Below, one piece after another: positions 1-62,090 of a DNA stretch of 62,090 nt; position 1 is the first letter of the stretch; each line of letters starts with the position of its first letter. The stretch spans positions 1 to 62,090 of the forward strand of contig DUQB01000116.1 in the NCBI GenBank assembly GCA_012838035.1, in the 5' to 3' direction. Source of the DNA: Bacillota bacterium (GTDB taxonomy: Bacteria; Bacillota; Limnochordia; DTU080). Made by a program: the position numbers and the translations under genes. The notes beneath the pieces are model-generated. The model was not told the origin of the DNA, ran no database searches, and saw only the letters and a program-made list of their open reading frames with translations.

Positions 1-749
1 ACGGCACGCAAACGGTACGGTAAATATCGTATGCCGACTCTTTTCGCTAAGAATTCAATCGCGGCAGTCTGTTGCATGCTGGCTTTGATGGTCTTATCCA
101 CATTGGCCGTCTCGGCGTTAACCAAGCGGTTGATCCGGTTTTTCATGCCTTTTACAATGCGTATATTCTCCAACGCCAGCACAGCCTGATGCGCCTCGAC
201 CAAGCGTAAAAACTCTCCAATCTGTTCACCGTCTTTAATGTAGATGACATAGCCTTGTCTCTTTGGAGTGACCTGCGCTCTTACCCCCAATTCCTCCAGC
301 AGTTGCACCAGACGTTGGGCGCGCTTTCGGTCGCTGAGATTGATCTCCAGGTGATAGGTGCGATCAGGCGTGGTGATGGATCCCGAGGTGAGGAAGACGC
401 CGCGTAAAAAGGCACGTCGACAACAGCGTCGTGTGGGCAGACCATGTTCATCGGGCTGCACTACGACCGGAGGTTCCGTAAGTGATATTCGGTAGCGATA
501 TTGCCGTTTCTGCCGGCGTACCACCAGTGACGGACGATCAAAACCTACCCTCTTTAAGAGCAGAAGCAGTTTGCGAGCAATAGCGGCGCTGCTGTAATCA
601 ACCTCTAGAGTAGACTTGATGGAAGTATGCGTCAGCCCGGCGATTTCCGCTAAGCAACAACACTTCTTCTTAGGGATGATCCGTGTCAGTTCCTCACGTG
701 TTTTAGCAGAAAAAGGCAACGGCATTGCTCTAACCTTCTCATCCTTCAT
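1..749 (-). CDS. whiA: Sporulation transcription regulator WhiA (3' end truncated by window edge)
   Basis: Own translation from ATG at 749 (minus): MKDEKVRAMPLPFSAKTREELTRI...; contains WhiA-like 'ENIRIVKGMKNRINRLVNAETANVDKT'; next to yvcK and rapZ as in the conserved Firmicutes cluster. Absent from the ORF track because it runs off the window. Confidence 0.9.
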   Translation of the reverse strand, partial: MKDEKVRAMPLPFSAKTREELTRIIPKKKCCCLAEIAGLTHTSIKSTLEVDYSSAAIARKLLLLLKRVGFDRPSLVVRRQKRQYRYRISLTEPPVVVQPDEHGLPTRRCCRRAFLRGVFLTSGSITTPDRTYHLEINLSDRKRAQRLVQLLEELGVRAQVTPKRQGYVIYIKDGEQIGEFLRLVEAHQAVLALENIRIVKGMKNRINRLVNAETANVDKTIKASMQQTAAIEFLAKRVGIRYLPYRLRA

Positions 750-770
750 ATCGTACGCACCACACAAGCG

Positions 771-2093
771 TCACTTACGGAAATTCAATAAGTAACGACG
801 TACACGATGATGCTTAGCCAGTTCGAGTACGGCTCCGGCAAGACGTTTAGGATCGTGACGCACCAGGTTCGACTCATTAATGAGCGGCCGCATGACTGGT
901 ATTGCCCCTAAGGCACGTACTTCCGCAGGGTCATTGACCACCGGATACGCGTCTTGGGCGCGATAACGTTTAGCCGATGCTTCGGCAATGGTTGTATTGT
1001 TCATTAGGCAGTAGTGCACGAAATTCGGTCCGACGTGATCCAGGACGGCACGCAAATGATCGGATGCCGTGTAGCCGGCGGTCTCCCCGGGCTGAGTCAT
1101 CACATTACATATGTAAACGCGCACCGCCGCCGATTTCCGGATCTCTTCCACCATCGAGGCGACCAGGAGGTTAGGCATAATGCTGGTATATAAACTGCCT
1201 GGTCCCAGCACAATGATGTCGGCTGCGGCAATCGCCTGCAAGGCTTCATCCAGCGGTTCAACGTCGTGTGGTTCAATAAACACGCGGCGAATGCGTTTAC
1301 CCTCCAGAGGAATGTGGCTCTCCCCCGTCACAACGCAGCCATCTGCATATTCGGCCTTGAGTACGACGGATTCCAACGTACTGGGCAGTACCTTCCCGCG
1401 TATGGCCAGCACCTTGGACGACAACTGGATGGCTTCATCAAAGTCACCGGCGATCTGGTTCATGGCCGTTATGAACAAGTTGCCGAAACTGTGCCCGGAA
1501 AGAGCGTTATCGCCGGGAAAACGGTACTGGAACAACTCTTGCATCAATGGCTCCGCATCCGCCAAAGCGACCAGGGTATTACGAATATCACCCGGCGGTA
1601 GGACGCCGAAGTCTTCTCTCAACCTGCCGGAGCTTCCGCCATCATCGGCCACGGTGACGATAGCTGTGATGTTACTAGTATACTCCTTCAGCCCTCGCAA
1701 CAATGTAGACAGTCCCGTACCGCCGCCTATGGCCACCACATGAGGCCCACGGCGCAGTAAACGGCGAGAGAACATAATATCCACCACGTTGTTCGCTCTG
1801 CCGGGATCGAGCTCAAAAAGCAGCGTACGTATTGTTTGCCGTATTCCTACCGAAGCAAGCGTTACGCCCATAAGCAGGAATACGATCGCCACAATCGTCG
1901 TCGCGAATGGTGGTAACCGTCCGGTCACTTGGTAAAGCAAGGCCAACACGTTGCGCTCAAAAAGAGTGAGAATTTCCACTCCGGCAAGCAGCCAAAAGCC
2001 CCCGCTGATAAGCATAATGCCGACGGCTAACAGGAGGACCCACCGCTTTACATTCATTCCCGGGTATAACCACTTTATGACCTGGAGTGACAT
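771..2093 (-). CDS. yvcK: YvcK-family gluconeogenesis factor / UDP-GlcNAc-binding protein with N-terminal TM segments
   Basis: GGGTGLSTLLRGLKEYTSNITAIVTVADDGGSSGRLR motif; whiA-yvcK-rapZ synteny. Confidence 0.95.
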   Translation of the reverse strand: MSLQVIKWLYPGMNVKRWVLLLAVGIMLISGGFWLLAGVEILTLFERNVLALLYQVTGRLPPFATTIVAIVFLLMGVTLASVGIRQTIRTLLFELDPGRANNVVDIMFSRRLLRRGPHVVAIGGGTGLSTLLRGLKEYTSNITAIVTVADDGGSSGRLREDFGVLPPGDIRNTLVALADAEPLMQELFQYRFPGDNALSGHSFGNLFITAMNQIAGDFDEAIQLSSKVLAIRGKVLPSTLESVVLKAEYADGCVVTGESHIPLEGKRIRRVFIEPHDVEPLDEALQAIAAADIIVLGPGSLYTSIMPNLLVASMVEEIRKSAAVRVYICNVMTQPGETAGYTASDHLRAVLDHVGPNFVHYCLMNNTTIAEASAKRYRAQDAYPVVNDPAEVRALGAIPVMRPLINESNLVRHDPKRLAGAVLELAKHHRVRRYLLNFRK

Positions 2094-2142
2094 TTCGCAT
2101 CCCTGCCGTTAACCAGATATTCTTCCTGAAAACGACGGTCAC

Positions 2143-3033
2143 TTAGACGACACTGTCGACATGTGATTGATCATCACTGATGTCTCGATGGTCGATGCGC
2201 GTTTGGTAACCCAACGAACGCACAAAATGACCAAGATTGTTTGCTACGGCCACCGAACGATGCTGGCCCCCGGTACATCCTACGCCGATGATGAGGTGCG
2301 TTTTCCCCTCGTTGACAAACTGCGGCAAAAGAAAGCTGAGCAAATCGGTGACTTTTTCCACAAACCGTTGAGTATTGGGCCAGCAAAACACGTACTCTTC
2401 CACCGCGGGATCATTACCCGTCAAAGGCTTTAGAGAAGCAACATAATGCGGATTAGGCAAAAAGCGCACGTCAAAGATCATGTCCGCATCGAGCGGTATG
2501 CCGTTTTTAAAGCCGAAGGAGACAATGGCCACTGAGAGCGACTCCGAATCGCGCTCCCCGAAAAAGCGTTTGATTTCCGCATGCATCTGTCGGGTACTCA
2601 TGTGTGTCGTATCTATAATGTGATGAGCCCTTCCCCGCACGCCTTCCAGCCTAAGGCGCTCCGTAGCCAAGCTGTCTACGATCCGGCCCTGCGGCGCCAG
2701 AGGATGTCTGCGCCGGGTCTCTTTGTAGCGCCGGACCAATGCTTCCTGCGATGCCTCCAGATAGAGAATCTGGTATGGAATAGCCTTACTTTCGAGTTCG
2801 TTGAGGGCTTCGAACAGCGAGTTAAAGAACTCACCACCACGGATATCGCATACAACCACCACTCGGTTGACACGCTCAGCTGACTGAACGCAGAGTTCGG
2901 CAAATTTCGGCACTAAAGCCGGTGGCAGGTTATCGACGCAAAAGTAACCCATATCTTCAAAGCAGCGCATGGCCTCCGATTTACCTGCGCCCGAAAGCCC
3001 AGTAATGATAACGAATTTCAGGTTTGCTGACAT
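2143..3033 (-). CDS. rapZ: RNase adapter protein RapZ (YvcJ), P-loop nucleotide-binding
   Basis: VIITGLSGAGKSEAMRCFEDMGYFCVDNLPPALV and C-terminal IGVGCTGGQHRSV. Confidence 0.96.
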   Translation of the reverse strand: MSANLKFVIITGLSGAGKSEAMRCFEDMGYFCVDNLPPALVPKFAELCVQSAERVNRVVVVCDIRGGEFFNSLFEALNELESKAIPYQILYLEASQEALVRRYKETRRRHPLAPQGRIVDSLATERLRLEGVRGRAHHIIDTTHMSTRQMHAEIKRFFGERDSESLSVAIVSFGFKNGIPLDADMIFDVRFLPNPHYVASLKPLTGNDPAVEEYVFCWPNTQRFVEKVTDLLSFLLPQFVNEGKTHLIIGVGCTGGQHRSVAVANNLGHFVRSLGYQTRIDHRDISDDQSHVDSVV

Positions 3034-3126
3034 ATCGGCACCTCAGCCATTGCTCCTAACAGAGCGTCTAGATAGAGTGACCTGTCTCACATCAACCGAC
3101 GGAAGCTGACCGCTACGAAAGATTCC

Positions 3127-3888
3127 TTATCTTCTGCGCCATTCCCTGCCCTGCGGCGAGACATTTAGTATTTGCTGCGGATCCAGCCCTGCCTGCCGAG
3201 CCAAATTCCACCCAGCCGTCAGATCGCCTACTCGCCTCGGTTCGTGCGCATCGCTGCCTATGGCGAAGAGGACGCCGGTTTCAGCTGCTCGCCTTAGATA
3301 ATCACAGGTGGTATGCCGGTGTCCGCTGTTGATTTCCATAGCCGTGCCCGTCACAACGCAGGCTTTTGCTAATTCCCGCGTGTCGATGGGCAAACGATAG
3401 CCCGGATGCGTTACAATATGCACGCGATTGCGATGAACGGCCGCCACCAGCATATCCGTATTCTTCACCAAAGCTTGTCGTTCACCCTGCCGGCAAACTT
3501 TGGCCATAATATTACTATACGCGATCGGCATGGCCCGCCAAAGCGAGCGCGGCTTCACCAAAATATGCAAGCCTATAAGCAGTAGATCAAAAACGTCCTG
3601 CATCGGCAGGGGGATATCGATGGTTCCATCGGTATCAATGACGTTGGCCTCAGCGGCATACAACACCTTCACACCTGATACCTGCCGTTTGGCCTCCTCA
3701 ATGTCGCTGCGGATACAGGCAAATGTATCGAGGTTCCCTACACCTACGCCAAAAAGATTGGCCGGACCGTGATCAGCTATTGCAATCTCCTTCAGCCCGC
3801 GACGCTGTGCGGCATACGCATTGTCCAGCACTGTCCCCACACCATGACTATAGCATGTATGCGTGTGCCAATCGGCATAGAAACGCAA
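3127..3888 (-). CDS. PHP-domain phosphoesterase (histidinol-phosphatase-like/YcdX type)
   Basis: DWHTHTCYSHG, IADHG, SDAHEPRRVG metal-binding motifs of the PHP family. Confidence 0.88.
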   Translation of the reverse strand: MRFYADWHTHTCYSHGVGTVLDNAYAAQRRGLKEIAIADHGPANLFGVGVGNLDTFACIRSDIEEAKRQVSGVKVLYAAEANVIDTDGTIDIPLPMQDVFDLLLIGLHILVKPRSLWRAMPIAYSNIMAKVCRQGERQALVKNTDMLVAAVHRNRVHIVTHPGYRLPIDTRELAKACVVTGTAMEINSGHRHTTCDYLRRAAETGVLFAIGSDAHEPRRVGDLTAGWNLARQAGLDPQQILNVSPQGREWRRR

Positions 3889-3915
3889 TTAGTAAACCAC
3901 CTCCTTCCGCGGGCT

Positions 3916-5928
3916 CTACAAATCAAGCTCCAGAGGCGCTCGAGCGAACTCTTCCGCCCATAAACGCAACAGTTCCGCCACACTCCAGGCTTGAGCCGGA
4001 CACCCTGCCGGCAAATGAGGCGAATCGCCGGAAAAGATCTCTGAGATGTGACCTAAGCCTGCTTGTTCTAAATGATCGAACAGCGGCGCCAACAAGAGGC
4101 GTGCCTGGTTCAGCTGCCGTCGCCCCGCACCGTGCGTCTTAATGTAGGCAGAGATAAACGGCCCCATCAGCCAGGCCCAGACCGTCCCTTGGTGATAAGC
4201 GCCATCGCGCTGCCATTGATCTCCTGCATACACGCCGCGGTACCGGGTATCTGTAGCGGCCAGCGAGCGTATCCCCATGGGAGTGAGGAGTTCTTGCCAT
4301 ACTCTTCTTACCGCCCGTACGGCGTCTTTACCGGTAAAAACAGGGTATGGCAAACTCATGGCAAAGAGTTGATTAGGCCGCAGACTGGCATCGACCTGAC
4401 CTGCAGCGTCAACTACGTCCGCCAGGTAGTCCCGTTCGGCATCCCAAAAGGTGGCGGCGAAATGTCGTTTGGTCAGTTCCGCCTGTTCATAACACAAAGT
4501 GCTGAAACGCTTATCCCAGCGCGAACAAAGCGCAGCCGCACTGCGCAACGCGTTGTACCAAAGAGCGCTGATCTCCACAGGAAAACCTTGCCGCGGAGTG
4601 ACTACCCAATCACCGACCTTCGCATCCATCCAAGTCAACTGCGTATTTGCTGCGCCGGCATGGACCAATCCCCGTTTGTCCACTTGGATATTGAACCTGG
4701 TTCCCGCCAGATACCCGGTAATAATGGCTTTGATGACGGGCCAAATCGGCTCCAAGTCGGCCGGAGAGTTAGTATGGGTTACATAGCGCTCACAGGCATA
4801 AATAAACCAAAGCGCGGCATCTACGGTATTATACTCCGGTGTGCTATGCCGATCGGGAAAGCGATTGGGAATCAAACCATCCTGGGCGGCTGCGGCAAAG
4901 GTCTTTAAGGTGGAAAGAGCTTCCTCTGCACGCCCTGTAGCTAGCAGAAGACCGGGCAAAGCAATCATGGTGTCTCTGCCCCAATCGGTAAACCACGGAT
5001 ATCCGGCAATAATACTTGTCGTCCTGCCGCGCCGGATCACAAAGGCATCGGCAGCCAGCGTCAGTAGGGCTGCGACTCCCGGCGGATGTTGCGCTAACGC
5101 CAACAAGCGTTCTTGCTCTTCCGCTACACGCGTAAACGCTTGCCGTCCGTATGCTTCCACACCGGCGGCTGATGCAGCGTAATCTGGTTCTTCCGCCGTG
5201 ATCACCAGGTAGATATCTCTATCCCAGTTGGTGAACGTGATCCGCCCCGGTGCGAACAGATCTTCTTCATCATCCAAACCGCGGGCAGATTCAGCCGGAT
5301 ACCGCACATTCTCATACCAGACTTCTTCTGGAGAAAACTCCCCTGCATTGCAACCTAGCCAAGTCGTCGGCATATCTGCAGCGGAGGAAACGATTAGACA
5401 CTGATTCTTTTGAGATACATGGAAACATTCCGGAGTGGCCCGACGCGTAGCATGGTAGTCTCTACCGGCAAAGAGCGGACGTATCACCAGTTGCATGTTC
5501 TTCCCGTCTCCTGCCGCCAAACGGTAGCGCACCACTGTGGTATTGGCGCCTTTAACCATGGTAAGCTGTTTTTCGATAATCCAATCACCGGCTGTATAGA
5601 TCCATGTTGGGTATGGATACGGCGTGAAACGGTGCAGATGGGTATAACCCTGAGGGTGAATCACGTCGTCGGGATACCAAGCTGCGCCTAAAGACCAGCT
5701 TCGGTCGCCTTGCCGGACTTCCTCCAGCAGTTGGGCTAGTAGTACAAAGCGGTTTTCAACCTTCGGGGCCGCCAACAAAACGGCATGGTACCGCCGGGTG
5801 TTGATGCCGCCTACCGTACCCGAGGCAAAACCGCCTAATCCATTGGTAGAGAGCCACTCGTAGGTTACAGCCTGTTGGGGTTGTTGCACGGATGGTCCGG
5901 AAACAGCAATTTGTCGCAATGCGGTCAC
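3916..5928 (-). CDS. Glycogen debranching enzyme / amylo-alpha-1,6-glucosidase
   Basis: EWLSTNGLGGFASGTVGGINTRRYHAVLLAA N-terminus and AGYPWFTDWGRDTMIALPGLLLATGR of bacterial/archaeal GDE. Confidence 0.92.
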   Translation of the reverse strand: MTALRQIAVSGPSVQQPQQAVTYEWLSTNGLGGFASGTVGGINTRRYHAVLLAAPKVENRFVLLAQLLEEVRQGDRSWSLGAAWYPDDVIHPQGYTHLHRFTPYPYPTWIYTAGDWIIEKQLTMVKGANTTVVRYRLAAGDGKNMQLVIRPLFAGRDYHATRRATPECFHVSQKNQCLIVSSAADMPTTWLGCNAGEFSPEEVWYENVRYPAESARGLDDEEDLFAPGRITFTNWDRDIYLVITAEEPDYAASAAGVEAYGRQAFTRVAEEQERLLALAQHPPGVAALLTLAADAFVIRRGRTTSIIAGYPWFTDWGRDTMIALPGLLLATGRAEEALSTLKTFAAAAQDGLIPNRFPDRHSTPEYNTVDAALWFIYACERYVTHTNSPADLEPIWPVIKAIITGYLAGTRFNIQVDKRGLVHAGAANTQLTWMDAKVGDWVVTPRQGFPVEISALWYNALRSAAALCSRWDKRFSTLCYEQAELTKRHFAATFWDAERDYLADVVDAAGQVDASLRPNQLFAMSLPYPVFTGKDAVRAVRRVWQELLTPMGIRSLAATDTRYRGVYAGDQWQRDGAYHQGTVWAWLMGPFISAYIKTHGAGRRQLNQARLLLAPLFDHLEQAGLGHISEIFSGDSPHLPAGCPAQAWSVAELLRLWAEEFARAPLELDL

Positions 5929-6030
5929 ACATCCTTACGAGATTCAATTAGGCAACCTGGTGATGCGATAAGGGCACCCCAGATTAGGCTTTGCCATTCG
6001 CGGTCAGAAATTGCGCTATACGGCAAAGAA

Positions 6031-6052
6031 GGCGCCTCACGTCCGAGGCGCC
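6031..6052 (-). terminator. Rho-independent terminator downstream of lpdA
   Basis: Inverted repeat GGCGCCTC-acgtcc-GAGGCGCC; followed on the minus strand by TTCTTTG. Confidence 0.75.
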
Positions 6053-6100
6053 CTTTCATCACTCATTATTCATCTTTCGTCATAGGTGATTCTACCTGCG

Positions 6101-7492
6101 CTAAGCATGGATAGTCTGGTTGTTGATCCCCTCGGCAGCTTCCAAAACCGCCTCGGCCAAAGTGGGGTGGGCATGTATGGTGCGCGTCAGGTGATTTACA
6201 GTAAGTTGGTTGCGAACTGCCAAAGCCAGCTCCGCAATTAAATTGGACGCTTGGTCGCCGATAATATGCGCGCCTACTATCTGTTGATTATCTTTGCGAG
6301 CGATAATTTTGACAAAACCTGCCGTATGACCCGCAGCCACTGCTTTCCCGCTTGCCATAAACGAAAACTTGGCGCTGACGATCTCCATACCGGCCTCAGC
6401 CGCGGATTCCACGGTCACCCCCACGGCCGCAACCTCCGGAGTGGTGAATACTACCGCCGGTACCGCACTATAATCCATCACTTCCTGCGCATCGCCTAAA
6501 CATTGATGCGCGGCGACAATGCCTTGGTACGAGGCTACATGCGCCAGTTTCCATGGTGAGCTACAGGCATCGCCGACAGCATAGATGTGCGGAACCGCGG
6601 TTTGCATACGATCATCGACGATGATTTCGGCTTTTTCGTTTACACTCAAACCGGCCTTCTCCAGGTTGAGACCGGTCGTGTTAGCCCGTCGTCCGACGGC
6701 CACCAGTACTATATCGCCGGAAACGGACTTCCCGTTTTCCATCTGTACGGTAACCTGCATGTCATCCTTAACGACTTCAGACACCTTAACGCCTGTAAGC
6801 AGCTTGATACCTTGTCGTTTCAGATAACTCGCCAACTGCCGTACCAGTTCCTTATCCATCTGCGGTAGAATGGTAGGCAGCGCTTCAACCACGGTTACCT
6901 GCGTACCTAAACTCTGAAAAATGGAAGCGTATTCACAGCCGATGACGCCTCCGCCGATAATCACCATAGAGCGCGGTAACTTATCGAGATGGAGCAACTC
7001 ATCGGAAGTCACAACACGACTACCGTCATAGGCAAAAGCGGGAAACACCATAGGTTTGCTGCCCGGAGCCAGGATGAACTTATCAGCGGTGACGATGGTG
7101 GTTTGACCTGCCGCTTGTACACTAAGCGTATGTGGATCGTTGAAAGCGGCCCTACCTTGTATGCAGGTGATCTTACGCTTGCGCATAAGATACTCGATAC
7201 CCTGCACCAAGCGATCCACCACGCCTTTGGTGCGAGATATCATGGCTGGGAAGTCTATTTGCACGTCTCCGACGATGATGCCGTATTCTGCGGCCTGCTT
7301 TACGGCCAAGTACTTCTCAACGCTCGCCACCAACGCCTTAGTGGGAATGCATCCTCGGTTAAGGCATGTGCCGCCGATTTTATCACGCTCGATCAAACAT
7401 ACACGCGCCCCCAGTTGCGCTGCACGAATGGCAGCCACATATCCGCCCGGGCCGGCTCCTACTACAGCGACGTCAAAATGGCTCGATTCCAT
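6101..7492 (-). CDS. lpdA: Dihydrolipoyl dehydrogenase (E3)
   Basis: DVAVVGAGPGGYVAAIRAAQLGARVCLIERDKIGGTCLNRGCIPTKAL; CxxxxC redox motif; C-terminal HAHPTLAEAVLEAA. Confidence 0.96.
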   Translation of the reverse strand: MESSHFDVAVVGAGPGGYVAAIRAAQLGARVCLIERDKIGGTCLNRGCIPTKALVASVEKYLAVKQAAEYGIIVGDVQIDFPAMISRTKGVVDRLVQGIEYLMRKRKITCIQGRAAFNDPHTLSVQAAGQTTIVTADKFILAPGSKPMVFPAFAYDGSRVVTSDELLHLDKLPRSMVIIGGGVIGCEYASIFQSLGTQVTVVEALPTILPQMDKELVRQLASYLKRQGIKLLTGVKVSEVVKDDMQVTVQMENGKSVSGDIVLVAVGRRANTTGLNLEKAGLSVNEKAEIIVDDRMQTAVPHIYAVGDACSSPWKLAHVASYQGIVAAHQCLGDAQEVMDYSAVPAVVFTTPEVAAVGVTVESAAEAGMEIVSAKFSFMASGKAVAAGHTAGFVKIIARKDNQQIVGAHIIGDQASNLIAELALAVRNQLTVNHLTRTIHAHPTLAEAVLEAAEGINNQTIHA

Positions 7493-7595
7493 GCTTCAAC
7501 CTCGCTTCCTTATCAGTCAACTCATTATAGCTAGGCCTTTACAACACTGTCAAACAAAGGTCGACTTACCATATGACCGCCTTACCGCCCCTGTT

Positions 7596-7647
7596 TGACA
7601 AATAAGATGACACATAGTTGACACCTGCTCTACACGCCTGATAGAAT
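7596..7647 (+). promoter_or_regulatory. Putative glnRA promoter and GlnR-type operator
   Basis: TTGACA (7618-7623) -18 bp- TAGAAT (7642-7647); TGACA repeats at 7596, 7608 and 7619; TGACA-AATAAGA-TGACA is one mismatch from the TGTNA-N7-TNACA GlnR/TnrA consensus. Confidence 0.5.
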
Positions 7648-7718
7648 GGCTTAAACCTACTTGCATCATGACGACGAGAAAACCGGCTTCTCGCGCTCAA
7701 AACGGAGGAGGTTGCCAG

Positions 7719-8144
7719 ATGGGACCGGTGGAAAAAGATGTTCCTTTGTATCCAATCGGCATTGTGCAAGAACTTGTCGATCTCTCCGGCCGACAGATAC
7801 GCTATTATGAGAAGAAGGGGTTGATTTCTCCCGGTCGTACCAAAGGTAATCAACGTTTGTACAGCCAGAACGATATCGATGCCTTATCACGCATCAAACA
7901 GCTGATGGCGGAAGGACTGACACTAGAGGGCGTTCGGCAACAGCTTGAGGCAAATAAGGCAGGTATGCCCACTACGTCTGAACAACCGGACGCGATCGTT
8001 GCTAAGAGCCCGACACTAATGCGCTCCCAATTGGTCAGTCAGATAGACTCTCTCTATCCTGTGCGCAACCAAGCCGCACTGGTCCGCCTACTTGCGGCAC
8101 GGCGCGCCCTAAAAGACGAAAACGAACACCAAAGAACCACTTGA
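7719..8144 (+). CDS. glnR: MerR-family transcriptional regulator, GlnR-like
   Basis: [49 protein letters not shown]; immediately upstream of glnA; start moved from 7668 to 7719 because GGAGGAGG precedes that ATG. Confidence 0.88.
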
Positions 8145-8181
8145 TCCGACACAGTATGTTTTACACTTAGGAGGTACGTTT

Positions 8182-9519
8182 TTGGTCCGCTTTACAAAAG
8201 AGGATATTCTACGCCTTGCCGAAGAACAGCATGTAAAATTCGTGCGCCTACAGTTTACCGATATCTTGGGTATATTAAAAAACGTCGCTATTCCAGTCAG
8301 CCAACTCGAGAGAGCCTTGGCGAACGAGATAATGTTTGACGGTTCATCTATCGAAGGCTTCACGCGTATTGAAGAATCGGACATGAATCTGCGTCCCGAT
8401 TACAATACATACACCACTTTTCCCTGGCGCAACGGCGGACGCGGTAGTGTGGCGCGCCTGATCTGCGACGTTTATCTGCCGAATAATGAGCCGTTTCCCG
8501 GTGACCCGCGCTATGTACTCAAGCAGGTGTTGGCCGAGGCTGAAAGCCTAGGGTTTAACGTGATGGTAGGTCCGGAGTGCGAGTTTTTTCTCTTCCGAAG
8601 AGACCCCGAAGGCCGTCCCATCCCTATCACGCACGACGAAGCCGGGTATTTCGACTTAGGCCCCGTGGACAAGGGTGAAGATTCCCGTCGGGACATCGTT
8701 CTCGCACTGGAAGAGATGGGTTTCGAAGTGGAGACGTCGCACCATGAAGTAGCGCAAGGCCAACATGAAATCGACTTCAAGTACGACGATGCCCTAACCG
8801 CAGCAGACCAAGTGGCGACGTTCAAGTTTGTTACACGCATTGTCGCCAGCAACCACGATTTGCATGCCACGTTCATGCCTAAACCTTTGTTCGGCGTATG
8901 CGGCAGTGGTATGCACACGAACATCTCGCTATTTACGGCAGGCGGACAAAATGCTTTTTACGATCCGGAGATGCCGTTTCAGCTTTCGCAAGTCTGTCGC
9001 TGGTTTATCGGCGGCATGTTGGCTCATGCTCCGGGATATACCCTGATTACCAACCCCTTGGTGAACTCGTATAAACGATTGGTTCCCGGGTATGAAGCGC
9101 CTTGTTATATCTCGTGGTCGGCGCAAAACCGCAGCGCATTGATTCGCATTCCCTCGAGTCGGGGAAAAGGGACGCGTGTGGAATTGCGATCGCCGGATCC
9201 GGCCTGCAACCCCTATTTAGCCTTTGCCGCCGTCATAGCCGCCGGTTTGGACGGTATACGCAACAAAATTGAACCGCCTGAATCCTTGAATAGAAATATC
9301 TATACGATGTCGCCCGAAGCTCGTGCTGCAGCAGGAGTCGCGAACTTGCCCGGCTCTTTAGCGGAAGCCATCGATGCCTTCGAACGTGATGAAGTGATTA
9401 AAGCCGCTTTAGGGCCGCATATCGTCGATCTACTTCTCGAGGCTAAGCATATTGAATGGGATGTGTATCGCAGCCAAGTGCATAGTTGGGAACTCGACCA
9501 GTACCTAGGCGTATTCTAG
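8182..9519 (+). CDS. glnA: Type I glutamine synthetase (TTG start, AGGAGG RBS)
   Basis: [55 protein letters not shown]. Confidence 0.98.
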
Positions 9520-9525
9520 AAGTGT

Positions 9526-9576
9526 GGCAATGCGAGCACTCGCAAACCCGCATGGTCGGCGGGTACTCGCATTGCC
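9526..9576. terminator. Hairpin between convergent glnA and alr
   Basis: 11-bp inverted repeat GGCAATGCGAG (9526-9536) / CTCGCATTGCC (9566-9576); no long T tract. Confidence 0.45.
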
Positions 9577-9591
9577 TGCCATAACCGCGGT

Positions 9592-10749
9592 TTACACCGA
9601 TGTATACCACCTGGGGACTCTCCGGCTAATGCCGCACACAATCTCATAATTGATGGTGCCGCTCCAGGCAGCCCAGTCGTCGGCGGTTATCTCTTCGTCG
9701 CCTTGCTTGCCCATGAGCACCACGGGCGTGCCGATGGCGATTTCCTGCCTGCCCATATCCACCATGCATTGATCCATACAGATGCTGCCGACCACCGGAT
9801 AACGTCGTCCCTGGATGAGAACCGCTGCTCGGTGACTCATACGCCGCGTATATCCGTCGGCGTAACCTACCGGCAGCACGACAATGGTCGTGTCGGAGGA
9901 GGTTTTATATGTTGCTCCGTAGCCGACCGACGCACCTTGAGGCAAATGACGTACCGCAACGACCTCCGTCTCCAACGTCATGGCCGGGCGTAAGTCCAAA
10001 ACACGCGTCAGATGAGGCGACGGCGCTAAGCCGTATAATGCGATGCCCGCCCTAACAAGATTCATCTCCTCCATTGTCAGCGCCAACTGCATGATGGCCG
10101 CACTGTTCCCGGCATGCCGCCACGGGAGGTCTATACCCTGCCCCTTCAGAGCATGCAGCGTTTGACGGAACAGCGTCAGTTGCTGCAATGCGAAGGTGGT
10201 ATCTTCCGCATCAGCAGTCGCCAGGTGGGTGTAAACGCCTTGCAAATATACGCCGCCCTGTTTGGCCTGCATAGCGATTCTGACGGCCTCATCGGGCAAA
10301 AAACCCAGACGAGTCATCCCGGTATCGACTTTTAAATGCACGGGGATGCGCCGCCCGGCAGCCGCAGCTGTCAGCAAACCTGCCAACCCGGGGAGCGTAG
10401 CCAGTGTCGCCGTCAATTGCCACTCATAATAGTAGTGAGCGCAAGCTGGTGCAAACGCTCCCAAGACCAAGATAGGAGCAGTAATACCAGCTTTTCTTAG
10501 CACCACGCCTTCAGTGGGCAACGCCACGCCTAACCACGTGGCGCCTGCGGCTAAGGCAGCCTTAGCGACCGGAATTGCCCCATGACCATAACCGTCCGCT
10601 TTGACGATCGCCATCAACTCCGGCTTGTGTCCATCCATAGCGGCAGCTTTTTGTAGCGAACGCGTGTTTTCTGCAATCGCCGCCAAATCCACAATGGCTC
10701 GCAAACGGCGACATTGCCCCAATTCGCACCCGTGTGTTTGCACCGTCAT
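9592..10749 (-). CDS. alr: Alanine racemase
   Basis: AIVKADGYGHGAIPVAKAAL PLP-lysine motif; VGSICMDQCMVDMG. Confidence 0.97.
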   Translation of the reverse strand: MTVQTHGCELGQCRRLRAIVDLAAIAENTRSLQKAAAMDGHKPELMAIVKADGYGHGAIPVAKAALAAGATWLGVALPTEGVVLRKAGITAPILVLGAFAPACAHYYYEWQLTATLATLPGLAGLLTAAAAGRRIPVHLKVDTGMTRLGFLPDEAVRIAMQAKQGGVYLQGVYTHLATADAEDTTFALQQLTLFRQTLHALKGQGIDLPWRHAGNSAAIMQLALTMEEMNLVRAGIALYGLAPSPHLTRVLDLRPAMTLETEVVAVRHLPQGASVGYGATYKTSSDTTIVVLPVGYADGYTRRMSHRAAVLIQGRRYPVVGSICMDQCMVDMGRQEIAIGTPVVLMGKQGDEEITADDWAAWSGTINYEIVCGISRRVPRWYTSV

Positions 10750-10768
10750 CCCAGCTTATCATTGGTCA

Positions 10769-12319
10769 TTACTGCTCCCAACCACTCAATGCGGTGGGTA
10801 TATGTGTCAGCAAGTCGCCGGCTATCAAACCGGCGCTGCCTTTTTCGGCGGCCAAGTCGCCGCTGACGCCATGGAAATAGACGCCGGCGGCTGCGGCATG
10901 TTCCGGTGAATAGCCTTGCGCCAGTAACCCGGCGATGACACCGGTGAGCACATCGCCGCTACCGCCGGTAGCCATGCCCGCATTACCCGTGCTGTTGATA
11001 TACAGCGGCATATCGGGTCCGCTTACTAGTGTGGGCACACCTTTCAGAACAACCGTGCACTGCCAACGCTCCACTAGTTTCTCCAGTGCGGCGACACGAT
11101 CGTATTCTACAGCAGCTGCGGTACACCCCAGGAGCCTAGCTGCTTCCCCCGGATGCGGCGTTAATACCCAAGGCCGTCGGATCTCCCTTGAGAAGGCAGC
11201 CGATTCGGCAGCCAAGACGTATAAAGCATCGGCGTCCACCACGGTGGGTAAGCCGCACTCGGCCAATGTAGAGCTTACAAAGGCCATTGTCTCCGGTTGA
11301 CGTCCCAAACCAGGTCCAATGGCCAAGACCGTACATGTAGCCAGTTGCTCCTGCAGAGGTTCCCGCGCTTGCAGCGTGAGCACACCGGGTGCCTTGTCCG
11401 GCAAACCGAGCGTCATGCTTTCGGTCACCTTTTGCGCCATCACCGACCATAATCGTTCGGGACCAGCCCAGACGGCCAAACCCGCGCCGCTTCGCAATGC
11501 CGCCTGTACCGTCAGAGCACCAGCTCCCATCATGCCGGCTGAACCTGCAACTACCATCACTTTCCCATAGGCGCCCTTATGGGAATTGGCTAAACGCTTG
11601 CGACTCCAGGAACAAACCAAATCTTCGGTGAGCTGATAGCGAAGCGGCCATGTCGCTTCTCGCCAAGCGAGATGATCCTTAGTGAAACCGATGCTTGCAA
11701 CTGCCAATATACCGACATAAGCGGCTCCAGGATAGAGCAGTAGTCCCAGTTTTGGTAAGCCGATGGTAACCGTACGCTGCGCCTGCATGGCGACGCCGCA
11801 TATCAGCCCTGTATTGCAGTCTATTCCGGACGGAGCATCGACCGCTAAAACCGGTTTGCCGAGTTTATTTACGGCAGAGATGAGTGCCGCCATAGGTTGG
11901 CGGACCTCGCCTTGCGCCCCGGTACCGAGCAATGCATCGATTAGTAGGTCCATCATGTTCAAAGTCTCGACCAAGTCGGCCGCTACTTGCCGGACAACTA
12001 CGATATCACCGCCGCTCTGTCGCCATGTCTGCGCGAAAGCGGCCGCTTCGCCGCTTAAACGAGCCGGATCCCCCACGAGAAATACACGGACGGGTATGTC
12101 CCATCGTCGTAAGTAGCGAGCGGCTACAAATCCGTCGCCTCCGTTGTTCCCTGTACCGCACAATATGCCTACACGACGTCCTGATAACTCCGAGAGCCAC
12201 TGCCGCGCCGCACAGGCGATACGGTAGCCGGCCATCTCCATCAAAGCCGCCCCCGGCATGCCGGATGCAATGGCGTAGCGATCTATCGCCAGCATTTCCG
12301 TTCCCGTCACAACGCGCAA
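10769..12319 (-). CDS. nnr: Bifunctional NAD(P)H-hydrate epimerase / ADP-dependent NAD(P)H-hydrate dehydratase
   Basis: GILCGTGNNGGDGFVAARYLRRW (epimerase) and VLTPHPGEAARLLG ... NSTGNAGMATGGSGDVLTGVIAGLLAQG (dehydratase). Confidence 0.95.
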   Translation of the reverse strand: MRVVTGTEMLAIDRYAIASGMPGAALMEMAGYRIACAARQWLSELSGRRVGILCGTGNNGGDGFVAARYLRRWDIPVRVFLVGDPARLSGEAAAFAQTWRQSGGDIVVVRQVAADLVETLNMMDLLIDALLGTGAQGEVRQPMAALISAVNKLGKPVLAVDAPSGIDCNTGLICGVAMQAQRTVTIGLPKLGLLLYPGAAYVGILAVASIGFTKDHLAWREATWPLRYQLTEDLVCSWSRKRLANSHKGAYGKVMVVAGSAGMMGAGALTVQAALRSGAGLAVWAGPERLWSVMAQKVTESMTLGLPDKAPGVLTLQAREPLQEQLATCTVLAIGPGLGRQPETMAFVSSTLAECGLPTVVDADALYVLAAESAAFSREIRRPWVLTPHPGEAARLLGCTAAAVEYDRVAALEKLVERWQCTVVLKGVPTLVSGPDMPLYINSTGNAGMATGGSGDVLTGVIAGLLAQGYSPEHAAAAGVYFHGVSGDLAAEKGSAGLIAGDLLTHIPTALSGWEQ

Positions 12320-12714
12320 AACGCGGTCACCTCCGGGTGTAACTCACTATCAGCTACCACAACGGCGGCGGCAACTTCCATGGCGTGGGTTAAGCTGAGA
12401 TGCAAAGCGGCAATGCCTTGCCGTTTGGCAATGGCGCACGCTGTGCCGTGTAGACGGATGTGTGGACGACCACCTGTGCTGACTATCTCAATATCCCGCC
12501 AGGTGACTCCCTGCGCCCAACCTGTACCTAACACCTTCATAACCGCTTCTTTGGCTGCAAAACGCGCCGCCAGGCGTTCAGTCGAACCACCAGGGGAGTA
12601 TACCGCCAACTCTCCGCTAGTGAAGACTCTTCGTAAGAAGCGGTCGCCATATCGCGCAACGGCATTTTGCATGCGCTGAATATCCACCAAGTCAATACCT
12701 ACGCCTAGGATCAT
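12307..12714 (-). CDS. acpS: Holo-[acyl-carrier-protein] synthase
   Basis: MILGVGIDLVDIQRM and RFAAKEAVMKVLGTG; overlaps nnr by 13 bp. Confidence 0.95.
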   Translation of the reverse strand: MILGVGIDLVDIQRMQNAVARYGDRFLRRVFTSGELAVYSPGGSTERLAARFAAKEAVMKVLGTGWAQGVTWRDIEIVSTGGRPHIRLHGTACAIAKRQGIAALHLSLTHAMEVAAAVVVADSELHPEVTAFCAL

Positions 12715-12753
12715 GATGACACTCCCAATACCCGTCCGGCGTGCTAACCGCGC

Positions 12754-14073
12754 CTAGCCCAATTCCGCCGCTATTACGGCGGCTACGTCTCTGGCAATCT
12801 CTTCTACTTGTCTGCCGTCAAGGCCTTCCACCAGTACCCGTAACAATGGCTCCGTACCTGATGCGCGCACGAACAAGCGTCCTTGCTCACCCAACAGCGC
12901 TTGTTTGGCTGCGATTTCCGCCTGGATAACCGCATTATCCACCCAGTTTTTATTTCCCACCCGAACACTCAACAACTGCTGCGGAACAGGTTGCATTATT
13001 TCCGCCAAAGCGGACAGCTTTTGCCCCGTACGTTTCATGATCGACAACAGTTGCAGCGCCGTAAGGATGCCGTCGCCGGTGGTCGCATGCTGTAGAAAAA
13101 TGATGTGACCGGATTGCTCCCCGCCTAACGTATAACCGTGTACACGCATCTTTTCTAGTACATAGCGGTCACCAGCTTGCGTCGTCACCAGTCTGCCGCC
13201 TTCTTTGCGCAATGCTAACTCTAATCCTAAATTGCTGTACTGCGTAGCTACGACGGTGTTGTGCGGCAGCGTTCCGGCGCGGAGCAAATCGACGCCGCAT
13301 ATCGCCAGTATAACGTCTCCGTTGACTATGCGCCCCCGTTCATCGACGGCTATAACCCGATCGGCATCGCCGTCAAAGGCTATTCCCACATCCGCCTGGT
13401 AAGCAAGCACGGCTTCCTTCACCTGCTCCGGATGGGTTGAGCCACAGTTAACATTGATGTTCACTCCGTTGGGGACCGCGTTGATGACCTCAACATCAGC
13501 GCCTAGGCGCTCAAACACATAGGGCGCGATATGATAGGCCGCTCCGGCGGCGCAGTCAACCACCAGCTTAAAACCGTCCAACGGCGCACCGGCGCTTATA
13601 AGCGCCTGAGCATACTGCAACCAAGCGTCTTCCTCACGGTTGATCCTCCCGACGCCTGCTCCTACAGGCAGCGGTAATGTTTCTCCCAAAGAAGCCTCGA
13701 TCTGCGTTTCCACTTCGTCCGACAGCTTATATCCGTCGCCGGAAAAAAATTTGATCCCGTTATCGGCCACGGGATTATGAGAAGCCGAAATGACGACACC
13801 GGCCTCAACGCCAAAACGGCGCGTAAGATACGCCACTGCAGGTGTGGGTACTACACCTAAAAGAATGGCTTCCGCACCGGTGGAAGCAATACCGGCCACC
13901 AACGCTGCCTCCAGCATATCTCCCGAAATACGGGTATCGCGACCGACCAAGATGCTGCCTCTACCGTCCGTGAGCGCTTGCGCTCCGGCTCTGCCTAACT
14001 GCAAAGCCAATTCGGCTGTAAGTACGCTGTTAGCTACGCCGCGTACTCCATCGGTACCAAAAAGACGGTCCAT
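12754..14073 (-). CDS. glmM: Phosphoglucosamine mutase
   Basis: LFGTDGVRGVANSVLTAELALQLGRA; VISASHNPVADNGIKFF; FDGDADRVIAVDE. Confidence 0.97.
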   Translation of the reverse strand: MDRLFGTDGVRGVANSVLTAELALQLGRAGAQALTDGRGSILVGRDTRISGDMLEAALVAGIASTGAEAILLGVVPTPAVAYLTRRFGVEAGVVISASHNPVADNGIKFFSGDGYKLSDEVETQIEASLGETLPLPVGAGVGRINREEDAWLQYAQALISAGAPLDGFKLVVDCAAGAAYHIAPYVFERLGADVEVINAVPNGVNINVNCGSTHPEQVKEAVLAYQADVGIAFDGDADRVIAVDERGRIVNGDVILAICGVDLLRAGTLPHNTVVATQYSNLGLELALRKEGGRLVTTQAGDRYVLEKMRVHGYTLGGEQSGHIIFLQHATTGDGILTALQLLSIMKRTGQKLSALAEIMQPVPQQLLSVRVGNKNWVDNAVIQAEIAAKQALLGEQGRLFVRASGTEPLLRVLVEGLDGRQVEEIARDVAAVIAAELG

Positions 14074-14175
14074 CAGTATAGCCCTCCCAACAAAACGAAT
14101 TGAGATCGGGTGCCAATAGTCTAGTCGCTAGTTAGCTTTCGTTGACAGGGCATGATTATACGCTACGCTAATATG

Positions 14176-14901
14176 CTAAGGCAGCTCCACGTCGTGCGCT
14201 TCCGACTCGGCATCAGCCGTGTCGGTCTCGTTCACAGCAGTGTCGACCGCGCCGAACGAGAAGATGACCTTTACCTGGTTGGGTATTACAGTAACGCCTG
14301 TGATCTCCGTTCCTTCCACGTCGATGGGACGCAACATTACTGGAACAGATTGATCGGATAATGCCGGTGAATACTGTATCATCGCTAATACGCGCCGTAC
14401 CGCGTTGATACGGCTTTCCCCGCCGATGAGCCGCACTGTCGCGGGCTCAGGAGTATGCACGGAAACGCTCTCGCCGGGTGGAAAGCCTATGAGGGCCAAC
14501 TCTACGGCATACTCCCGCGCAATCTCGTTCTCCAAGCGCACCGTTATCCGTTCCGGGTTGATTTGTACCACGCCGTACTTCGCGGGAACAGCCACATCCA
14601 CACGGATGTTGTGCTCACCTGCAGGCAAATTCGTCATGTCCAACGTGGCGTTCAACTCATCAGGCACATCTGCGCCGCTGGGAATACGAATACGCACTTG
14701 CGCAAAGCCCGGATCCGTCAGTGCCACCAACCCTTCGCCTACGCCTTTCAAACTGACGCGAGCATTCACTACCCGCTCTTCCAGATTAGTGGAACGAGTG
14801 TTGTCGTCGCTTGCGGCTACGAACCATAAGGCCACGGCGATCACCAAAGCGAGGGTGCGCATCCCCATGTCGGGAGGCAACTGCCATTTCATCTTGCCCA
14901 C
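14176..14901 (-). CDS. cdaR: YbbR-domain protein, CdaA regulator
   Basis: N-terminal TM segment plus YbbR-like repeats; lies between cdaA and glmM. Confidence 0.88.
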   Translation of the reverse strand: MGKMKWQLPPDMGMRTLALVIAVALWFVAASDDNTRSTNLEERVVNARVSLKGVGEGLVALTDPGFAQVRIRIPSGADVPDELNATLDMTNLPAGEHNIRVDVAVPAKYGVVQINPERITVRLENEIAREYAVELALIGFPPGESVSVHTPEPATVRLIGGESRINAVRRVLAMIQYSPALSDQSVPVMLRPIDVEGTEITGVTVIPNQVKVIFSFGAVDTAVNETDTADAESEAHDVELP

Positions 14902-15668
14902 CCCTTTAGAAACGTAGGCGCATGCTCATACATTCCCGCCAGCGCCTGCCGCAGGTCGTTCTCAGCCAGATCGCGGCGTAAATCGGTACCCATCGCCAGC
15001 GACACGATCCCTGTCTCCTCGGATACGACTAGTACCAAAGCGTCCGACAGCTCCGCGACTCCTAACGCCGCACGGTGTCGCGTACCCAATGTGGAGGGCA
15101 GAGCGGTTTTGTCCGTGAGTGGCAGAAAACAACCGGCTGCCGTTACTCGGTTGCCGCGAATGATCACTGCGCCGTCGTGTAACGGCGTATTCGGATGAAA
15201 GATATTCAGCAGCAGCTCTGTGGATACTGCGCCTTCTATTCTTACTCCGGACTCTATGTACTCCTCTAAACCTACCTCGCGCTCAAAAACGATTAAAGCG
15301 CCGGTGTGGGACTTTGAGAGCAGACGTACGGTCCGCACGATGGTGTCGATGAGATCTTCCACGTCTTCTTTGCCCAGAGGGGATAAACGCGAGAATAGTT
15401 GCCCGCGCCCCAGATGTTCTAGAGCGCGACGCAACTCCGGATAAAAAACGATCGGCAGAGCGACGAGCACCACCGTGGTGCCCTGGTTGAGAATCCACGC
15501 GATAGTACGCAGACCGGCGACCCGAGAGACGGCGTTGTCTACAAAGAGAATGCCGAGCCCTTTAATAATACTGGTGGCACGCGTCCCGCGGATAAGGAGC
15601 ATTAGGCGGTATACCACATAACCGACTATGATAATGTCAAGCGCATCGATGGTACTGAACTCCGGCAT
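14889..15668 (-). CDS. cdaA: Diadenylate cyclase CdaA (c-di-AMP synthase)
   Basis: N-terminal TM helices; DGAVIIRGNRVTAAGCFLPLT and LGTRHRAALG DAC-domain motifs. Confidence 0.97.
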   Translation of the reverse strand: MPEFSTIDALDIIIVGYVVYRLMLLIRGTRATSIIKGLGILFVDNAVSRVAGLRTIAWILNQGTTVVLVALPIVFYPELRRALEHLGRGQLFSRLSPLGKEDVEDLIDTIVRTVRLLSKSHTGALIVFEREVGLEEYIESGVRIEGAVSTELLLNIFHPNTPLHDGAVIIRGNRVTAAGCFLPLTDKTALPSTLGTRHRAALGVAELSDALVLVVSEETGIVSLAMGTDLRRDLAENDLRQALAGMYEHAPTFLKGWAR

Positions 15669-15811
15669 CCATTCTTCCCCACAGTATAAGCTGCCTGGTA
15701 ATGAGTATGGAGCTTAATGCAGCTAATATCAGACGTAGCCTACTTCATCATTAGTTGTATGGGAACGACGGTTGATGGCGCTCCGTTTGCGTGCGGCTCC
15801 ACCAGTTGCCC

Positions 15812-17416
15812 TTAGTCTTTTGTTGCAACGAGTTGCGCCTGGGGTTTTGCCTCACACATCATCAGGCCGTACTCGATGGAATCGACTAAAGCTCGCCAAC
15901 TAGCTTCGATAATGTTGGCGGATACTCCGACTGTGCTCCAGGATCGGCCATGCGCCGCAGATTCTACCAATACGCGTACGCGCGCTTCAGTTCCCGCCTT
16001 TTCTTCGAGGACACGCACCTTGTAGTCAATCAGTTGCATCTCTTTAATAATAGGATACTGCTCTTCAAGTGCCTTACGCAAGGCCAGATCGAGTGCATTT
16101 ACGGGGCCAAGTCCGTCTGCAACAGTGTGAACTACGGTATCGCCGATGCGGATTTTTATGGAAGCCTCCGCCATGGGGTTGTCGTCCGGGCTGCGTTTAT
16201 CGATGATCAACCTAAAGCCGATGAGTTCGAAGTAGGGAACAAAAAGACCTACGGCTTTCTTCAACAGCAGTTCGAATGATCCTTCGGCGCCGTCAAAAGT
16301 ATAACCCTCATGCTCCAACTCTTTTACCGCTGTAAGCACCTGCATTAAGGCCGGTGACCCTTTTTGCAGCTCTATACCGTACTCTTTCGCCTTATAGATG
16401 ACATTGCTTGCGCCGGATAGTTCACTTACCAGCACGCGACGCCTATTGCCAACCAATTCCGGCGCCATATGTTCATACGTTTCGGGATGATGTAAAAGTG
16501 CGGAGACGTGAATGCCGGCTTTGTGTGCGAAAACGCTGTCGCCTACGAAAGGACGGCGACTGTCGGGGCTAATGTTTGCCAATTCATCGACGTATCGGCT
16601 TACCTTGGTCGTGACGCGCACATCGGCATTACAGCGGACACCCAATTTTAACACGAGGTTTGGAATGATCTGGCACAGATCCGCATTTCCCGAGCGTTCG
16701 CCATAGCCGTTAATGGTTCCTTGAACATGGCCGGCCCCGACCTTCACGGCCATCAGCGCATTGGCCACGCCGACGCCGCAATCGTTGTGGGTATGGATAC
16801 CGACAGGAGCCCCGGTAGCCTGAATAACCATCTGTGTAACCTCTTGGATTACGTGAGGCAAACAACCGCCGTTCGTATCGCAAAGGACGATCCTCGCTGC
16901 TCCGCCTGCCAGGGCGGCTTTCAACGTCTCCAGGGCATATGCGGGATCCGCCTTGTACCCGTCGAAGAAGTGCTCCGCGTCGTAAATGACGGCTAATCCG
17001 TGACTGCGTAGATAGGCCACGCTTTCGGTGATCATACGCAAATTTTCATCCAGCGTAGTGCGCAATGCCTCTCGTACGTGGAAGTCCCAGCTCTTACCGA
17101 AAATTGTGGCCGTACTTACTCCCGAGGCGATGAGCGCGGCCAAGTTCGCATCGTCCTCCACCGCGAGATTCGCCCGCCGCGTGCTACCGAAAGCCGTCAG
17201 CTTGGTATGCTCCAGTTGCAGATCGCGAGCGCGCTTAAAGAACTCGGCATCCTTTGGATTTGACCCGGGCCAACCTCCTTCTACAAAATCGATACCGTAC
17301 TGATCAAGGCGCTTGACTAACTTCAGCTTGTCGTCGACCGACAGCGATACTCCTTCACCTTGGGTACCATCTCGTAAGGTCGTATCATACAACTCCACAA
17401 AATGCATTGGGGTCAT
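15812..17416 (-). CDS. cimA: Citramalate synthase
   Basis: [48 protein letters not shown], CimA-type; 4-bp overlap with leuA. Confidence 0.93.
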
Positions 17417-18939
17417 CCTTCCGGTTGAGCGCTTTTACGAGCTTGTATCATTTTGTTGATGGCTTGCAGATAGGCGCGCACGCTGGCTTCAATGACGTCC
17501 GTGCTGGTACCGCGCCCGGCGTAAAGATGCCCATTATCGCGCACTTGCACAGTCACTTCGCCAAGCGCGTCCTTCCCGCCGGTAACCGCGCCTAAGGCAT
17601 AGCTGACCAAATGCGTTTCGATCTGCGTCACCCGATCGATCGCCTTATAGCAAGCATCAACCGGTCCATCGCCACAGGCGGCTTCCTGCAGTACATCCGC
17701 GCCGTGCCGCACGCGTACCGTGGCTGTCGGAACCATGGAACTGCCGGTGGTTACTGCCAGGTACTCCAAAGCGAACTCCTCTTCCACCTGCACGATTTGT
17801 TCATCGACAATCGCTTCCAAATCGCGATCGGTGATGGTTTTCTTCCGATCACACAGACTGATGAAACGCTCGTAGGCTTTCTCCGCATCGGCATCACCGA
17901 GGTTGTACCCCAGCTCGATTAAGCGCTGCCTAAAGGCATGTCGTCCGGAGTGTTTTCCCAAAACCAAGCGGCCTTGACTCAATCCAATCGACTCCGGCGT
18001 AATGATCTCATAGGTGCTGCGTTCCTTCAGCACCCCGTCCTGATGGATACCGGATTCGTGCGCAAAGGCGTTTTCGCCCACGATGGCCTTATTAGGCTGT
18101 ATGGCCACTCCGGTAAGCGTGCTTACCAAGCGGCTTGTGCGAGCGATCTGTTCGGTCACAATGTTGGTGCGAGCCTGATACACATCTCCGCGCGTAGCCA
18201 AAGCCATGACGATCTCTTCCAGCGCGGCGTTACCGGCACGTTCACCTAAGCCGTTTATCGTACACTCCACCTGAGTGGCGCCGGCCATGACCGCAGCCAG
18301 AGAATTGGCTGTCGCCATACCTAAGTCGTCATGGCAGTGGACGCTGATCACCGCTTTCTCAATACCCGGAGTGTTTTCGAGAATATAGGCGATTAGGCGA
18401 CTATACTCCACAGGCGTCGTGTAACCGACCGTATCGGGAATGTTTATCGTTCCGGCACCGGCGGCGATCGCCGCGGCGTACACCTCACAAAGGAAGTCCC
18501 AGTCTGAACGCGTGGCATCTTCCGCAGAAAATTCCACATCCGAGACTAAAGAGGCGGCCAAACGCACCGCATTCCGCGTCATCTTGAGAACTTCCGCAGG
18601 AGTTTTGCGCAGCTTATACCGCATATGAATCGGTGATGCGGCGATGAATGTGTGAATGCGTTTCCGCTTGGCTCCGGCTACAGCTTTGGCCGCCAGTTCA
18701 ATGTCACCGGCGACGGCGCGGGCCAAGGCGGTGATTATCGGCCCCTGAACGTTATCGGCGATCTCTTTTACTGCGGCAAAATCACCGGGAGAAGCCTTAG
18801 GAAAACCGGCTTCAATGGCGTCTACTCCCAATTGAGCCAGCTGTTTGGCTATTTGTAGCTTCTCATGGACGTTGAGATTGACTCCGGGCGACTGCTCTCC
18901 GTCGCGCAGCGTTGTATCAAAGATGATTATGTCACGCAT
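17413..18939 (-). CDS. leuA: 2-isopropylmalate synthase
   Basis: [60 protein letters not shown]. Confidence 0.96.
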
Positions 18940-19067
18940 CGGGGATCACTCCTGTTCGCTGAAGCATACGCGCGGCGCTTTGATGCAACCGGCGCTGCAT
19001 GTGTCGCTGTTTCCAGACCCACGCCGCGCCGGTAGGTTGCGCTGCATATCGTTCGTTGCTTTATCTT

Positions 19068-20081
19068 CTAGTTGCCGCGGGGATCGTGTTTATCCTGAAT
19101 CCAAGGCATCATGCCGCGCAGCTTTTTGCCCACTTCCTCAATAAGGTGACCGTCGGCTTTTTTGCGCATCGCATTGAAGCTGGGACGACCGGCTTTGTTC
19201 TCCAGAATCCATTCCCGTGCGAACTCCCCGGACTGGATACGCTCCAGGGCTTCGCGCATGGTTGCCTTTGACTGCTCCGTAACGATCTTCTTACCGACTA
19301 CGTAATCGCCGTACTCAGCAGTATCACTGATCGAATAGTGCATATAACCGATGCCGCCTTCATACATCAGGTCGACAATCAGCTTCAGCTCATGTAAACA
19401 CTCGAAGTAGGCGACTTCCGGCTGGTACCCCGCCTCTACCAGCGTATCGAAACCGGCACGTACCAATTCGGTTACGCCGCCGCACAACACGCACTGCTCA
19501 CCGAAGAGATCCGTCTCGGTCTCTTCCCGGAAGGTGGTTTCCAACACCCCGGCGCGTGTAGAACCGATTCCCTTGGCATACGCTAAGGCAATCCGCTTGG
19601 CCTGCCCACTGGCATCCTGGTATACGGCAACCAGAGCCGGAACGCCCTTGCCCTCCGCATACATACGTCGCACCAAATGCCCCGGGCTCTTGGGAGCGAC
19701 CATAAAGACATCGATGTTCTCCGGAGGCACGATCTGGGTAAAGTGGATGTTGAACCCATGGGCGAAAGCCAGCGCCTTACCGGCGGTCAGATTAGGTTGA
19801 ACATCGTTTTCATATACGGCCTTGGCCACTTCGTCCGGAACCAACATCATAATGATGTCGGCCGCCTTGGCTGCTTCAGCAGCTGATACCGGATTAAAGC
19901 CATCGGCCACCGCTTGTTTGTAGTTGCGACTACCGGGGCGATTGGCGACAATCACGTTTACCCCGCTCTCCTTCAGGTTCTGAGCATGAGCGTGTCCTTG
20001 GCTGCCATAACCGATAATCGCCACAGTCTTACCTGCCAACACACCCAAATCCGCATCCTGATCATAGTACATCTTTGCCAT
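19068..20081 (-). CDS. ilvC: Ketol-acid reductoisomerase
   Basis: [43 protein letters not shown]. Confidence 0.98.
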
Positions 20082-20107
20082 TGATACTCGCTCCTTTATA
20101 GAATTAC

Positions 20108-20623
20108 TTAAGCTGATGCAATGCGCCGCGACGGAATCGATTGCGGTTTGGAACCGCGCACCATGGAGATTTTCCCTGTGCGCGTCAATTCCTTGATGCC
20201 GTAAGGTCGCAACAGTTGGATAATGGCTTCCAATTTTTGTTCGTCACCTACAATCTCGACCACCACGGACTTCTCGCTGACGTCCACGATGTGTGCACGG
20301 AAGATGTCCACGATCTGCAATATGTCCGATCGATTGCTCGTATCTGCGGCTACCTTGATCAGTGCCAACTCCCGGTCGACGGTGTCTTCTTGGGAGATAT
20401 CCGATACTTTGAGCACGTCGATCAGCTTGTGCACATTCTTGGTGATCTGCTCGACGATGTGTTCATCACCCTCAACCACAATCGTCATGCGTGATATATC
20501 GGGGTCTTCGGTAACGCCCACCGCGATACTCTCGATATTATATCCTCGCCGAGAGAATAAGCCCGCTACGCGTGCCAGCACTCCCGAGTGATTGTAGACC
20601 TGAATTGAGATGGTGTGTTTCAC
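20108..20623 (-). CDS. ilvN: Acetolactate synthase small (regulatory) subunit, ACT domain
   Basis: [33 protein letters not shown]. Confidence 0.96.
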
Positions 20624-22350
20624 GACTCCAACCTCCCTCGGATTCCGACCATGTCGCTGAGCGCTCCTCCTGCCGGCACCATAGGAAATACGTTGGCCTC
20701 CGGCACGACGTGAACATCAATCAGATAAGGACCGGACGTATTCTGGGCAGTGTGAACGGCTTCTTCCAACTGGGCTCGGTTCTTCACGGTAACGCCAGGT
20801 ACGCCGTGCGCTTCAGCCAGCTTGACGAAGTCGGGATTAGGCATCAGGTGCGAGTTGCTGTACCGCTGCCTAAAGAATAGTTCCTGCCATTGCCGCACCA
20901 TGCCTAGATAACTGTTGTTGATGATCATGATTTTAACCGGGATGTCATATGTCGCCGCCGTGCTCAACTCTTGAGCATTCATCTGAAAACTACCATCGCC
21001 GCAGACCGCCCATACTTCAGCATCCGGTTTGGCCACAGCGGCGCCGATGGCGGCCGGGAAGCCATAGCCCATGGTGCCTAACCCCCCGGAGGAGAGATGA
21101 TGTCGCGGGTTGTCAAATTTGTAGTATTGCGCAATCCACATCTGATGCTGCCATACGTCCCCTGCAACAACAGCTTTACCCGCCGTCTTCTTGTACAGCG
21201 TTTCGATTGCTTCCTGCGGCATTAATTCGCCGGTTTCAGGTTTGTCGTATGCCAGGGGGTACTCTTGCTTCCATTGCTCCACCTGAGTTAGCCAAGCATT
21301 GGCCGATTTAGGCGACACCTTCTCCAGCAGTACTTCGAGAACCGCCGCTACATCACCCACGATAGGAATGTCTACAGGTACGTTTTTACCTATCTCCGCC
21401 GGATCGATGTCGATATGAATGACCTTGGCGTTCGGAGCAAACTGATCCAACTTACCGGTGACTCTGTCGTCAAAGCGCGCTCCCACTGCGATGAGGAGAT
21501 CACATTCGCAGACCGCCCAGTTGGCCGCTACCGTGCCGTGCATGCCCAACATACCCAGGAATAAGCGATGCGTGCCTGGAAACGCTCCTAGGCCCATGAG
21601 CGTTGTTGTAACAGGAATGTTCGTTTTCTCGGCAAGTTGCGCCAGCAACTCGTGAGCCCCCGAAGCGACTGCTCCTCCGCCCACGTATAGCAGCGGTTTT
21701 TCCGCTGCGCTAATGGCGTATGCCGCCTCCAGAATTTGACGGATGTGGCCTTTGTAGGTCGGCTTGTAACCGGGAAGGTCTACGGTCTCCGGATACTCGT
21801 AGTCCACTTGCGCAATGGATATGTCTTTGGGTAAGTCCACCAGTACGGGGCCCGGGCGCCCTGTCGACGCAATGTGAAAAGCTTCTCTGATCACTTTAGG
21901 TAGGTCTTTGGCGCTGCGAACCAAGTAGTTGTGCTTTGTAACGGGTAGAGTAATGCCGGTAATATCGGCTTCTTGAAAAGCATCCGTACCCAACAGGCCT
22001 TGCGCCACATTACCTGTAAAAGCCACCATGGGGATGGAGTCCATGTAAGCAGTGGCAATACCGGTAACCAGGTTTGTGGCGCCTGGTCCCGACGTAGCCA
22101 AACATACGCCGGGACGACCGGTGGCCCGGGCGTATCCGTCTGCCGCATGCGCCGCGCCCTGTTCATGCCTTACCAGAATGTGTCGGATAGGCGCATCGTA
22201 TAAAGCATCGTAGATAGATAATACCGCTCCTCCGGGATAACCGAAGACGGTGTCCACGTCCGTATCGATCAAGGCTTGGACAAAAGCCTGAGCTCCCGTC
22301 ATGCGTTTGATTTTTCGACGCTCATCATCTTTGTTCAGCCTGATAGCCAT
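20620..22350 (-). CDS. ilvB: Acetolactate synthase large subunit (TPP enzyme)
   Basis: [60 protein letters not shown]. Confidence 0.97.
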
Positions 22351-22401
22351 TATGATGATCCTCCCTCGCCTCTGTCTAAAATGCGCATATACATTGAGTA
22401 A

Positions 22402-22725
22402 AAATAAAAGCCTTCTGCTCCCGAGACACCAACTCGGGGCGAAAGGCTTCGCGCTACCACCCGATTCACCGCATTCTTACGAAGTGCGGCCTTAGCAACG
22501 CTCACGAAGTACATGCGCAAAGTACATGGTACCTATGAGGTCAGCTTGATAACGGGCGCCAAAATGCTTTTAGCCCGGCGTAGTATACTCTGACGAATGA
22601 AATCGTCATTTCCACCAGCGGCTCAGGGGGGAGATTCAGCCATCCTGAGGGCATCGGCTTGCAGCAACCGCCGACTCTCTGGAGCACTCGTTTGGTATGG
22701 CCTACTAGCCCCGTCATCGCCTTTA
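22402..22725 (-). promoter_or_regulatory. T-box riboswitch leader of ilvBNC-leuA-cimA, predicted Leu (CUC) specifier
   Basis: Minus strand: AAAGGCGATGACGGGGCTAGTAGG...AGAGAG...GGTTGCTGCAAGCC...GAAT-CTC-CCCCCTGAGCCGC...GGGTGGTAGCGCG (T-box at 22450-22462) then terminator GAAGCCTTTCGCCCCGAG...GGAGCAGAAGGCTTTTATTTTT; specifier at 22631-22633. Confidence 0.92.
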
Positions 22726-22753
22726 GATATGCTCGCTAACGGATATTGCCAAT

Positions 22754-22782
22754 AGAATATCCGAGCATGCGACGCATGTCAA
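22754..22782 (-). promoter_or_regulatory. Sigma-A-type promoter of the ilv-leu operon
   Basis: Minus: TTGACA (22777-22782) -17 bp- TATTCT (22754-22759), just upstream of T-box stem I. Confidence 0.7.
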
Positions 22783-23116
22783 GAGGTTAATGCAAAACAA
22801 AACAGTAACGTAACACTATTTTACCTTGCCTTTTTGGAACAGCCATAGGCGAGCTGATGCACCTTACGCAAGCTGCGACGGGCATATATGCCTTGCCGGC
22901 AGCGTCATGGCATTTGCTCTATTGCTCAGGTCTCTATACCATTGTCCGGAACCAACAAGAGTAGGACGGTAAAACAAGCCGATGCGAGCGAACCGTTGTC
23001 TGGATGAGCTAGTCTGCCGAGAACCTTCTCACTAAACGCATTCTACAACTACCTTTCTCATTTCAGCAGGTCTTTGTGCTATAATGAGCGCATCAACCGA
23101 AAGGGGAATTATTGGT

Positions 23117-23437
23117 ATGATTATCACCACAACTCCGACTATCCAAGGTAAAACCATCACTGCGTATAAGGGCATTGTTGTAGGAGAAGTCATCAGCGGT
23201 GTGGATTTTGTTAAGGATTTCGCCGCCGGTCTGACCAACTTTTTCGGCGGTCGCTCCAAAAGCTATGAAGGCGAGCTGATAGAGGCTCGGAACAACGCCT
23301 TGCTCGAGATGCGGCAGAGGGCCGAGGCTATGGGAGCGAACGCTATAGTGGGTGTGGACATCGACTATGAAGTACTAGGCGCCTCAAGTAATATGCTGAT
23401 GGTTACCGTATCGGGAACAGCCGTGGTCATCGAGTAG
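23117..23437 (+). CDS. YbjQ/UPF0145-family protein
   Basis: [35 protein letters not shown]...[40 protein letters not shown] at the internal ATG 23117. Confidence 0.85.
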
Positions 23438-23528
23438 ATTGCGCATTGACCGCCGGATCCGTACTATCCTCAACTCCGACTCGCTTCGATAGGGGCTCGT
23501 CTTCACAACAACACGCGCCGAAATGAAA

Positions 23529-23563
23529 AGCTCTAAAAGCCTTTAACAAAGGCTTTTAGAGCT
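23529..23563 (-). terminator. Terminator hairpin downstream of ilvD
   Basis: Perfect 16-bp inverted repeat AGCTCTAAAAGCCTTT-aac-AAAGGCTTTTAGAGCT; minus-strand 3' side continues TTTCATTT. Confidence 0.7.
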
Positions 23564-23694
23564 CTTACGGTCTCTAAGCCGACGACAGGTCCGACCGGCT
23601 GGCTCATGACGCGGGACGTCGAGTCGCCTTCCTTGTCGGCAAAGACAAATGCACGCAGACGGAAGGCGGACCGGACCGCTTTTTGCGGGTAGGG

Positions 23695-25389
23695 TCATAC
23701 ATGCTCTTCTGCCCGTAACACGGCACCTTCATTAGCCGAGGTGACCATCTGAGAGTAACGGTAGAGATATCCGCGGCGTACCTTGGGCGCAGGAGGTTGC
23801 CACTTGGCCCGACGCTCCGCCAACTGGTCGTCCGTCAGGTCTACGGAGATGATCCCGGCTTCCAGGTCGATGGTGATGAGGTCGCCGTCTTCCAGCAAAC
23901 CGATAGGGCCTCCCGCAGCGCCTTCAGGTGAGATATGGCCGACGGCAATTCCGCGTGTGCCGCCCGAAAAGCGGCCGTCCGTAATGAGGGCGACGCTTTT
24001 ACCTAGTCCCATACCCATAATGGCCGAGGTGTGTCCCAACATTTCCGGCATGCCCGGGCCGCCTTTCGGTCCCTCGTAACGCACGACGACCACATCGCCT
24101 GCTTTGACCTTGCCCGATGTTATGCCGGTAAACGCATCCTCTTGTGAATCAAATATGACGGCGGGTCCCACGTGCCGCCTCACGCTGGGATCGACTGCGC
24201 CGCTTTTAATTACTGCACCATCCGGCGCCAAATTACCGAAGAGTATTTGCAAGCCGCCCCACGTGCTGTGCGGATTGTCCAACGGACGGATTACCTCGGT
24301 ATCGAGGCTGCGCCGACCAGCTACGTTTTCGGCCAAGGTTTTACCTGTGATCGTTATGCAGTCAGGATGTAAAATACCGGGTCTTTGCAGCAATTCGCCC
24401 AATATGGCGCTGATGCCGCCGGCCTTGTGAATATCCTCGATGTGAATATCGGAAGCCGGACTCACCTTACAGATATGAGGCACCCGTTTGGCCACCTCGT
24501 TTAAACGAGAGAGCGGATAGTCAACCTCAGCCTCCTTGCAAAAGGCGAGCGTGTGCAGAACCGTGTTGGAGGAGCCCCCCATGGCCATGTCGAGAGCGAA
24601 CGCGTTATCAATCGACTTGGCATTGACGATATCGCGCGGCTTTAGATCGATTTCAATTAGATGCATTAACTGTTGTGCCGCTTGTTTGGCCAGTTCCAAA
24701 CGTTGGGGATCTCTGGCCAGTAACGTCCCGTTCCCCGGCAGGGCGATACCCAGCGCCTCGCACAGGCAGTTCATCGAGTTTGCCGTATACATGCCTGAAC
24801 ACGAACCGCATCCAGGACATGCCACGCTCTCAATGTCCTTCAACTGCTTGGCATCGATTTTACCGGACGTATACTCTCCGACGGCCTCAAACACCGAGAT
24901 CAGGTCGACGGCCTTACCGTCGTAACGCCCTGCGGCCATCGGACCGCCGCTGATGAAGATGGTGGGAATGTTTACTCGCATAGCGGCCATGAGCATGCCC
25001 GGCGTAATTTTGTCGCAGTTGGGAATGCAAATCATGCCGTCAAAGGCGTGGGCTGTAAGCATGGTTTCCACAGCGTCTGCAATCAGCTCGCGGCTGGGCA
25101 AAGAGTAGCGCATGCCGATGTGACCCATCGCAATACCATCATCGACGCCGATGGTGTTGAACTCAAACGGTACGCCGCCTGCCTCGCGGATCGCTTCCTT
25201 TACCACTTTGCCGAAATCTTGCAGGTGCACGTGCCCGGGAACGATGTCTACATACGAGTTACATACGGCGATAAAAGGTTTGTTCATATCTTCATCGCGC
25301 ACCCCGGCGGCTCTGAGCAGACTGCGATGCGGCGCTCTGTCGGCGCCTGCCTTGATCCGGTCGCTACGCATCGGACGAACAGGACTCAT
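23695..25389 (-). CDS. ilvD: Dihydroxy-acid dehydratase
   Basis: [89 protein letters not shown]. Confidence 0.98.
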
Positions 25390-25419
25390 GATGATATACC
25401 CCCAAATTTACGCTCACCG

Positions 25420-25839
25420 CTATTGCGGCAGTACCTTTTTGGCCCGCTTTCCCAACTGTTGGGCTTCACGCGGAGATGTAAGCGAAGCGAAGTCTACGAC
25501 TATCGCCCCCTGCTTTTCCATGGCGGACATAAGAGTGCGCAGCCCCTTGCCTGTACCAAAGAGTAACGGCTTTACAAAGGCAATGCACCTTTTACCTTCC
25601 ATGCGGCTCACATGCGTGAGCATGTTTTGTACGTCCTCAGCAATTTTGCCGCCGAAGACGCCGACAATCGGGCTGCCTACAAAGATCAGATCGTACTGGC
25701 TCACCGCGATCGGTTGACTTTGGGACCGATCGGCTTCCTGTAATTGCACATTGATGTCGACAGACTCCAAACCTTGTTTCAACCCGGTTACCAAGGGATC
25801 TAGTCGACCACTCGCGCTATAAATGATAAGTGCCCGCAT
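25420..25839 (-). CDS. Flavodoxin-like protein
   Basis: MRALIIYSASGRLDPLVTGLKQGLE ... QYDLIFVGSPIVGVFGGKI; start moved to internal ATG 25839. Confidence 0.75.
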   Translation of the reverse strand: MRALIIYSASGRLDPLVTGLKQGLESVDINVQLQEADRSQSQPIAVSQYDLIFVGSPIVGVFGGKIAEDVQNMLTHVSRMEGKRCIAFVKPLLFGTGKGLRTLMSAMEKQGAIVVDFASLTSPREAQQLGKRAKKVLPQ

Positions 25840-25925
25840 TCCGACACCTCCACACACCTGACTTCCTAACTATTTCCTGCACCACGGCCAACTTTCCTTC
25901 ACCATATACGGCGATATTACAGAAG

Positions 25926-27182
25926 TCAAGCAGAGCGGAAAGCTTCGGCACGGGTAGGTCGTACCGAGTGTAACATGCGGTCAAGATAACGTCCCAAGCG
26001 CTTAATACCTTCCGCCATATCATCTTCGCTCACCTGGCTAAAAGCCAGTCTAATGGTGTTCTTGCCGCTCCCGTCCACGAAAAACGCACCTCCGGGCACA
26101 TAGGCCGTCTTCTCCTTCGCGACCAGTCCGGGTAATAGCTGTTTGGCATCCAAATGCGCCGGCAGCGTAATCCAAATGAAGAAACCCCCTTGCGGTTGCG
26201 TCCACCGGACCTCCTTCGGCAGGTACTCCGTCAATGCAGCTAAGGCTAAATCCCGTTTCCTCTTGTAAATACTTTTAAGGGTGCCGATGTGTTGATCGAG
26301 CAAACCTGATTTAGCAAACTCGCACACCAACTTCTGACCGAGAGAGTTGGTACATAAGTCGGAGCCTTGTTTTGCTATGCACACCTTTTGGATGATCACG
26401 GGATCGGCGACAAGCCAACCCAGACGTACGCCTGGTATGCAGATTTTGGAAAAGGAGCCCAAGTAGAAGACACGACCGTCGGTGTCGAAGGTCTTTAAGT
26501 GTGGCAAAGACGTGCCTTCTAAACGTAAATCTCCGTACGGGTTATCTTCGATAATGGTGAAGTCGTAATCACGGGCTAAAGCGACCAAACGCTCACGCCG
26601 CGACAGACTAAGCGTTACCCCGGTGGGGTTATGAAAGTTAGGCACAATGTACAACACTTTGGGCAGCGGCGCCCCCTGTTCCCTCTGCTTCGCCAAATAC
26701 TGTTCCAAAGCTCCAACGTCCAAGCCTTGTTCGTCTTGCCTGACGCCGACCGGTTTTGCTTCATAGTTGACGGCCGCGTTTATTCCGCCGATGTAAGCGG
26801 GCAACTCATACACCACCGGTTCGCCGGGATTGATGAGTATCTTAAACAGCAGATCCAAAGCTTGTTGTGACCCGTTCGTAATGATCACATGCTCTGGCTT
26901 GGTCAATATTCCTTCCCGGCTCATGCGCTCCGCAATCAGGCATCGTAGCTCGTATATGCCCTCCGTCGGTCCGTATTGTAATGCGACATCCGCTTCGCTC
27001 TCCATGAGTCTTTGCATTACCTGCCTTAATTCCGTAACCGGGAACGATTCGGGAGCCGGGAACCCTCCGGCAAATGAAATGATATCGGGTCGCTCTGCAA
27101 GTTGAAACGCATCGCGAATCTCTGATGCCCGCATACCAACAGTACGCTGCGCCAATAGTCTCTGCCAATTGATCATATCCAT
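25926..27182 (-). CDS. PLP-dependent class I aminotransferase (LysN/2-aminoadipate-aminotransferase-like)
   Basis: PDIISFAGGFPAPESFPVTELRQVMQ...LQYGPTEGIYELRCLIAERM; FYLGSFSKICIPGVRLGW PLP lysine; start moved to ATG 27182 (GAGGGGG RBS), because the track's extension overlaps the T-box terminator. Confidence 0.9.
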   Translation of the reverse strand: MDMINWQRLLAQRTVGMRASEIRDAFQLAERPDIISFAGGFPAPESFPVTELRQVMQRLMESEADVALQYGPTEGIYELRCLIAERMSREGILTKPEHVIITNGSQQALDLLFKILINPGEPVVYELPAYIGGINAAVNYEAKPVGVRQDEQGLDVGALEQYLAKQREQGAPLPKVLYIVPNFHNPTGVTLSLSRRERLVALARDYDFTIIEDNPYGDLRLEGTSLPHLKTFDTDGRVFYLGSFSKICIPGVRLGWLVADPVIIQKVCIAKQGSDLCTNSLGQKLVCEFAKSGLLDQHIGTLKSIYKRKRDLALAALTEYLPKEVRWTQPQGGFFIWITLPAHLDAKQLLPGLVAKEKTAYVPGGAFFVDGSGKNTIRLAFSQVSEDDMAEGIKRLGRYLDRMLHSVRPTRAEAFRSA

Positions 27183-27221
27183 AAACCCCCTCGTCTGCGC
27201 TGAAAAACACACCGACAAAAA

Positions 27222-27520
27222 CAAAAACTCCTGTCTCCTATTCCAGAGACGGGAGCTTCCCGCGGTACCACTCTGTTTGCCCGGCTAAGCCGGACCAACT
27301 CCGGGCGTACGTGTAAGCACCTAAGCAATGGTTCCTACACGACTACCTACAGGCGTTAACGACGCCCACCGTTCTCGTTAATCCGAGAAGGCTCCAGGGC
27401 GGCTCAAGCTTACGTACCGAGGATCCTCACAGCGCGGCGTACATAATCCGCAGATCCCTCTCTGCTTGCAGGATATCCCTGCTGCGGCACTCTAGACTCT
27501 TCTTCCCCTTCATTGCCTCA
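27222..27520 (-). promoter_or_regulatory. T-box riboswitch B (promoter-distal), predicted specifier GCC (Ala)
   Basis: Minus: GGCAATGAAGG...AGAGAGGGATC...CTTGA-GCC-GCCCTGGAGCC...AGTGGTACCGCGG (T-box core 27261-27270), terminator CTCCCGTCTCTGGAATAGGAGACAGGAGTTTTTGTTTTT; specifier 27401-27403. Confidence 0.85.
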
Positions 27521-27539
27521 TAGCCATATGCTCTTGTGA

Positions 27540-27806
27540 ATAAAAAAACCCCGCCCCAGTTATGGGGCGAGGATTGCTCGCGTTACCACCCATGTTCTCC
27601 GGCTGCTTACGCAACCGGACTCAGTGAGCGCATCAGGCGCTCAGACAAGCTAACCGTTGTCTTAACGGGCCTCTCTTACTCAAAGCTTCCTTTTTTCGGA
27701 GGGCAGCTACCAAGGAGGCTTTCGCAATGCTCCGAGTTTACCCTTGCACCAACCGAGTAACTCTCTGCATTCGGAATCATTGGTACTGACCTTGGTCATC
27801 GCCTTT
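27540..27806 (-). promoter_or_regulatory. T-box riboswitch A (promoter-proximal), predicted specifier GCC (Ala; AGC possible)
   Basis: Minus: AAAGGCGATGACCAAGGTCAGTACC...AGAGAG...GGTTGGTGCAAGG...GCGAAA-GCC-TCCTTGGTAGCTGC...GGGTGGTAACGCG (27579-27591), terminator CCTCGCCCCATAACTGGGGCGGGGTTTTTTT; specifier 27717-27719. Confidence 0.87.
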
Positions 27807-27813
27807 AGGTTAC

Positions 27814-27842
27814 ACTTTAACATCAGGCTGATCGCCTGTCAA
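27814..27842 (-). promoter_or_regulatory. Promoter of the tandem T-box operon
   Basis: Minus: TTGACA (27837-27842) -17 bp- TAAAGT (27814-27819), just after the stop of the upstream kinase gene. Confidence 0.6.
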
Positions 27843-27849
27843 CAGGTAT

Positions 27850-29301
27850 TCAGCGTGTCATCGCGGTCACCTTGGCAACTTCTGTTTCCATAGCGTATGA
27901 CGAAGACGAAATGGTATCGCCCATACCGACCGTGCTGATCGGATTAGGTACCACGTGAGCCGGTACGACGAGCGCATAATGATCGACAAACTCCCAAATG
28001 CCTTCGGCAAGTTGCCGCCCGGAGTCCTTGACATGCTCCGCAAACAAGTCGACCTGAGCGAAACCGATGTCCGACAGCATCATTTCACCGGCTTCAGGCA
28101 GCAAATCAACTCCTGGGAAATTGCCGTACTTGGCTTTCATGGCGTTGACCGCCGAGGCATAAAGCGAAGCGCCGACCGCTTCGTCCATGGAGATACCGTA
28201 CGGTTTGCGCAGCACAATGACATAATACCCCAAATTGTGTACATGCACCCGTTCTACCTGCAGTTCATGCAACAATGTCAATCCCCCTTGATAGAGGGTG
28301 AAAGCCTGTTCATCCCGATCTATCGTATCGGCAAGCTCCCCGTGCTCAAGTGTCCGTAACGCCCGCTTGATCTCATTCTCATTAATGCCGAAACTGTTGC
28401 TCACTTCGCCGATGCCGCGCAACAACTCCGCTTCCAGACTCTCATACTTCACCGGTACATATTCGTAATGTATAAGCAGACTCGGATTATTCCTTCTCAG
28501 TTCCCGTAAGGAATGCTTGGTATAGGCTAAATATGACGCAAAATCGCGACCGCCGTTATCAGTCGGCGTAGCGTAATGGTAACCCGCCATGAAAGCGGTA
28601 TCGCAACACTCGCCTAGATCCGCCAGTAAGGTATCGAAAGCGGGATCGAATGCCATAATCGCGCCTTTAGGTCGAGTAGCGGCGATAACGCGGTTAGCCC
28701 GCGGCGTGGTGACGGTTTGCTCACCAAACTGAAACTGCACGCCTTTGGCGTACTCGAAAATCCAATTGACTTTCACATGATCATCCGGACGCGCCGCTTC
28801 GCGCACTGGTATTAAGTCCAAGGTGTCGTTCTCCGCGGTGGGCACCAGAACGCGCTCATCGAACATTTGGGCTTGCAGGGGAGTCAGCAACCGTGTATAA
28901 GCGATAGACGTCGCCCCTAATGCCGCCAACTGATTGGCGATAATGCCGGCTTGTCCGCCCATGCTTTGCTTAGCGTCGGTAAACACCGCATTGATCCATT
29001 GGAGCAGATCGCCCTCCACCACAGTATAGCAGGACTTCCCAGCCGCCAACTGCGTTTTTATGATCATGAGAAACTCCTGAGGCGTGGAAATGGCATTCGG
29101 AAGTTGCTCGCAGGTACGCTCCGGAATCTCATCAGGCCGTATTCCACTCATGGCGATAGCCCGCGCAATATTATCCGGAGTTAGGTGCACCACGGAATCG
29201 ATATTGGTATTAAAAGCAGCAAAGGTACGCACGCTCAGCGAGCGTGATACCGCTGTTTTCAGTCTTTGTTGCCAGAGTTGTTTATCTGCCACCAAATCCA
29301 C
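27850..29301 (-). CDS. ADP-dependent phosphofructokinase/glucokinase family protein
   Basis: FNTNIDSVVHL N-terminal motif, GGQAGIIANQLAALGA, C-terminal GMGDTISSSS catalytic motif of the ADP_PFK_GK fold. Confidence 0.82.
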   Translation of the reverse strand: MDLVADKQLWQQRLKTAVSRSLSVRTFAAFNTNIDSVVHLTPDNIARAIAMSGIRPDEIPERTCEQLPNAISTPQEFLMIIKTQLAAGKSCYTVVEGDLLQWINAVFTDAKQSMGGQAGIIANQLAALGATSIAYTRLLTPLQAQMFDERVLVPTAENDTLDLIPVREAARPDDHVKVNWIFEYAKGVQFQFGEQTVTTPRANRVIAATRPKGAIMAFDPAFDTLLADLGECCDTAFMAGYHYATPTDNGGRDFASYLAYTKHSLRELRRNNPSLLIHYEYVPVKYESLEAELLRGIGEVSNSFGINENEIKRALRTLEHGELADTIDRDEQAFTLYQGGLTLLHELQVERVHVHNLGYYVIVLRKPYGISMDEAVGASLYASAVNAMKAKYGNFPGVDLLPEAGEMMLSDIGFAQVDLFAEHVKDSGRQLAEGIWEFVDHYALVVPAHVVPNPISTVGMGDTISSSSYAMETEVAKVTAMTR

Positions 29302-29374
29302 CTCACTTGAGGGTATGCCGTATACAGATGCTATGTTACTGCAGCCAACCTACCCCTGCATAAGTATAGCTTGT

Positions 29375-30769
29375 CTAATTCGCGCCGCGTAAAAGCCGGT
29401 CGGCAACCAGTTTACGAGCGCGACTGAGGGCGTTTTCCACAGCGGCCGGAGCAGTACCTCCAATGACCATGCGAGCATTCACCGAAGCTTGCAGCGAAAT
29501 CGTCTCCTGTACGTCATCATCTGCTTCAGGAGCGAACCGCCGCAGTTCCGCGGTGCTTAAGTCCGCTAAGGTGAGCTGGTTTTCTGTGCAATAGAGCACT
29601 ATTTTGCCGACAATCTCATGCGCACTACGAAACGGTACGCCTTTGCGCACTAGGTAATCCGCCAGGTCTGTGGCCGTAAGAAAGCCCTCTACACAGGCAT
29701 TCTCCATCCGCTCGGGCTTTACCTGCATACTCCTGATCATCGGAGTCATGACGCCTAATACGCCTACGCAGGTATGCACCGTGTCAAACATGGCTTCCTT
29801 ATCTTCCTGCATGTCCTTGTTATATGCCAACGGCAGACCTTTCATCATGGTCAGCAGTCCGACCAAGTGACCTACGACCCGACCGGTTTTTCCCCGCGCC
29901 AGTTCAGCTACGTCAGGGTTCTTCTTCTGCGGCATAATACTGCTGCCGGTACTAAACGCATCATCCAATTCGATGAAGTTAAAGGCAGGCGTCGCCCATA
30001 AAATGATCTCTTCGCACAAACGGCTAATATGCATCATCAAGATGCCGGCTGCAGAGATGAACTCGATTAGATAATCACGAGCGGATACCGCATCCAGGCT
30101 GTTTGCCGTGACTGCGGAGAAACCGAGTTGCTGCGCGACCCATTCTCTATCAATGGGATAAGTTACGCCGGCCAACGCCCCGGCTCCCAACGGACAAACA
30201 TCAACTCGCTTATAACAGTCCGCTAAGCGTTCCCTGTCGCGTTGGAACATCTCTACATATGCGAGGAAGTGATGCGCCGCCAGAATAGGCTGCGCCGGTT
30301 GTAGGTGCGTAAACCCGGGCATGATGTAGTTCTTCGTCGCTTCAGCCTGCTCCACCAACGCCTGCTGTAATTCTAAGATCATGCCCTCAATCTTGCTCAG
30401 CTGATCCTTCAAGTACAGGCGCGTGTCCACAGCCACTTGGTCGTTTCGACTGCGCCCGGTATGCAAACGACGGCCGGGTTCACCGATGCGCGCAATCAGC
30501 TCCGCCTCGATGTTCATATGTATATCTTCAGCTTCCACGGAAAATGGCAGCTTGCCGGCTTCTATGTCGGTGAGAATTTGCTCCAAACCTTCCACAATCA
30601 GATCGGCATCGGCCTCCGTGATAACACGGGCACGAGCCAGGCCTCTTGCATGAGCCTGGCTCCCCATAATATCGTAACGGTACAATTGCCAATCAAATCC
30701 GATTGAAGAGTGGAAGTCGTCCACACGGGTATCTGTCGGCCGTGTAAAGCGGCCTCCCCATAACTTCAA
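29375..30769 (-). CDS. argH: Argininosuccinate lyase
   Basis: [48 protein letters not shown]. Confidence 0.98.
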
Positions 30770-30772
30770 TAC

Positions 30773-32014
30773 TTAGCCCTCCTTGTACGGACGGATCAGG
30801 CTTTTCCCCTGTTTATTCCGCAGAGCAGCCTGAACACTGACCGGCAAACCAAGCAAATTGATGAAGCCGCGGGACCATGCTTGGTCATAAACCTGATCGG
30901 CTCCGAAAGTAGCCAACTCCGGATCGTACAATGAGTATGGCGATCGACGGCCGACTACGATACAGTTGCCTTTGTAGAGTTTAAGGCGTACATCGCCTGT
31001 GACGTTGGTTTGCGTGGTGTTGACAAAGGCATCGAGAGCTTCACGCAGAGGCGTAAACCACTGTCCATTATACACGATCTCAGCGTACCTCTCAGCAATA
31101 ATCTGCTTGTAATGCATCGTGTCGCGGTCTAGGCACAGATACTCCAACTCTTTATGCGCAGTCATAAGGATGGTGCCGCCCGGGGTTTCATACACGCCCC
31201 GTGATTTCATACCCACCAGACGGTTTTCGACGATATCGCAACGGCCTACGCCATGCTTAGCGCCAAGTTCGTTCAACTTCTCCAGCAAGGCAATGGGATC
31301 CAACGCTTCCCCGTCCACCGCTACCGGGGTACCTTGTTCAAAAGAAACGACCACATAGACCGGGCTATCGGGGGCATTCTCCGGGCTTGTACCAATCAGG
31401 AACATATCTTCATCAGGTTCGTTCCAAGGCTCCTCCAAAATGCCGCCTTCATATGAAATATGCCACAGGTTGCGATCCATGGAATAGTTCTTTTCTTTGG
31501 TGACAGGCACCGGAATGCCGTGCGCCAAGGCGTAATCGATTTCCTCGTCACGCGACTTGATACTCCAATCGCGCCAAGGAGCGATAATTCTCATTGCCGG
31601 ATCCAGAGCCTTAAAAGTGAGTTCAAAACGCACTTGGTCATTGCCTTTGCCGGTGCACCCGTGCGCTACGGCTTGAGCGCCTTCCGCATGAGCGATCTCC
31701 ATTTGACGCCGAGCGATAGGTGGGCGGGCCATGGAAGTACCCAACAGATACTTGCCTTCGTAAACAGCGCCGGCGCGCAAGGTCGGCCACACATACTCTG
31801 TAAGGAACTCTTCACGCAAATCTGCAACTATGCATTTACTGGCGCCGCTTTTAAGGGCTTTTTCTTCGATGCCGTCCAGTTCTCCAGGACCTTGCCCAAC
31901 GTCGGCGACGAACGCAATGACCTCACAACCGTAGTTCTCTTTCAGCCAGGGGATAATGACGGATGTATCCAGACCGCCGGAGTATGCCAACACTACTTTT
32001 TGCACTTCGCTCAT
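30773..32014 (-). CDS. argG: Argininosuccinate synthase
   Basis: [29 protein letters not shown]; start moved to ATG 32014. Confidence 0.97.
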
Positions 32015-32106
32015 CGACTCTACCTCCACTGTTCTATTACGTAATATCATGCTGATCCTTACCTGCCGCCGTGCCGAACCGAACAAGCGACTCCGCAGCC
32101 AAGCTC

Positions 32107-33306
32107 TTACGTCAAGGCTTCACTTATCGCCGCATCCAATATCTGCAACGCTTCATCCATTTCAGCCTTGCTTACGTTCAGCGGCGGCAGTAAACGCAGT
32201 ACTTTGTCGCCGATGACGTTCACCAGCAGGCCGCGCTCCAAAGCCGCCGCTGCTACCTTCCCACCGGATATGTTTAGCGGTACGCCTAACAGACAGCCTG
32301 CGCCGCGCACCGCACCTACCGCTGTGGGGTACCTCTTTGCCAGCTCGGTCAACCCTTGAGTGAGATAAGCGCCGGCAACCGCCGCTTTGTCAACCAAACC
32401 TTCCTCTTCAATGGCTCGCAGAGCGGCCAACGCGACTCGAGTGATGAAAGGTCCGCCGCCGAAGGTGGAGGCATGCGTTCCGGGAGTAAACGCTTGCGCA
32501 AAACGGTCGCTTGCCATAATGCAACCTATGGGCAACCCGCCGCCCAACGCTTTGGCCAAGCTAATGATATCCGGAACCACGCCTAAGTGCTCAAAACCGA
32601 ACCATTTGCCTGTGCGTCCTATGCCGGTTTGTACCTCATCAAAAATTAGGGCTATGCCTTCCTTAGTACAAAGTTCCCGTGCGGCCTGCGCATACTCCTG
32701 GGTCATCGGGTTCACGCCGCCTTCGCCCTGGATCGGTTCCAAAAGGACAGCTGCCGTATGTGGGCCTATCGCTGCTGCCAAAGCGGAGACATCATTCAGC
32801 GGCACATACCGAAAACCCGGTACCAGCGGATCGAAGTATTGCTGGTACTTGGTTTGCCCGGTAGCGGCTAAAGCTCCCATGGTGCGCCCGTGGAAACTAT
32901 GCTCGGCCGTGATGATCTCATAGCGCTCGCTGCTGACAAAAAGTCTGGCATACCGGCGCGCCAGCTTAATGGCCGCTTCATTGGCCTCGGCGCCGCTGTT
33001 ACAGAAGAACGCTTTGTTCAAACTGGATTTTTGCGCCAGAAAGCGTGCCAGCTCAATCTGCGGCTGGTTATAATATAAGTTTGAACAGTGCAGCATCTGC
33101 GTAGCCGCTTCTTGTATGGCGGCGACCACTTTGGGATGGCAGTGTCCCAACGAATTGACCGCTATACCTGAAACAAAGTCAAGGTATACTTTGCCGTCCG
33201 CATCCCATACTCTGGTCCCTTGCCCTTTCACTAAAGCGAGAGGCATCCTGCCGTAATTCGGCGTTAAAAACTCCGTACCTAACTCAATGATCTCTTTGGT
33301 ATCCAT
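32107..33306 (-). CDS. argD: Acetylornithine aminotransferase
   Basis: [65 protein letters not shown]. Confidence 0.96.
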
Positions 33307-33333
33307 TCCTATGCTTCCCCCTCGTCGCGGCAG

Positions 33334-34197
33334 CTAATTGACGACCATAGTGCCGATGCCCTTGTCGGTAAAGACTTCCAGCAACAGAGAGTGTAGCCCG
33401 CGCCCATCTATAATGTGTGTCCGAGATACGCCGCCCTTAAGGGCGCTGATGCACGCCTCCACCTTAGGAATCATGCCGCCGGCAATTGTACCTTGCTGGA
33501 TAAGCTCCAGGGCTCTGGCTACAGTTAAAGCGGAAATCAGGGCGTCGGGATCCTGCGGATCTTCGCTGATTCCCTCCACATCGGTAAGAATAATCAGTTT
33601 ATCGGCATTGAGCGCCGCAGCCAACTCTCCGGCAACGGTATCGGCGTTGATGTTAAGACTCTCCCCTTCAGAGCCCATTCCTACCGACGAGACAACCGGT
33701 ATGTAACCAGCTTTACTCACAATATGGACGATATCGGGATTAACCTTTACCACATCGCCGACAAAACCTAAATCCGGCTGCCCTTCTTGCAGGTGTTTAC
33801 GCGCGACTATCAGGTTGGCGTCTTTACCGGAGAGGCCGACCGCCTTACCGCCGTAGCGATTGATGAGGCTGACGATCTCCTGGTTTACCCTACCGACAAG
33901 GACCATCTGGACAATGTCCATGGTCTCGGCATCGGTTACGCGCAGACCGTTTACAAACTCCGACTTCTTTCCCAGGAGTCTCAGCATCTGGTTGATCTCC
34001 GGACCGCCGCCATGCACCAGAACAGGATTGACACCGACATATTTAAGCAATATGACATCTAAGATGACGGCCCGTTTGATCTCGTCGTTCACCATGGCGT
34101 TTCCGCCATACTTAATCACAAAGGTCTTACCATAAAAAGTGCGGATATATGGTAAAGCCTCAATCAACACATGCGCCTTTTCAACTATACTGTCCAT
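33334..34197 (-). CDS. argB: Acetylglutamate kinase
   Basis: FVIKYGGNAMVNDEIKRAVILDVILLKYVGVNPVLVHGGGPEIN. Confidence 0.97.
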   Translation of the reverse strand: MDSIVEKAHVLIEALPYIRTFYGKTFVIKYGGNAMVNDEIKRAVILDVILLKYVGVNPVLVHGGGPEINQMLRLLGKKSEFVNGLRVTDAETMDIVQMVLVGRVNQEIVSLINRYGGKAVGLSGKDANLIVARKHLQEGQPDLGFVGDVVKVNPDIVHIVSKAGYIPVVSSVGMGSEGESLNINADTVAGELAAALNADKLIILTDVEGISEDPQDPDALISALTVARALELIQQGTIAGGMIPKVEACISALKGGVSRTHIIDGRGLHSLLLEVFTDKGIGTMVVN

Positions 34198-34227
34198 GCC
34201 GGTTCCACCTCCGGTACCGTTCGCTTT

Positions 34228-35454
34228 TCAGGAACGATAGGTAGCGTTGATCTTGACGTAATCGTAGGTAAAGTCACAAGTCCATGCGATAGCGTTATGC
34301 TCTCCGTCGTGTAATTGCAGCAAGATCCTGACATCACTCTTTTGTAAGACCAGCTTGGCCTTCGCTTCGTCGAAAGGCAACGACCCGCCTTGCTTAGCAA
34401 CCTGAACATCGCCCAGATAAATGTCGACTTTATCGGGTACAAATTGCGCTCCGGAATAACCGGCGGCGCACAGCACTCTGCCCCAGTTGGCATCTTCGCC
34501 AAATATGGCGGTTTTCACCAAATTGGACGTGGAGATACTGCGGGCGATCTTGCGTGCATCCTCCAACGAACGTGCGCCTTCTACGCACACCTCTATCAGC
34601 TTGGTCGCCCCTTCGCCATCCCGCGCAATCATCTTGGCGAGCTCAATATTGATGTAGTCCAAAGCCTCTTGGAAGACACGCATATCTTCCTCAGACGCAA
34701 CCACTACGCCGGATGCGCCGTTGGCCAACACGATGGTCATATCGTTGGTGCTTGTGTCGCCGTCAACGGAAATCATGTTATAACTACGGTTCACCGAAGC
34801 TGATAACGCCTTCTGCAGGCTAGCCGCCTCGATTTGAGCATCTGTGGTCACATAGGCCATCATCGTAGCCATGTTGGGATGAATCATACCTGAGCCTTTG
34901 GCCATGCCGCCTAAGGTTACCGTACCACCTGAAAGCCGTACTTCCACAGCTAAGTGTTTTGGTATGGTGTCGGTGGTTAAAATGGCTTCCGTCGCCAATT
35001 GACCGCCCTGCGCGGATAGGTGGTCGTAAGCTTCATCAATGCCGTTCTTCACTTTGGTCATATCCAAAGGTACGCCGATTACGCCGGTACTGCCTACAAT
35101 GACTTGCTCCGGCGCACAACCACATTTGGCGGCAACCATCTCGGCCATGCGGGCGGCGTCGTTCTCCCCTCGCGGCCCGGTACAAGCATTGGCGTTACCA
35201 CTGTTGATCACTACCGCTCGGCAGACGACGCCGGCGACCACTTTTTGGCTCCAGCGTATGGGAGCCGCTTTTACGAGGTTGGTCGTAAAGGCGCCTGCAC
35301 ACGCAGCGGGCAGTTCGCTGTAGAGCAAGGCCAGGTCCAAGCGTTTCCGTTTCAGACCGCAATGCGCCGCTGCCGCCTTAAAACCTCGCGGCGTCGTCAC
35401 GTTTCCGTCCCATTTGCACACCATATTAGCCACGCTAATCCTCGCTTTCAACAA
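34228..35454 (-). CDS. argJ: Bifunctional glutamate N-acetyltransferase / amino-acid acetyltransferase
   Basis: MAKGSGMIHPNMATMMAYVTTDA autoprocessing motif; NSGNANACTG. Confidence 0.97.
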   Translation of the reverse strand: MLKARISVANMVCKWDGNVTTPRGFKAAAAHCGLKRKRLDLALLYSELPAACAGAFTTNLVKAAPIRWSQKVVAGVVCRAVVINSGNANACTGPRGENDAARMAEMVAAKCGCAPEQVIVGSTGVIGVPLDMTKVKNGIDEAYDHLSAQGGQLATEAILTTDTIPKHLAVEVRLSGGTVTLGGMAKGSGMIHPNMATMMAYVTTDAQIEAASLQKALSASVNRSYNMISVDGDTSTNDMTIVLANGASGVVVASEEDMRVFQEALDYINIELAKMIARDGEGATKLIEVCVEGARSLEDARKIARSISTSNLVKTAIFGEDANWGRVLCAAGYSGAQFVPDKVDIYLGDVQVAKQGGSLPFDEAKAKLVLQKSDVRILLQLHDGEHNAIAWTCDFTYDYVKINATYRS

Positions 35455-35470
35455 CCTTTTGAGCTAAGCT

Positions 35471-36517
35471 TTACGGTAATATGCCCGGATGGTTCAGACC
35501 GGTGGTCTCATCCAAACCAAACAAGAGATTCATATTCTGGATGGCTTGTCCGGCAGCGCCTTTTACCAAGTTGTCAATTACGGACTGGATCACGATACGC
35601 CGGCTGCGCGAGTCGTAACGGACCGCGATATGACAATAATTACTGCCCCAGACCGCTTTTGTCTGCGGTAACTGATCCGTACCCAGCACCAATACGAACG
35701 GCTCGCTCTGGTAGAAATCCTGATAAAGCTCGGTTAACCGCTCAGTTGTCCAATCCGATTGCAGGGGCTTGACCACCACTGTAGAAAGGATGCCGCGGCC
35801 CATAGGCACAAGATGCGGCGTAAAAAGGACTCTAGCCGGCTCCCCACCCGCCAGGGCGGCGACTCCCTGCTCCATCTCAGGCGTATGACGATGCGTGGTT
35901 GTACCATAGGCTTGGGTATTCTCGGTACAATTGGGGAAGTGGTACATCGCTTTCGGCGTTGCTCCGGCCCCCGAAACACCGGACACGGCGTTGACTATAA
36001 TGTCATTCACGGCGATTAACCTGTTTTTAGCCAATGGGCCGACAGCCAACAGAGTTGCCGTCGGATAGCACCCCGGGTTTCCCACCACATGAGCAGTCTT
36101 AATGCTCTCTCGGAACAATTCGGGCAATCCATATGCCGCTTTATGAGATAAATCCGCCTGAGTGTGCTTTGTCTTGTACCACTGTTCATACACATCCGTA
36201 TTGCGAAAGCGGAAGTCTGTGCCAAGATCGATAAACTTACCGCCGGCTTGTAAAATCGGCGGAGCTAGTTCCATAGCGGCGCCATGGGGTACCGCAGTGA
36301 AGACGACATCACAGCGTTGGGCTAAAGCCGCCGGATCCAAATCCTCATATTGCCAGACAGCCCATCCAGCCAGAGCAGGTTGTTCCTGCGCAACGGATCT
36401 ACCCGCCAATGATCGCGATACCAAGCATTCCAATTGCGCATGGGGGTGTGCGGCCAATAAGCGAATCAGCTCGTTACCCGTATACCCTGAAGCTCCGACA
36501 ATCCCTACCTTGATCAT
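35471..36517 (-). CDS. argC: N-acetyl-gamma-glutamyl-phosphate reductase
   Basis: MIKVGIVGASGYTGNELIRLLAAHPHAQL; VGNPGCYPTATLLAVGPL; start moved to ATG 36517. Confidence 0.97.
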   Translation of the reverse strand: MIKVGIVGASGYTGNELIRLLAAHPHAQLECLVSRSLAGRSVAQEQPALAGWAVWQYEDLDPAALAQRCDVVFTAVPHGAAMELAPPILQAGGKFIDLGTDFRFRNTDVYEQWYKTKHTQADLSHKAAYGLPELFRESIKTAHVVGNPGCYPTATLLAVGPLAKNRLIAVNDIIVNAVSGVSGAGATPKAMYHFPNCTENTQAYGTTTHRHTPEMEQGVAALAGGEPARVLFTPHLVPMGRGILSTVVVKPLQSDWTTERLTELYQDFYQSEPFVLVLGTDQLPQTKAVWGSNYCHIAVRYDSRSRRIVIQSVIDNLVKGAAGQAIQNMNLLFGLDETTGLNHPGILP

Positions 36518-36594
36518 GTGCTTCCTCCCAAAACCGTACATAAGCGGATTATCCGGCGCATACCGAAGCTACCTGCCCAACCGGACTTGGAGTA

Positions 36595-36634
36595 ATTATA
36601 CATGCGCTTGCATATATATGCAAGCGCATGTATA
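36595..36634 (-). promoter_or_regulatory. Promoter plus 38-bp palindromic operator (ArgR-box-like core) of the argCJBDGH operon
   Basis: Perfect palindrome TATACATGCGCTTGCATAT/ATATGCAAGCGCATGTATA at 36597-36634; minus TTGCAT (36618-36623) -17 bp- TATAAT (36595-36600) overlaps it; core TTGCATATATATGCAA resembles ArgR half-sites. Confidence 0.7.
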
Positions 36635-36955
36635 CATTATTTTGCCCAAATGAGCAACACCGCTCAGCTATACATCGCACACGCCTAACCAGCCGTTGCG
36701 CCGGTCAATAGCGCGCCGTTCTCGGTTAGAGTCTAAATGAAGTTAAGTTTACAAGCAAGGAAGAACCTACGTGGATCTACGCCGGTTAGGCATGGACAGC
36801 AACAGATTTACACAACGGGAAACCCAGGTGCATCGCGGTTTTCGAGCTAATTTGCGCTTACTGATGCGATGCAGGTGGATAGAAGAAGCGACAGGATAAG
36901 ATCCTGTAGTAGACCGGACCGTCATCACAGGCATGCGGGAACTCATACTCCCTCT

Positions 36956-37579
36956 TTAGTCTAGGGCAACTGTGGCGTCAGCGTCTTTATAAGCCATATA
37001 CACGCGATAGCCGCCTCCGCGGGCTAAATCGGTGATGTTGCCGAAAATCTGTTCAACGGCTTTGGCCAGCGTTTTTGCCCCCTGCTGCGTACGTGCCACA
37101 AAAGCGAACCGACCGCCTGGTAACAAATGTCTGTGAGCGGCGCTGAACATTTGCAGCAAACATTGCTTACCGGCGCGGATGGGGGGATTTGTGACGATGA
37201 GATGATACTTTTGCTTTTGGAGCGGCGCGAATGCCTCTCCACAGAATACCGTCACATTACGCAACCCGTTACGAACCGCATTTTCCCTGCTCAATTCCAC
37301 AGCGCGTTCATTGATGTCGCTCATATGCACCTGACAGTACGGACATACGGCAGCGAAGTACAACCCGATGGGACCATATCCGCAACCCATGTCGAGCATT
37401 ACTCCCTCTGCCGGCGCCGGCACGCTTTCCAGCAACAAACGGGTGCCGGCATCAACGCCACGGCGCGAGAACACTCCGGTGTCGGTGACTAGAACCAGGT
37501 GCACGTCATTGATGTCCAGGCGCACCACCTGCCGTTGGTGCGCAGCCGTGGGTTTATTGGCGTAGTAATGCTCACTCAA
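36956..37579 (-). CDS. Class I SAM-dependent methyltransferase, RsmC-like
   Basis: MLDMGCGYGPIGLYFAAVCP SAM motif; LIVTNPPIRAGKQ NPP(F/Y)-like motif. Confidence 0.88.
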   Translation of the reverse strand: MSEHYYANKPTAAHQRQVVRLDINDVHLVLVTDTGVFSRRGVDAGTRLLLESVPAPAEGVMLDMGCGYGPIGLYFAAVCPYCQVHMSDINERAVELSRENAVRNGLRNVTVFCGEAFAPLQKQKYHLIVTNPPIRAGKQCLLQMFSAAHRHLLPGGRFAFVARTQQGAKTLAKAVEQIFGNITDLARGGGYRVYMAYKDADATVALD

Positions 37580-38539
37580 TTAGGAGACCCCTTCCCATAG
37601 GTTGTGATCCAGTCCGTAAGCCGCCTGTCTCGCCACATCAAACAAGCGGCAAAGATCAGCAAGATCCCTCGCGTTATGCTCGAGCACCGGTTTGATCGTT
37701 TCCGCACTGGGCTGCTGCATGTATGCATGGTAAAGCTCAGGCGCTAAGCTGCCGGGAGTATCGTTTTCCCGCTGCTCTCCCAAAATGTGTTCGACCACGG
37801 TGGGAAGTCTGCGGTTCTCTAATCCGGCCAACCGTTTTGCTTCCTGGTAAACGTCGTAATGAATGAGGAAACCAGGTGGTTTCATATGATGGACGGCCAT
37901 ACGCGCCTTTACATACGGTGCGTCGAATGCCCGTCCGTTATAACTCACTAGCCCCGCCTTCTCCGCCAGCAATTGTCCTGCCAGCCAAAGTACGGCTTTT
38001 TCTTCCTCAAAACCACGTGCAAACAACTGTCGCCGTTGCCAGGAACCAGCATCGTACCAAGCCAAACCAATGAGAAACAAAGGCAGTGCGCGCGCTAACC
38101 CGGTTGTTTCGATATCGACAACCATAAAATCCTGCGTGCTGAAATAACAGGCCAACTCTGCTTCACGTGCGCCGCAGCTGCGCAAATAGGCTAAATCGGC
38201 ATGCTCTATCGCTTTGATCACCCGGCGCGCTTCTGGCCCGTAGCGCTGATGGTCCTTTAAGTCGCGGATGTCGGTCATGCCTGCTTCACGTAACTGCCCG
38301 GCCGTTACCGCTCCTATACCATATACCAGTTCCAGATGCTGCCACAGGTACAAGGCCGGCCCAGGTTTTGCAGTGTGCTGATTGCTCGGTACCGACGTGA
38401 GATCCAGTACATAACACACGCCATGAGGTGTAGAGTGCTCCCTGCCCTCCAAATCGTCAAGGCGCGTGACAAGCGTGCGTTCATTAGACGCAGCTCGTTG
38501 CAAAGTCACTCTCCCTTTAATCCGATCTTGCAGAGACAT
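37580..38539 (-). CDS. YprB-like RNase H-fold exonuclease
   Basis: FMVVDIETTGLARALPLFLIGLAWYD; VSYNGRAFDAPYVKARM; EHNARDLADLCRLF (DEDD-type). Confidence 0.85.
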   Translation of the reverse strand: MSLQDRIKGRVTLQRAASNERTLVTRLDDLEGREHSTPHGVCYVLDLTSVPSNQHTAKPGPALYLWQHLELVYGIGAVTAGQLREAGMTDIRDLKDHQRYGPEARRVIKAIEHADLAYLRSCGAREAELACYFSTQDFMVVDIETTGLARALPLFLIGLAWYDAGSWQRRQLFARGFEEEKAVLWLAGQLLAEKAGLVSYNGRAFDAPYVKARMAVHHMKPPGFLIHYDVYQEAKRLAGLENRRLPTVVEHILGEQRENDTPGSLAPELYHAYMQQPSAETIKPVLEHNARDLADLCRLFDVARQAAYGLDHNLWEGVS

Positions 38540-38560
38540 CTTAACCTCTCTTCATCATCG

Positions 38561-39397
38561 TCAGCCGGCCACAATCTGGGGACCGCGACTGGTACCTATC
38601 CTACTGGCTCCACCGGCAACCATCGCTTTGACTGTTTTGGCGTCCTTTACGCCGCCGGCAGCCTTAACCCCCATTTTTTCTCCTACTGCTGTCCGCATCA
38701 ATGCCACATGAGCTACGCTGGCTCCAGCCGGACCAAATCCTGTGGAGGTTTTCACATAGTCGGTACCAGCCCACTTACATAACAAGCAAGCGCTGACAAT
38801 TTGTTCCTCTGTAAAATAAGCCGTCTCTATGATGACCTTAATAAGCGCACGAGATCCCACCGCATTGGTGACGCTTAACAACTCCGAAAAAACCGCTTGG
38901 TAGTGTCCGGAGCGCAAAGCGCCGACTTGAATGACCATATCGATCTCTCTTGCTCCGCGCGCCACGCAGTCGGTTGCCTCCACAGCTTTGATGAGACCGG
39001 TAGCGATACCCAATGGAAAGCCGACTACCGCCGCCACACGAATACCAGCATCAGAACATGCTTCTACTGCGGTAGGTACCCAATAAGGTGCAACGCACAC
39101 CACCGGAAACTTGTGGACCACCGCCTCTTTGCAGAGCCGCAGAATGTCTGTTTCCACGGCTTGAGGCAATAACAGCGTATGGTCTATCAGGGAAGCCAAG
39201 GGGGCATTTTTAGGCGCAACCCACGGTTCAGTCGCCATGAACCCGTGATGACGTTGCGCTCGGATTTGGTCGCCGTTTTCTTCCAAATGCTCAGGAGTAT
39301 CCTGCAACACTGCGGCCAGTTTTTCTGCGACTGCCTGAATGTCGATCATGTATACCAATGCTCCTTCTAGAATATTTACTATTTTAGTGACCGGCAA
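38561..39397 (-). CDS. deoC: Deoxyribose-phosphate aldolase
   Basis: LIDHTLLLPQAVETDI; KVIIETAYFTEEQIV; YVKTSTGFGPAGAS. Confidence 0.94.
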   Translation of the reverse strand: MPVTKIVNILEGALVYMIDIQAVAEKLAAVLQDTPEHLEENGDQIRAQRHHGFMATEPWVAPKNAPLASLIDHTLLLPQAVETDILRLCKEAVVHKFPVVCVAPYWVPTAVEACSDAGIRVAAVVGFPLGIATGLIKAVEATDCVARGAREIDMVIQVGALRSGHYQAVFSELLSVTNAVGSRALIKVIIETAYFTEEQIVSACLLCKWAGTDYVKTSTGFGPAGASVAHVALMRTAVGEKMGVKAAGGVKDAKTVKAMVAGGASRIGTSRGPQIVAG

Positions 39398-39499
39398 GCC
39401 CCGATTGCGGAACTGGATCAGATTTCTTCGGCAGCCGCTGTAGATGCAGTGGAGGGCTTACGCAGTCTCCTGTAGAAATTGCTGCTGCGTACGAGCTTT

Positions 39500-40882
39500 C
39501 TATACAAGTTCAGCTATACTCTCAAGAATAAAATGAGGATACACGTTTTCGCGCACCATCCGGGCGCGGTCGGAGACACCGGTCAACACTAACCCCGTCT
39601 CGATACCGGTGAGTAAACCCATGCGCATATCCGTCTCCACACGATCGCCCACCATCAGGCACTCGTTCGGTTTCAAGCCAAGGACGCTAAGCGCCGCCTG
39701 CGCGGTAAGCGGATTAGGTTTACCCACGATAACCTCCGGCTCAACGCCGGAACAACCGGTAATAGCGCCGATCATGGAAGCGCAATCGGGAATGTCGCCA
39801 TTCTCCACCGGGCATGTGCGATCGGAATTAGTGGCGACAAACCCAGCACCTTTCTTTATGCACTGATAAGCGTTATTGAGCTTGTAGTAGTCGAACGTGC
39901 GGTCAAAAGCTGCCACCACCGCATCGACCTTGTACTGTTCCTTTTCCGGTTCCGTTACTACCCGAAAACCTGCCTGCCTTAGTTCTTCCAGCATCGGCGG
40001 CTCCGCCACGCAATACAAGCTGGCTCCAGGCATCCGTTCTTGCAGGTAGGCGGTCAGAACGGCTGAAGAGTTGATCACTTCTTCAGGTTCGGTAGGGATA
40101 CCGAGGCGCGTCAACTTCTCGGCATAATCATGTCGGGTATTGAGTGGTTTGTTTGATAAGAACACAACGCCGGCATTTTTGCGCAGCGCAGCGATAGTCT
40201 CGGCTGCTTGAGGGATGAGTTTTTCTCCCAAATAAACCGTACCGTCCAAGTCGAAAATATAACCTCGATAGGTGCGATCCGGCTTGCCGGTACGCGGCAG
40301 ATGAAGCGTCTCGTCATTCGTAATGAGGCAGCGCACCCGTTCATCATGCGTTTCCCAAGGTACGCGATGCTCAACCTGTGCTGCAAATGCGATACCTACT
40401 GACAAAGCGCCAGGTTTCAGCTGCGCTAAGAAACGATCATAGTATCCGGCGCCGTACCCGATGCGGTAACCGATGCGATCAAATGCCAAACCCGGTACGG
40501 CAACCACATCGATTTCAGCCGGATCGATCAGAGGATCGTCCTGCGTAGGCTCGGGAACCCCAAAAGAACTGGGCCGCAAAGCGGCCAAATCGGTGACCAA
40601 GCGTGCCTCCAAGCTGCGAGTAGCTTTGTTGACCACCGGTAACACCAGTCGTTTGCCGCTGTTCAGAACCTGCTGCAGCGCCTGTGTCGTCTCCACCTCG
40701 CTTTTTATGGAACTAAACAGCATCAAGGTCGGTGCTTCGGCGACTTGCGGTAAAGCGAAAAATCGTTCCCAAATCTGCCTGCTCCACCTACCGCGATCAG
40801 CGGATGACAAAGCATCACGTCGCGCAATCGCCTCCTTGCGCCGTTGCGCCTTCATGTTACGTATCGTCTCATTCTGCATCAA
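39500..40882 (-). CDS. Fusion: 5-formyltetrahydrofolate cyclo-ligase (N-term) + HAD-IIA (NagD/PNPP-like) phosphatase (C-term)
   Basis: N-half: FDRIGYRIGYGAGYYDRFLAQLKP (5-FCL motif); C-half: YRGYIFDLDGTVYLGEKLIPQA and MVGDRVETDMRMGLLTGIETGLVLTGV (HAD-IIA), one uninterrupted frame. Confidence 0.88.
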   Translation of the reverse strand: MMQNETIRNMKAQRRKEAIARRDALSSADRGRWSRQIWERFFALPQVAEAPTLMLFSSIKSEVETTQALQQVLNSGKRLVLPVVNKATRSLEARLVTDLAALRPSSFGVPEPTQDDPLIDPAEIDVVAVPGLAFDRIGYRIGYGAGYYDRFLAQLKPGALSVGIAFAAQVEHRVPWETHDERVRCLITNDETLHLPRTGKPDRTYRGYIFDLDGTVYLGEKLIPQAAETIAALRKNAGVVFLSNKPLNTRHDYAEKLTRLGIPTEPEEVINSSAVLTAYLQERMPGASLYCVAEPPMLEELRQAGFRVVTEPEKEQYKVDAVVAAFDRTFDYYKLNNAYQCIKKGAGFVATNSDRTCPVENGDIPDCASMIGAITGCSGVEPEVIVGKPNPLTAQAALSVLGLKPNECLMVGDRVETDMRMGLLTGIETGLVLTGVSDRARMVRENVYPHFILESIAELV

Positions 40883-40938
40883 TAACGGCCTCCTGTTAAT
40901 CCACCCGGCGCCGGTAACATGCCGGCTATACGCAGAGT

Positions 40939-41817
40939 CTATGATTGGTTCTTTTGTATGGTTGCCCGTAAGGCGGTTGCAGCATCAAAGGAGCTGCGTA
41001 CAAACGGCCCACTGGCTACATAACGATATCCTATGTTCAGAGCCATGGTCCGGTACTGTTCGAATTGCTCAGGAGTTACATACTCATATACGGGCGTATG
41101 TCGTTTGGATGGCTGCAAGTATTGCCCGATAGTGAGAAAACTGCATCCAGTGCGATATAAATCCTCCATGGTGGCAGCTACGTCGCTCGGTGTTTCGCCT
41201 AATCCAACCATAATGCTCGATTTAGTATAGACGGTCGGAGCCAAGCGATGCGCTTGGTCCAACACCTGCAATGACCTTTCGTAGGTAAAACGCGGGCGCA
41301 ACCGCACATGCAGTCGCTCTACGGTTTCGATATTGTGAGCAAAGATAGTCGGCTTCGCAGCCAGAACGTCGGCAATGGCTTCCGGGTTACCGTTGAAATC
41401 AGGGACTAATACCTCAACCGTCGTGCCGGGGCTGTGCTGATGAATCTGCCGAATGGTCGCGGCAAAATGCGCTGCGCCGCCATCAGGTATGTCGTCGCGT
41501 GTGACCGATGTGATAACCACGTGTGCTAATCCCAGAGCGGCTACTGCCTGACCGATGTGCGCAGGTTCACCTACGTCAATTGGTAAAGGTCGACCGCTCT
41601 CCACATTACAGAAACCACATTGACGCGTACACCTATTGCCCAGGATGAGAAAGGTAGCGGTCGATTTCGCCCAACACTCCCCCAAGTTGGGACAGTTGCC
41701 GCTTTCACAGATCGTATGCAGATGCAGATCGCTAAGCAAGCTGCGCATCTGCGCCAAAACCTGCGGATCCGGCAAACGTTTTTTCAGCCACGCCGGTTTT
41801 CTCTGTATAGGTTCCAA
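40939..41817 (-). CDS. lipA: Lipoyl synthase (radical SAM)
   Basis: CESGNCPNLGECWAKSTATFLILGNRCTRQCGFCNVESG. Confidence 0.97.
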   Translation of the reverse strand: MEPIQRKPAWLKKRLPDPQVLAQMRSLLSDLHLHTICESGNCPNLGECWAKSTATFLILGNRCTRQCGFCNVESGRPLPIDVGEPAHIGQAVAALGLAHVVITSVTRDDIPDGGAAHFAATIRQIHQHSPGTTVEVLVPDFNGNPEAIADVLAAKPTIFAHNIETVERLHVRLRPRFTYERSLQVLDQAHRLAPTVYTKSSIMVGLGETPSDVAATMEDLYRTGCSFLTIGQYLQPSKRHTPVYEYVTPEQFEQYRTMALNIGYRYVASGPFVRSSFDAATALRATIQKNQS

Positions 41818-42116
41818 AGAACAAGACCTCCGGTTGCCCTTTTTACATACCCGCTTTTGGTTCGCTACCCCAACAGTGAAGTCCTGCGCTTCTCAGAGCT
41901 CTACCGATCACAGTTGAGGCTGCGCCTCCCTACCGCTACTCTTTTCATTCTACCTTCGGCAAGTGAGTTTGACGAGGCGTTGGGTAAGCTTTTCTATTTG
42001 TCTATCTACTTGAAAGAGATGCGCTCTTTTGCTGTGCGGCCATTCCCGCGTCGGCGCTATAACCTATCGTAACGTTATATTAACACCGAGCCGCGCTTTA
42101 AACGTCCTTTCTCCTG

Positions 42117-42145
42117 TTGACGTCACCGACACCATATGTTACGAT
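42117..42145 (+). promoter_or_regulatory. Promoter of trxA
   Basis: TTGACG -17 bp- TACGAT upstream of AAGGAGG. Confidence 0.55.
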
Positions 42146-42192
42146 GTATTAGATTTATAAAGTTGTAAATTACTCAAGGAGGTAATTACCCG

Positions 42193-42519
42193 ATGACCAT
42201 GCAAATTACAGACAAGGATTTCGATACGCAGGTACTGCAATCATCCGGTTTGGTGCTCGTTGATTTTTGGGCGCCATGGTGCGGCCCCTGCAGAATGCTG
42301 GGTCCCATTCTGGAACAGATTTCCGAAGAGCACGGCGACAAGGTGACAATACTCAAGCTCAATGTCGATCAAAACCCTAACGCCGCACGGCGCTATAATA
42401 TCATGGGTATACCCACCATGCTTCTGTTCAAAGACGGGCGTAAAGTAGCGGAACTGGTCGGCGTACGACCCAAAGCCGAGATTGTCTCCACTATTACCCG
42501 ATGGGCTCAAGCGGCCTAA
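42193..42519 (+). CDS. trxA: Thioredoxin
   Basis: VLVDFWAPWCGPCRMLGPILEQI. Confidence 0.96.
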   Translation: MTMQITDKDFDTQVLQSSGLVLVDFWAPWCGPCRMLGPILEQISEEHGDKVTILKLNVDQNPNAARRYNIMGIPTMLLFKDGRKVAELVGVRPKAEIVSTITRWAQAA

Positions 42520-42563
42520 GTCGGTTTTTTCCACAACAGAGCATCAGCAAGTGATTAAGTAGG

Positions 42564-42597
42564 AAAACCTCCTTAGTCGGTAGACTGAGGAGGTTTT
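42564..42597. terminator. Bidirectional terminator between trxA and the AraC-type gene
   Basis: AAAACCTCCTTAGTC-ggta-GACTGAGGAGGTTTT, one G.U mismatch; T-rich in both directions. Confidence 0.8.
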
Positions 42598-42638
42598 GCT
42601 TTGCGCTCCGGGCTATTGGACCTACGAACAGCCAAGGC

Positions 42639-43604
42639 CTAGAATAACTCATTAGCATCCGCGGAGGTCCGACGATAAGCCTTGCGAAAATCACTGGGGC
42701 TACAATTGGTAAGATCACGAAAAGCCCGTGAGAACTGGGCGGCATCTGCGATACCAACCGCTTTTCCAATCGCGGCTATCGACAAATCGGTACCGATGAG
42801 CAGTGATTGAGCGCGCTTCATGCGTTGCTCCTTGATATAGCTCCCCAATGACTGACCCGTCAATTTGTTGATTAACCGGTAAACATGTTTCTCGCTGTAA
42901 TGAAAGGCTGCGGCGATGCTCTGCGCGGAAACGTTGTCGGCCAAGTTCGCCTCTATGTAAGAGTGGATATCGGCAAGCTGCTCAATTTGTCTGCCATGTA
43001 GGATCTTTTTGGTGTCGCCCTCTGTTTGGCAACACGTTTGCCTCAATCGTTCGACCATGCACGACAACTCTTGTAGCTTTAAAAACGCCATCTTTGCATA
43101 GAGAGGCGGTTGACCGGTCACCTCATCGTTGATATCGATGAAAAGGTTCTCGAGTTTGGCTAGGTGCTTTTGCGGCACGTCCATAAAACGCAGCCCGTGG
43201 AGCTCTCCTAACCCAAGTGGATAACCCGGTTGCTCCGGCTCACCCAACAGACTGAGCAAAACGTCGGGCTGAATACAGACGTTCCAACGCGCGTATGTGC
43301 CGTGTACCAGTAGGCTGTGCGGCATAGTACTCGCGTACTGAACCAAAATAGGCGCTGTAAACGGGAAAGGCTGTTTATTCAAAGTAAGTACGCCGTGCCC
43401 CGATTGACAAAAGAGAAACTCAATGCCGATATGCTGGTGCGTTGTATATACGTAATTTTGGTGTACATGATGTTCGCAAAAAATCGGTTGATGCAGTAGT
43501 CTTAGGCAGAACTTGGTGTCCCAAGCCCGACCGTACCTACCCGAAGTCGTCGGAACAGGCGTCCCGTACATCGCTGCATCAACCTCCAACTTTGCATTGT
43601 ACAC
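42639..43604 (-). CDS. AraC-family transcriptional regulator with N-terminal cupin-like region
   Basis: C-terminal double HTH: SIAAAFHYSEKHVYRLINKLTGQSLGSYIKEQRMKRAQSLLIGTDLSIAAIGKAVGIADAAQFSRAFRDLTNCSPSDFR. Confidence 0.93.
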   Translation of the reverse strand: MYNAKLEVDAAMYGTPVPTTSGRYGRAWDTKFCLRLLHQPIFCEHHVHQNYVYTTHQHIGIEFLFCQSGHGVLTLNKQPFPFTAPILVQYASTMPHSLLVHGTYARWNVCIQPDVLLSLLGEPEQPGYPLGLGELHGLRFMDVPQKHLAKLENLFIDINDEVTGQPPLYAKMAFLKLQELSCMVERLRQTCCQTEGDTKKILHGRQIEQLADIHSYIEANLADNVSAQSIAAAFHYSEKHVYRLINKLTGQSLGSYIKEQRMKRAQSLLIGTDLSIAAIGKAVGIADAAQFSRAFRDLTNCSPSDFRKAYRRTSADANELF

Positions 43605-43748
43605 ATACGAAATGCTTCACATGTACGGCATCGTATGGGACAAGTCCTTCCGTGGAGTACGCGTTATAGGATCCGACGACGCCCATACGGCCTGCACTAG
43701 CCGGACACATTGTTCGCCACACAGGCACAATCGGCCCGAAAGACGTCT

Positions 43749-46025
43749 CTAAAGCAATATAGATACCTCATCCCGATCGATGCGTTCGATGCAGGAGCGT
43801 AACTTTGCCTGTAAGAAGGGATCTTCTTTCGCCGCATTGCGTACTTGCCGCAAGATGTCAATAGCTCTGCGGAACGCATACACTATGTCGCCTTCGTCAA
43901 CAAGCAGACCTTGCAGCAGCTCGTTAAAACGAGCACCTTCACTCCACTTAAAGGAAGCTTCCGCCATGTGCACGTTCAAGTGCACCGTAGTATAGCCTAA
44001 ATAGGTCTCCTCCATGGTCTCCAACAGGTTCATGACCCGACGCACCGGTCCCTCATCAAATACGCGTTGTCTTGCCCTGGTCTCGCCTTTACGAGGTTCA
44101 TAATCCAAGGAAACGCACAATGCTGCCAATTCACTTTCAGCCCAATCGTGGAATACGCCGCGGAAGAACAGTTCGGTGATCATCAACTCCTGGCCGTTAA
44201 TCTGCGCGGCAAATTGACCGCGTGTCGTCAGCTCATCCTCACGCAGGTAATCCAAGGCTGCGAGCAACGCCTTCTTATCTCTATACTGCTGAATGTAAAA
44301 ATCCGTCGGTGATAATTCCTGTAACTGACCGCGTGCCTCTGCCAGTTGACTTGTCAACCTGTTAAAGGTACGATCTCGCTCACGGCAAAGAGCCATGCAC
44401 TCATCACTGCACTTGCGTGTACTAATTGCGGACATCTCTTTCTCCAACCGGCGCATCTGTCGCCTTAGACTCTTTATACCGCGATAATCGCCGTTGCGTA
44501 GTCGTTTTTGCATCCGCTTAGCCAGTGCTCCGTGCTGCCTTTTCTTTTTCAGATAGCGCAACGGACAGCTCTCTTTGCCCATGTCTTGGCACCAATCAGC
44601 CGCCAACTCTTTTTCAATACGTACGATCTCCGCTTGCAATCGACGGCGTGTCGCCGTGGTCTGATATGAAGCGAAGTTCTTATGTAGGATGTCTATGGTC
44701 TCTTCTTCCGTGTAATTGTGGACTAGATTAAGTACAGTGTTATAGCTCAACGTAAAGCGGCTCTGGAGCGGTTCCACATCGCTTTCACGCATAGAGGGGA
44801 ATTCGTTGGGATTAAAGTAATTCATATCCACAACAGTAAACACATATCCTACCTCGTCAATACCACGACGCCCCGCCCGCCCGGCAATCTGGAAGTACTC
44901 GCGATTGGTTAGCGGTCGAAACACCGTGCCGTCCCATTTTGTGACCGCATCAAAGCACACTGTTTTACAGGGGAAGTTAAGTCCTACGGCAAACGTCTCG
45001 GTGCAATACAACACATAGATAAGCTTCTGTTCAAACAGCTCTTCCACTATGTCTTTGACAATAGGCAACAACCCGGCGTGGTGGTAGCCGATACCGCAAA
45101 GCAGCAGTTGCTCCAAATCGCGTAGACTTCCGCCCGAACTGCGATGGCGCTCAAGCTGCTCGTTGATCACTTCCTTCACGCGTCGTTTTTGGTTCGGTGA
45201 GAGAAAATCGCGCACTTCAGCCAGTTGATGCGCATGGGCTTCACACCGGCGCCGACTGAAGGCAAAAAAGAGGCACGGCAGGTACTCCGGCGGTAGTTCT
45301 TTGATTAAATCCAAGTGCGTTGTCTGTGGAAACTCATGACTGAGGTTGCCGGATGCGGTTGTGCCGAATTTGCGGGCATACCGATTGTAACGGCCAACCA
45401 TCTTGGCCAGGTCACAAAAGCCGTAATTCACTGAAAAAAGGCTGTGATGTAAAGGTACGGCGCGTTCAAAATGTCGCACCACCTGCACCTCGTGCCCCTG
45501 CACCGAACTGATCCACTGCGCTAGTTCCGTGACATTGGGGATGGTGGCGGATAGACCCAAAAAGCGCATATGCGGCGGCATAAAAATCAGGCTTTCTTCC
45601 CACACGCTGCCGCGCATCGGGTCATCAATATAGTGAATCTCGTCAAATATCACGTAGTGGACGCCATCGAGACGCGCCGGGCTCTGATGCAGGAGATTCC
45701 GAAAGATTTCGGTCGTCATAATGAGGATAGGTGCTTCCGGGTTCTCCACCACGTCACCGGTAAGAATACCCACATGCTCATCGCCTAACAACCGTTTAAA
45801 TTCCTTGTATTTCTGATTACTCAACGCCTTAATCGGCGCCGTATAGATTACCCGCTGATCGGCGTGAAAGCAACGTTCAATCACATAATCGGCGATAAGC
45901 GTTTTTCCGGTACCGGTAGGTGCGCTCACAAGCACCGATTGCTCTTTTTCAATGGCTTCTATAGCTTTGGCCTGGAAAGGATCGAGCTTGTATCCGCGAT
46001 AGGTCCGGACCACTTGTGTCTGCAT
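43749..46025 (-). CDS. Ski2-like DExH-box RNA helicase
   Basis: SAPTGTGKTLIADYVIE (Walker A), FDEIHYIDDPMRGSVWEE (DEIH), FLGLSATIPN, HHAGLLPIVKDIVEELF, QIAGRAGRRGIDEVG. Confidence 0.93.
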   Translation of the reverse strand: MQTQVVRTYRGYKLDPFQAKAIEAIEKEQSVLVSAPTGTGKTLIADYVIERCFHADQRVIYTAPIKALSNQKYKEFKRLLGDEHVGILTGDVVENPEAPILIMTTEIFRNLLHQSPARLDGVHYVIFDEIHYIDDPMRGSVWEESLIFMPPHMRFLGLSATIPNVTELAQWISSVQGHEVQVVRHFERAVPLHHSLFSVNYGFCDLAKMVGRYNRYARKFGTTASGNLSHEFPQTTHLDLIKELPPEYLPCLFFAFSRRRCEAHAHQLAEVRDFLSPNQKRRVKEVINEQLERHRSSGGSLRDLEQLLLCGIGYHHAGLLPIVKDIVEELFEQKLIYVLYCTETFAVGLNFPCKTVCFDAVTKWDGTVFRPLTNREYFQIAGRAGRRGIDEVGYVFTVVDMNYFNPNEFPSMRESDVEPLQSRFTLSYNTVLNLVHNYTEEETIDILHKNFASYQTTATRRRLQAEIVRIEKELAADWCQDMGKESCPLRYLKKKRQHGALAKRMQKRLRNGDYRGIKSLRRQMRRLEKEMSAISTRKCSDECMALCRERDRTFNRLTSQLAEARGQLQELSPTDFYIQQYRDKKALLAALDYLREDELTTRGQFAAQINGQELMITELFFRGVFHDWAESELAALCVSLDYEPRKGETRARQRVFDEGPVRRVMNLLETMEETYLGYTTVHLNVHMAEASFKWSEGARFNELLQGLLVDEGDIVYAFRRAIDILRQVRNAAKEDPFLQAKLRSCIERIDRDEVSILL

Positions 46026-46131
46026 CAGATGAATGCACTCCCTGCGTCTTTGTTGCGGTGACGATATGATATAATTCTGTCCGAGGAGCTCCTGCTCCGG
46101 CCATTAAAAGTGAGCTTCAAGGAGAAAGATA

Positions 46132-47247
46132 TTGAGCCTAATCAGCCGGCTGAAAACCTACGCCGCTGCAATCGGCTTGGACGCCCTGGCCGTCACATCC
46201 GCCGCGCCTTTTGCCGCTGAGGCAGCCATTCTACGCGAGCGGTCGGCGGCTGATCTGTATCCTGCGTTTATTACGCGCAACCTGGCGCAACGTTGCGACC
46301 CTACGGTAGTACTTCCCGGTTGCCGATCGGTGATTGTAGCGGCATTGTCGTATCATTCACGGGAGGAACCCAGCGAGCCGTCTCGCCGATCGGGTTATGT
46401 AGCCCGTTATGCTCAGTGCGACGACTACCATCAGGTACTTTATGCCAAGCTGCAATTGCTGGCCGAGTTCCTCACGCCGCATGCCCCAGACTCACACCGG
46501 TATAAGATCCAAGTTGACAATGGGCCGTGTTTGGAACGTGCCGCTGCTTTGCGCGCCGGTTTGGGCTGGCAAGGTAAAAACAATTTGCTGTATGTGCCCG
46601 GTTTGGGCTCATGGGTCGTACTTGGCATATTACTTACCAATATTACCTTACCGCACCAGGTGTTGTCTCCACAAAGCCGGTGCGGTAGTTGTGAACGTTG
46701 TCTAAAGAGTTGTCCGACAGATGCTCTCGTAGGTCCATACACAATAGACCCGCAACGCTGTCTAGCTTATATTACCCAAATGCCGGGCTTAATCCCGCAT
46801 ACCTATCGCAAGTTGATGGGGGCGCGGCTGTGGGGATGCGATACATGCCAGTTGGTTTGCCCTCATAATGCCAAACTGCCGGTCCGCAGGCATGCGGAGT
46901 GGGGTGAACCGCTCAAAACGCCGGACCTGATCGCCTTACTGCAAATGTCCCCGGCGGAGTTCACCGCTCAATTCGGCAGAACAGCTCTCCACTGGCGGGG
47001 AGTAAAAACATTGCGACGCAATGCTGCCATAGTGTTAGGCAATCTTGGTGATCGAGAGGCTGTTGGGGCGCTTGCGGCTCAGGTGAGACATCATCCCAGC
47101 CCTATTCAACGTGCCGTTTGCGCTTGGGCTTTAGGAGAAATTGGCGGTGAATCGGCGCGGAGCAGTTTATCTCAGGCATTGCAGCATGAGAGAGAACCCC
47201 AAGTGCGGGCAGAAATTCAAACGGCTCTAGCCGCAATCGGAGGTTGA
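46132..47247 (+). CDS. queG: Epoxyqueuosine reductase with C-terminal HEAT-like repeats (TTG start)
   Basis: WQGKNNLLYVPGLGSWVVLG; CGSCERCLKSCPTDAL and CDTCQLVCPHN 4Fe-4S motifs; C-terminal HEAT-like repeats. Confidence 0.94.
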   Translation: MSLISRLKTYAAAIGLDALAVTSAAPFAAEAAILRERSAADLYPAFITRNLAQRCDPTVVLPGCRSVIVAALSYHSREEPSEPSRRSGYVARYAQCDDYHQVLYAKLQLLAEFLTPHAPDSHRYKIQVDNGPCLERAAALRAGLGWQGKNNLLYVPGLGSWVVLGILLTNITLPHQVLSPQSRCGSCERCLKSCPTDALVGPYTIDPQRCLAYITQMPGLIPHTYRKLMGARLWGCDTCQLVCPHNAKLPVRRHAEWGEPLKTPDLIALLQMSPAEFTAQFGRTALHWRGVKTLRRNAAIVLGNLGDREAVGALAAQVRHHPSPIQRAVCAWALGEIGGESARSSLSQALQHEREPQVRAEIQTALAAIGG

Positions 47248-47289
47248 ACCGACTGCACGGGCATTCACCGCTGCAGCTGGAACAGAGGA

Positions 47290-48021
47290 TTAGGAAGCCA
47301 ACGCGGGAAAAAGGCGGCCGAGTACATCGGGGATCTCCAGTAAACTCGTGACCCGTACGTAACGCGGATCGTCGCCATCAATGGGAACGACATCATAAGC
47401 CCAGGTATCCTGCAAAACGTGAACGGCATGCATGCCCAGCTCCAAAGCAGGGGCTATATCCGAGCGGGGACTATTGCCGATGACGCAACAATCTTCCGGG
47501 CGGCGCGGACCAAGTGCAGCCCGTAAGGTCTGCACATTTTTGTCCGGAGTAACATACAACCGATCCACAAGCGGTCGGTATCCCGACCGTTCCACTTTAT
47601 GCGTCTGTATGACGGCATCACCGGCAGTCCATATGGTTATTTCACAACCGAGTTCCCGCAACTGCGTCAGTAATTGCCGAGCGCCCGGATAATCCGCTTG
47701 CTCCATATATGGAACCGCGGCCGCTTTTTCATAAAGCAGCGCGGCAAGGCGCGGTTCCACGTCGGTGCTATGTTCTTGCGCCAATTGCCGATAAACATCC
47801 ACCCAAGCACTAGGGTAATTCTCCGGGTTCAAACCCCTGGCTTCAGCCTTGCTCAAATCGATGTCGTGCGCCAACGTGGTGATCTGTTCAACGCTGAGGC
47901 GAATTTGCGGCAGCTTTTGCAGCAACAATCCGGCGTTTTCCCGACTTACTTGCGTATAGAGCGCATTGGTAACCTTCAGCGTGTCATCCCAATCGACGAA
48001 CACGTGCACCTGAGCAGACAA
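47290..48021 (-). CDS. HAD-superfamily hydrolase
   Basis: VFVDWDDTLKVTNALY (DxDxT), ITIWTAGD, CCVIGNSPRSDIAPALELGMHAVHV. Confidence 0.85.
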   Translation of the reverse strand: MSAQVHVFVDWDDTLKVTNALYTQVSRENAGLLLQKLPQIRLSVEQITTLAHDIDLSKAEARGLNPENYPSAWVDVYRQLAQEHSTDVEPRLAALLYEKAAAVPYMEQADYPGARQLLTQLRELGCEITIWTAGDAVIQTHKVERSGYRPLVDRLYVTPDKNVQTLRAALGPRRPEDCCVIGNSPRSDIAPALELGMHAVHVLQDTWAYDVVPIDGDDPRYVRVTSLLEIPDVLGRLFPALAS

Positions 48022-48057
48022 ACGTTGTAACCTCCCGGAAAACTAACCATGTGCCTT

Positions 48058-49005
48058 TTAGTCTATCACAAAGATAATCGCAAAACGACCTAGAAAGTCG
48101 TATTGGTCTGTGGCTGCGCGTATCCTGCGCGCGGCTTCCTCACCAATTATGACGCTGGTTCGCGGCATCCCGCTCACCCCTTGGGCGTCCACAATTAACG
48201 GCAAGCGCATCGGATACTCTTCACTGACCGCCAGGCGCGGGTGCTCCGCAGCATCTTCTAAGGTACGCACATAGGCAACCAAGCCTTTGCCTATCAGCTG
48301 CTCAAAGGTAGCGCCTTTACCGTCAAAAATCAGTCTGCCGGTTACATCATAGATTCTAGGACTCATGCCTCTTTCCAACGTAGTACCGAGCGCGTTCACA
48401 ACCAGCCCGGTATACAAGGGCTTTCCTGCCTTCAGATTGACTTCCCACTGTGCCGCTACTTCCTCAGCAGCGGTTTTACTCTCTTGCACAGAGACATCGT
48501 CCCACCAGACCGTACCCCCCGCGCTGCTTGCCAGGACAATTTCGCCTTTAGCATCGGTTGCTGTAAACTCCAAGGCAATCCGTTCCCAACCATCTCCGGT
48601 AAGTCCCCTATACAGGCTGGGAAATCCGTCGGACATACGTACGCCGATACGGGCCTGCAGTCCGGATCTTTCAGCCTTAGCCCAAGCCGTGAGCACATAC
48701 CGGCGTCCGGGCACTAGTGGTAGTAGCGGTTGCACTAACTCCGAACCAAAATCACTCAGTGAAGTGAGCGCAACCGCATAATCCGGTGCCGCTCCAGCGT
48801 CGGCTTGCCGTCCGGCATTGCTCTCTACTCTGCCATGCGCCGGAAGCACCCAAGCTGATTTGGCAGGCTGTAAGCCCAATACCTGAAAGTTGCCGTCCAC
48901 CATATATTGGACCGTCGTGCCCCATGCAGAGCCCGTCCACAACCCAAGAAACGTACAAAGCAGCGTAATAACCATAGCCAAGGAGAACCGACCGCGTCTA
49001 TTCAT
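48058..49005 (-). CDS. Secreted protein with carbohydrate-binding-module-like beta-sandwich
   Basis: Signal peptide MNRRGRFSLAMVITLLCTFLGLWTGSAWG; CenC/CBM-like YVLTAWAKAERSGLQARIGVRMSDG...WERIALEFTATDAKGEIVLASSAGGTVWWDDVSVQE; start moved to ATG 49005. Confidence 0.7.
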   Translation of the reverse strand: MNRRGRFSLAMVITLLCTFLGLWTGSAWGTTVQYMVDGNFQVLGLQPAKSAWVLPAHGRVESNAGRQADAGAAPDYAVALTSLSDFGSELVQPLLPLVPGRRYVLTAWAKAERSGLQARIGVRMSDGFPSLYRGLTGDGWERIALEFTATDAKGEIVLASSAGGTVWWDDVSVQESKTAAEEVAAQWEVNLKAGKPLYTGLVVNALGTTLERGMSPRIYDVTGRLIFDGKGATFEQLIGKGLVAYVRTLEDAAEHPRLAVSEEYPMRLPLIVDAQGVSGMPRTSVIIGEEAARRIRAATDQYDFLGRFAIIFVID

Positions 49006-49085
49006 CCGACATCCCCTCTCTAACTCTATTACCTGCTTAGTACATATAAGGACAAGTATTACCTCTAATGCTCTTTCACACAAAA

Positions 49086-49107
49086 AGCGACCTTTATAGA
49101 GGCCGCT
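49086..49107 (-). terminator. Terminator downstream of the second thioredoxin
   Basis: Minus: AAGCGGCCTctataAAGGTCGCTTTTTGTG. Confidence 0.65.
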
Positions 49108-49142
49108 TATGTAGAAAGAGCATGACGAGTAATGCGTTCGAT

Positions 49143-49460
49143 TCAGCCTATTGCCGCTAGAATCCGCTCTTTTAGCTGCTCCTTGTTAAGCAAGCCTACT
49201 GTTCGGCCTACTTCCTTACCACCTTTGAAAATCACCAAGGTGGGAATGCTTAATATGCCGTATTTGGACGTTGCTTCCGGATTATCATCGATATTCAACT
49301 TGACGATGCTGACCTGTTCGCTCAGTTCGTTACCAACTTCATCAAGAACCGGCGCGAAACGACGACATGGTCCGCACCATGGCGCCCAAAAGTCAACCGC
49401 CACAGGTTTCTCTGCTTCCAAAACGCTGCTTTGGAATGTGGAATCGGTGATTTCCTCCAT
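49143..49460 (-). CDS. Thioredoxin (second copy)
   Basis: VAVDFWAPWCGPCRRFAPVLDEV. Confidence 0.94.
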   Translation of the reverse strand: MEEITDSTFQSSVLEAEKPVAVDFWAPWCGPCRRFAPVLDEVGNELSEQVSIVKLNIDDNPEATSKYGILSIPTLVIFKGGKEVGRTVGLLNKEQLKERILAAIG

Positions 49461-49737
49461 AACCGGCTCGCAGCCCGCGCTGACGAGCCTTCACCTCCTT
49501 CAGTGATGAGTCTGATGCATCCGGAGGCGACAGTCCATATAGTCGCCGAACTACGCCCCTGGATCGACATTGAGTTTATTCTAGCCATACGCCATACAGT
49601 CGTCAAGTATCCGGAGCGGTTGTTCGGACCGCTCCGGAATAGGCTAAAGAGGCACGCCTGTGCCTACATGCTCAGTATAAACCGAGGCGCATGGCCTCAT
49701 CCCTAGTTGTAGCAAGGCCATGCGCGCATGCGACCGA

Positions 49738-52011
49738 TTAAAGCAGGGGATGCTCATGCATGGCTTTAAGCCGCTGCCATCTACGTTCCACTTCCTGTGC
49801 GAAAGCCTCAACCACATGTGCGTTTTCCGGCCGGGTCAAGTGCCTGGTTTTACCCATCAACTTGAGCCAGTCAATGACGGGAACCCGCTTTTTCTTCTCC
49901 TCCGGATCGTAGGTGATGGTGGTGATACCCCGTTCAACTTCATAGAGGGGGAAGAAGCATGTATTGACGGCAGTCTGTACGATCAGATTACCTTTGTTGT
50001 CTTCCGCTCTCCAGTTAAGCGGGCAACTGATCAGGAGTTTTCCGTAGGCAAGTCCTTCATTTTTGGCATACCATTGCGCCTTTACGGCCTTACGTATCAG
50101 ATCCTGAGGAAATGCCTCGACACCGGTAAACACATACGGAATATGGGTAGCCGCCATAATTTGAGCGGTATCTTTGTGATGGAACATCTTACCCGTCGCA
50201 TGCGCACCTGGATTCGACGTGCTGGTAGAGTGGCCCAGCGGCGTAGAATAAGACAACTGACTGCCCGTGTTCATATAACCTTCGTTGTCGTACTCCAAGA
50301 TGATCATGCGATGATTGCGCAAAGCAGTACCGATGGCCGGCCCCATACCGATGTCCATACCGCCGTCACCAGTAACCATCACGAAGGTGATGTCTTCGCC
50401 TACCGGTATTTCGCCGCGCTCTTTCTTCTCGTGGAACATCTCCACTAAACCGGAGAGCGTTGCGGCGCCGTTTTGAAACAGATTGTGCAGATAGGTTACC
50501 CTGTGCGAGCTGTAGGGGTATCCCGTGGTTACGACCATGGCGCATCCCGTATGGAAAAGCACGACCACATCGCCTTCCAATGCGCTGAAGAACTGGTTGA
50601 GAGCCGGGAAAATTCCACAGCCCGGGCAGGCACCATGCCCCGGAGCAATTCGTTTGGGCCGGGCGGTGAGTTGCCTGGGTATGGCTGCTTTTACCTTCAG
50701 CTCACCTGACTCAGTCATCTCGGCCTGCGTTAAGCCAAGCTCAACTTCCTCTTTCCGCAACGGCTTCACTACGGTAGTGGGTACGGCGCCGGCTCCGCGG
50801 GCGGTCACGCCGTGGTAATCGAACCGTTGGGCTACTTGCCCTTTTTCCACAGCATCTATAGCTAGGGAGAAAAATGCTTCCGCATCATCATGATAGAAGT
50901 CCCTACCGCCCATCCCGTAGATGCGAGTGAGACAGATGGTATTATTGTCAGGATCGTCTTTAAGAGCGGCTTTCACCTCATGCGTCATGGGACCGCCGTC
51001 AGCGCCGTAGGAATCGCCCCTTTCGCCTATTACGACGCATTTTACATTCGCAAGAGCTTTCCTGATGTCTGCCGCCGGGAAAGGACGCAATACATTAGGG
51101 CTGATTACGCCTGCCTTGATGCCTTGTAAACGCAGGCGATCAGCGACATCCTTTGCCGTTTCCGCGGCGGATTGCAACAAGAACACCGCAACCTCGGCAT
51201 CATCCATATTGTATGAATCAAGCACCGGATAACTCCGCCCCGATATGGCGGCATACGCCTCAAATACCTCCGGAGTGATCTTGCGGGCCGCTTCCATGGC
51301 TTGATGCAGTTGGTATTTATTGTTCATTAAATCAGGATCGTTCATGTATGGGCCGATGGTGACGGGGTTACGGGGATCAAGCGCCGTAACGCGCGGAGGT
51401 ATCTCGCCGATGAAAGACTGCACCGCTTTGGCGTCGGCAAAGTAACGTACCCTTTGCTTCTGGTGGCTCGTAAAGAAACCGTCGTATGCGACGATCACCG
51501 GCAACTGCACATCGGGATGTTCTGAAATCCGTACCGCCATAATGTTCATATCGTATACGGCTTGAGGATCACGCGCCGACAACACGATCCAACCGGTATG
51601 AATGGCAAAGTATAGGTCGCTATGATCACCGCGAATATCCAATGGTCCGCTCACGGTACGCGTCACCAAATCGAGCACCATGGGGAAACGCGTGCCCGAC
51701 TGTACCGGCAGTTGCTCCAAGGCGTAAAGTAGACCGTTTGCACTGGTAGCGTTGAACACGCGTCCGCCGCCGGTAGATGCGCCGTAGCATATACCTGCGG
51801 CTCCGTGCTCGCCGTCCGCGGGGATCATTCTGATTTGGTGTTCCCCATCGGCTTTTGCTTCATCAAGGTACTCCGCTATTTCGGTGGACGGCGTGATCGG
51901 ATAGTAGCCCATAACATGGAAATTGATTTGCTTGGCGGCTTGAGCAGCCATCTCATTGCCGGAAAGGAAGTCGACAACCTGCTTATATCCTACTTGCTTT
52001 TCTATAGCCAT
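49738..52011 (-). CDS. 2-oxoacid:ferredoxin oxidoreductase, fused alpha+beta subunits
   Basis: Alpha: VMGYYPITPSTEIAEYL; beta: IAPGHGACPGCGIFPALNQFFSALEGDVVVLFHTGCAMV and TPP motif TGDGGMDIGMGPAIGTALRNHRMIILEYDNEGYMNTG. Confidence 0.92.
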   Translation of the reverse strand: MAIEKQVGYKQVVDFLSGNEMAAQAAKQINFHVMGYYPITPSTEIAEYLDEAKADGEHQIRMIPADGEHGAAGICYGASTGGGRVFNATSANGLLYALEQLPVQSGTRFPMVLDLVTRTVSGPLDIRGDHSDLYFAIHTGWIVLSARDPQAVYDMNIMAVRISEHPDVQLPVIVAYDGFFTSHQKQRVRYFADAKAVQSFIGEIPPRVTALDPRNPVTIGPYMNDPDLMNNKYQLHQAMEAARKITPEVFEAYAAISGRSYPVLDSYNMDDAEVAVFLLQSAAETAKDVADRLRLQGIKAGVISPNVLRPFPAADIRKALANVKCVVIGERGDSYGADGGPMTHEVKAALKDDPDNNTICLTRIYGMGGRDFYHDDAEAFFSLAIDAVEKGQVAQRFDYHGVTARGAGAVPTTVVKPLRKEEVELGLTQAEMTESGELKVKAAIPRQLTARPKRIAPGHGACPGCGIFPALNQFFSALEGDVVVLFHTGCAMVVTTGYPYSSHRVTYLHNLFQNGAATLSGLVEMFHEKKERGEIPVGEDITFVMVTGDGGMDIGMGPAIGTALRNHRMIILEYDNEGYMNTGSQLSYSTPLGHSTSTSNPGAHATGKMFHHKDTAQIMAATHIPYVFTGVEAFPQDLIRKAVKAQWYAKNEGLAYGKLLISCPLNWRAEDNKGNLIVQTAVNTCFFPLYEVERGITTITYDPEEKKKRVPVIDWLKLMGKTRHLTRPENAHVVEAFAQEVERRWQRLKAMHEHPLL

Positions 52012-52064
52012 CTATTATCACCTAACCTTTTCGTGGCTCAGCCATCTAGCCGTATGACAGACGG

Positions 52065-53096
52065 CTATGCGCTTTGGGATGCCTGTTCATCGGCCATTTT
52101 CGCCAAAGAGTGGCGGACGCGATGTTCGTGGGCGTAACCATCGGTTTCACGCATCGGTACTAAAGCTTGCACCGGACAAGCTTCTACGCACTTGAGACAG
52201 CCTTTGCAGTACTGATAATCGATGCCGCGTAGGACTTGTGCGGGCTTACCGCGTTTATCGGTTCCTGCCTCCCACACAAAGCACATATCCGGACAGACCA
52301 GATCGCACTGTGCGCAGTCTATGCATTTTTCGCGCAGGTATTGCGGCAGGAAGCCTTGGCGTGAAATGGAGAGATCCTTAAGCACACTGTTACCGGGATT
52401 AGGGATATAGCCTCCGATAGGAGCTGTTTCGTAGCCATAAACGGGTTGAGTGCGAGTAAAGGGTTGCTCGGCCGCATCGGAATCGGAGATCGTTTCCAAC
52501 CGCAGTTCGTCATAGCCGCGCTGGAAGCAACGCAGATTGGCCTCTAGCAGCTGAGGATACTTTTTCCCCAACGTATTGGCGATTGTGTCGCGAATTACAT
52601 CCGCATCCAAGAAGGTGCAAGCCCGGGCTACTGCCCCTAGCATGGCCGTATTCACTCGACTTTTCTCCTGAACGGCAATACTTAGGGCATCAACCACACC
52701 GACCACACCGGCTGTGATACCCAGTTTTTCAGTGATCTCCGCGACTGATTTCGCCGTATTAACAATAATTATGCTGTCTTTATACAATCCGCCTGTAACA
52801 TCGGAGCCGGGTTTAATGAGCGCTTCGTGGAATATGGCAAGCAGATGAGGACGTTCCACAGGAGCGCAACTACGCACCTTTACTTCGGGTGCGCAGAAGC
52901 GAACAAAGGCTTTTACCGACGACCCTTTTTTCTCAGAACCATACGAGGAGAAGTTGGAGCCGTTGAGCCCCATGCCAAGGACACCGCTCTCAGCAAGGAT
53001 TTTGCCGGCGACGTTGGCCCCTAATCCCCCTATGGATTCGAAACGAATTTCATAAAATCCTTCGGGGTTTACTACCGGGAGCTTGATATTGTCCAT
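52065..53096 (-). CDS. 2-oxoacid:ferredoxin oxidoreductase, fused gamma + delta (2x[4Fe-4S]) subunits
   Basis: Gamma: EIRFESIGGLGANVAGKILAESGVLGMG; ferredoxin: CIDCAQCDLVCPDMC...YCKGCLKCVEACP. Confidence 0.92.
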   Translation of the reverse strand: MDNIKLPVVNPEGFYEIRFESIGGLGANVAGKILAESGVLGMGLNGSNFSSYGSEKKGSSVKAFVRFCAPEVKVRSCAPVERPHLLAIFHEALIKPGSDVTGGLYKDSIIIVNTAKSVAEITEKLGITAGVVGVVDALSIAVQEKSRVNTAMLGAVARACTFLDADVIRDTIANTLGKKYPQLLEANLRCFQRGYDELRLETISDSDAAEQPFTRTQPVYGYETAPIGGYIPNPGNSVLKDLSISRQGFLPQYLREKCIDCAQCDLVCPDMCFVWEAGTDKRGKPAQVLRGIDYQYCKGCLKCVEACPVQALVPMRETDGYAHEHRVRHSLAKMADEQASQSA

Positions 53097-53200
53097 GCTT
53101 TTCCCGCCCCAAAGCCTGGTAAAAGGCTTATAATGAAGGGCGGACCTCCTTTCTTGAGCGTGAAGTAGGAGTCAAACGTGTTCTCTACACCCGCTCCGAT

Positions 53201-53230
53201 TGTATACTTCAACCCATTAAACCAAGTCAA
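53201..53230 (-). promoter_or_regulatory. Putative promoter of the oxidoreductase operon
   Basis: Minus: TTGACT (53225-53230) -18 bp- TATACA (53201-53206). Confidence 0.5.
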
Positions 53231-53275
53231 TTATATATCAAGTTGGGGCCATGTGCTATCCATAATAATAGACAT

Positions 53276-53315
53276 TAAAGGGATGTCGGCCTCCATACCG
53301 GTCGACATCCCTTTA
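53276..53315 (-). terminator. Terminator hairpin downstream of the HEAT-repeat gene
   Basis: 13-bp inverted repeat TAAAGGGATGTCG / CGACATCCCTTTA. Confidence 0.6.
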
Positions 53316-53338
53316 TCCATCCGCTAGGCTATGCATTT

Positions 53339-54598
53339 TTAGGTATCGTGTCGCCACCATTCCACACTGCTTACAACACGTTCCATGGCAACCTCACGCA
53401 TCGCCAAACGATCTCGAACACCCTGTTCCAAAATTTGCTTCTCTTTTGGCCCCAACTGATCGGTTATGGCGGCGGCAGCGTCATACACATCCTTTTTCGG
53501 CGACTCGGCGGCGAAAATCTCGACTAACGCAGACATCAGTTTACCGCGGTCAACAATGACTAATGCCTGGAGCGCGGCGATTTGTACGGCGGTCACCTTA
53601 TCTTCCGTCACCAGTAGACGTAACTGCGAGGCGACCTCGTCAGAAATCGGCGCTAAAGAGGACAGCTTTGCGGCTACCTGACGTACGACGGGACTCTCTT
53701 CACGCATGAGGTTACGTAAGATGGCCACCAATGGCCCGGACTTGGCGCCTTGCAAAACGCTTTTAGCGCCCTGAGCCAAAGGGGCGTCCGGTAGCCAGCT
53801 GATTAGGCCGGCTTCTTCGTAAGCGAGTAATACCTTCGCGATGCTCAAACGTGTCTTGGGGTCTACCAAAAACAGACCGACCAAATCGGGTATCGCTTCA
53901 GGAGGCATCTGTTCAGCCAGTAGAACAAGGGCGACTGCCCGGATGCGAGCGCTTTTATCCTTTAACCAACGTCTGGCAACAGATGGACCTATTGAGCGCG
54001 CCCCCTCCAATAAGGCATCAAGCGCTTTCTTCTCTAATCGATCGACCTTTTCTCCTTCCGGTTTACGATAAAAACCGATAAGCAGATCCAAGAGATCTTC
54101 ATCAGCCGCTTTACCTATCAGATAGATGACGAGACACTGTAGGAGGTAGTTTTTCGAGCGCAGATCTCGGGCTATAGGAGCATAAAGCTCCTTGCTCGGC
54201 AGAGTAAGCACGATGCGGATCAGCTCGCCGGCCAGCCAACCTTCTTCGGTAAGCGCGATAACACGAAAAAGCGCCGGGAGCGTACTCTCTTCCGTCACAT
54301 CGGCTAAAAGCGCCTTAGCATCTTCTCTGTCCTCATAAAACATATGGCGTATGTGTCGTTCCAGGTCTACAAAGGCATCTTCGTGACGGGCATGCTGCAT
54401 GAAATGGCGGTAAAAATGGACCTGAACAAAGCGCTTCTGGGTGGCGACAACGCGCAAAAAGTAACGACCTTTGCGCGGTGACATCGCCAGCTTCTCCAGC
54501 TCGGCTTGGATGTCTTGGTGCATTTTCTCGCCCTCACCAATTAACAATTCAAAATAACTCTCTACTTTTAGTCGATATGTTTCATTATCCATCCTCAT
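53339..54598 (-). CDS. HEAT-repeat protein of unknown function
   Basis: Repeated alpha-helical units, e.g. RAVALVLLAEQMPPEAIPDLVGLFLVDPKTRLSIAKVLLAYEEAG, SPVVRQVAAKLSSLAPIS; start moved to ATG 54598 (track start 54676). Confidence 0.65.
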   Translation of the reverse strand: MRMDNETYRLKVESYFELLIGEGEKMHQDIQAELEKLAMSPRKGRYFLRVVATQKRFVQVHFYRHFMQHARHEDAFVDLERHIRHMFYEDREDAKALLADVTEESTLPALFRVIALTEEGWLAGELIRIVLTLPSKELYAPIARDLRSKNYLLQCLVIYLIGKAADEDLLDLLIGFYRKPEGEKVDRLEKKALDALLEGARSIGPSVARRWLKDKSARIRAVALVLLAEQMPPEAIPDLVGLFLVDPKTRLSIAKVLLAYEEAGLISWLPDAPLAQGAKSVLQGAKSGPLVAILRNLMREESPVVRQVAAKLSSLAPISDEVASQLRLLVTEDKVTAVQIAALQALVIVDRGKLMSALVEIFAAESPKKDVYDAAAAITDQLGPKEKQILEQGVRDRLAMREVAMERVVSSVEWWRHDT

Positions 54599-55076
54599 GC
54601 CGTCGATGACCTCGCTTAACCATAATTGTTTGCGATAATTAGACGCGGAAAGGATACATGCGCCCGCAAACGGCAAAAAAAGCCGGACAGCAGTGGGCGC
54701 TTAACACGAAGATGGTAGCCCGCTTTGCCTAATTTTGGCTACACGGCAACCTTAGAGAGCCTAAACAGCAGTAAGACGCTTACTGTTGCGTCGTGATCCT
54801 TCGGCTGCCCCTCTTCGATGAACGATTGGCCTGAGACGTTAAAACCTGAGGCGCTACATTTCCTTGCGGTAATATGGCGTGAATCAAGATCTAAACTACG
54901 TCCATTATAGCAAAGGCTACGTGTACTAGCAAATACGTCGCTCATGTTCGCCTAGTTTAAGGTATGTAGACAGTGGCTACTTTATCGCGCTTTACTGCAG
55001 AGAATTACGCGCGGTATGAATTATATGCATGATCCTCCGGCGACTCCTGTTGGTCGCCGGAGAACGCGGACTCGCC

Positions 55077-55670
55077 TCAGTACTTGTAATCGGAATATGT
55101 AACGGTAATTTTCATCATCCATGGACTCAAGGACCCTTCTTGTTTTTCCAAGTAGGCGACTCCGTCGTTGTATATGTAGGACTGGTCGAGGCTCATCTTC
55201 CCCCAAGAATAGCGTGCCTCAATGCGGATAATTAAATAAGTCGCGGGGTCGATGAGTACGTCGGCTTCTGTGGCGCCGGATGACAAGTGAGGTTTCCGCA
55301 CGCCCTTAAGGGTAAGATACTCTTTGCCGCTCCGCCTGGTTATCCCCGTATACTCCCAGTTAAAACGTTCCATTGCCTTACGAAAATCACTGATGTCTTT
55401 CATCATGTCGGCAGATACGAATGAAGGTGCGTTCTGGGAATCCACCTGAATGTCGCTGCCGTTTTGCGTAATTGTTGAGGTCCAGCGGTAGAATCCCAAC
55501 AATCCTCGAGCATAAGCCTCTTGTTTGTATTGCATAACCACCGGTTGGCGCATGGCTTTATTCATGTTCTCGATAATGCTTGCCGTCGTATATGCGCTTG
55601 CTTGCGCCGCGGTAGGCAGAAGGAGCAATATGAGCATGAAGAGAATGGATGTCCGACGCAAAACGTCCAA
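55077..55670 (-). CDS. Secreted protein of unknown function (start uncertain)
   Basis: Signal-peptide-like LRRTSILFMLILLLLPTAAQASA followed by MNKAMRQPVVMQYKQEAYARGLLGFYRWTSTITQNGSDI...; track start 56069 overlaps the divergent gene and is unlikely. Confidence 0.55.
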   Translation of the reverse strand: MDVLRRTSILFMLILLLLPTAAQASAYTTASIIENMNKAMRQPVVMQYKQEAYARGLLGFYRWTSTITQNGSDIQVDSQNAPSFVSADMMKDISDFRKAMERFNWEYTGITRRSGKEYLTLKGVRKPHLSSGATEADVLIDPATYLIIRIEARYSWGKMSLDQSYIYNDGVAYLEKQEGSLSPWMMKITVTYSDYKY

Positions 55671-55779
55671 AGCCCGTTGATAAACGGCGGATCGTATCGG
55701 CTTGTTTTGCTTTATACCCAGTGATATGCTGGCATTGGACGAACTTGATGATAGGTTCGATTTGAGAGAAGGTGTTTGC

Positions 55780-56661
55780 ATGCCGGATACCATCCAAGAA
55801 CGTGTATGGACTTTTAAGGCCGAGAACGACGCGGACGTCCGATGCTCCGCCTGCGATGTCGCGTTCAAAGCAGGCGATAGAGTGGTGACCTGTCCGCGTT
55901 GCAGAGAGATCCACCATTTCCATTGCTGGACGGAAAAAGGCGCATGTTCAACATTTGGGTGCTCACAACTTGCATCACCCGCGTTGGTTAAAGACAAACC
56001 AAATGTGGGAGATCCCCCTACAAAAGAGTCATTTGCCTGGCTGCCCTGGGTTTTAACCATCTCAATCATCCTCCTTCTTGCCGGAGGTTTCCTCTACAAC
56101 CACATGAAGCGTAGGGATGCCAAGAACATCCTTACCGTAATGGTTCCGGCAGACTTCGATGCTCCCATCATCCAGCAGTTAGGAGAGGAATTCGCTCAGA
56201 AGCATCCTCCCTACAAAGTGAACGTTTTATCGATCCCACAGGAAGAACAACTCTTTTATGAAGAAAAGCTGGTGATTATGCTTGTGGCGCGTGATGCTCC
56301 GGAAATCATATTTTTACCTTATGATCGATTCTTGTACTACGCCCGACAAGGTGCTCTAGCCTCGCTTGAGAGTATCAGGCAAATGGTAAAGGATATTGTA
56401 CCTTACGGAGAGCGACTTGACTATGGCATGTTCGACAACACGCTTTACGGCATTCCACATCCGTCTAAAGCGGGATTATTCTCCATCATTTCGATTACGG
56501 ATAATCAGGAACTGAGTAAGCGACTACTCCTGGAAATCATCGCCGCCATGCCGTATACGGAGGGTATTGACGACAGACGTGCGGCTCCGCCCCCGACATT
56601 CTTGGATGCTCTGAGAAAAACAGCCCAGGAATCGGAAGATGCAGCTGAGCAGCCGGACTGA
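55780..56661 (+). CDS. Membrane protein: N-terminal RING/zinc-ribbon-like domain + single TM helix + short solute-binding-protein-like extracytoplasmic domain
   Basis: CSACDVAFKAGDRVVTCPRCREIHHFHCWTEKGACSTFGC; TM WVLTISIILLLAGGFLYNHM; NILTVMVPADFDAPIIQQLGEEFAQKHPPYKVNVLSIPQEEQLFYEEKLVIMLVARDAPEIIFLPYDRFLYYARQGALASLE. Start ATG 55780 preferred (GAGAGAAGG upstream); track start 55702. Confidence 0.72.
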   Translation: MPDTIQERVWTFKAENDADVRCSACDVAFKAGDRVVTCPRCREIHHFHCWTEKGACSTFGCSQLASPALVKDKPNVGDPPTKESFAWLPWVLTISIILLLAGGFLYNHMKRRDAKNILTVMVPADFDAPIIQQLGEEFAQKHPPYKVNVLSIPQEEQLFYEEKLVIMLVARDAPEIIFLPYDRFLYYARQGALASLESIRQMVKDIVPYGERLDYGMFDNTLYGIPHPSKAGLFSIISITDNQELSKRLLLEIIAAMPYTEGIDDRRAAPPPTFLDALRKTAQESEDAAEQPD

Positions 56662-56772
56662 CCAAACGCAACGCTATTCCCTATCACGGTTTTTAGAGCC
56701 GAACATGTGTATTTTGTTACCGAGATACTCCGAAAAGCATCCGTTGTTCACAGACCGAGCAACCAGATAGTA

Positions 56773-56793
56773 CGCCCTGATGACCTCAGGGCG
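56773..56793 (+). terminator. Terminator after the RING/SBP-like gene
   Basis: CGCCCTGA-tgacc-TCAGGGCG followed by TCTTCTT. Confidence 0.7.
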
Positions 56794-56912
56794 TCTTCTT
56801 ATAACTAAAGCGATAGTAACCACATACGATGGAGATGCTTATATATAGAGCTGGCCGGCCTCCCGAACGTAAAACCGGCAGGATATGCGCATGCAAGGAG
56901 GATATGTGACGA

Positions 56913-57338
56913 TTGAGAGCCGAAGACTTTTACCAATGTGTTGCCGAGCATTTGAGAACAGACCGTGATAGAGCCAAACAAATTACCCTGTGCGCCCTAG
57001 AGAGCCTTAACCATCGCTTAACACAAGAAGTTGCCGAAGAATTGGCGGCGCAACTACCGCGCGATATGGAACACCGGTTACAAAGCGCCGAATACGATGC
57101 ATCCTGGGATAAGCAGCTGTTTATGGCGCCTTTGATCTGCTTAGCCGATAGTGAAAGACTGCTGAACGAAAAGCATTCTGATCATAATGATCCCCAGCGC
57201 CATGATGTCGTAGTACAACAAATCCAAGGGGTGTTCTCCGCCATCAAGCGGTGCGTTCAACCTAGCACCGTAAAACACCTGACAGCATCTCTCCCACCTG
57301 AAGTCGATCAGTGGTTCATGGACGCACCCTTATCCTAG
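56913..57338 (+). CDS. DUF2267-like small protein (TTG start, GGAGG RBS)
   Basis: MRAEDFYQCVAEHLRTDRDRAKQITLCALESLNHRLTQEVAEELAAQLPRDMEHRL. Confidence 0.6.
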   Translation: MRAEDFYQCVAEHLRTDRDRAKQITLCALESLNHRLTQEVAEELAAQLPRDMEHRLQSAEYDASWDKQLFMAPLICLADSERLLNEKHSDHNDPQRHDVVVQQIQGVFSAIKRCVQPSTVKHLTASLPPEVDQWFMDAPLS

Positions 57339-57376
57339 TACAAATGCCGACCGGTTCCCGGCAACCCCAAGTATAA

Positions 57377-57590
57377 AAACGGAGACGTCCCAGTTAACGT
57401 CTCCATAATACAAGACTGCCCTGCCGTTACCCACTGATTTCGAGAACCCACCCAAAAGGGTGGTTGTCCGCACGGCGGCTTTCAACTTCCGGGTCTAGGC
57501 CCGGCCCGTTGGCCACACGCCATATTGGATTCCCGAAGCTGTCTCGTAGGTTCTGAAATACGAGGGGGCTCACGCGCAGCGCAGCCTTCT
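57377..57590 (-). ncRNA. Probable 6S RNA (ssrS) with intrinsic terminator
   Basis: ORF-poor; minus promoter TTGAAT (57621-57626) -18 bp- TAAGAT (57597-57602); closing stem AAGGCTGC (57581-57588) pairs with GCAGTCTT (57412-57419), giving a ~180-nt rod; small hairpin CCACCCttttGGGTGG in the 3' half; terminator GGAGACGTTAACTGGGACGTCTCCGTTTTT. Confidence 0.58.
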
Positions 57591-57717
57591 ATAGCTATCT
57601 TACACGCGCGGAGGTACCTAATTCAAGTGGAGACAAGTATCTTCCTCTCTCTAGACTGCCGGTAGAATCTGGTTTACGATGAAAAGGCCAAAATCGTTTC
57701 CTGTAGGAGGGCGCTGC

Positions 57718-58356
57718 ATGCTGCATGTAAATGCGATAGCCGTCGGAGATCTCGCGACCAATTGCTATGTTCTAACCGACACCGAAACCCGTAACGCCGC
57801 AGTCATCGACCCGGGAGCGCCTGACGATCGTCTAGTAACCGCGTTGAAAGGATACAAACTTACCGATATACTCTTAACCCATGCTCATTTTGACCATATC
57901 GGCGGCGTCGGCCTCTTAGCCGATATCTTTACGCCGCAGATATGGATACACGAATTGGAAGCCGCTTGGCTCAACGATCCCGAGCGCAACTTGTCCGCGT
58001 GGGTGAGTCCACTTGCTCATGTTACCGCACCTCCGGCTACGGTAATCATCAAGGAGCATAGGACTTACACGCTTCTCGGCCGTGATTTGTACGTTAAGCA
58101 TACCCCGGGGCACACTCCGGGGCACCTCGTCTACTACATTGAAGACAAGGCCTTTGTCGGCGATCTCATTTTCTGCGGTTCAGTCGGAAGAACAGACTTC
58201 CCCGACGGCGATCACCAAACGCTGCTGCGCAGCATCAAGGCCGAAATACTATCCCTACCTAAGCAAACGCCCCTCTACCCCGGACATGGGCCGGCGACTA
58301 CGGTAGATACGGAGAAGACGCACAATCCGTTCATGCAACAAATGGATACGTTATAG
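57718..58356 (+). CDS. MBL-fold hydrolase (glyoxalase II-like)
   Basis: LLTHAHFDHIGGVG, HTPGHTPGHLVYY, FCGSVGRTDFPDGD; AGGAGG before ATG 57718. Confidence 0.93.
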   Translation: MLHVNAIAVGDLATNCYVLTDTETRNAAVIDPGAPDDRLVTALKGYKLTDILLTHAHFDHIGGVGLLADIFTPQIWIHELEAAWLNDPERNLSAWVSPLAHVTAPPATVIIKEHRTYTLLGRDLYVKHTPGHTPGHLVYYIEDKAFVGDLIFCGSVGRTDFPDGDHQTLLRSIKAEILSLPKQTPLYPGHGPATTVDTEKTHNPFMQQMDTL

Positions 58357-58384
58357 CTGCAGGTCAGGGAGAATGAAATAAGAA

Positions 58385-58414
58385 CAACTGCCGGAATCTC
58401 AGCCCCGGCAGTTG
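58385..58414. terminator. Hairpin between convergent MBL hydrolase and M42 peptidase genes
   Basis: CAACTGCCGG-aatctcagcc-CCGGCAGTTG. Confidence 0.65.
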
Positions 58415-58449
58415 CTTACATAAATGTATACTTAGATCAACCGCACCTA

Positions 58450-59517
58450 TCAACGCGTTAAGCCTTTTACCGTGTTCCAGTCCAGTCTTTTAACCACAGC
58501 GGTCATTAGTTTGACCACTCCGTCGAAATCGTCGCGATGAATGATGGAGGCATGCGAATGGATGTAACGGGTAGGCACGCTTAGTACCAGGGAAGGGACG
58601 CCCTTTCCGTGTAGGTGTATGCGCCCTGCGTCGGTGCCGCCGGCCGCCATGGCATCGAACTGCACGGCAATCCCTTCTTCTTTTGCCACATCCAACACCA
58701 AATTGCGTAAACCCACATGCGGTACCATGGACGCGTCATACAGCATGACGACGGGACCTTTACCCAGCTCGGCCACGGCTTCGTTCGGTTTCATTCCCGG
58801 CGTGTCTCCTGCAATGGATACGTCCAACGCGAATCCAACATCCGGTCCAATGGCATACGCGCTGGTCTGAGCGCCTCGCAGACCGACTTCCTCCTGTACC
58901 GTAGCCACGCCGTAGAACACATTGGGGTGCGGCTCGTTTTGCAGCGCCTTTAGCACCTCAACCACCACTGCGCAGCCGAAACGATTGTCCCAAGCTTTCG
59001 CCAACAGGTATTTCTCGTTGGCCATAACAGTGAACGGACAGACTGGTACGATCGGGTCACCGGGAACGACGCCCTTTTCCTCTGCTTCCTCCTTGCTGCT
59101 TACGCCTATGTCGATGAACATTTCCCGCTTTTCCACCATCTTTTTCCGATCCTCAGGGGCTAGAACATGGGGCGGTTTAGAGCCGATCACGCCGGGCAGA
59201 TCGCCTTTTCGGGTCTTCACCACCACACGTTGAGCCAACATCACCTGATCCCACCATCCGCCGAGGGTCTGGAACCGCAGGAAGCCCTTATCAGTAATCT
59301 GAGTCACCATAAAGCCGATTTCGTCCATGTGTCCGGCCAGCATAATTTTCGGTCCGGTAGCATCGCCCGCCTTACGAGCAATGAGACTGCCCAGATTGTC
59401 ATGATCAAGCTCTGCCAGCGGAGCCATCGCCTGCTCAAGGACATTCCTCACCTCATGTTCGTAGCCGGGTAGGCCTGTCGCCTCGGTAAGCTGCTTAAAA
59501 AACTCTAATTGCTCCAT
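58450..59517 (-). CDS. M42-family metallopeptidase (glutamyl aminopeptidase-like)
   Basis: [55 protein letters not shown]. Confidence 0.95.
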
Positions 59518-60209
59518 TATGTCCCTTCCTCCCCTAAGGTACAGATTTGTGCCAGGGCTTCCGCGTCGTACCTGACATGATGTCCTGACAGTTTAGCCAA
59601 CTGACGGCAGAGTTCCTGCGCCACATCATGCAACGGCGGTGGATTAATTCCTAAATTAGCCATAGATGTAACGCCTTTGCCCTGTATACCGCACGGTGTA
59701 ATGCGCTCAAACGCAGCTAAATCAGGATGTACATTGATTGCTAATCCGTGCATGGCTACGCGACGCGACACTCGCACGCCGATGGCGGCGATTTTTGCCC
59801 CTTGTACCCATACTCCCGTATACGGAGCATCTCGGTGCGCCGCAATGCCCCATTTTGCCAAGACGCGTATACATGCCTCCTCCAAGAGACGTAAATAACG
59901 GTGTACATCGTAGTTGACGGCGCTTAGGTGGATGATGGGGTAACCAATGAGTTGCCCCGGACCATGATAGGTGATGCTGCCTCCTCTGCCGCTGCGATAG
60001 AAAGCGGCGCCGCTTTGAGTGAGATCCTCGACCGGGGGCAGATGCTCAGGTTTCGTAGCGGTTCCCGCCGTATATGTAGGCGGATGCTCCAGAGTAAGTA
60101 ATACATCGGGCATCAACTGTCGCGCCCGCTTTTCCAGTAGCATATGTTGCCAATCTAAAGCGGTCACATACGGCTTCCGGCCAAACCAGCCGCACAAAAG
60201 CTCACTCAT
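59517..60209 (-). CDS. lipB: Lipoyl(octanoyl) transferase
   Basis: [41 protein letters not shown]. Confidence 0.95.
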
Positions 60210-60220
60210 GCTCGCTCGTC

Positions 60221-61552
60221 CTAATAGATGGGCGTAGTTTCATCATAAGATTCCAAACGACGCTTGACGGAGCGCAGGAATCTCCCGATGACCGCGCCGT
60301 CCAGAATACGGTGGTCTAAAGACACGCATAGATTCATAATGCTGCGAATGGCGATTCCTTCCCCAACTACTACCGGCCTGCGCGTGATCGTCTCCATGCT
60401 TAAAATGGCTGCTTGCGGATAGTTGATGATCGGCGCCGACATCACGGATCCAAATGCGCCGGTATTATTAACCGTAAACGTACCGCCCTCAACATCCTCC
60501 GGCCGCAGTGCGCCCGAACGCGCCCGCACCGCGAGTTCGTGTACCGCATGTGCCAAGCCCACAATGCTCTTCTTATCCGCGTCTTTAACTACCGGTACGA
60601 TCAAACCGTCTTCTAAATCCACCGCTATACCTAGGTTGATCCGCTTTCTGATGACAATGCGGTCGCCGTCCCACTGGGAGTTTAGAATGGGATACTCGCG
60701 CAATCCCTCTACCGCCGCTTTCATCACAAAGGCCAAATAGGTCAGGTTAAAGCCTTCTCGCTGCGCAAATTCCGCTTTGATCGATTCGCGGAAACGCACC
60801 AACGACGTTACGTCTACTTCCACCATCGTCCAAGCATGAGGCACAATACGCTTGCTTTCGGTCATATGCTCGGCAATATGCCGGCGCATACGTGTAACAG
60901 GGACAACCGCATCTCCTTCAGCGGGGATGATGTTGCGCATTTTGCCGCCACTTGCCGGAACAGCATGCGCCGGCTGAGCTTCTGCGTCATCGGTCTTCGG
61001 TCTCTGCGGCTCCACTTGTCTCGGGTCTTCTTGGGTCGAACCGGTCGGCGCTCCTACGGAGAAAGACGGTAGTGCGCCTTTTAAGGCGGCTTCCACATCT
61101 TTGCGGGTTACACGACCACCGGTGCCATGGCCTTTAATACTGCCGGGATCGAGGCCGGCAGCGGTAGCGATGTGACGCACTGCAGGCGTGTACTTGTGCG
61201 GTTTCGGCGTCTCAGCTTCCTTTAACTCCTCGCCAGAGGATTCCTCCTGTCCGTCCGCATGGTCATCTGCTCCTGCGCTCTGCGCTTCAGGCTGCTGCTC
61301 AGAAGCCGAAGCAGTATCTTCAAGCACTTCGGCAATAGGCATATCCACGCTTACCGTCGCGCCTTCGGGAACCAGTATGGCGCTGATCACACCAGCCACC
61401 GGCGAAGGTATTTCAGCACTCACTTTATCAGTATCAACCTCAACAATCGGCTCATCAAGGGCTACCTGATCTCCGACGGCTTTGAGCCAACGGCCGATGG
61501 TTCCCTCTACAACGCTTTCACCCAACTTGGGCATTCGTATTTGGTAAGGCAT
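60221..61552 (-). CDS. Dihydrolipoamide acyltransferase (E2)
   Basis: VEVDTDKVSAEIPSPVAGVISAI lipoyl domain; HKYTPAVRHIATAAGLDPGSIKGHGTGGRVTRKDVEAAL; catalytic SLDHRILDGAVIGRFL. Confidence 0.95.
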   Translation of the reverse strand: MPYQIRMPKLGESVVEGTIGRWLKAVGDQVALDEPIVEVDTDKVSAEIPSPVAGVISAILVPEGATVSVDMPIAEVLEDTASASEQQPEAQSAGADDHADGQEESSGEELKEAETPKPHKYTPAVRHIATAAGLDPGSIKGHGTGGRVTRKDVEAALKGALPSFSVGAPTGSTQEDPRQVEPQRPKTDDAEAQPAHAVPASGGKMRNIIPAEGDAVVPVTRMRRHIAEHMTESKRIVPHAWTMVEVDVTSLVRFRESIKAEFAQREGFNLTYLAFVMKAAVEGLREYPILNSQWDGDRIVIRKRINLGIAVDLEDGLIVPVVKDADKKSIVGLAHAVHELAVRARSGALRPEDVEGGTFTVNNTGAFGSVMSAPIINYPQAAILSMETITRRPVVVGEGIAIRSIMNLCVSLDHRILDGAVIGRFLRSVKRRLESYDETTPIY

Positions 61553-61604
61553 AACGTCGGCACCTGCGGCGCCGTTTCACCTCCTGTACATCCGATGAAA
61601 AGTA

Positions 61605-62090
61605 TTAGTACTCAGCCAAGGCCCGCAGTGCCTCTTCCAACTGCCGACGTCCGGGCAACAACTGCATCTCCACTTGATGATTGAAGGGCATCATGGGAAT
61701 ATCCGGCGTAGCTAAGCGTTTTATAGGCGCATCTAAATAAAGGAAACAAGCGTCGGCGATGATGGCTGCAATTTCGCCGCCTAATCCGCCGGTAAGGTTG
61801 TCTTCGTGAGCAATCAGCACTTTACCGGTTTTGCGTACCGAAGCGCAGATGCCTTCCACATCCAGCGGCGCTAGAGTCCGCAAGTCCAGCACCTCAATGG
61901 AGTACCCTTCCGTGCTGAGACTCTCCGCCGCCTGCAGAGCATCGTGCACCATCATCCCATAGGTAATCACGGTAACGTCGTTACCTGGTCGTTTAACATC
62001 GGCTAAACCGATGGGGATGACGTAGTCCTCATCGGGGACTTCTCCTTTTACTCCGCGGTAACTACGTTTGTGCTCTAAAAAGAGCACGGG
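61605..62090 (-). CDS. 2-oxoacid dehydrogenase E1 component, beta subunit (5' end truncated by window edge)
   Basis: LFLEHKRSYRG...VTVITYGMMVHDALQAAESLSTEGYSIEVLDLRTLAPLD...VLIAHEDNLTGGLGGEIAAII. Confidence 0.92.
   Translation of the reverse strand, partial: PVLFLEHKRSYRGVKGEVPDEDYVIPIGLADVKRPGNDVTVITYGMMVHDALQAAESLSTEGYSIEVLDLRTLAPLDVEGICASVRKTGKVLIAHEDNLTGGLGGEIAAIIADACFLYLDAPIKRLATPDIPMMPFNHQVEMQLLPGRRQLEEALRALAEY

Follow-up and report, generated by a model that had tools for sequence, protein, structure and literature searches.

Solute-binding proteins (SBPs) are textbook two-lobed proteins, and in family 1, of which the maltose-binding protein (MalE) is an example, the N-lobe is built from two stretches of the chain, between which the C-lobe is inserted. 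The RING-like zinc fingers of the Pfam family Prok-RING_1 (PF14446) have been reported in the vicinity of ubiquitin-like genes in certain prokaryotes. Here, we describe a gene of the class Limnochordia that brings the two together: both domains are already known, and what is new is their combination on one membrane protein. In a limited search of open-access papers, no literature was found on a RING-SBP-lobe architecture or on a natural one-lobed family-1 SBP.

Zinc finger and membrane helix

The gene occupies positions 55780..56661 of the forward strand of the window, by which we mean the whole 62,090-nucleotide stretch of DNA analyzed. It is a 293-amino-acid open reading frame (ORF) that starts with ATG, is preceded by an AGAAGG-like ribosome site ~8 bases upstream, and encodes a RING-like zinc finger, a transmembrane (TM) helix, a single-lobe SBP domain, and a variable tail (residues 263-293). 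With its ribosome site and its matches in the genomes of the class, it is a genuine gene; a pseudogene or an assembly fusion was ruled out, as many genomes share the architecture. The initial annotation had read the product as a single-pass membrane protein with a RING- or zinc-ribbon-like head, and both parts of this description hold. A hydropathy peak of 2.07 marks the only TM helix (residues ~87-106; 56038..56097, forward strand), no second peak is present, and a helix is found at this place in all 30 aligned members. The N-terminal domain (residues ~17-61; 55828..55962, forward strand) carries the Cys/His pattern C22-x2-C25-x12-C38-PR-C41-x3-H45-H46-x2-C49-W50-x5-C56-x4-C61, and PF14446 matches residues 17-58 with 36.3 bits, or 39.6 bits when the N-terminal fragment is taken alone, against a curated cut-off of 29.1 bits. 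The cross-brace zinc ligands are kept: C22, C25, C38, C41, H46, C49, and C56 are present in 30/30 aligned orthologues, C61 in 29/30, and H45 in 27/30, so that the conservation proposed at the outset as a check on the zinc finger proved essentially complete.

Prok-RING_1 is matched above the cut-off in 60 of the 73 genomes of the class. The protein described here has in common with this family the N-terminal domain and its conserved zinc ligands, and it differs from the other Prok-RING_1 proteins of the class in that one TM helix links the RING to an SBP lobe. Proteins consisting of RING and TM helix only also occur in the class, within the window's family (L002, L011, L012), and the first of them (G000:C106:18133-18396) is a lobe-less paralogue in the window's own genome, flanked by ORFs for a CsgG-like exported protein and an Eco57I-like methyltransferase, both identified by reading only. 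A second Prok-RING_1 architecture of the class (L092-L100) combines the RING with a CPYCGE-type zinc ribbon and a multi-TM domain.

Membership in a Pfam RING family raises the question of whether the protein might act as a membrane-anchored RING-type ubiquitin-like ligase. However, no E2 (UQ_con) match was obtained in the 73 class genomes, in a search run without a positive control, and no ubiquitin-like gene was seen near the RING-lobe gene; we regard such an activity as very improbable.

The SBP-like lobe

The C-terminal part of the protein had been likened to the N-lobe of a family-1 SBP and estimated at roughly 190 residues. The homology was confirmed, while the extent had to be revised: the lobe proper covers ~150 residues (about 112-262) and appears to comprise the whole N-lobe, in both of its segments, with the C-lobe excised. 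A phmmer search of the PDB with the window protein returned 5f7v (Lmo0181) at an E value of 2.8e-7 over residues 122-225, and a profile of 20 orthologues returned 6rjy (an arabino-oligosaccharide-binding protein) at 9e-17 and 5f7v at 2e-16, together with hundreds more PDB chains, nearly all of them SBPs or maltose-binding-protein fusions. The Pfam family SBP_bac_1 scores 22.3 bits in the window protein, just under its cut-off of 26, which is exceeded by four of the five orthologues tested (48.7, 47.7, 33.1, and 26.7 bits); in the orthologues L018, L020, L013, and L030, the curated Pfam cut-offs are passed for both the zinc finger and the lobe.

The evidence for the excision comes from profile-profile comparison with seven aligned full-length SBPs, of which five are encoded in this genome and two elsewhere in the phylum. 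The first segment (residues ~112-228; 56113..56463, forward strand) aligns at an E value of 2.4e-23 to SBP columns 57 to ~175, up to the "YGxP" hinge, which is a hinge-like YGIPHP in the window protein. Directly after this hinge, the chain continues into a late N-lobe segment (ISITDNQELSKRLLLEII; residues ~231-261; 56470..56562, forward strand) that lies ~150 residues further on in full-length SBPs. The remaining segment, FSIISITDNQELSKRLLLEIIA in the window protein (compare VVVPYNVPNPELSKRLARFFGE in the genome's own SBP in L004), aligns to SBP columns 333-356. Tested alone, the short late segment matches these columns at an E value of 3.4e-6, the best of 100 column shuffles reaching 0.021, and the top matches of separate sub-group profiles all fall on the same columns (window's order, 0.006; f4, 1.6e-4; f13/14, 6.5e-6; f7-9, 0.0025; a lipoprotein-like group, 9.5e-5). 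In the PDB profile search, too, 6rjy showed a second, weak stretch of similarity (301-322), which alone is not significant. Every aligned member keeps the two N-lobe segments and lacks the C-lobe. Judged from these alignments, the lobe is thus a complete N-lobe, and the C-lobe (~150 residues) together with the SBP C-terminal region is missing in all members examined, since the chain passes from SBP column ~175 to column 333. Single-sequence AlphaFold models of the window protein were poor (mean pLDDT 51.5 and 48.6), and a Foldseek search with the first of these poor models gave no significant match.

Compared with family-1 SBPs (SBP_bac_1 PF01547 / SBP_bac_8; 6rjy, 5f7v, MalE), the protein therefore has the sequence of the whole N-lobe in common, including the YxxKL...A...PDV...GxLxxL core, whereas two lobes with a ligand site between them are not found, a RING-TM anchor takes the place of the signal peptide or lipobox, and no permease or ATPase gene adjoins. 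Near-invariant residues of the lobe core are P153, K163, L164, A170, P174, L179, L196, and P228. The hinge-like "YGxxHP" motif is conserved as well (H227 in 27/30 members, P228 in 29/30), and so, mostly, is an Arg after the "PD" strand (22/30), a position that is presumably near where the maltose-binding protein contacts its sugar. The motif and the Arg, together with the SBP ancestry and a layout that spans the membrane, would suit a ligand receptor or transducer, the role proposed in the initial annotation: a lone periplasmic lobe would sense a sugar or an envelope polymer, possibly pairing with a second copy so as to restore a cleft between two lobes, and the RING would relay the signal inside. 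Yet all members lack the second lobe, which normally provides half of the SBP site, most of the strongly conserved lobe residues (K163, P174, and L193 among them) belong to the general SBP core, and Prok-RING_1 is without a known signaling output, so that we consider a receptor rather unlikely, if worth keeping in view. There is only a slim chance, in our estimate, that the protein represents a new class of transmembrane sensors, a one-lobe version of bacterial signaling receptors in which the lobes of two molecules would pair around a ligand, rebuild the Venus-flytrap, and join two cytoplasmic RING-like domains.

Distribution, relatives, and gene neighborhood

A search for homologues with the same architecture, which had been suggested as a further check, matched 59 of the 73 genomes of the window's class (33 of 42 genera) at E<=1e-6, with most matches covering both the RING and the lobe. 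Beyond the class, ~400 sampled genomes of the phylum yielded one clear full-length case (L040, in genome G238), and no full-length RING-lobe protein was found in six other genomes of G238's class. A phage or plasmid source of the gene was rejected, as the matches obtained were weak and partial. The wide presence and the near-invariant zinc ligands argue for selection on the protein, and the presence of close relatives in most genomes of the class marks this "half receptor" as a stable, so far unstudied innovation, as opposed to a broken gene. Limnochordia is a two-membraned class for which three closed genomes have been reported (PMC11456536). Omp85 is present in 73/73 class genomes, which argues for two-membraned cells throughout, in which an exported lobe would face the periplasm.

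In a tree of the N-lobes, 13 of 14 full SBPs group together on a branch that excludes the single-lobe proteins, the long-branched full SBP L043 being left unplaced. The AU test does not reject a topology that unites the single-lobe proteins in one clade (p 0.39), and a single C-lobe loss behind all of them is therefore possible but not proven from these sequences.

A single lobe without a RING is found in the genus g90, which belongs to another class of the phylum, in 6/6 genomes (L112-L117). These proteins of ~200 amino acids carry a lipobox-like "AGC"/"GGC" signal and appear lipoprotein-like and exported. The lobe and its excision are the same as in the RING-bearing form, and the two differ in the lipobox-like signal and the missing RING; a separate short RING protein is encoded in one of the six g90 genomes. 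In the two g90 loci read (L101 and L103), the lobe gene lies directly upstream of genes for an FtsE-type ABC ATPase and FtsX (FtsX_ECD, 87.6 bits in a Pfam run on L103). These are followed by a gene for an M23 peptidase that carries a PcsB coiled coil; L103 has an S41 peptidase gene as well. The g90 lobe gene may encode a new envelope or cell-division accessory protein, and its lipoprotein-like product beside ftsEX suggests that the lobe can have uses other than nutrient uptake, in the vicinity of other membrane complexes. FtsEX was rejected as a partner of the RING-bearing form: FtsX_ECD was not found in 10 genomes of the window's class (G000, G001, G002, G003, G005, G015, G034, G061, G063, and G065), and seven control genomes were matched. 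The class may lack a classical FtsEX or carry a diverged one.

As the initial annotation had stated, ABC transporter genes are not seen near the gene: the ORFs of ~38-62 kb of the window, read by eye, include neither an ABC permease nor an ABC ATPase; ABC-permease-like ORFs do occur in two f9/f7 loci, six or more genes away. These observations bear on the idea that the protein regulates an ABC sugar importer, with the tethered lobe replacing a full SBP on the permease and holding the permease inactive or assembled. SBP lobes are established to touch the permease subunits in ABC importers, and the genome encodes many full family-1 SBPs. However, importer genes do not directly adjoin in most loci inspected, and the gene is also present in class genomes in which a first-look search found few SBP-like candidates. 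Importer regulation strikes us as improbable.

The genes that do recur around the RING-lobe gene are of several kinds. The divergent neighbor (55077..55661, reverse strand; start uncertain, about 55637-55670) encodes an exported LolA-like protein whose orthologues adjoin the RING-lobe gene in six loci of the window's order, window included; one orthologue scores 23 bits against LolA_like, below the cut-off of 30. Beyond it in the window's order lies a gene for a HEAT-repeat protein (53339..54676, reverse strand; PF13646, 28.1 bits), which is conserved in this order and in family f13 and occurs close to the RING-lobe gene in 8 loci, counting that of the window. Ten loci of other families (f4, f7-9, and f14; e.g., L060 9560-10912) encode a conserved helical protein "B" of ~450 amino acids with no Pfam match, and LemA-like and TPM-like proteins, recognized by reading, are encoded in several f7-9 loci. 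For the neighboring helical proteins A and B, a common origin was not supported. Since QueG-like and helicase genes are likewise conserved nearby, much of the neighborhood is probably old gene order and weak evidence of function, and the conserved HEAT-repeat, LolA-like, and LemA/TPM-like neighbors may reflect nothing else. PADLOC gave no match to a defense system.

Possible role at the inner membrane

Our preferred reading, held tentatively and with slightly less than even confidence, is that the protein is a vertically inherited inner-membrane adaptor whose periplasmic lobe is reused for docking and coupled to a cytoplasmic zinc finger. We infer its topology, its docking role, and its coupling across the membrane as follows. 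The N-terminal RING-like zinc domain would remain cytoplasmic, the one TM helix would anchor the protein in the inner membrane, and the C-terminal SBP N-lobe would come to lie on the periplasmic side of the two-membraned cell. With no second lobe, the protein cannot enclose a ligand as normal SBPs do, in the manner of a Venus-flytrap, and the lobe is thus probably retained as a docking surface for a membrane or envelope partner; the zinc finger would hold a cytoplasmic partner and so couple the two sides of the membrane. Docking on a membrane permease is natural for SBP lobes, and a membrane adaptor is favored by the other Prok-RING_1 domains of the class, which are also joined to membrane domains. 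Because the single lobe has lost the two-lobed ligand cleft, a function in docking or as an adaptor is no less likely than that of a receptor or transducer. Lys and Arg are more numerous before the helix than after it in 21/30 members, with the reverse in the window's own protein, so the charge rule appears to be a weak guide to topology here.

SBPs being two-lobed as a rule, a stable, class-wide family with precisely one of the two suggests that the lobe is separable from ligand capture and reusable, joined here to a membrane-anchored zinc finger and encoded in the other class beside ftsEX. Set in what appear to be deep-branching, two-membraned Bacillota, the family offers a testable case of the role of a lone SBP lobe and a rare membrane setting for bacterial RING domains.
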